A stretch of DNA of 36,553 bases from Pseudooctadecabacter sp. Lineage in GTDB: Bacteria > Pseudomonadota > Alphaproteobacteria > Rhodobacterales > Rhodobacteraceae. Numbering within the stretch: position 1 is the first letter of the stretch; every line of letters starts with the position of its first letter. The translations under genes and the position numbers were made by a program. The DNA is taken from contig NZ_JAHDGE010000031.1 of assembly GCF_020627745.1 (NCBI RefSeq), positions 1 through 36,553 on the forward strand, read 5' to 3'. The notes under the pieces are model-generated. The model was given only the letters and a program-made list of their open reading frames with translations, was not told the origin of the DNA and searched no databases. Positions 1 through 36,553 of this stretch are shown here, piece by piece.

Positions 1-90
1 TGGCGGAGGCTCAGGGATTCGAACCCTGGGAGGACTTTCACCCTCGTCGGTTTTCAAGACCGGTGCATTCGACCACTCTGCCAAGCCTCC
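1..90 (-). tRNA. tRNA-Ser(UGA)
   Basis: Read on the minus strand, this folds into a complete class II tRNA. The acceptor 5' strand GGAGGCT pairs with AGCCTCC, followed by discriminator G and an encoded CCA (complement of bases 1-3). The anticodon loop is CTTGAAA, which places UGA at positions 34-36 (complement of 54-56). A long variable arm and the T-loop GTTCGAATC are present, as expected for tRNA-Ser. It reads UCN serine codons, mainly UCA. The 3' end coincides with the window edge, so nothing downstream can be seen. Confidence 0.97.
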
Positions 91-325
91 GCTGGGGGCC
101 ATCTTTAGGGACTGTCGTTTGATTCTGAAAGACGCAAGATGCACGGGTCCCAACCTGCAATCCATGCGTAGAAATCCGCCGAAACTGTCGTCAAACCCTT
201 CCCTCGAAGGGGCTTGGGCGCTAGAGTTTGCCAAAGCGGCGCAGACCTGTGCGCCTATCGACAACGACAAGCGTTCGCAAAGGGCGCAGCGACCGGCAAA
301 ACCGGCGCAAATATGAGGGCAGATT

Positions 326-1234
326 ATGTCGGGCAAGACATTGGGATCACTGAACAAATCCGGGGCCGCCGTGGCGCTTGTATCGCTGATGGCATTGACC
401 GCCTGTGACGAGAACGGCGAATTTGCCTTCCCTGCACTGGGGCAAGCCGCCGAGAACGAAACCACCGTGACCGCATCGCAAAGCGTGCAACTGGTGGAAC
501 GCGACGTTGAGGCACCCGATGCATTTCAGGTGACGGAACCGGGCCTGTGGGACGGTCGCCCGTCGCTGGGCGGCGTCTGGGTCGCACACCCCGATGTGTC
601 CGAACCCGAACGGGTGATCATCCGCAACCAGACCAACGGCACCTTTGTCATTGGCGCATTGTTCCGGCGCGAACGTGAAAATCCGGGACCGGCATTGCAG
701 GTCTCGTCCGATGCGGCCTCCGCCCTTGAGATGCTGGCCGGTGCACCCGCCACCCTGCAGGTCACGGCCCTGCGCCGCGAAGAGGTCGCCGATGTGCCGC
801 AGGCGCAGCCGACGTCCGACTTCGCAGCCCCTGACGACATTACCGCACCAACCGTGTCTGCCGCGCCGCTTGATGCGGCCGATCCGATAGCCAGCGCCGC
901 TGCGGCGATTGACGCGGTCGAGGCGGCAGCCCCTGCCGCGGCCCCGCCTCCAGTTGCGCTCCCGGCCCCCGCACCTGCCCCTGCCGCTGTGGCTTCCACT
1001 TTGGACAAACCCTTTATCCAGCTTGGTATTTTCTCGGTCGAGGACAACGCGACAGGCACCGCCGACCGGATGCGCGCGAATGGCATCGTGCCGACTGTGC
1101 TTGAACAGACCAGCCAGGGCCGCACGTTCTTCCGCGTGATTGTCGGGCCTGCCACATCCGAGGCCGAGCGCGCCGAATTGCTGCGGCAGGTGAAGGCGCA
1201 AGGCTTTGAAGACGCCTATTTCGTGACAAACTGA
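326..1234 (+). CDS. SPOR-domain lipoprotein
   Basis: A 302-residue envelope lipoprotein. A short N-terminus and hydrophobic stretch (about 13-26) end in the lipobox LTAC, with Cys27 as the predicted lipidated residue. A poorly conserved region follows, then an Ala/Pro-rich linker (about 165-222), then a C-terminal SPOR domain (about 225-301, beginning KPFIQLGIFS). SPOR domains bind denuded peptidoglycan, so the protein probably sits in the periplasm at septal or remodelled wall. The ATG at 326 follows a GAGGGCAG Shine-Dalgarno. The next gene, 18 nt on, is a D,D-carboxypeptidase, which supports a cell-wall role. The upstream 235 nt to the tRNA hold no gene I can support; a 65-codon frame there has no coding character I trust. 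Confidence 0.85.
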   Translation: MSGKTLGSLNKSGAAVALVSLMALTACDENGEFAFPALGQAAENETTVTASQSVQLVERDVEAPDAFQVTEPGLWDGRPSLGGVWVAHPDVSEPERVIIRNQTNGTFVIGALFRRERENPGPALQVSSDAASALEMLAGAPATLQVTALRREEVADVPQAQPTSDFAAPDDITAPTVSAAPLDAADPIASAAAAIDAVEAAAPAAAPPPVALPAPAPAPAAVASTLDKPFIQLGIFSVEDNATGTADRMRANGIVPTVLEQTSQGRTFFRVIVGPATSEAERAELLRQVKAQGFEDAYFVTN

Positions 1235-1252
1235 TCCTGACTGCGAGGTCTC

Positions 1253-2428
1253 ATGCTCCGCTTACTTGCTGCCCCCTTTGTTGCCCTCACCCTGACAACC
1301 TCCGCCGCGCAGGCACAGGCGTTCGACACGCGGGCGACGGCGGCCTTTGTCATGGACCAGACCACCGGCACGGTTCTGCTGGACAAAAACGCCGATGAAC
1401 CGCTGCCGCCCGCATCCATGTCCAAACTGATGACCACTTACATGGCGTTCGAGGCGATTGCCGAAGGGCGCCTGTCCGTGGACGAGGAACTGCCCGTCTC
1501 TCAACATTGTTTCGAATACACCGGATCGACAATGTTCCTGAACGTCAACGACCGCGTCCGCGTCGAGGACCTTTTGCGCGGGATTATCGTGCTGTCCGGC
1601 AATGATGCATCCTGCGTGATTGCCGAAGGCCTCGGCGGGTCCGAGACAACCTTCGCCCAACAGATGACCGTCAGGGCGCGGGAAATGGGGATGATGAATT
1701 CCACCTTCGCCAATTCGAACGGCTGGCCTGCGGTGGGGCATCGCATGTCCATGCGTGACATCGGCATTCTGTCGAACAGGCTGATCACCGATTATCCGAC
1801 ATTCTATCCGCTTTTTGCAGAGGAACGGTTTGATTACGACGGCGAACATCCCGCCAATGTGCGCAACCGCAATCCCTTGCTTGGCCTTGGCATCGGCGCG
1901 GACGGTTTGAAAACCGGTCACACCGAAGAGGCCGGATACGGTCTGGCGGGTTCAGCCAAACAGGGCGACCGCCGTATCATCTTTGTCATCACCGGTCTGG
2001 ACAGCGCGCAGGCCCGTGCCGAAGAAAGCCAGCGGATCGTGAACTGGGCCTTCCGCCAGTTCTCCCAGCGTGATCTGGCAGAGGCCGACACCATGATCGC
2101 AGAGGCCGAGGTCTGGATGGGCGAACAGCCCTCCGTCGGCCTCGCGCTGGCAGAAGACCTGTCCCTGCTGGTGCCCAATACCGGTGCCTCCGACATCGCC
2201 GCCGAGGCTGTTTTCGACGCCCCGATCGCGGCCCCGATCACCGCAGGCGACCGTTTGGGTGAACTGGTGATCCGTCTGGACAACCTGCCCGAAACGCGCC
2301 TGCCCCTTGTGGCAATGTCGGATGTTCCGGAAGGCGGCTTTAACACCCGCCTGCGCACCGCTGCGGATGTTCTTGTGGCACGGATCATGGCCGACGACAC
2401 GGCCACCACCGACGCGGTGGCGGAGTAG
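1253..2428 (+). CDS. D-alanyl-D-alanine carboxypeptidase (PBP5/6 family, peptidase S11)
   Basis: A 391-residue low-molecular-weight penicillin-binding protein that removes the terminal D-Ala from peptidoglycan pentapeptides in the periplasm. A Sec signal peptide covers about residues 1-23 (AQA-QA cleavage region). The three active-site motifs are present in order: S55-M-S-K58 (nucleophile and base), S115-G-N117 and K220-T-G. A C-terminal domain (about 270-370) matches the PBP5 domain II position. The family usually ends in an amphipathic membrane anchor; here the tail after about 375 is short and acidic, so anchoring is uncertain. tmk begins 3 nt after the stop, so it is probably co-transcribed with its neighbours. 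The exact paralogue (dacA, dacC or dacF) cannot be told from sequence alone. Confidence 0.9.
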   Translation: MLRLLAAPFVALTLTTSAAQAQAFDTRATAAFVMDQTTGTVLLDKNADEPLPPASMSKLMTTYMAFEAIAEGRLSVDEELPVSQHCFEYTGSTMFLNVNDRVRVEDLLRGIIVLSGNDASCVIAEGLGGSETTFAQQMTVRAREMGMMNSTFANSNGWPAVGHRMSMRDIGILSNRLITDYPTFYPLFAEERFDYDGEHPANVRNRNPLLGLGIGADGLKTGHTEEAGYGLAGSAKQGDRRIIFVITGLDSAQARAEESQRIVNWAFRQFSQRDLAEADTMIAEAEVWMGEQPSVGLALAEDLSLLVPNTGASDIAAEAVFDAPIAAPITAGDRLGELVIRLDNLPETRLPLVAMSDVPEGGFNTRLRTAADVLVARIMADDTATTDAVAE

Positions 2429-2431
2429 CCG

Positions 2432-3061
2432 ATGGCCCGTGGCGGCCCATCGGGCCTGTTCATCAGCTTCGAAGGCATCGACGGATCCGGCAAATCGACC
2501 CAGTCTCGCCTGCTGGCCGAGAGGCTGTCCGATGTGCTGCACACCCGTGAACCCGGCGGCAGTGCGGGGGCCGAAGAAATCCGCACCCTGCTGCTAACGG
2601 GCGATCCCGACCGGTGGTCTGCCGAAACCGAAATTCTGCTGTTCACCGCTGCCCGTCGCGACCATCTGGAAAAGACGATCCAGCCCGCCTTACAAGCAGG
2701 CCGCACTGTGATCTGCGACCGTTTTGCGGACAGCACCCGCGTCTATCAAGGCGCCACGCGCGGTGATCTGCGCGCCACCGTGGACACGTTGCATGACGTC
2801 ATGATCGGACGAGAACCTGATGTGACATTCATCATCGACATGGATCCCGAAACCGCCCTTGCACGTGGTCTGGCGCGCCAATCCGGCGAAGACCGGTTTG
2901 AAGACATGGGGCTGGCCTTTCAGGAAACTTTGCGCCACGGGTTTCTGGCCTTGGCCAAGGCCAACCCCGACCGCTGCATCCTCATCGACGGCAACCGTGA
3001 ACCTGCCGCCATCGCTGCCGAAATCGCAGCCCATGTGGCCGACCGCGTGGCGCTTGCCTGA
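2432..3061 (+). CDS. tmk: Thymidylate kinase (dTMP kinase)
   Basis: A 209-residue cytosolic kinase that phosphorylates dTMP to dTDP for DNA synthesis. The Walker A motif GIDGSGKST spans residues 15-23 and follows the family's typical FISFEG strand. Further marks are REPGG (about 39-43, substrate loop), the DRF motif near 95-97 (DRY/DRF in the family) and a LID-like Arg-rich segment around 145-155 (GLARQSGEDRFE). Length is normal. The stop codon overlaps the holB start by one base (TGATG). The tmk-holB pairing is common in bacteria and supports both calls. Confidence 0.95.
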   Translation: MARGGPSGLFISFEGIDGSGKSTQSRLLAERLSDVLHTREPGGSAGAEEIRTLLLTGDPDRWSAETEILLFTAARRDHLEKTIQPALQAGRTVICDRFADSTRVYQGATRGDLRATVDTLHDVMIGREPDVTFIIDMDPETALARGLARQSGEDRFEDMGLAFQETLRHGFLALAKANPDRCILIDGNREPAAIAAEIAAHVADRVALA

Positions 3062-4194
3062 TGGCCACCGCCCCCGAAGACCGCCCCCTGCCCGACCAGA
3101 TCGAAGGCGCCCCGCACCCGTCCGAAACTGCCGTCCTTTACGGCCAGTCCCGCGCCGAGGCCGATTTTCTTGAGGCGTTCACCACAGGCCGTTTGCATTC
3201 CGGCTGGCTGATCACCGGCCCCCGCGGTGTCGGAAAGGCGACGCTGGCATGGCGCATGGCCGCGTTTTTGCTATCGCAGCCCTTGGTGACGGCGGACGAC
3301 ATGTTCGGCGCGCCGCCCCCGCCCACGACATTGGACGTGGACGACGCCCACCCCGATATGGCGCTGATCCGGTCGGGCGCGCACCCCCGTTTGTTCATCC
3401 TGCGCCGCGCATGGGACGACAAGACCGACAAACTGAAATCCGTCATCACCGTCGACGAAGTCCGCAAGCTGAAGAACTTCTTCGCCATGTCCGCCGCCGA
3501 CGGTGGTCGCAGGGTGGTGATCGTCGACCCGGCGGACGAAATGAACGTCAACGCCGCCAACGCGATCCTGAAACTGCTTGAAGAACCGCCCGCCGACGCG
3601 GTGATCTTGCTGATTTCGCACGCGCCGTCCCGCCTTCTGCCCACGATCCGGTCGCGGTGCCGCGAATTGCGCTGCGGCCTGCTGTCCGCCGAAGACATGA
3701 CCGCCGCCCTTGCGCAATCGGGCATCCACACCGACGCGGGCGAAGCCCTCGCCGCATTGTCCGGCGGCTCCGTGGGGGAGGCGATCCGCCTGACCAACCT
3801 GGACGGGCTCTCGCTCTATTCAAACCTCGTGTCGCTTTTCTCCACCCTGCCCAATTTCGACCGCCCCCGCGCGTTGGCCATGGCGGACAAATGCGTCGGC
3901 AAAGCAGGGGCCACACGGTTCGAGTTGACACTGGACCTTATCGACAAATTCCTCACCCGAACGGCGCGCGCAGGCCTGCACGGCCCCCCCGATATTCAGG
4001 CCGCACAGGGGGAGGCCTTGTTGCTGTCAAAACTCTCCCCCAACGATTACGCCGCACGCCGTTGGGCGCAGGTCGCCCAAACCGTGTCCGACCGCACCCG
4101 CCACGGCAAGGCGGTCAATCTTGACCCTGCCGCGCTGGTCCTAGATACGCTGTTTAGGATCGAAAAAGCCGCGCTGGACGTGGCTGCCGCCTAG
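3061..4194 (+). CDS. holB: DNA polymerase III subunit delta'
   Basis: A 377-residue AAA+ clamp-loader subunit that helps load the beta sliding clamp at the replication fork. It has a P-loop-like GPRGVGKATL motif (about residues 54-63), a long insertion relative to E. coli delta', a DEVRKLKNFF segment typical of delta'/gamma proteins and an AAA+ core with ANAILKLLEEPP (about 167-178). This is followed by SRLLPTIRSRC, the sensor-1/SRC-like motif. The C-terminal third is helical, as expected for the collar domain. It starts on the last base of the tmk stop, and tatD follows after 8 nt, so it sits inside one operon. Confidence 0.93.
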   Translation: MATAPEDRPLPDQIEGAPHPSETAVLYGQSRAEADFLEAFTTGRLHSGWLITGPRGVGKATLAWRMAAFLLSQPLVTADDMFGAPPPPTTLDVDDAHPDMALIRSGAHPRLFILRRAWDDKTDKLKSVITVDEVRKLKNFFAMSAADGGRRVVIVDPADEMNVNAANAILKLLEEPPADAVILLISHAPSRLLPTIRSRCRELRCGLLSAEDMTAALAQSGIHTDAGEALAALSGGSVGEAIRLTNLDGLSLYSNLVSLFSTLPNFDRPRALAMADKCVGKAGATRFELTLDLIDKFLTRTARAGLHGPPDIQAAQGEALLLSKLSPNDYAARRWAQVAQTVSDRTRHGKAVNLDPAALVLDTLFRIEKAALDVAAA

Positions 4195-4202
4195 GGGCCC
4201 CC

Positions 4203-5000
4203 ATGACCACACCACAGATCGTCGACAGCCACTGCCATCTGGATTTTCCGGATTTCGACGACGAACGCGCTGCCGTCATCGACCGCGCCGTTGACGCCGG
4301 CGTCGCCCGCATGGTCACGATCTGCACCAAGCTGCGCCTTGAACCGCAGGTCCGCGCCATCGCAGAGGCCCACGCGCCGGTGTTTTATGCCGCAGGCACC
4401 CACCCCATGTCCGCCGCAGACGAACCCTTGGTGTCGGTCGAGGACCTGACAGCCCTTGCCGCCCACCCCAAATTCGTAGGGATCGGCGAAAGCGGGCTGG
4501 ATTACCACTACACCGCCGACACGGCTGAGGTTCAAAAGACCTCCCTCAAGATCCACATCGAAGCCGCACAAGAGACCGGCCTGCCGCTGATCATCCACAA
4601 CCGCGCCTCCGACGATGATATGATTGCCATTTTGACGGACGGCATGGCCGCGAAACCCTTTGCCTGCGTGATGCACTGTTTTTCCAGCAGTGCGAAACTG
4701 GCCGAAGCCGCCATCGAGATGGGCTTCTACCTCAGCATGTCGGGGATCGCCGCCTTCCCCAAATCGGGCGATCTGCGCGATATCTTCGCGAAGGCCCCCG
4801 TGGACCGTATCTTGGTGGAAACCGACAGCCCCTATCTGGCCCCACCGCCCCACCGTGGCAAACGCAACGAACCGGCCTACACCGCCCACACCGCGAAAAT
4901 CGGGGCGGAGGTCTTCGGCCTCGACTATGCCGCCTTCGCCGCCCAGACGACCGCCAACTTCGACCGCCTGTTCGCCAAGGCCGCAGGATGGCGGCCATGA
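4203..5000 (+). CDS. tatD: TatD-family metal-dependent hydrolase
   Basis: A 265-residue TIM-barrel nuclease/hydrolase of the TatD (YcfH) family. Metal ligands appear at expected positions: H10-x-H12 in DSHCHLD, Glu96 in GIGESGLD, His132 in IIHNR, His158 in MHCF and Asp208 in ETDSPYL. The family is linked to 3'-5' exonuclease or AP-endonuclease activity on damaged DNA; the physiological substrate here is unknown. The gene lies between holB and an MBL-fold hydrolase, an order seen in many alphaproteobacteria, and overlaps the next gene by four bases (ATGA). Confidence 0.92.
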   Translation: MTTPQIVDSHCHLDFPDFDDERAAVIDRAVDAGVARMVTICTKLRLEPQVRAIAEAHAPVFYAAGTHPMSAADEPLVSVEDLTALAAHPKFVGIGESGLDYHYTADTAEVQKTSLKIHIEAAQETGLPLIIHNRASDDDMIAILTDGMAAKPFACVMHCFSSSAKLAEAAIEMGFYLSMSGIAAFPKSGDLRDIFAKAPVDRILVETDSPYLAPPPHRGKRNEPAYTAHTAKIGAEVFGLDYAAFAAQTTANFDRLFAKAAGWRP

Positions 5001-5791
5001 CGACGACATTGCGCATCTTAGGCTGTGGATCGTCCGGCGGCGTTCCCCGCTTGGGCGGTCACTGGGGCGAGTGCGATCCCACAAACCCCAAAAACATCCG
5101 CAAACGCTGCTCCCTTCTGGTGAGCCGGACAGGGCCAAACGGTACAACCCGCGTCCTCATCGACACCTCACCCGATCTGCGTCAACAACTGCTGGATGCG
5201 GACGTGGGCGAACTCGACGCGCTGGTCTACACCCACGCCCATGCCGATCACGTCCACGGCCTCGATGACATCCGCATGATCGTCTACAACATGCGCCAAC
5301 GCCTGCCCGTCTGGGCCGATGGCGACACGGGCAACCAACTGCTGGCGCGCTTTGGGTATGCCTTCGTGCAACCCGCAGGGTCCAGCTATCCCCCGATCTG
5401 TGACCTCAACACCATCAAGGGCGACGTCATCATCGACGGCGCAGGCGGCCCGATCACATTGACACCGTTTGAAGTCGAACACGGCAACATCGACGCCCTT
5501 GGTTTTCGCATCGGCAACGCCGCCTACCTTCCAGACGTCTCCGACATCCCGGACGGTGTCTGGCACCATCTCGAAAACCTTGACCTGTGGATCGTGGACG
5601 CCCTGCGCCGCGACCCGCACCCGACCCACGCGCATTTGGAAAAGACACTCGCCTGGATCGACCGCGTCCAGCCCAAACGCGCCGTCCTGACCAATATGCA
5701 CATTGATCTGGACTACCAGACCCTTGCCGATGAAACCTCCGACCACATCCAGCCCGCCTATGACGGTCTGACCCTGACCCTTGCGGACTAG
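4997..5791 (+). CDS. MBL-fold metallo-hydrolase (PhnP/RNase Z-like)
   Basis: A 264-residue cytosolic metallo-beta-lactamase-fold phosphodiesterase-type enzyme. The dinuclear metal motif is H80-A-H82-A-D84-H85, followed by GLDD. Later ligands are suggested by VEHGNIDALGF, YLPDVSD and NMHIDLDY. The N-terminal GCGSSGGVPRLG is typical of the PhnP-like branch. I prefer the ATG at 4997, which forms an ATGA overlap with the tatD stop and has AGG about 9 nt upstream; an ATG at 4988 is in frame but lies directly on that AGG. No phn genes are nearby, so a role in phosphonate use is not supported. It probably ends the 326-5791 operon. Confidence 0.85.
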   Translation: MTTTLRILGCGSSGGVPRLGGHWGECDPTNPKNIRKRCSLLVSRTGPNGTTRVLIDTSPDLRQQLLDADVGELDALVYTHAHADHVHGLDDIRMIVYNMRQRLPVWADGDTGNQLLARFGYAFVQPAGSSYPPICDLNTIKGDVIIDGAGGPITLTPFEVEHGNIDALGFRIGNAAYLPDVSDIPDGVWHHLENLDLWIVDALRRDPHPTHAHLEKTLAWIDRVQPKRAVLTNMHIDLDYQTLADETSDHIQPAYDGLTLTLAD

Positions 5792-5874
5792 CGCCGCCCC
5801 CCGTCTTCATCTGGCCCGAAAAACTCCCCCCGGAGGGCCGGCCAGCCATAACCGCAGCCCTCTCGGACAGCGTC

Positions 5875-5896
5875 GCCAAAATTGCGGAATTTTGGC
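5875..5896. repeat. Perfect inverted repeat, 9-bp arms
   Basis: The arms GCCAAAATT (5875-5883) and AATTTTGGC (5888-5896) are exact reverse complements around a GCGG loop. It lies in the 129-nt gap between the MBL hydrolase stop and the AEC transporter start, 24 nt before the latter. No T-run follows, so a classical intrinsic terminator is unlikely on the plus strand. It may be an operator or a weak terminator remnant. Confidence 0.5.
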
Positions 5897-5920
5897 CGCC
5901 CGCCCGCCGCAGGCGCTGCC

Positions 5921-6850
5921 ATGACCGACATTCTCACCATCATCCTGCCGGTCTTCATCGTCATGGCCTTTGGCTATGCCGCGGTCTGGGGAAAGCTGTT
6001 CAGCGATGACCACGTGGACGGCCTCATGCGTTTCACGCAGACCTTCGCGATCCCCTGTCTTCTGTTCCGCGCGATCTCGACTCTCGATCTGGGACAAAAC
6101 TTCAACGCGCCCATTCTGGTCAGCTTCTACACAGGCGTCGTCGCGGCCTTTCTTCTTGGCCTTGCCGCCGCGCGCCTTTTGTTCAACCGCACGTGGGAAG
6201 ACAGCGTCGCCATCGCGTTTTGCTGCCTGTTCTCCAACACCTTGCTGTTGGGCCTGCCCATCACCGAACGCGCCTATGGCCCCGATGCGCTGTTGGGCAA
6301 TTATGCGATCATCGCGCTTCATGCGCCCTTCGGCTACATGCTGGGGATCACCGCGATGGAACTGGCCCGTGCCCGTGGCACGGCCCTGCGATACCTGCCT
6401 GCCAAGGTCGGGCGGGCCATGTTTTCCAACGCGCTGGTCTTGGGGATCGGTGCGGGGCTGATCGTCAATCTGGGCCAAATCCCCCTGCCGTCCGTCTTCA
6501 CCGACGCCGTAGATCTGATGACCCGCGCGGCCCTTCCGGCGGCGCTTTTCGGCTTGGGCGGCGTCCTCTACCGTTACCGCCCCGAGGGCGACATGCGCAC
6601 GATCCTGTTCGTCTGCGCCGTGTCCCTCATCGTGCATCCGGTCATCACCTACACGCTTGGCACGACCGCAAATCTGACCACCGACGCGCTGCGGTCGGCG
6701 GTCGTGACAGCCTCCGTCGCGCCGGGCATCAATGCCTATGTCTTCGCCAATATGTATGGTGCCGCAAAACGGGTTGCGGCCTCATCCGTGCTAATCGGGA
6801 CAGCACTTTCGATCATAACCACATCCGCGTGGCTGACGATCCTGCCTTAG
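5921..6850 (+). CDS. AEC family (auxin efflux carrier-like) transporter
   Basis: A 309-residue inner-membrane protein with about ten hydrophobic segments. It opens with ILTIILPVFIVMAFGYAAVW, the usual N-terminal helix of AEC/malonate-type permeases. A central ELARARGT loop (about 147-155) separates two five-helix halves, and the C-terminal half holds VASSVLIGTALSIITTSAWL. Family members move organic anions such as malate or malonate; the substrate here cannot be read from sequence. The ATG at 5921 is preferred over an upstream TTG at 5882, because family proteins begin directly at the first helix. Confidence 0.85.
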   Translation: MTDILTIILPVFIVMAFGYAAVWGKLFSDDHVDGLMRFTQTFAIPCLLFRAISTLDLGQNFNAPILVSFYTGVVAAFLLGLAAARLLFNRTWEDSVAIAFCCLFSNTLLLGLPITERAYGPDALLGNYAIIALHAPFGYMLGITAMELARARGTALRYLPAKVGRAMFSNALVLGIGAGLIVNLGQIPLPSVFTDAVDLMTRAALPAALFGLGGVLYRYRPEGDMRTILFVCAVSLIVHPVITYTLGTTANLTTDALRSAVVTASVAPGINAYVFANMYGAAKRVAASSVLIGTALSIITTSAWLTILP

Positions 6851-6882
6851 CTGCGAAAACCGCTTTATGTTACCGCAAACAA

Positions 6883-6894
6883 CGCTATGTAGCG
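6883..6894. repeat. Short palindrome upstream of the alpha-glucosidase gene
   Basis: CGCTA and TAGCG arms flank a TG centre, about 35 nt before the GH13 start. It could be an operator half-site pair for a sugar regulator, but the arms are only 5 bp and no regulator gene is adjacent. Confidence 0.25.
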
Positions 6895-6928
6895 GGCAAC
6901 TTCAACGACTCACACACAAGGGGCAGCC

Positions 6929-12253
<5,325 letters not shown>

Positions 12254-12256
12254 TAA

Positions 12257-13681
12257 TTACCCTTTCAGGGCTGACCTGTACAAAGCGGCATAATCCGCAG
12301 CAGAGGTTTCCCACCCCACGGGCTGTTTCATCCCGTTGCGCTGCAGCATTGTCCACGTAGCCTTGTCTTTGAACAGATCGCAGGTGCGCGTCAATGCGTT
12401 GGCAAAGGCATCTGCCGTAATGGGGCTGAATTGCACACCGGTTGCTACTTTTCTAGCCATAGCAGCCGGATTCGCGGTGATTACGGTATCCGCCAGCCCG
12501 CCGGTCAGGGCCACAACGGGCACCGTGCCATACCGCAGCCCGTAAAGTTGGGTCAGACCACAGGGTTCAAACCGGGACGGCACAAGGATCGCATCACCCC
12601 CTGCCATCATCCGGTGGGACAACCCTTCGTCATAGCCGATCTTGACGGCGACATTGGGGTCATGGGCCGCACGTTCCAGCAAAGCGACCTCAAGTTCGGT
12701 ATCGCCAGACCCCAGCAGCGCCAGTTGCCCGCCCCGCCCCGTCAGCGCGCCCAGCGCGTCAAGAAGCAGGTCGATGCCTTTCTGATGGGTCAGCCGCGAC
12801 ACCAGTACGCACAACGGCCCGTCGCTGTCCGGCAGTCCGAATTCCGCGCGCAAGGCGGCCTTGGCTTTGGCTTTGCCTTTGGGGCTTGTGTAATTTGTGA
12901 CCTCGGGGTCGGTGGCGGGGTTCCAGACCTCGGTGTCGATGCCGTTGACGATGCCCGACAGATCATCCTTACGCGCCTGCAAAACCCCGTCCATGCCCAT
13001 GCCAAAATGCGGCGTCATCAATTCTTCAGCGTAAGTCTGCGAGACTGTGTTTATCTTTGTGGCACCGGTCAGACCCGCCTTGAGGGCGGACACCTGTCCC
13101 CAGAACTCAAACGTGTCAGACGAGAACCGCCAGTCATCAAGGCCCAATGCGCCCATGCGGCTGGCATCCGTGTTGCCGTGAAATGCGATGTTGTGGATGG
13201 TAAAGACGAAGGGCACCGTGCTGCCCATCTCATAAAGGTACTCCGGCGTCAGCCCCGCCTGCCAATCGTGCCCGTGCACGATATCCGGCGTCCAGCCGCC
13301 CGCGCCTTGGACGGCAATATGGGCCGCCGCGAAACACAACGCCGCAAAGCGCGCGTCGTTGTCTTTATGGTCGCGCCCTTCCTCGGTCACGTAAGGCCCG
13401 CCCGTGCGGTCGTAAAGATGATCCGCCTCCAGGATCAACAGATCAAGCCCCGCAACCGTGGCCGCCAGAACCCGCGCAGGCCCGCCGAACAAATCCTTGA
13501 ACGACACGACAGCCTTGGCTTTGCCGACCTTTGACACAACCGACGGATAGCCCGGCAACAGTGTCCGCATCTCAACACTTTGCGCCGTCAACGCGGCAGG
13601 CAAAGCACCTGCCACGTCGGCCAATCCCCCCGTCTTCACCAACGGCGCACATTCCGATGCGACCGAAAGAACCTTTATCAT
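12257..13681 (-). CDS. glgA: Glycogen synthase (ADP-glucose, GT5)
   Basis: A 474-residue cytosolic glycosyltransferase of family GT5 that extends alpha-1,4-glucan chains from ADP-glucose. The ADP-glucose-binding KTGGL motif is at 16-20, right after VASECAPLV. The GT-B C-terminal half carries [12 protein letters not shown] and the [18 protein letters not shown] signature with the conserved Glu. The ATG at 13681 forms an ATGA overlap with the glgC stop; a longer in-frame extension to 13753 runs into glgC and is rejected. Length is normal for bacterial GlgA. Confidence 0.96.
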
Positions 13682-14934
13682 TGTGCGGCAGCCCTCGCGT
13701 CGAGCATGGCTTGCGTAATCAGGGTCACGCCCTTGTCGGACACGCGGAACCACTTGGCGTCTTCGGCGGGGTCCTCACCCACAACCAGCCCCTCGGGGAT
13801 GCAGACATCACTGTCGATCACCACCTTACGCAGCCGTGCGTGGCGGCTGATCACCACGTTCGGCAGGACCACTGCATGATCCAGAACCGCGTAGGAATTG
13901 GTGTGCACATTGGTAAACAGGCAAGAATTGCGTACCTCGGTCCCCGAAATGATGCAGCCGCCCGAAATCATCGACGAAATCGCCATCCCGCGCCGGTCTT
14001 TTTCGTTGTGAATGAACTTCGCCGGTGGCACGCTTTCGCTGTAGGTCCAGATAGGCCAGTTCTTGTCCCACAGGTTCAGATCGGGCGTGAAATCCGTGAG
14101 GTCGATATGCGCCTCCCAGAAGGCGTCAACCGTGCCCACGTCCTTCCAATAGACCGGCGCGCCCTCTCCCCGCACGCAGCTTTCGTCGTAGCGGTGCGCC
14201 ATGGCCTTGCCGGATTTCACGATATCGGGGATCAGATCGTGCCCGAAGTCATGGGAGCTTTCGACATTGCTGTCATCATCCGTCAGCAGCTTGCGCAGAA
14301 AATCCCAGTTGAAAACGTAAATGCCCATGGATGCCAGCGCCTTGTCCGGATCCTCTGGCGTGCTGGGCGGATCGGCGGGTTTTTCCAGAAAAGACGTGAT
14401 CTGGCCGGTGTCGTCCGTGGCCATGACGCCAAAGGCCGTGGCCTCCATCCGGGGCACGGTCAGGCACCCGACGGTCACATCCGCCTTGGTTTCCACATGC
14501 TGACGCAGCATGATTTCATAATCCATCTTGTAGATGTGATCGCCCGCCAGAATGATCACGTAATCCACATCATAGCTGTCGATGATGTCGATGTTCTGGG
14601 TCACCGCGTCCGCCGTGCCCTGATACCAGTTTTCATTATTGCCCCGCTGGGACGCAGGCAGAATATCCAGAAATTCGTTGCGTTCGGCGCGAAAGAACGT
14701 CCAGCCGCGTTGCAGATGCCGGATCAGGCTGTGCGCCTTGTACTGCGTGGCAATCGCCATCTTGCGGATGCCGGAATTGAGCGCATTGGACAGGGCAAAG
14801 TCGATAATCCGTGCCTTTCCGCCAAAGGGCACGGCGGGTTTCACGCGGCGGTCGGTCAATTCTTTCAGACGGCTGCCGCGCCCCCCTGCCAGCACGAACA
14901 CCATGGACCTTTGTGTCAGTCGTTTCTGTTCCAT
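13678..14934 (-). CDS. glgC: Glucose-1-phosphate adenylyltransferase
   Basis: A 418-residue enzyme making ADP-glucose from ATP and glucose-1-phosphate, the committed and allosterically controlled step of glycogen synthesis. The nucleotide-binding loop GGRGSRL is at 17-23, followed by [29 protein letters not shown] holds the catalytic Asp region, and the C-terminal third is a left-handed beta-helix ([16 protein letters not shown] and following). It starts 19 nt after the glgB stop and overlaps glgA by 4 nt. Confidence 0.96.
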
Positions 14935-14953
14935 CTCGTTTCCCCCTCCAAGG

Positions 14954-17179
14954 TTATTGTTTGGCGTGGCGCAGGACCACCACGCTCAAAGGTGGCAGGA
15001 CGATCTCGACCGACTGGTCATGACCGTCGCGCGGTTCGGGGCGTGATTTCACACCACCCAGATTGCCGCGGTTTCCGCCGCCATAATTCGTTGAATCGCT
15101 GTTGAGGACTTCGTCCCATTGCCCCGCGTGAGGCACCCCAATGGCGAACCCTTCCCGCAACACAGGCGTGAAGTTGCACATGACCACAACAGGCGCATCG
15201 CCGTCGCGGCCATAACGGACATAGCCCAGCGTCGATTGGCCCGCGTCCCCGTTTAACCACGAAAATCCGGACGGGTCGCAATCCTTGACGTGCAACGCAG
15301 GTTCCGTCGCATAAAGCCGGTTCAGATCACGCACCAGTTCGCGGACCCCTGCATGGGCAGGCTCATCGGCAGCCCCCCAGTTCAGGTCCGCGTTGTGGTT
15401 CCATTCCTCGGGCTGGGCAAATTCACAGCCCATGAACAACAGCTTCTTGCCCGGATGGGTCCACATATAAGCATAGTATGCTCGTAGGTTCGCGAATTTC
15501 TCGCTCTCGTCGCCGGGCATTTTGGCAATCATGGAGCCTTTGCCATGCACGACTTCGTCATGGCTGATCGGCAGGATGAAATTCTCCGAATATTGCCACA
15601 TCAGCGGACGGGTCAGATCGTCATGGTGATACTGGCGGTAAATCGGGTTCTTCTCGATGTAGGACAGGGTGTCGTTCATCCATCCCATGTTCCATTTGTA
15701 CCCGAATCCGAGGCCACCGGAGTCCACCGGTTTCGACACGCCGGCAAACGACGTGCTTTCTTCGGCCACCGTCATGACATCGGGATGTTCGCCGTAAACG
15801 GTCGCGTTCATCTCTTGGAGAAAGGCAATCGCCTCGTAATTTTCGTGCCCGCCGTCCTTGTTGGGGATCCATTCCCCTTCCTTGCGGGAATAGTTGCGGT
15901 ACAGCATCGACGCCACCGCATCCACCCGCAGGCCGTCCAGATGGTATTCCTCCATCCAGTACAATGCGTTGGCCACCAGATAATTGCGCACCTCCGTGCG
16001 GCCGTAATTGTAGATCAGCGTGTTCCAGTCCTGATGAAACCCTTCGCGCGGATCGGCATGTTCATACAGATGTGTGCCGTCGAAATGGGCCAGTCCATGC
16101 GCATCCGTCGGGAAATGCCCCGGCACCCAGTCCAACAGCACGCCAAGCCCCGCCTGATGGGCCGCATCCACAAAATCGCGAAATTCATGGGGCGGGCCAA
16201 AGCGGATCGTCGGCGCATAAAGCCCGACCGGCTGATAGCCCCATGATCCGTCAAAGGGGAATTCGGAAATGGGCAGCAGTTCAATATGCGTGAACCCCAT
16301 GTCCTTGACGTAAGGCACCAGATCACGGGCGAGTTCTTTGTAGGACAACGGCCTGCCGCCCTCATCATACCGCCTGCGCCATGACCCGAGGTGAACCTCA
16401 TAAATCGACACCGGCGCATCCACCGCGCCCTTGGCACGCCGGTCGTCCATCCACGCACCGTCGTCCCAGCCGTAGCCGTCAATATCACGCACCACGCTGG
16501 CCTGTTCGGGTGGATGCTGGGACCCAAAGCCCACAGGATCGGCCTTTTGAACCAGCGATCCGTCCGCGCCCAGCACTTCGTATTTGTACAGGTCCTGATC
16601 GCCGACACCGGGCAAGAAAATCTCCCACACACCGGACTGACCAAGGGACCGCATCACGTGGCGTCGACCGTCCCACATGTTGAAATGGCCCACCACAGAC
16701 ACCCGCCGCGCGTTGGGGGCCCAGACGGCAAAATGCGTGCCCTGCACCCCTTCATGGGTCATCACATGTGCGCCCAGCGCCCGCCACAGCTGTTTGTGGG
16801 TCCCTTCGCCGATGAGGTATTGATCAAAGTCGCTCAGCACCGGTTCGAACCCGTAAGGGTCGGCGGTGACATTTTCGGTTCCGTCTGCATAGCGGACGAC
16901 AAGTGTGTAGTCCCCGTCCGGCACGACCCCCCCAAAAACGTCCCCCTGCATACGTTCGAGACCAACGTCGGTCTTTCCGGTACGGGCGGACACCTCTGTC
17001 GCATCGGGTTGAAATGTGGTGATCCAGCGTTGCGTGCCGGATGTGTGGGGGCCAAGACACGCGAAAGGGCGGCTGTGACGCCCCGCGTTCACGGCATCCA
17101 ATGCGTCTTTGCTCAGATGGTCAGGCCGGGCCTGCATGTGCGTCGTGTCGGTCGTCGCAGGTTTTGAACCTGTCGCCAT
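14954..17179 (-). CDS. glgB: 1,4-alpha-glucan branching enzyme
   Basis: A 741-residue GH13 branching enzyme that creates the alpha-1,6 links of glycogen. It has an N1-type domain (about 25-125), a CBM48 domain (about 140-235, TTHFAVW-like segment at [18 protein letters not shown]), and a catalytic barrel with [17 protein letters not shown], nucleophile Asp420 in DGLRVD, acid/base Glu473 in AEEST and [12 protein letters not shown]. The full four-part layout matches E. coli-type GlgB. It is the first gene of the glg operon; the operon promoter should lie in the 100 nt between it and tRNA-Leu, but I see no convincing -35/-10 pair. Confidence 0.95.
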
Positions 17180-17280
17180 AATGCCCCCGGGTCTTCATGT
17201 TCAAATCATGAAACGCCACGCTACACACAAAAGTTCCGCCGCGCAAAGCGCGCAAGTCAACCGGGGTGTCGGGGAAAGGA

Positions 17281-17367
17281 TGGTGCGGTCGGGGGGACTC
17301 GAACCCCCACGAGTGTTACCTCACAGCGACCTCAACGCTGCGCGTCTACCAATTCCGCCACGACCGC
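17281..17367 (-). tRNA. tRNA-Leu(GAG)
   Basis: On the minus strand the acceptor GCGGTCG pairs with CGACCGC, followed by discriminator A and encoded CCA (complement of 17281-17283). The anticodon stem CAGCG/CGCTG encloses the loop TTGAGGT, giving GAG (complement of 17331-17333). A long variable arm and GTTCGAGTC T-loop complete a class II leucine tRNA. Confidence 0.97.
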
Positions 17368-17525
17368 ACTGTCTTAGGCTAGGTGGGGGTGCTTTAGACA
17401 ACCGCGCGACGGATGTGAAGCTAAAATTTCTGTGCGCTGCGACACAGCCGCCCGATGGCACCGCGCGCTAGGGTTTCGGGGCGCAAGACATCCGCCAGAC
17501 CGAAGCCCGAAGCAAAGGACCAACC

Positions 17526-18542
17526 ATGACCAAACCCTTTCCCCTGCACGATGCACAGGTCCAGATGACCCTTGCTGCACTGGCCTATCTGGACGACACG
17601 GATCCGACCGGCCGGACCATTCCTCCCGTCAGCGACGTCAAAAAGGCGCTGATTGCCGGACTGGCCAACTGTGACTTTTCGACAAAAGGCGAATGGACCC
17701 TCGCATGGGGACCGATCCAGACCCATGGCACCGACAATCTGGTCTATGTGGCCCGCAATGAAACAGACAAGACGCTTGCGGTATGTCTGCGCGGAACGAC
17801 AACCCAATGGCTGTCCCGTCTGGAAGACATTCCCACGTCCCAACGCCGCTTCCCCACCGCCAACACCTCCGGCGCAAAGGTTTCGTCCGAATTTTTCACC
17901 GGTCTGGTCGAGATGCTGGCCGCGGTCGACCCCGACCAATCCACAACCTTGCAGGACTATCTGGCCACACAGGTCGCTGCGGGCTTCGGCACCGTTTTTG
18001 TGAATGGTCATTCGCAGGGTGCCGCACTTGTGCCGATGATGATGGCGGCCCTTCAACTGGGCTGGGCGCGCCGTCCGGGCCTGCGGGCCGCTGTCAGGGG
18101 CTTTGCCTTTGCCCCGCCGACTTCGGGCAATCCCGCCTTCGCAGACTGGGTCAACCGGTCGCTCGATTGCTGGTTTGTGATCAACCCGCTTGATATCGTG
18201 CCGCTGGGATACGCCAATATCCACGATGTCACCCGGCGCCAGATCCCCGGCCCCCTGACGCTGGAAGAGGAATTGTATGTGCCAGCCCTGGTCGATGCGG
18301 CAGCAGCACTGGCATGGGCGGCCGGCACATGGGCGCAACCTGACCAGCGGGCGATGACCCAGATGGTCCATGAGGAAAACGAGGGATTTTTCGACATGGT
18401 CATCGACCAGCACAATCACAACACCTATCTGGTCATGCTTGGGGCCACCCCGCTGGTTCCCTTTGGCCAGACGGGGGCCAGCCCCTTTGCGCCCGGCTCG
18501 ATCCCGCTTCCCCATATCACCAACGTGCCGGTCGGCCCCTGA
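17526..18542 (+). CDS. Lipase class 3-like alpha/beta-hydrolase
   Basis: A 338-residue alpha/beta-hydrolase with the nucleophile elbow VNGHSQGA (Ser163). Earlier, LAVCLRGTTTQW resembles the oxyanion strand of fungal-type class 3 lipases (Pfam Lipase_3). Downstream, FAPPTSGNPAFADWV and INPLDIVPLG fit the segment that carries the catalytic Asp, and His candidates lie near DQHNHNTYL. There is no signal peptide or membrane helix, so the protein may stay in the cytosol or use another export route. The substrate is unknown. It stands alone between tRNA-Leu (opposite strand) and lipB; an AAGGACC Shine-Dalgarno precedes the ATG. Confidence 0.75.
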   Translation: MTKPFPLHDAQVQMTLAALAYLDDTDPTGRTIPPVSDVKKALIAGLANCDFSTKGEWTLAWGPIQTHGTDNLVYVARNETDKTLAVCLRGTTTQWLSRLEDIPTSQRRFPTANTSGAKVSSEFFTGLVEMLAAVDPDQSTTLQDYLATQVAAGFGTVFVNGHSQGAALVPMMMAALQLGWARRPGLRAAVRGFAFAPPTSGNPAFADWVNRSLDCWFVINPLDIVPLGYANIHDVTRRQIPGPLTLEEELYVPALVDAAAALAWAAGTWAQPDQRAMTQMVHEENEGFFDMVIDQHNHNTYLVMLGATPLVPFGQTGASPFAPGSIPLPHITNVPVGP

Positions 18543-18545
18543 TCC

Positions 18546-18595
18546 GTCGCCCCCGTCGTCTTTGTCACCCCCGTCGCACGTGCGCCTGCACGTGC
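18546..18595. repeat. Direct repeat and twin GCACGTGC palindromes
   Basis: Thirteen-base copies GTCGCCCCCGTCG (18546-18558) and GTCACCCCCGTCG (18564-18576) differ at one base. Directly after them, two identical 8-bp palindromes GCACGTGC (18576-18583 and 18588-18595) are 12 bp apart centre to centre. All lie in the 156-nt gap between the lipase-like gene and lipB. It may be a regulatory site or simple sequence drift. Confidence 0.4.
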
Positions 18596-18670
18596 CTGCC
18601 TCCGTATTGACGATCCTGCACCGGCCTGACATGTCTCGCGGACCGCACCGGCATGGCAGGGACGAAAGGA

Positions 18671-18686
18671 CGGGGCCGCCGCCCCG
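18671..18686 (+). other. Hairpin just upstream of lipB
   Basis: CGGGGC (18671-18676) and GCCCCG (18681-18686) form a perfect 6-bp stem with loop CGCC, 12 nt before the lipB ATG. AAAGGA lies directly 5' of the stem, while no Shine-Dalgarno lies between the stem and the ATG. The hairpin could bring the distal AAAGGA to a usable distance, or could modulate initiation. Confidence 0.35.
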
Positions 18687-18698
18687 ACATCACAAGAC

Positions 18699-19358
18699 AT
18701 GGTAGACTGGATCACCACCGACGGCCTGACCCCCTACGCCGATGCCGTAGCCTTCATGGAAGACCGCGCCGATGCCATCGCGCGCGATGCGGCCGATGAA
18801 TGTGTCTGGCTGGTCGAACATCCCCCGCTCTATACGGCCGGAACCTCCGCCAAAGCGGCGGACTTGACTGATCCCGACAGGTTTCCGGTGCACATCACCA
18901 AACGTGGCGGGCAATACACCTATCACGGACCGGGCCAGCGCGTGGCCTATGTGATGCTGGATGTGGGCCGGCGCGGACACGATGTGCGCCGCTTTGTGCA
19001 GGACCTTGAACGGTGGGTGATCGCCACCCTCGACCGCTTCAACGTCAAGGGCGAGATCCGCGAAGGCCGCGTGGGCGTCTGGGTGCAGCGCAATGACAAA
19101 CCACCCACCGTGACAGGCCCGGCGGAGGACAAGATTGCCGCCATCGGTATCCGCCTGCGCAAATGGATCAGCTTTCACGGCATTTCCATCAATGTCGAAC
19201 CCGATCTGGACCATTTCAGCGGGATCGTGCCCTGCGGAATAACCGACCACGGCGTGACATCCCTTGTCGATCTTGGCCTGCCTGTGACCATGGCGGACGT
19301 GGATGTGGCCCTGCGCCAGACGTTCGAGGACAGCCTTACCCCCCGTTCCGGCCCCTAG
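18699..19358 (+). CDS. lipB: Lipoyl(octanoyl) transferase
   Basis: A 219-residue cytosolic enzyme that moves the octanoyl group from octanoyl-ACP to lipoyl domains of 2-oxoacid dehydrogenases and GcvH, the first step of de novo lipoate assembly. The catalytic Lys145 lies in [14 protein letters not shown] and the catalytic Cys179 in [19 protein letters not shown] (69-80) is the substrate-binding signature and [10 protein letters not shown] is the usual N-terminal motif. Length is normal. lipA is not in the window. A 56-nt gap separates it from the leader ORF of the next gene. Confidence 0.95.
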
Positions 19359-19414
19359 GGAAGCCGCATTTGCACGGAACGGATGGCCCCTTGCGGCGTT
19401 AGGAGGTCAGAGCC

Positions 19415-19438
19415 ATGCGAAAGACCACCACACCATGA
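19415..19438 (+). CDS. Possible seven-residue leader peptide (MRKTTTP)
   Basis: The strongest Shine-Dalgarno in this region, AGGAGG at 19401-19406, is placed 8 nt before an ATG at 19415 that is not in frame with the following gene. The frame reads MRKTTTP and stops in TGA at 19436-19438, which overlaps the next gene's ATG (19435) as ATGA. The next gene has no Shine-Dalgarno of its own. This suggests a translated leader that delivers ribosomes by termination-reinitiation. The alternative is that the leader is an accident and the EEP gene is weakly translated. Confidence 0.4.
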   Translation: MRKTTTP

Positions 19439-20529
19439 CGCTTTCCGAAATCATCGTTCTTGCCTGCGTCGCGTTGGTCATGGTCATGACGCTCGTTCCG
19501 TTTGTGAAATACCCGCACGGCCTGATCCGCGGACCCGAATTTGTCCGGCTGCAACTGATCGTCGCCGCATTGGTTCTTGCGGCGGTATCGCCCTTCGTGC
19601 TGTCCGGTACGCCCTTGATCGTGGTGGACATTGCCCTTGTCGTGATTGCGGCGATCAATGCGGTCTTCGTGCTGAAATTTACCCCGCTCTGGCCCAAACA
19701 ATCGGCCACCGTCGCCCCTGACCTGCGCAACCTTACGGACAGGCAGTTGATGGTTCTGACCGCCAACGTCAAAATGTCCAACCGAGATTATGATGCCACG
19801 CTTGACCTGGCCCGTGACGAACAGGCCGACATTCTGGCACTGATCGAACCGGATCAGCCTTGGATCGACGCGATGGGCCCCCTGCGACAGATGTATGATC
19901 ACCATATCGAACTGCCAAAGGACACCGGTTACGGGCTTGCCCTTTATTCCAACCTTGCCCTGTCCGACACGCAGGTCCGCGATCTGGTGACCAAGGGCGT
20001 GCCGTCGATCACCACAACCGTCACCCTGCGGTCCGGCGACCGGATCGCCCTTTATATCATCCACCCCGAACCGCCCACTGCGCAGGATCACACCACCGGA
20101 CGCGACAGCGAAATCGCGGCCGCCGGCCTTGAAGGCGCACAAGGCGACCTGCCCTGTATCATCGCCGGTGACCTGAACGATGTGGCATGGTCCCACACCA
20201 CACGCCGGTTCCAGCGGATCACGGGCCTTCTCGACCCGCGCGTGGGGCGCGGCTTTTTCAATACATTCAATGCGTTCTATCCGTTTTTCCGCTGGCCGCT
20301 GGATCATCTGTTTCATGACCCACGGTTTCGCTTTGTCGCGATGCGCCGGCTGCGCAAGATCGGGTCGGACCACTTTCCCATTTCTTTCACCCTCGCTTTG
20401 GCCGAATCAAAGCAGGGCGATGTTCCCCCGCCCTCCGAAAACGAAATCGAGGACGTGACCGATATGATCGAAGAGGAAAAGGCCGTCGTCCGCACGCCCA
20501 TCGGCACAGACTGGGAGACCAGCGACTGA
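19435..20529 (+). CDS. Membrane-anchored endonuclease/exonuclease/phosphatase (EEP) family protein
   Basis: A 364-residue protein with three hydrophobic segments (about 5-24, 38-56, 60-82), then an EEP-fold domain. Active-site signatures are the NVK motif (Asn111 in TANVKMSNRD), Glu138 in ALIEPDQP, His210 in IIHPEP, Asp246/Asn248 in AGDLNDVAW, LDHLF (Asp290, His291) and Asp312-His313 in GSDHFPI. The family covers nucleases, inositol phosphatases and sphingomyelinases, so the substrate is open; the membrane-anchored YafD-like layout points to the periplasmic side or a membrane-proximal substrate. The acidic tail (EDVTDMIEEEKA) is unusual. The ATG at 19435 overlaps a short leader ORF. Confidence 0.82.
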   Translation: MTLSEIIVLACVALVMVMTLVPFVKYPHGLIRGPEFVRLQLIVAALVLAAVSPFVLSGTPLIVVDIALVVIAAINAVFVLKFTPLWPKQSATVAPDLRNLTDRQLMVLTANVKMSNRDYDATLDLARDEQADILALIEPDQPWIDAMGPLRQMYDHHIELPKDTGYGLALYSNLALSDTQVRDLVTKGVPSITTTVTLRSGDRIALYIIHPEPPTAQDHTTGRDSEIAAAGLEGAQGDLPCIIAGDLNDVAWSHTTRRFQRITGLLDPRVGRGFFNTFNAFYPFFRWPLDHLFHDPRFRFVAMRRLRKIGSDHFPISFTLALAESKQGDVPPPSENEIEDVTDMIEEEKAVVRTPIGTDWETSD

Positions 20530-20586
20530 CCGCCAAAGCGCGGACACTTTGCCCTGTTGCTGCCTTTTTGTCCCCGCACTGCTGCC

Positions 20587-20601
20587 TTAACCACGCGTTA
20601 A
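20587..20601. promoter_or_regulatory. Candidate CtrA box (TTAA-N7-TTAA)
   Basis: TTAA at 20587-20590 and TTAA at 20598-20601 are separated by exactly 7 nt (CCACGCG), the full CtrA consensus known from alphaproteobacteria. It lies 51 nt before the ATG of the GT87-type gene and downstream of the EEP stop. In sequence this GC-rich such a spaced pair is unlikely by chance. CtrA control is inferred. Confidence 0.6.
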
Positions 20602-20652
20602 ACCGGTTGAAGTAGTGCAGTTAGCCGTACCTTCAGGTTGTGTTTTATTCCC

Positions 20653-21972
20653 ATGGTCAGTTCGTCCAAACGTTCCCTTTATAGTTTGTTTTTTGTCTGT
20701 CTGCTGGGATACTCTGCGGTTCTGTCGGTTCTGGCCGCCATGTCGGTCCAGTCCGCCGACCTTTACGCAGGATGGGTTGCTGCGGAATTCCTGCACATGG
20801 GGCGCCCCGATCAGGTTTACCCCGACATAACCCACGGGTTCGACATGACAACGCCACCGGACTGGTGGGCGCATGTGTCCGCCACAGACCCCGACGCGCG
20901 GATATTCCCCTACCTCTACCCTCCGCTTTGGGTTGCGCTTTTGCGTCCTGTCACCGAGATGACGACATTTGCGGCGTTGGACGGCATCGTCATGGGGCTG
21001 CATCAGGCGCTATTGGTCGGGATGATCTTTCTGGCCAGCCGCATGTGCGGCACAAGGGGCCTCACGCAGCTGGCCTTTGTGGCCCTGACCTACACCGCAT
21101 TGACGCTGTCCTTTCCGGTCGCCCGCGCGCTTGAGGAAAACCAGCCGCAAATCATCGTAAGCTTCCTCATTGTTCTTGCGTTTGAACGCGCGCAGGCAGG
21201 GCGGTTACGCACCTCGGGTGCGGTTCTGGCACTGGCCGCCGCGATCAAGCTTTACCCCCTTCTTTTCGTGGTGATCTATCTGGGTCGCAAACAATGGTCA
21301 GCTGTCGCCAGCTTTGGTGTGGCCGGTGGGCTTCTGGGTCTGGCGTCCATCGCGCTGGCGGGTTGGCCGCTGCATCAGGACTACCTGCACCTTGTGGGCG
21401 CTTTGACCAGGTCGGTGGTTGTCAGCAACATGTCAATCTCTCTGGATGCGCTTGTTGCGGGAACCGGACTGTCCGACGGCCTTGTCAAAGTCATCCCCGA
21501 CAATCTTGAGGGTACAAACAAGGGCTGGCACGTGATCGACAAATCGGCGGTCTGGCGCATGGCCTCTGCCGTCGCCACGTGTGTGGCACTGGCGGCCGTT
21601 GGCGTGCTGGCGGCCTGCCGTCCCAAAGACGCGCTGGTGCTGCCTGTGGCGGCCATCGCGCTGGCCCTTCTCAGCCCGCTCAGCTGGGCCTATACCTATC
21701 TGACTGCATTCGTTTTTCTGGCCGCTTTGCCGCTGCGACTTGGGGGTGTGGGATACGCGGTGGTGGTGGCATCGGCCCTCTTCTTTCACCGCGCCGCTCC
21801 TGTGGGGCTTCTGGGCACCCTCCAGTACGGGCTGACGGTGGCATGGGTCATCACGATTGTGGCGATGCTGCTGCTGGGCGCGGCCTTTGTCTGCGCCGTC
21901 CTGCGCCGCCCCGCGACAAACGCGCCCACCCGTGCCCCTGCGCCATTTTTACCCATGCAAAAACCTTTCTGA
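20653..21972 (+). CDS. GT87 / DUF2029-type membrane glycosyltransferase
   Basis: A 439-residue polytopic membrane protein with about ten hydrophobic helices. The first helix (LYSLFFVCLLGYSAVLSVLAA) is followed by a periplasmic-type loop with DLYAGWVAAEFL, and later FPYLYPPLWVALLRP, a pattern typical of DUF2029/GT87 mannosyltransferase-like GT-C enzymes; the Asp of ADLYAGW fits the conserved acidic residue after helix 1. AIKLYPLLFVVIYLGRKQW is another family mark. Such enzymes use polyprenyl-phosphate sugars; the acceptor is unknown. The ATG at 20653 is preferred over TTG at 20638, though the Shine-Dalgarno is weak for both. A CtrA-type box lies upstream. Confidence 0.75.
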   Translation: MVSSSKRSLYSLFFVCLLGYSAVLSVLAAMSVQSADLYAGWVAAEFLHMGRPDQVYPDITHGFDMTTPPDWWAHVSATDPDARIFPYLYPPLWVALLRPVTEMTTFAALDGIVMGLHQALLVGMIFLASRMCGTRGLTQLAFVALTYTALTLSFPVARALEENQPQIIVSFLIVLAFERAQAGRLRTSGAVLALAAAIKLYPLLFVVIYLGRKQWSAVASFGVAGGLLGLASIALAGWPLHQDYLHLVGALTRSVVVSNMSISLDALVAGTGLSDGLVKVIPDNLEGTNKGWHVIDKSAVWRMASAVATCVALAAVGVLAACRPKDALVLPVAAIALALLSPLSWAYTYLTAFVFLAALPLRLGGVGYAVVVASALFFHRAAPVGLLGTLQYGLTVAWVITIVAMLLLGAAFVCAVLRRPATNAPTRAPAPFLPMQKPF

Positions 21973-22072
21973 CCGCTTGCCCTGTGGCCCTGTGCGCCAT
22001 AGAACCACCCCAAAGCCATCGGGCTGAGTCTGTCAGCACGATTACGATTAGCCACGCAAGAGGGAGCGCACC

Positions 22073-23746
22073 ATGGTAGACGCAGCCGTCCACGACCATG
22101 AGCATGAAGACAACCGCGGGTTCTTTACCCGTTGGTTCATGTCCACCAACCACAAAGACATCGGTATCCTGTACCTGTTCGTATCGGGTTTCGTCGGTTT
22201 CCTGTCCGTCGCCTTTACGATCTACATGCGGATGGAACTCATGCACCCGGGTGTGCAGTACATGTGCCTTGAAGGCGCGCGTCTGTTCCCGGCCGCTTTG
22301 GACGAATGTACGCCAAACGGCCACCTGTGGAACGTGATGATCACCTATCACGGCGTGCTGATGATGTTCTTCGTGGTTATTCCGGCGCTTTTCGGTGGCT
22401 TCGGCAACTACTTCATGCCGCTGCAGATCGGTGCACCCGATATGGCCTTCCCGCGTCTGAACAACCTGTCCTTCTGGCTGTTCTGTACCGGCGTGGCACT
22501 TGGTGTGGCCTCCATTCTGGCACCGGGTGGCAATGGCCAGCTGGGCTCCGGCGTGGGTTGGGTTCTGTACCCGCCGCTGTCCACGACCGAAGCCGGTATT
22601 TCCATGGACCTCGCGATTTTCGCGGTTCACGTCTCCGGTGCGTCGTCCATTCTGGGCGCGATCAACATGATCACGACCTTCCTGAACATGCGTGCCCCCG
22701 GCATGACGCTGCACAAGGTGCCGCTGTTCGCATGGTCGATCTTTGTGACCGCGTGGCTGATCCTTCTGGCCCTGCCCGTGCTGGCCGGTGCGATCACCAT
22801 GCTGCTGATGGACCGCAACTTCGGCACGACCTTCTTTGACCCCGCAGGCGGCGGCGACCCGATCCTCTACCAGCACATCCTGTGGTTCTTCGGTCACCCT
22901 GAAGTCTACATCATCATCGTGCCTGCCTTCGGTATCATCTCCCACGTGATCGCGACCTTCTCGCGCAAGCCCATCTTCGGCTACCTGCCGATGGTCTATG
23001 CGATGGTCGCTATCGGCGCGCTGGGCTTTGTTGTCTGGGCGCACCACATGTACACCGTCGGCATGTCCCTGACCCAGCAGTCCTATTTCATGCTGGCGAC
23101 CATGGTCATCGCGGTGCCTACCGGCGTCAAAATCTTCTCATGGATCGCGACGATGTGGGGCGGGTCCGTGGAATTCAAAACACCCATGATGTGGGCGTTC
23201 GGCTTCCTGTTCCTGTTCACCGTGGGTGGTGTGACCGGCATCGTGCTGTCGCAAGCGGGCGTCGACCGCGCGTATCACGACACCTACTATGTCGTGGCAC
23301 ACTTCCACTATGTGATGAGCCTTGGCGCTGTCTTCGGCATCTTCGCGGGCATCTACTTTTACCTGCCGAAAATGGCAGGCCGGATGATCCCCGAATGGGC
23401 GGGCCACACGCACTTCTGGCTGATGTTCATCGGCGCGAATATCACCTTCTTCCCCCAGCACTTCCTGGGCCGGAACGGGATGCCGCGTCGCTACATCGAC
23501 TATAACGAGGCATTTGCCCTGTGGAACTATGTATCCTCCATCGGTGCCTTCATCGCCTTCGGCTCCTTCCTGTTCTTTATCGTCATGCTCTTCAAGACAC
23601 TGCTGTCCCCCAAGAACGCGACCGAGAACAACCCGTGGAACGAATATGCAGACACGCTGGAATGGACATTGCCGTCCCCTCCACCGGAGCACACATTCGA
23701 AATCCTGCCCAAGCAGTCCGATTGGGACAAACAGCCCGGCCACTAA
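22073..23746 (+). CDS. ctaD: Cytochrome c oxidase subunit I (aa3-type)
   Basis: The 557-residue catalytic subunit of the aa3 haem-copper oxidase in the inner membrane, which reduces O2 and pumps protons. It has twelve hydrophobic helices. Marks include the NHKDIGILY start, haem a ligand region [10 protein letters not shown], the HPEVY motif (Cu-B His with cross-linked Tyr) in [15 protein letters not shown], the Cu-B pair in WAHHMYTVG and haem ligands in [11 protein letters not shown]. The D- and K-channel surroundings look intact. An AGAGGGAG Shine-Dalgarno precedes the ATG. The gene is alone, without ctaC/ctaE next to it, as in Paracoccus and Rhodobacter, and ends in a strong terminator. Confidence 0.97.
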
Positions 23747-23769
23747 CATGGCTGTGCATTGAAAAGATC

Positions 23770-23799
23770 GGCCCCGATGGAAACATCGGGGCCTTTTTT
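23770..23799 (+). terminator. Intrinsic terminator after ctaD
   Basis: Perfect 10-bp stem GGCCCCGATG (23770-23779) and CATCGGGGCC (23784-23793) with a GAAA loop, directly followed by six T residues. It lies 24 nt past the ctaD stop and isolates ctaD from the downstream genes. Confidence 0.95.
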
Positions 23800-23878
23800 G
23801 TGCCACGCCCCTACCCCGTCGCAACAAACATCCTAGACTTTGATCCACCCGTGCCCGTCCCCGATAAGGTTGCCGCTG

Positions 23879-24403
23879 ATGATAAACCTCTGGCCGTTCC
23901 TGCTGCTCGCAGCCCCCGCATGGGTCACCCTGCGGGGCAGTGCTGTGGCATGGGTCTGGGCCTCTCTGGGGATCGGGGTCGGGGTGCTGGTCCTTCTGTA
24001 CTACGGCGCGCTCTCCGCGATTTCGCTTATGACGGTCGAACCTGCCTCTGCCAGCCTGTTTGCCGGCAATATCTTCCTGTCCTCACAGGCGGGCGAGGAC
24101 AGGTTTTTGTCCGGCCCCACGGGCGCATTGGCAATCGGGGTCATCGCCCTTGCGATTGCAGCACTTTTGTTGGCCGTTCGCAGACACCCCGACCGCGCCC
24201 CGTTCGACCTTGCCCTTTTCTGGATCAGCGCCCTGATCGCGACGACCCTTTTGTTCGTGCCGCATATGACCACGACAACAGACACCGGCAGTCGGGCGGC
24301 AGACGCGGCCACATCAGGTCTGTCCATCGTCCTTTTGGCCTGTCTTGCCATCGCGGTCTTGCGGCCACTCACATCCTTGTTTGGGTCACGAAAGCCTGCC
24401 TGA
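23879..24403 (+). CDS. Unknown small membrane protein
   Basis: A 174-residue protein with four or five hydrophobic segments (about 3-22, 25-46, 79-97, 113-129, 147-165) and a hydrophilic loop around 50-77 (VEPASASLFAGN...). I do not recognise a family. The ATG at 23879 has AAGG about 10 nt upstream; an in-frame ATG at 23840 would add a Pro-rich, unlikely start. Its stop TGA overlaps the next ATG by one base (TGATG), so it is probably translated together with the DUF2244 gene. Its place after ctaD could hint at a cytochrome oxidase-related role, but the intervening terminator argues for independent transcription. Confidence 0.65.
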   Translation: MINLWPFLLLAAPAWVTLRGSAVAWVWASLGIGVGVLVLLYYGALSAISLMTVEPASASLFAGNIFLSSQAGEDRFLSGPTGALAIGVIALAIAALLLAVRRHPDRAPFDLALFWISALIATTLLFVPHMTTTTDTGSRAADAATSGLSIVLLACLAIAVLRPLTSLFGSRKPA

Positions 24404-24906
24404 TGCCCTACGAATGGATCACGCCCGATGACCCCGCCCCGCGCAGCGCGCCTGTGGCGGAACTTCACCTGTGGCCCTACAGGTCTCTGCCGCGCCGGGA
24501 TTTTGTCACCTTCATCGCCGCGACGGCCGCGATGGTCCTGCTGCCGCTTCTTGCCGTGATGGGGTCGCCTGTTCTGTGGGGCCTTCTGCCGTTCTTTGTC
24601 CTTGCCGTGGGGGGCATCTGGTACGCCCTGCAGCGCAACCAGCGCGATGGTGAAATTCTTGAGGAACTGCGCATCTGGCCCGACCGTATCACGCTTGATC
24701 ACCACCACCCCCGCCACGGTCACCACACATGGGAAGCCAATCCCTATTGGGTGCAACTCAAACTCGACCCGCGCCACGACCGGATCAAGAATTACCTGAC
24801 CCTCAAGGGCAGCGACCGTGAGGTCGAACTGGGCGCCTTTTTGTCCGAGGACGAACGCGCGGTGCTGTATGACGAGGTCGACCAAGCCATCCGCGACGCC
24901 CTGTAA
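24403..24906 (+). CDS. DUF2244 family membrane protein
   Basis: A 167-residue integral membrane protein of the DUF2244 type. An N-terminal LHLWPYRSLPRRDF segment precedes two hydrophobic helices (about 37-54 and 58-74), then a cytoplasmic C-terminal part (IWPDRITLDHHHPRHGHHTWEANPYWVQLKL) that matches the family pattern of a His-rich, Trp-containing beta domain. Function is unknown; the family is often found near cytochrome c oxidase genes in alphaproteobacteria. The His cluster (HHHPRHGHH) could bind metal. A small GACCCG/CGGGTC hairpin at 24918-24936 follows without a T-run. Confidence 0.8.
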   Translation: MPYEWITPDDPAPRSAPVAELHLWPYRSLPRRDFVTFIAATAAMVLLPLLAVMGSPVLWGLLPFFVLAVGGIWYALQRNQRDGEILEELRIWPDRITLDHHHPRHGHHTWEANPYWVQLKLDPRHDRIKNYLTLKGSDREVELGAFLSEDERAVLYDEVDQAIRDAL

Positions 24907-24969
24907 AGTCACCCGCAGACCCGCAGCTTTCGGGTCGCGCTTGATGCGTGCTGCGCATAGGCTGACCCT

Positions 24970-25866
24970 ATGACGCCGCAACGCACCCTATCCCTGGCCA
25001 ACTGGGCCGACCTTCTGGTCCTCGGTCTGATCTGGGGTGGCAGTTTTCTGGCAATCCGTCTGACGCTTGACGAAGTCCCCTTCGTCACCTCCGTGGCCCA
25101 CCGCGTGTTCTGGGCGGCCCTGATCCTCTGGGCCTATGTCCTGTGGCGGCGGTTGCCCCTGCCGTCGGGACGGGATTGGGCCGTTCTGGGCGTCATGGGG
25201 GTTTTGAACAACGTCATCCCTTTCAGTCTGATGGCATGGGGGCAACTCTATATTCCCACGGGCCTCACGTCGGTTTTCAACGCAGGCACGGCCATCTTCG
25301 GAGCGGTTGTCGCGGCCCTTTTGCTGGCGGACGAACGCATGACCCCGCGCAAGGCGATAGGGTCGCTGATCGGGTTTTTCGGGGTCGTCACGGCCATTGG
25401 CCTCGACAGCTTGCGCGATCTGGACATCACCTCACTGGCGCAACTGGCGGTGATCGGGGGCACCGTGTCCTACGCCTTTGCCGGGGTCTGGGCGCGGGTC
25501 CATATGGGGCATCTGACGCCTCAGGTGGCCGCCGCCGGTATGCTGACCGGATCGTCCGTCATCATGGTTCCAGCAGCCTTCGCAATCGACGGCGTGCCGT
25601 CCTTCGATCTGGGGCTGACCACAACGCTGGCGATCGCCTACTACGTGATCTTTGCAACCGCAGGGGCCTATCTTCTGTATTACCGTATTCTGAAAACAGC
25701 CGGATCGGCCAATACCATGATCGTGACGCTGCTGATCCCGCCGGTGTCGATCCTGCTGGGCGCATGGGTGCTGGATGAAACCCTCGCGCCGAACGTCTAT
25801 GCGGGTCTGGGGATGCTGGCGCTTGGCCTGATCATTCTGGACGGGCGTTTGATGCGCCGCGCCTAA
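24970..25866 (+). CDS. DMT superfamily (EamA) transporter
   Basis: A 298-residue inner-membrane transporter with ten predicted helices in two EamA repeats (about 14-146 and 157-293). Typical marks are LIWGGSFLAIR at the start of repeat 1, the segment PTGLTSVFNAGTAIFGAVVAALLL and, in repeat 2, ANTMIVTLLIPPVSILLGAWVLDE. Members export amino acids or metabolites; the substrate is not evident. Its stop codon overlaps that of the convergent DUF3008 gene, leaving no space for a terminator between them. Confidence 0.88.
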   Translation: MTPQRTLSLANWADLLVLGLIWGGSFLAIRLTLDEVPFVTSVAHRVFWAALILWAYVLWRRLPLPSGRDWAVLGVMGVLNNVIPFSLMAWGQLYIPTGLTSVFNAGTAIFGAVVAALLLADERMTPRKAIGSLIGFFGVVTAIGLDSLRDLDITSLAQLAVIGGTVSYAFAGVWARVHMGHLTPQVAAAGMLTGSSVIMVPAAFAIDGVPSFDLGLTTTLAIAYYVIFATAGAYLLYYRILKTAGSANTMIVTLLIPPVSILLGAWVLDETLAPNVYAGLGMLALGLIILDGRLMRRA

Positions 25867-26045
25867 TCCTTGGTCTCGGGCAGGTCGTCATGATCGGTCG
25901 ACGCCATTTCTTCAAGTTCGTCTTCGGACATACTGTCGTACATCTCCTTTGACGCCCCTTGCAGGTCACCCACCTTGGTGTCGCCGCGTTTGGCGGACAA
26001 CGCAGCACCGGCAGCCTTTTGCTGTGACTTGGACTGTGCCTTCAT
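25863..26045 (-). CDS. DUF3008 family small protein
   Basis: A 60-residue, highly charged soluble protein. KSQQKAAGAALSAKRGD followed by LQGASKEMYDSMSEDELEEMA is the DUF3008 pattern (small bacterial proteins of unknown role, often with the S/KSMxxSMSExELxxFA-like core). The acidic tail DHDDLPETKD replaces the more basic ending that I expect in many relatives. Its ATG overlaps the stop of an upstream small ORF as ATGA, suggesting coupled translation, and its stop overlaps that of the convergent DMT transporter. Confidence 0.8.
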   Translation of the reverse strand: MKAQSKSQQKAAGAALSAKRGDTKVGDLQGASKEMYDSMSEDELEEMASTDHDDLPETKD

Positions 26046-26212
26046 CAGGCCAGCTCGTGCCTGCCGATCAGGGCAAGCTCTTCCAGCTCGTGAAGCGTAA
26101 GTTGGGAAAACATGACAGCCTGACCAGTGGTCAGATCATTGACACTGACTTTGCCCAGGCGCGCCTTCAACGCGATCTGCGCGTTCGTTCGATGATGCTG
26201 GAAATGTCGCAT
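26045..26212 (-). CDS. Possible small protein, 55 residues, coupled to the DUF3008 gene
   Basis: An open frame of 55 codons from the ATG at 26212, preceded by CTGGGGGAC as a plausible Shine-Dalgarno; a TTG at 26242 would extend it to 65 residues. It fills the gap between yqeY and the DUF3008 gene on the same strand and its TGA overlaps the DUF3008 ATG (ATGA). The C-terminal HELEELALIGRHEL resembles DELEEMASTDHDDL of its neighbour. I do not recognise the family. It could be a genuine companion gene or a chance frame. Confidence 0.4.
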   Translation of the reverse strand: MRHFQHHRTNAQIALKARLGKVSVNDLTTGQAVMFSQLTLHELEELALIGRHELA

Positions 26213-26285
26213 AAATGTCCCCCAGAAAAGTATGTCCTTCAAGGGAACGTATCAGACGCGGATGAGTTCCATCAGCTTGGACCTT

Positions 26286-26744
26286 TTATCCCAGCTTGTC
26301 CTTCACCATCGGTCCGACCTTTCCGAAATCCATCCGCCCGGTGTATTTCGCCTTCAGAACGCCCATCACCTTGCCCATGTCGCGGATGCTGGATGCGCCC
26401 ACCTCGGCCACGGCGGCGTCAATGGCGGCTTCGGTTTCGGATGTGGACAGCTGACGGGGCAGGAACTCTTCGATAATCTTGATTTCCTCACGCTCCTTTT
26501 CAGCCAGTTCCAGCCGACCGCCCTCCTCGTACACCTTGGCACTTTCCTGTCGCTGCTTGACCATTTTGCCAAGAATCGCCAGCACCGCATCATCGCCGAC
26601 ACCTTCGTCGCGGCCTTCCGCGCGTGCCTCGATATCGCGGTCCTTGATGGCCGCATTGATCAGCCGCAGCGTCGACAGCTTGTCAGCCTCCTTTGCCTTC
26701 ATCGCATCTTTCATGGCCCCCGAGACCCGCGCGCGCAATTCCAT
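26286..26744 (-). CDS. yqeY: GatB/YqeY domain protein
   Basis: A 152-residue cytosolic protein of the YqeY family, related to the tail domain of GatB (amidotransferase for Gln-tRNA/Asn-tRNA) but free-standing. Family marks are the start ELRARVSGAMKDAMKAKEADKLSTLRLINAAIKD, the middle DDAVLAILGKMVKQRQESAKVYEEGGR, EIKIIEEFLPRQLS, and the end MGKVMGVLKAKYTGRMDFGKVGPMVKDKLG. The exact role is unknown; a part in tRNA amidation or tRNA binding is assumed from the fold. The start at 26744 fits the family and has GGAT about 9 nt upstream; 26753 is possible. It is divergent from carA. Confidence 0.9.
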   Translation of the reverse strand: MELRARVSGAMKDAMKAKEADKLSTLRLINAAIKDRDIEARAEGRDEGVGDDAVLAILGKMVKQRQESAKVYEEGGRLELAEKEREEIKIIEEFLPRQLSTSETEAAIDAAVAEVGASSIRDMGKVMGVLKAKYTGRMDFGKVGPMVKDKLG

Positions 26745-26951
26745 ATGATCCATCCAAGTTGTTCGTGTGAGCGGTAACAGCGCGAACCCTAGACCGAACC
26801 CTTTCAAGAAAACAAGGCGTCAAAGATCAATCTGACGACACGTCCGAACGCGCTTGACCGTCCTTCGACCACCCCTTAGAACGCGGACAATTTGGCTGCG
26901 CCCAGATGCCATGGCGACAGCACCTTGCGGACATTTCGGGGGATTTGACCA

Positions 26952-28112
26952 ATGAGCGACCACAAAAAACCAACCGCCTGTCTGGTTCTGGCCGACGGCA
27001 CCGTCTTTTACGGCATGGGCTTTGGTGCCACCGGCCAGACGGTGGCCGAACTGTGTTTCAACACCGCGATGACAGGCTATCAGGAAATCATGACCGATCC
27101 GTCCTATGCGGGCCAGATCGTGACATTCACCTTCCCCCATATCGGCAACACCGGCGTCACTCCCGAAGACGATGAAACCGCCGATCCCGTGGCCTCCGGC
27201 ATGGTGGTCAAATGGGATCCGACGACGCCCAGCAACTGGCGGTCTGTGGAACAGCTTGAGACATGGCTGGAAAAGCGCGGGCGCATCGGCATCGGCGGCG
27301 TTGATACGCGCCGCCTGACCCGCGCGATCCGCCAGCAAGGCGCGCCGCATGTGGCCATGGCCCATGATCCCGACGGTAATTTCGATATCGAGGCGATGGT
27401 CGCCGCCGCCCGTGAATTTGCAGGTCTGGAAGGGCTTGATCTGGCCAAGGATGTCACCTGTGCGCAGTCCTACCGCTGGGACGAAATGCGCTGGGCCTGG
27501 CCCGAAGGGTTCAAACGCCAGACCGAGGCCGTGCACAAGGTCGTCGCCATTGACTACGGCGCCAAACGCAACATCCTGCGTTGCCTTGCGTCGGCGGGCT
27601 GCGATGTCATCGTCTTGCCGGCGACCGCCACTGCGGAAGAGGTCATGTCCCACAACCCCGATGGCGTGTTCCTGTCCAACGGTCCGGGTGACCCGGCGGC
27701 CACGGGGGCCTACGCCGTTCCCATGATCAAGGAAGTCCTGACAAAAGATGTCCCCGTTTTCGGCATCTGTCTGGGTCATCAGATGTTGGCGCTGGCACTG
27801 GGGGCCAAAACCATCAAGATGAACCACGGCCACCACGGTGCCAATCACCCGGTCAAGGATCAGGACACCGGCAAGGTCGAAATCACATCAATGAACCACG
27901 GGTTCACAGTTGATGCGCAATCCCTGCCCGACGGTGTGCGCGAAACCCATACATCCCTCTTTGACGGGTCCAACTGCGGCATCGCGATGGACGGACGGCC
28001 TGTCTTTTCGGTGCAATACCACCCCGAAGCCTCCCCCGGCCCGATGGACAGCTATTACCTGTTCGAACGCTTCGCCGAAGCCATGGCCAACAAGGCAGGT
28101 GCCGAGGCCTGA
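26952..28112 (+). CDS. carA: Carbamoyl-phosphate synthase small chain
   Basis: The 386-residue glutaminase subunit of carbamoyl-phosphate synthase, which supplies ammonia for arginine and pyrimidine synthesis to CarB. The N-terminal CPSase_sm domain (about 8-140) carries ELCFNTAMTGYQEIMTDPSYAGQIV. The class I glutamine amidotransferase domain (about 195-375) has nucleophile Cys273 in FGICLGHQ and the His-x-Glu pair in YHPEASPGP. carB is not in the window. GGGGGA lies about 10 nt before the ATG. The 200-nt gap to yqeY shows no clear pyrimidine attenuator. Confidence 0.96.
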   Translation: MSDHKKPTACLVLADGTVFYGMGFGATGQTVAELCFNTAMTGYQEIMTDPSYAGQIVTFTFPHIGNTGVTPEDDETADPVASGMVVKWDPTTPSNWRSVEQLETWLEKRGRIGIGGVDTRRLTRAIRQQGAPHVAMAHDPDGNFDIEAMVAAAREFAGLEGLDLAKDVTCAQSYRWDEMRWAWPEGFKRQTEAVHKVVAIDYGAKRNILRCLASAGCDVIVLPATATAEEVMSHNPDGVFLSNGPGDPAATGAYAVPMIKEVLTKDVPVFGICLGHQMLALALGAKTIKMNHGHHGANHPVKDQDTGKVEITSMNHGFTVDAQSLPDGVRETHTSLFDGSNCGIAMDGRPVFSVQYHPEASPGPMDSYYLFERFAEAMANKAGAEA

Positions 28113-28122
28113 GCCTCAGGCG

Positions 28123-28149
28123 TTAACGTCGACTTAACCTATCCTTAAC
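28123..28149. promoter_or_regulatory. Tandem CtrA boxes (three TTAA half-sites, 7-nt spacing)
   Basis: TTAA occurs at 28123-28126, 28134-28137 and 28145-28148, each pair separated by exactly 7 nt, with C after each. This makes two overlapping full CtrA consensus sites (TTAA-N7-TTAAC). They lie 45-71 nt before the ATG of the GT2 gene and just after the carA stop, where a promoter for the GT2 gene is expected. Regulation by CtrA is inferred from the motif alone. Confidence 0.75.
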
Positions 28150-28193
28150 CCTTTCCCGCCCAAGCTGGGGACGGGACAAGAAGGTAGGATGGG

Positions 28194-30113
28194 ATGGCTT
28201 TGACATTCAGGACCGGTCGCGGACAGGCGACCGCGCAGCAAACCGACGTGGCAGACCGCGTGGCACAGCCACGCAGTGTTGCCGACGTACTGGGCCCGTC
28301 CGGCATAGACGCGGCCCGCGCCCGCGCCGTCGCAGACCGAGCGCGCCGGTCGGCCAAGGCTCTTGCCGGAACATTGTATCCCGGACAACCTGACCTCACG
28401 CTTGCCTCGGCCGAGGCGCGGCGCCACAACACAAGCCTCGTGAACTTGCAAAAAGACCCGGCAGACCCACGCCTTGTGAAGATGTTCGGGGCGGATCTGT
28501 GTCTGAAGCACCGGGTTTTGCCGTGGCGCAATATTGCAGGGCGCGTGACCGTCGTGGCCGCAAGTGCCGATCATTTCCTAAAGGTCCACGACGTGCTGCG
28601 GGTGCTGTTCGGGGATGTCCATCTGGCCATCGTGACACCTTCGCAGATGGACCGCGCCTTTGCCCGCTTGTGCCACACCACGTTGATGGACAACGCCGAA
28701 TTGCGCACGGCGGCGGACGATTCCTGCCGTGACTGGAACGCGGGCCGGGCGTTCCGCTGGGGGGCTGCGGTCGCCCTGTCGGTCCTTGCCTGCCTGCTGA
28801 TCTGGCCCCAGACCAGTTTTCTGATCTTGTGTGGCTGGGCGATCCTGACCCTGGTGCTGAACACCATCCTCAAATCTGCAGCCGCCCTGTTTCACCTGTT
28901 CCCCAAACCCGCCAGAACCGACCCCGTCGTCGCGCCAGCGGACCTGCCCGTCGTCACCGTCATGGTGCCTTTGTTCAAGGAACGCGACATCGCGGGCGCG
29001 CTGGTGCACCGCCTGTCCAAAATCGACTATCCTGCCGACAAACTCGATGTGTGTCTGGTACTTGAGGCGGATGACGGCACCACGCAAAAGGCCCTCGCGC
29101 AGACGGACCTGCCCTATTGGATGCGCGCCATCCGCGTGCCTCTGGGCACGCTTCAGACCAAGCCCCGCGCGCTGAACTACGCGCTCAGCTTTGCGCGCGG
29201 CTCCATCATCGGGGTTTATGACGCCGAAGATGCCCCTGCCCCCGACCAAATCTACAAGGTCGCCACGCGCTTCGCATCGGCCCCGCCGGACGTGGCCTGC
29301 CTGCAGGGCCGTCTGGATTTCTACAACAGCCACTCCAACTGGCTCGCCCGGTGTTTCACCGTGGAATATGCCGCATGGTTCCGCATTATCCTGCCCGGAC
29401 TGGAAAGGATGAATCTGGCAATTCCCTTGGGGGGGACAACCCTGTTTTTCCGTCGCGATGTGCTGGAAAAGCTGGGCGGCTGGGACGCGCACAATGTCAC
29501 CGAAGATGCCGATCTGGGCATTCGCCTGAACCGGCGCGGCTTTCGCACGGAGATTTTCGACAGCACCACTCAGGAAGAGGCAAATGCCCGCGTCTGGCCA
29601 TGGGTCAAACAACGGTCCCGCTGGCTCAAGGGGTACGCAATCACCTATGGCGTCCACATGCGCAATCCGCTGCAACTGTGGCGCGACCTGGGGCCGTGGC
29701 GGTTCTTTGGTGTGCAGCTATTGTTCATGGGCACAATCAGCCAGTTCCTTCTGGCCCCGCTGCTCTGGTCCTTCTGGCTCATGCTGATCGGGCTGCCGCA
29801 TCCATTGAACGGGGTATTGACGCAGCCTGTCGCGCTGACCTTTGCCAGCATCTTTGTGCTGACCGAAGTGATCAACATCTCTGTCTCGGCCCTCGCTGTG
29901 ACCTCCGCGCGCAAACGCGAACTCATCATCTGGACGCCAACGCTTCATTTCTATTTTCCGCTGGCGGCCATCGCGGCCTACAAAGGGGTTATCGAACTGG
30001 CGACAAAACCCTTTTACTGGGACAAGACGACCCACGGCATTTTCGCCCCGACCGAACCGCGTCAGATCAGTGCGCGGCCTCGACCGCTTCCGCATCCAGT
30101 CGCAGCCGAATGA
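28194..30113 (+). CDS. GT2 membrane glycosyltransferase with GspE-N (MshEN-like) N-terminal domain
   Basis: A 639-residue inner-membrane glycan synthase. Residues about 26-165 resemble the N-terminal domain of type II secretion ATPases (TSLVNLQKDPADPRLVKMFGADLCLKHRVLPWR, then VTVVAASADHFLKVHDVLRVLFG). Two helices follow (about 187-206 and 208-228), then a GT-A domain with EADD (291-294), DAEDA (343-347), TEDADLG (catalytic Asp region 436-442) and QRSRW (473-477, the Q-x-x-R-W motif of processive synthases). Three or four C-terminal helices (about 497-590) complete a cellulose/hyaluronan synthase-like layout. It probably makes or exports an exopolysaccharide. In known proteins the GspE-N/MshEN domain can bind c-di-GMP. 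The gene's last 47 nt overlap the convergent gntR gene. Confidence 0.85.
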   Translation: MALTFRTGRGQATAQQTDVADRVAQPRSVADVLGPSGIDAARARAVADRARRSAKALAGTLYPGQPDLTLASAEARRHNTSLVNLQKDPADPRLVKMFGADLCLKHRVLPWRNIAGRVTVVAASADHFLKVHDVLRVLFGDVHLAIVTPSQMDRAFARLCHTTLMDNAELRTAADDSCRDWNAGRAFRWGAAVALSVLACLLIWPQTSFLILCGWAILTLVLNTILKSAAALFHLFPKPARTDPVVAPADLPVVTVMVPLFKERDIAGALVHRLSKIDYPADKLDVCLVLEADDGTTQKALAQTDLPYWMRAIRVPLGTLQTKPRALNYALSFARGSIIGVYDAEDAPAPDQIYKVATRFASAPPDVACLQGRLDFYNSHSNWLARCFTVEYAAWFRIILPGLERMNLAIPLGGTTLFFRRDVLEKLGGWDAHNVTEDADLGIRLNRRGFRTEIFDSTTQEEANARVWPWVKQRSRWLKGYAITYGVHMRNPLQLWRDLGPWRFFGVQLLFMGTISQFLLAPLLWSFWLMLIGLPHPLNGVLTQPVALTFASIFVLTEVINISVSALAVTSARKRELIIWTPTLHFYFPLAAIAAYKGVIELATKPFYWDKTTHGIFAPTEPRQISARPRPLPHPVAAE

Positions 30114-30720
30114 TATACGCCTGACTGATGTGATCGCGCAGCGCCTTGTCCGCAGCATCCCCGTCACCGGCTTCAATCGCACTGACGATCCGTTCATGTT
30201 CTTCCAGCGTATCCGCCGGACGGCCCTGCACGGCGATGGATGTGGACGCGAGCAGCGCCATGGACCGGTGCACCAGATCAAGTTGCTGCACCAGAAACCG
30301 GTTGTGGCTGGCCAGATGGATCTGCTTGTGAAACCGACGGTTGGCGCGGCTCATGGCCTCGGGGTCGTGGGTTAGCTTGCGGTCGGCCTCCAGCATGTCG
30401 CGCAGCACGGCCAATTCCTCCGGTGTGGCATGACGCGCGGCCAGCCGCGCGGCCAATCCTTCAAGCGATCCGCGCACCACATAAAGCTCGCTCAGTTGGC
30501 TGTGATCAAGGGATGCCACGATCAACGACCGCCCGTCGCGTGTCAGCAGGCTTTGTGTCTCAAGGCGTTGCAGCGCCTCACGGATGGGGGTGCGGGACAC
30601 GCCGAACCTCTCGGCCAGCTCGCTTTCCACCAGACGCGAACCGGGCTTGTAGGTGCCGGTGTCGATGGCCTCTAGGATCAACTCATAGGCGTCTTTGACG
30701 GGGGGTTTCGCTGTGCGCAT
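30067..30720 (-). CDS. GntR family transcriptional regulator (FCD type)
   Basis: A 217-residue DNA-binding regulator. The N-terminal winged helix-turn-helix (about 8-70) contains GTYKPGSRLVESELAERFGVSRTPIREALQRLETQSLL, the GntR signature. An all-helical FCD effector domain (about 78-207) carries Asp/Arg/His positions typical of the metal-binding FadR/VanR branch (LYVVRGSLEGLAARLAA, RRFHKQIHLASHN, EHERIVSAIEAGD, and a final H near DHISQ). The ligand is probably a small carboxylate, not identified. The start at 30720 is set by GGAGGA 5-6 nt upstream; an ATG at 30732 falls inside that region. A near-palindromic site lies 22 nt before the start. Confidence 0.9.
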   Translation of the reverse strand: MRTAKPPVKDAYELILEAIDTGTYKPGSRLVESELAERFGVSRTPIREALQRLETQSLLTRDGRSLIVASLDHSQLSELYVVRGSLEGLAARLAARHATPEELAVLRDMLEADRKLTHDPEAMSRANRRFHKQIHLASHNRFLVQQLDLVHRSMALLASTSIAVQGRPADTLEEHERIVSAIEAGDGDAADKALRDHISQAYIIRLRLDAEAVEAAH

Positions 30721-30741
30721 GACGTCCTCCATTGGACCGTC

Positions 30742-30763
30742 ATTGTACACCACGGTATCCAAT
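30742..30763. promoter_or_regulatory. Candidate GntR operator
   Basis: Two 11-nt halves, ATTGTACACCA and CGGTATCCAAT, form an imperfect palindrome in which 16 of 22 positions are symmetric; the outer four bases (ATTG/CAAT) and the inner ACC/GGT pair perfectly. It sits in the 91-nt divergent region between the GntR start (30720) and the HAD gene start (30812). Autoregulation and control of the divergent gene are typical for the family but inferred here. Confidence 0.55.
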
Positions 30764-30811
30764 CGTATCAACCCTCTCGATTTCCCGACCAAAGCGAACT
30801 AAACGGGACGC

Positions 30812-31456
30812 ATGTTAAAATCTGACTTTTCTCACGTGCGGGTCTGGGTCTTCGATCTGGATCACACCCTTTATCCGCCGGACCGCGGCCTGTTTTCTCA
30901 GATCGAGGGTTTGATGACCGACTACGTGGCGCGCACCCTGAACGTGGACGAGGTCGAGGCGAACCGCCTGCGCGATCACTACTGGGAACTGCACGGCACG
31001 ACCCTTGCGGGGCTTATGGCCGAACACGGGCTGGACCCGGACCCGTTTCTGGCCGCCGTTCATGACATCGACTTTTCGGTGCTGTCGCCCAACCCCGCCC
31101 TCGCCGCAGCGATTGATGCCCTGCCCGGTCGCAAGGTCGTCTATACCAACGGCACGCGGCCCTATGCCCACGACGTGTTACGCGCCCTCGGCCTGTCGGG
31201 GATTTTCGATGCGGTCTACGGGGTGGAACATGCCGGTTACAAACCTAAACCCGCACAGGCCGCGTTTGAGGCGGTCTTCGCGCTGGATGGTCTGGCCCCC
31301 GCACAAGGCGCGTTCTTCGAAGACAGCATCCGCAACCTTGCCGTGCCCCACGCCTTGGGAATGCGCACAGTCCACGTCGCCCCGCAACCGGACCCCCAAA
31401 GCTTTATCCACCATCACACGAGCAATCTGACGGCCTTCTTGTCGCAGCTGGTCTGA
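30812..31456 (+). CDS. HAD-family pyrimidine 5'-nucleotidase
   Basis: A 214-residue cytosolic haloacid dehalogenase-fold phosphatase. Motif I is FDLDHTLYP with nucleophile Asp15 and Asp17. The TNGTRPYA segment gives motif II, GYKPKPAQAAFE supplies the motif III Lys, and FFEDSIRNL gives the motif IV acidic pair. The FDLDHTLYPP and GVEHAGYKPKP combination is the SDT1-like pyrimidine 5'-nucleotidase branch that dephosphorylates UMP or CMP. It is divergent from the gntR gene across a 91-nt gap that holds the candidate operator. Confidence 0.88.
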   Translation: MLKSDFSHVRVWVFDLDHTLYPPDRGLFSQIEGLMTDYVARTLNVDEVEANRLRDHYWELHGTTLAGLMAEHGLDPDPFLAAVHDIDFSVLSPNPALAAAIDALPGRKVVYTNGTRPYAHDVLRALGLSGIFDAVYGVEHAGYKPKPAQAAFEAVFALDGLAPAQGAFFEDSIRNLAVPHALGMRTVHVAPQPDPQSFIHHHTSNLTAFLSQLV

Positions 31457-31496
31457 CAGCCTTTGCGCAGCCGGACCAACGGCCTATCTATAGATC

Positions 31497-32693
31497 ATGA
31501 CAGATACAGACATCTTCATTTCGGGCGGCGGCGTCGCGGGCCTGACGGCGGCCGCGGCCTTTGGCACCGCCGGTTTCAGCGTCACCATCGCGGACCCGGC
31601 CCCGCCCATCACCGATGCCGCAACCCAAGGCGCGGATTTGCGCACCACGGCCTTTTTGCAACCCGCCCGCGATTTTCTGGACGCCGCAGGCGTCTGGGGC
31701 CGCCTCGCCCCGCACGCCACCCCGCTGCAGGTCATGCGGATCGTGGACGCGGGCGGCCCCGACCCGACCCCGCGCGTGATCCGCGACTTTGACGCCGCCG
31801 ATATCGGGGATTTGCCCTTTGGCTGGAATTTGCCCAACTGGTTGATGCGGCGTGAATTGATGGCGCGGCTGGGCGAGTTGCCGAACGTGACGTTCCTGTC
31901 CGGCACAGGCTTCAAATCCATGCTGACCCGCACCGCCCACGCCCGTGTCACCCTGACAGACGGGACCAAACTGACCGCACGGCTTGTGATTGGCGCCGAC
32001 GGACGCAACAGCCCGGTGCGCGAGGCGGCGGGCATCACCGCCAAAACAACGCGCTACGGACAAAAGGCCATAACATTCGCGGTGACCCATGACGCGCCGC
32101 ACGACAACATCTCGACCGAGGTGCATCGCACCGGCGGTCCTTTCACCTTGGTCCCGCTGCCCGATCATGAAGGCAAACCCTGCTCCGCCGTGGTCTGGAT
32201 GGAAGACGGGCCAGAGGCGCTGCGTCTGGCGGACCTGCCCGAAGATGACTTCAACGCCGCCGCCACCGCCCGCAGCGCAGGCGTCCACGGGTCGCTTGCG
32301 TTGGCATCGCGCCGGATGGTCTGGCCGATCATCAGCCAGATCGCGGACCGGATGACCGCCGAACGGGTCGCTTTGGTGGCCGAGGCCGCCCATGTCATGC
32401 CGCCCATCGGCGCGCAGGGCCTGAACATGTCTCTGGCCGATCTGGCCACACTTCTTGATCTGGCCGTCTGTCACCCCGACACCTTGGGCAGCGCCGATAT
32501 GCTGGATGCATATGCCCGCAAGCGTCACACAGACGTCAAATTGCGGTCGGCGGGGATTGATCTGCTCAACCGCGCATCGCAGGCAGAAAATCCGTTGCTG
32601 CGGGATTTGCGTGCCAAAGGGGTCGCGGCTTTGCACAGCGCGGCGCCCCTGCGCAAAGAGCTGATGAAACTGGGGCTGGGCGCGCGCGGCTAG
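31497..32693 (+). CDS. UbiH/UbiF/COQ6-family FAD-dependent hydroxylase
   Basis: A 398-residue flavoprotein monooxygenase of the ubiquinone hydroxylase family, acting at the membrane surface on prenylated benzoquinone precursors. FAD-binding marks are GGGVAGL (10-16), the GADGRNS motif (166-172) and VALVAEAAHVMPPIGAQGLNMS (291 on). In the last motif the usual Gly-Asp before the AAH is Ala-Glu (295-296), a variant also expected in some alphaproteobacterial homologues. RTTAFL near 49-54 fits the substrate-side signature. Which ring position it hydroxylates (C1, C5 or C6) cannot be told. It converges on the epimerase gene with overlapping stop codons. Confidence 0.85.
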   Translation: MTDTDIFISGGGVAGLTAAAAFGTAGFSVTIADPAPPITDAATQGADLRTTAFLQPARDFLDAAGVWGRLAPHATPLQVMRIVDAGGPDPTPRVIRDFDAADIGDLPFGWNLPNWLMRRELMARLGELPNVTFLSGTGFKSMLTRTAHARVTLTDGTKLTARLVIGADGRNSPVREAAGITAKTTRYGQKAITFAVTHDAPHDNISTEVHRTGGPFTLVPLPDHEGKPCSAVVWMEDGPEALRLADLPEDDFNAAATARSAGVHGSLALASRRMVWPIISQIADRMTAERVALVAEAAHVMPPIGAQGLNMSLADLATLLDLAVCHPDTLGSADMLDAYARKRHTDVKLRSAGIDLLNRASQAENPLLRDLRAKGVAALHSAAPLRKELMKLGLGARG

Positions 32694-33583
32694 ATCAGGT
32701 CGCGCCAGCCGTGGCGCGGCGCAAAGCCAACCAGCCGCCGCGCCTTGTCGATGGCATAGAATGTGTCGAACCCGTCCAGATCACCCCGAACCGGCACGCC
32801 GGGATAGAACCTGTCGGCCACCTCGCGGGACGGCAGCGCGACCGAACTGTCCGCATTGGCGACGTTGAATACCTCAAATCCCAGCCCGTCGGTCGCCAGA
32901 CAGCAATCGACCATATGCCCCAGATCACGCGCGTCGATATAGGCAAAGATATTGCGCCGCCGCAGCTCCGGATCTGCCACAAAAGCGGGAAAATTCCGTT
33001 CGTATTCATGGGGTTCAATGACGTTATTGATCCGCAAACCATAGATGTCCATGGGCGCGCCCGCCTGCACGCTGCGCGCCTGAAAGGACCGCGCCGTCAC
33101 TTCGTTACAGACCTTCGACATGGCATAGCTGTCATGCGGCACGGTCGGGTGGTCTTCGTCCACGGGGACATAATCCGGCAGAACCTCCCCTTGCGCGAAA
33201 CAGATGCCGTAGGTCGTTTCGGACGAGGCGAAAACGACCTTGCGAATGCCCAGTTTGGACGCCGCCTCGATCACATTGTACGTGCTGGTCACATTGGCAC
33301 GAAAACAGCTGCCATCATCCCCGATCATCACCCGTGGCACGGCCGCAAAATGCACCACCGCATCATAGGACTGCACCGGCCCGTCGCACTCCGACATCGC
33401 CGCCCATTGGGTCATCGCCCCCATCACCTGCCCTGCATCACACAGATCAATCAGCAATTCCGGCACGCCCTCAAGGCCACACGGCACCTTGTCGATATTC
33501 ACGACCGTGTGGCCGGCCGCGCGCAGAACGCCGATCGCATGTCGACCCGCCTTACCGCTGCCGCCCGTAAAGAAAATTCGCAC
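32690..33583 (-). CDS. NAD-dependent epimerase/dehydratase (extended SDR)
   Basis: A 297-residue extended short-chain dehydrogenase. The nucleotide-binding TGGSGKAG motif is at 6-13 and the catalytic Tyr153-xxx-Lys157 in DSYAMSK, with Ser/Thr around 120-124 (FASSETTYG). AVVHFAAVPRV gives the NAD-binding HFAA segment. It likely changes a nucleotide sugar, but the substrate is unknown. Translation is set at the GTG at 33583, preceded by GGAGGGTATT; longer frames to 33721 have no support and family proteins begin at this strand. The divergent promoter region shared with parE is 112 nt long. Confidence 0.88.
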   Translation of the reverse strand: MRIFFTGGSGKAGRHAIGVLRAAGHTVVNIDKVPCGLEGVPELLIDLCDAGQVMGAMTQWAAMSECDGPVQSYDAVVHFAAVPRVMIGDDGSCFRANVTSTYNVIEAASKLGIRKVVFASSETTYGICFAQGEVLPDYVPVDEDHPTVPHDSYAMSKVCNEVTARSFQARSVQAGAPMDIYGLRINNVIEPHEYERNFPAFVADPELRRRNIFAYIDARDLGHMVDCCLATDGLGFEVFNVANADSSVALPSREVADRFYPGVPVRGDLDGFDTFYAIDKARRLVGFAPRHGWRDLI

Positions 33584-33695
33584 AATACCCTCCAGATAGA
33601 TCGTCCGTCGCGCGCACCCGCACCGCCGCAATAGGGCTTCAACAGGCCCCGTCCCCATGACATACTGATGGAAACAAAAACCAACAGGCCCCACC

Positions 33696-35660
33696 ATGTC
33701 CGACGATCTTCTCTCCGGCAAGACCGAGTCTGCCTCCGATTATGACGCCTCCTCCATTCAGGTGCTTGAGGATATGGAGCACGTCCGCCTGCGTCCGGGC
33801 ATGTATATCGGCGGCAAGGACGACCGTGCGCTGCACCACATGGTGGCCGAAATCGTCGACAATTCCATGGATGAGGCCGTGGCCGGTCACGCCACCTGGA
33901 TCGAGGTTGAACTGCACGAAAACGGCCATGTCACTGTGCGCGACAATGGCCGCGGCATTCCCACCGATCCGCACCCCAAAGACCCCTCTAAATCCGCACT
34001 CGAGATTATCTTCTGCACCCTGAACGCAGGCGGCAAATTCTCAGGCGACAGCTATCAAACGTCAGGCGGACTGCACGGTGTTGGGTCATCCGTGGTGAAC
34101 GCCCTGTCCGATCATTTGCGGGTAGAGGTCGCGCGCAACAAAGAACTGATGATGATGGAATTTTCGCGCGGCGTGCCACAGGCCCCGCTTGCGAAGATCG
34201 GTGCGGCCCCCAACCGGCGCGGCACATCCGTGACCTTCCATCCCGATGCGGAGATTTTCGGGTCCCTGAAACTTAAACCCGCACGGCTGTTCAAGATGGC
34301 GCGGTCGAAGGCGTATCTGTTCTCCGGCGTGGAAATCCGCTGGAAAACCGGCATCAACGACGGCGAAACCCCGCTTGAGGCGACGTTCAAATTCCCCGGT
34401 GGTCTGGCCGATTATCTGAACGAAACGCTGGCCGGTGCGACCACCTATTCGGACAAACCCTTCTCCGGCACCGTTGATTTCACCGAGAAATTTCAGGTCC
34501 CGGGCAAGGTCGAATGGGCCATCAACTGGACCCCCACCCGCGACGGGTTCATCCAGTCCTATTGTAACACCGTCCCCACGCCCGAGGGCGGCACCCATGA
34601 GGCAGGGTTCTGGGCGGCCGTCCTCAAAGGCATCAAGGCCTACGGGGAGAGGGTCAACAACCGCAAGGCTGCAATGATCACCCGTGAGGATCTGACGACC
34701 GGTGCCGGTGCGCTGGTGTCCTGTTTCATTCGCGATCCGGAATTCGTGGGCCAGACAAAGGACCGCTTGGCGACAACGGACGCCCAACGCATGGTGCAAC
34801 TGGCCGTGGCGGACCATTTCGACAACTGGCTGGCGTCGGACACGAAATCCGCCGGTGCGATCCTGGATTTCCTTGTGCTGCGCGCCGAAGAACGGGTGCG
34901 CCGCAAGCAAGAGAAAGAGACCGCCCGCAAGACCGCGACCAAGAAGCTGCGTCTGCCGGGCAAGCTTGTCGATTGCTCCGCCACCAATCGCGACGGGACC
35001 GAGCTGTTTATCGTCGAGGGCGACAGCGCCGGAGGCTCCGCCAAAATGGCGCGGGACCGCAAAACCCAGGCGCTTTTGCCTCTGCGGGGTAAGATCTTGA
35101 ATGTTCTGGGGGCAGCCTCCTCCAAATTGACCACGAATGCCGAAATCAGCGACCTGACCCAGGCGTTGGGGGTCCAGCTGGGCGCGAAATTCAACGTAGA
35201 TGACCTTCGTTACGATAAGGTTATCATCATGACGGATGCGGACGTGGACGGCGCCCATATCGCGGCGCTGCTGATGACGTTTTTCTTCAGCCAGATGCGC
35301 CCGATGATCGACGCGGGCCACCTGTATCTGGCCTGCCCGCCCCTGTTCCGCGTCACCCAAGGCGCACGCCGCGAATATTGTCTGGACGAGGCTGAAAAGA
35401 ACGAAGTCCTTGCCCGTGGTCTTGGTGGCTCCGGCAAGATGGACGTCAGCCGGTTCAAGGGGCTGGGTGAAATGGACGCCAAAGACCTGAAAGAAACGAC
35501 CATGGACCCCGCCTCCCGCAAACTGATCCGCGTGTCCATTGACGAGGACGAACCGGGCGAAACCGGCGATCTGGTGGAGCGCCTGATGGGCAAAAAACCG
35601 GAGATGCGGTTCCAGTACATTCAGGAGAATGCACGGTTCGTTGAGGAGCTGGATGTTTGA
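33696..35660 (+). CDS. parE: DNA topoisomerase IV subunit B
   Basis: The 654-residue ATPase subunit of topoisomerase IV, which decatenates sister chromosomes together with ParC. GHKL ATPase marks: EIVDNSMDEA (ATP-binding Asn/Asp), DNGRGIPTDPHPKDPSKSALEIIFCTLNAGGKF and QTSGGLHGVGSSVVNALS. The TOPRIM domain has EGDSAGGSAKMARDR and TDADVDGAHI (Mg-binding Asp). RFKGLGEMDAKDLKETTMDP is the usual C-terminal signature. The short DPSKSALEI region and length fit ParE rather than GyrB. The stop TGA is shared with the start of the HNH gene (TTGA). Confidence 0.95.
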   Translation: MSDDLLSGKTESASDYDASSIQVLEDMEHVRLRPGMYIGGKDDRALHHMVAEIVDNSMDEAVAGHATWIEVELHENGHVTVRDNGRGIPTDPHPKDPSKSALEIIFCTLNAGGKFSGDSYQTSGGLHGVGSSVVNALSDHLRVEVARNKELMMMEFSRGVPQAPLAKIGAAPNRRGTSVTFHPDAEIFGSLKLKPARLFKMARSKAYLFSGVEIRWKTGINDGETPLEATFKFPGGLADYLNETLAGATTYSDKPFSGTVDFTEKFQVPGKVEWAINWTPTRDGFIQSYCNTVPTPEGGTHEAGFWAAVLKGIKAYGERVNNRKAAMITREDLTTGAGALVSCFIRDPEFVGQTKDRLATTDAQRMVQLAVADHFDNWLASDTKSAGAILDFLVLRAEERVRRKQEKETARKTATKKLRLPGKLVDCSATNRDGTELFIVEGDSAGGSAKMARDRKTQALLPLRGKILNVLGAASSKLTTNAEISDLTQALGVQLGAKFNVDDLRYDKVIIMTDADVDGAHIAALLMTFFFSQMRPMIDAGHLYLACPPLFRVTQGARREYCLDEAEKNEVLARGLGGSGKMDVSRFKGLGEMDAKDLKETTMDPASRKLIRVSIDEDEPGETGDLVERLMGKKPEMRFQYIQENARFVEELDV

Positions 35661-36433
35661 GTGGACGATTTATTCCGACCTCAATACGTAGACAGCTTAG
35701 GCAAGAAGCAGGCTTTGGTTGCGCTCAATGTGGAAATCCACTCATCGAATATCACCACATAATTCCTTGGTCAGAAAGCAAGGTTCACCGGCCTGAACAT
35801 ATGGTTGCACTTTGTGGCACCTGTCACACTTCGATTGGGAAACTACAACGTAGTGTAGCCTACAGACTCAAGGCAGCACCAAAGAACATCAAAGATGGAA
35901 AAATCCATGGTCTGTTAGGCACAGACAAGGCTCAACCGTCATTTGTGCTTGGAACTAATACCTTCATACGAACACCTGATGTTTTTCGTTACTTTGGGCG
36001 CACCATTTTCAAATATGACGTTCGGGAGGGCCAGCATCTAATATCAGCCTATCTTCCTAGAGACGATTTTTGGCCAGAGCTACGTATCGTTGAGAATGAC
36101 ATGACAATGGACACTGCCAAATTCTGGGACGTTGAATTCAGAACGAATTATTTCCGTGTACAACGAAAAACTCGGGAAACGTTCCTTGAGATTGACCTGC
36201 GTGGCGAACACGCAAAAGTCGCCGCGGACTTTTCTATCAGAGGGCAGCGTTTCATATTCGATGATGAGCAATCATCAATCGGCAGTTCATCCATCCAGAA
36301 TTCTACTATGATAGACTGCGGCGCCGGAATTTCTTTTGGCGACCGAGGCGAGCGCCTAATGCTACCAAACTATGCGCAACACCATTCAAGAGTCGGCCTT
36401 CTTCGGGAAGGGCGTTCAATACAATGGATTTGA
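35657..36433 (+). CDS. HNH endonuclease-like protein, probably acquired
   Basis: A 258-residue protein with an N-terminal HNH nuclease module: zinc pairs Cys22/Cys25 (CAQC) and Cys53/Cys56 (CGTC), catalytic His33-His34 (EYHHIIPWSES) and His57. The remaining 190 residues do not match a family I recognise; the last part (GSSSIQNSTMIDCGAGISFGDRGERL) looks beta-rich. The start is a TTG at 35657 overlapping the parE TGA as TTGA, with GAGGAG 8 nt upstream. Base use differs sharply from its neighbours: for example 24 G+C in the 60 bases from 35941, against 36 in the 60 from 35461. This suggests horizontal transfer. The substrate and role (defence, mobile element or repair) are open. Confidence 0.75.
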   Translation: MSGRFIPTSIRRQLRQEAGFGCAQCGNPLIEYHHIIPWSESKVHRPEHMVALCGTCHTSIGKLQRSVAYRLKAAPKNIKDGKIHGLLGTDKAQPSFVLGTNTFIRTPDVFRYFGRTIFKYDVREGQHLISAYLPRDDFWPELRIVENDMTMDTAKFWDVEFRTNYFRVQRKTRETFLEIDLRGEHAKVAADFSIRGQRFIFDDEQSSIGSSSIQNSTMIDCGAGISFGDRGERLMLPNYAQHHSRVGLLREGRSIQWI

Positions 36434-36473
36434 TTACTGCAAAGCTTGTCGGCTTGAACGAAGGGAACGGTTT

Positions 36474-36534
36474 CAGCGCCCGAACCGAGGGGTGGGCGAG
36501 AAGCGCCCGCCCCGTGGGGGCGGTTCGGGCGCTG
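36474..36534. repeat. Nested palindromic structure after the HNH gene
   Basis: Outer arms CAGCGCCCGAACCG (36474-36487) and CGGTTCGGGCGCTG (36521-36534) are perfect 14-bp reverse complements. Inside, GGGGTGGGCG (36489-36498) and CGCCCGCCCC (36504-36513) pair with one G-T around loop AGAAG. An alternative hairpin, CCGCCCC (36507-36513) with GGGGCGG (36517-36523), would compete with the inner one. No T-run follows, so it is not a simple intrinsic terminator. Confidence 0.7.
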
Positions 36535-36553
36535 CCAAATCTTTGATTTGGCA
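36533..36553. repeat. Perfect inverted repeat at the window edge
   Basis: TGCCAAATC (36533-36541) and GATTTGGCA (36545-36553) are perfect 9-bp reverse complements around TTT. It starts inside the end of the larger palindrome. The window stops at its last base, so it may continue or repeat beyond. The arm core GCCAAA resembles that of the repeat at 5875-5896. Confidence 0.65.

Follow-up and report, generated by a model that had tools for sequence, protein, structure and literature searches.

TTAACCAT is a published form of the CtrA site, and flagellar CtrA promoters have been mapped in Cereibacter (Rhodobacter) sphaeroides, where transcription is reported to start 23–24 nt from the end of the box and position -11 is always an A (PMC6180460). 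Placement of the box over the -35 region is reported for activation (PMC6180460, PMC11264516). The fliI2p promoter of the same organism is described with an upstream predicted site that shares a half with the proposed site (PMC6180460), and pilA of Caulobacter crescentus with four CtrA sites, made up of a -35 core and additional sites upstream of it (PMC11264516). Within the Rhodobacterales, the divL and luxI promoters have been reported to contain CtrA sites (PMC4046655); the published accounts consulted connect CtrA in Rhodobacteraceae chiefly with DNA repair, motility, gene transfer agents and quorum sensing, and the CtrA target list given for D. shibae comprises 101 promoters. On the protein side, the nearest characterised counterpart of the enzyme considered here is E. 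coli NfrB, a c-di-GMP-controlled enzyme which shares its combination of MshEN and glycosyltransferase and is described as making a secreted polysaccharide needed for phage N4 infection (PMC8669469).

The window, i.e. the whole 36,553-nt stretch of Pseudooctadecabacter sp. DNA that was analysed, contains an array of CtrA-like half-sites between carA and a gene encoding a GT2 glycosyltransferase with an MshEN-like region. In the following list, promoter positions with a minus sign are counted from a predicted transcription start.

26952–28112, + strand: carA, the upstream neighbour; a same-strand carA match is found in 74/80 named-record loci (best 80 of 593 relatives)
28123–28126, + strand: extra upstream TTAA half-site, predicted at about -50 to -47; without a counterpart in 13/13 congeners
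28134–28149, + strand: predicted core CtrA box, TTAACCTATCCTTAAC, at about -39 to -24 and over the -35 region
28161–28166, + strand: -10-like hexamer of the NANNNT type, CAAGCT, beginning 27 bp after the first T of the core box
28173, + strand: predicted +1 of transcription, to within 1 nt, placed by the A at -11 and the 23–24 nt between box end and start site (PMC6180460)
28194–30113, + strand: MshEN-like and GT2 glycosyltransferase gene, 639 aa, with orthologs in 357/394 family genomes
28431–28682, + strand: MshEN-like region, aa 80–163, preceded by degenerate c-di-GMP-binding motifs
28950–29630, + strand: GT2 catalytic domain, aa 253–479, with DAED, TED and QRSRW motifs

The array, TTAACGTCGACTTAACCTATCCTTAAC, occupies positions 28123–28149 and consists of three TTAAC elements on the + strand, separated by GTCGAC and CTATCC. 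Its TTAA half-sites (28123–28126, 28134–28137 and 28145–28148) follow each other with a period of 11 bp, start 71 to 49 bp 5' of the ATG of the MshEN-GT2 gene (28194), and form two overlapping boxes, each an exact TTAA-N7-TTAAC on the + strand; the carA stop is at 28112. The preliminary description had reported three TTAA half-sites at 7-nt spacing between the carA stop and the GT2 start, which was confirmed by the coordinates and by motif matching on the + strand. With the C. sphaeroides spacing, transcription is predicted to start near 28173, and the core box would span about -39 to -24. The promoter resembles the flagellar ones of C. sphaeroides in its box over -35, the predicted 23–24 nt to the start and an A at -11 (PMC6180460), and differs from them in its target, which is a glycosyltransferase and not flagella, in its strict 7-bp spacing and in its extra in-phase half-site. 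With C. crescentus pilA it shares a -35 core with additional upstream sites (PMC11264516), but the pilA sites stand apart from one another at irregular distances and match the motif imperfectly, whereas those of the window follow each other head to tail in a single array that repeats every 11 bp.

Among 18 congeners searched, three gave no match (all under 90% complete) and two (L031, L045) were truncated at the locus. The 13 congeners with a readable promoter all keep one exact box about 60 nt before the start codon, i.e. at the position of the second box of the window, and none of the 13 has the triple. Half-site retention in close relatives, a point raised by the preliminary description, thus stands for the core box (kept in 13/13) and falls for the outermost half-site (kept in 0/13). 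In a named-record sample made up of the best 80 of 593 relatives, 78 loci had at least 150 nt of upstream sequence, with starts chosen from the alignment; an exact TTAA-N7-TTAA is present within -250 to +20 in 73 of these 78, and every other spacing from 0 to 20 in at most 7.

The family sample comprised 394 genomes from 393 genera, about one genome per genus, of which, at E 1e-60, 357 encode a GT2 ortholog and 37 do not. Promoters were examined for the best-scoring 149 of the 357 (148 genera; one row was dropped at a contig end). An exact TTAA-N7-TTAA was found 5' of the GT2 gene in 136/149, a one-mismatch box in 12 of the remaining 13, and a single promoter (G149) had no box even when one mismatch was allowed. 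The count of 136/149 refers to an upstream region extended to the alignment start; a narrower region, which ended short of the promoter for proteins with short N-termini, gave 128/149. Other spacings each occurred in at most 6/149 promoters, with the exception of N18 (18/149, mostly triples), and the reversed control AATT-N7-AATT in 1/149. Across the family the core box lies most often about 60 nt 5' of the GT2 start, although one set of box-to-start distances was picked within 45–75 nt and cannot prove the distance. The conserved element is the second box (28134–28149), not the whole triple.

The spacing between box and -10 element is independent of start-codon choice. Apart from the box itself, the clearest signal is NANNNT, which in 101/136 family promoters begins at offset 26 or 27 when counted from the box's first T, compared to at most 13 of 136 for any other offset from 15 to 44, and TTGA was found at the matching -35 position in none of the 128 promoters checked. 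The aligned promoters give the consensus TTAAC(C/G)...TTAACC(A)(T). In the window, likewise, the box overlies the -35 region at this fixed distance from the -10-like hexamer and no sigma-70 -35 element is apparent, the start site itself being predicted.

Both CtrA and a phosphotransferase are encoded in the genome: a CtrA ortholog (L127), which matches the Caulobacter sequence at 78% and scores above the NCBIfam NF045991 cut-off, and ChpT (L302), above its Pfam cut-off. The same genome also has a box 60 nt 5' of a PAS-domain DivL-like gene (L002 1501–1561) and another 108 nt 5' of an autoinducer synthase gene (L010 1501–1609), alike to the divL and luxI promoters of Rhodobacterales, in which the same box is reported (PMC4046655). 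The DivL-like name is a putative assignment, NCBIfam giving no name. As a benchmark, DivL-like promoters were collected from 26 of 36 matching genomes, the window's own included; six genomes were without the locus and four had matches starting far inside the protein. An exact box is present in 25/26 of these, and the GT2 promoter thus appears to be about as conserved as that of a reported CtrA target.

We consider it highly probable that the array belongs to a CtrA-activated promoter of the MshEN-GT2 membrane glycosyltransferase gene. Phosphorylated CtrA would bind the core box at 28134–28149, over the -35 region, and, as no sigma-70 -35 hexamer is apparent, would recruit RNA polymerase to the -10 at 28161–28166, activating transcription from near 28173. 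The extra TTAA lies one helical turn upstream, which would place three in-phase half-sites on one face of the DNA; it may bring in one more CtrA protomer, the third, or increase occupancy when CtrA~P is scarce. The triple layout may also allow cooperative or graded binding, as suggested in the preliminary description. That the GT2 gene is a direct CtrA target, as first proposed in the preliminary description, is strongly supported at the sequence level by the cross-genus box, its spacing, the -10 position and the CtrA ortholog.

Motifs of the DAED, TED and QRSRW type are typical of processive synthases. The window protein carries the DxD-type, TED and QxxRW motifs of processive GT2 synthases, and the corresponding columns are kept in 128–131 of 132 orthologs; the activity being predicted, the enzyme is probably a processive exopolysaccharide synthase. 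In NfrB the MshEN domain is C-terminal. The MshEN-like region of the window protein is, unlike that of NfrB, N-terminal, and its c-di-GMP motifs are degenerate in the window's genus; by analogy, a surface role like that of NfrB may be proposed. The c-di-GMP receptor signature of MshEN is described as two RLGxx...LxxxLxxQ motifs, perfect copies of which may not be needed (PMC5013675). The window protein and the congeners inspected have degenerate versions of these motifs, and under a loose definition both are intact in 27/132 orthologs and motif 2 in 44/132. Control of the window protein by c-di-GMP was set aside in view of its degenerate motifs. A GTA-receptor role via rcc01081 or rcc01932 was likewise set aside, as the published text available does not show either to be the GT2 gene. 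The gene after GT2 encodes a GntR-type regulator on the opposite strand.

The third half-site returns in the same register more often than background would give. At offset -11, 14/136 family promoters have an additional exact TTAA, whereas the other upstream offsets average 0.47 each and reach 6 at most, which is an excess of about 30-fold. A triple is found at the GT2 promoter in 24/357 GT2-bearing genomes (23 by sequence and G081 by coordinates only), a count based on triple and GT2 coordinates compared by eye together with promoter sequences, and two genomes, G097 and G302 (L294, L293), have four in-phase TTAA half-sites there. Of the main sample's 14 triples, 11 have their -10 at 26–27 bp from the downstream box, and none has it at that distance from the upstream box; as the -10 spacing tracks the downstream box, this box is the core and the addition is upstream. 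All 22 readable triples have an in-frame start codon 50–72 nt from the downstream box, some with nearer alternatives. The putative third CtrA half-site is a lineage-specific yet recurrent upstream extension.

Whether the triple is particular to the GT2 promoter depends on the comparison made. Among 1027 boxes in 51 genomes, seven triples are at GT2 promoters and seven elsewhere, i.e. 7 of ~47 GT2 promoters versus 7 of ~973 other boxes (Fisher p about 8e-7), where the denominators are rough and most of the ~973 comparison boxes may not be CtrA promoters. Exact triples at GT2 (14/136) versus DivL-like promoters (0/26) differ without reaching significance (Fisher p 0.13), which lowered our estimate for a hotspot and slightly raised that for site turnover. 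Near half-sites, one mismatch away, have a similar frequency at -11 of DivL-like (4/26; L303, L304, L306 and L322) and of GT2 promoters (22/128, exact ones included), and extension in phase may occur more widely among strong CtrA promoters rather than being specific to GT2. A FastTree phylogeny was built from 125 GT2 proteins, of which 24 belong to genes with a triple; the triple genomes were fetched on purpose and are therefore over-represented, and the tree informs the independence of the triples, not their frequency. The triple label changes 12 times on this tree, with at least 11 changes forced by well-supported branches, compared to a mean of 22.3 changes for shuffled labels, of which 0/500 were as low as 12. 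The triple is thus partly inherited and has been repeatedly gained or lost.

A serious possibility, if short of probable, is that the triple is a functionless by-product of site turnover, in which one half-site arises in phase while another decays. Its restriction to the window among the 13 congeners, its patchy yet clustered distribution on the tree (12 versus 22.3 changes) and the similar frequency of near half-sites at both promoter classes would all agree with this, and three promoters (G240, G287 and G150), in which the outer two half-sites are exact and the middle one has one mismatch, fit site turnover as well. The roughly 30-fold excess of exact TTAA at -11 argues against it, as does the absence of any sign of a register shift, the -10 following the downstream box in 11/14 triples and the upstream box in 0/14.

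It is less likely than not, in our estimate, that CtrA binds and the third half-site lowers or delays expression, although the sites 5' of the -35 site in Caulobacter pilA are reported to both reduce and delay it (PMC11264516) and the extra half-site of the window is similarly upstream of the core. Against this, each upstream site of pilA is an imperfect box in its own right, and the closest is 31 bp away, whereas the half-site of the window is in phase with its core.

We regard it as very improbable that another regulator with a similar site, such as CenR or Fnr/Dnr, is the real binder: a Dnr/Fnr site of D. shibae is described with the same TTAAC half (PMC7232146) and CenR is reported to control envelope genes in C. 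sphaeroides (PMC9275681), but the conserved TTAAC-N6-TTAACC, with its exact 7-bp spacer between TTAA and TTAA, is the CtrA consensus. CenR was rejected as the binder, its published motif being TGA-N8-TGA (PMC9275681).

That the triple arose by chance in the base-composition sense is hardly credible, for although triples occur somewhere in 81/394 family genomes (104 in all) and the reversed control pattern also has matches among the 394, 24 of the 81 triple-bearing genomes have theirs at the GT2 promoter and even one box is expected only 0.04 times in the window, so that the counts disfavour chance. The window contains three full boxes (20587, 28123 and 28134) against 0.04 expected from dinucleotide shuffles, and 0/100 shuffles of the window reached three. 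The preliminary estimate of well below one full site in 36 kb was therefore right, and the accompanying view that an in-phase triple in a promoter position is unlikely to be chance gains support from its recurrence at the GT2 promoter. The triple TTAA array occurs once in the 2.94-Mb assembly, in the window itself, and its reversed control not at all. TTAA-N7-TTAA is found 23 times in the same 2.94 Mb compared to 18 times for the reversed control AATT-N7-AATT, which makes a single box weak evidence without comparison.

Returning to the CtrA-activated promoter, a cell-surface sugar would, if this reading is true, be an added core CtrA output kept in nearly every genus examined, and would tie the phosphorelay to adhesion and perhaps also to the reception of phages or GTAs. 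No published report of the GT2 gene as a CtrA target was found at the level of titles and abstracts, and prior publication is possible. We further suggest, tentatively and as one possible view, that few CtrA targets in the family are as well conserved as the GT2 promoter, and that it is a hotspot at which in-phase half-sites are added again and again upstream of a fixed -35 core; the PhoB-like head-to-tail arrays would then act as a gain knob, fixing how much CtrA~P is required for surface polysaccharide and, through it, for adhesion or phage/GTA reception. Arrays of two, three and four in-phase half-sites all occur naturally at this orthologous promoter and provide a set for measuring array length against CtrA output.

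A few further observations were made on the genes and motifs concerned. In one congener the match to the GT2 gene (G014:C1:650790-654232) falls into two segments with about 1.9 kb between them, which suggests an interruption. The third full box of the window, at 20587–20601, is located 66 nt 5' of the ATG of a GT87-like gene (20653), a distance close to that of the GT2 core box; as a conserved target it was rejected, the exact box being present in the region searched in 0/8 other loci (seven relatives and one paralogue). Genome G032 contains the reversed control AATT-N7-AATT 263 times compared to 11 TTAA-N7-TTAA. Genome G076, finally, has 106 TTAA-N7-TTAA boxes compared to five control matches, the median across 51 family genomes being 14, and this excess could represent a repeat family or an expanded regulon.
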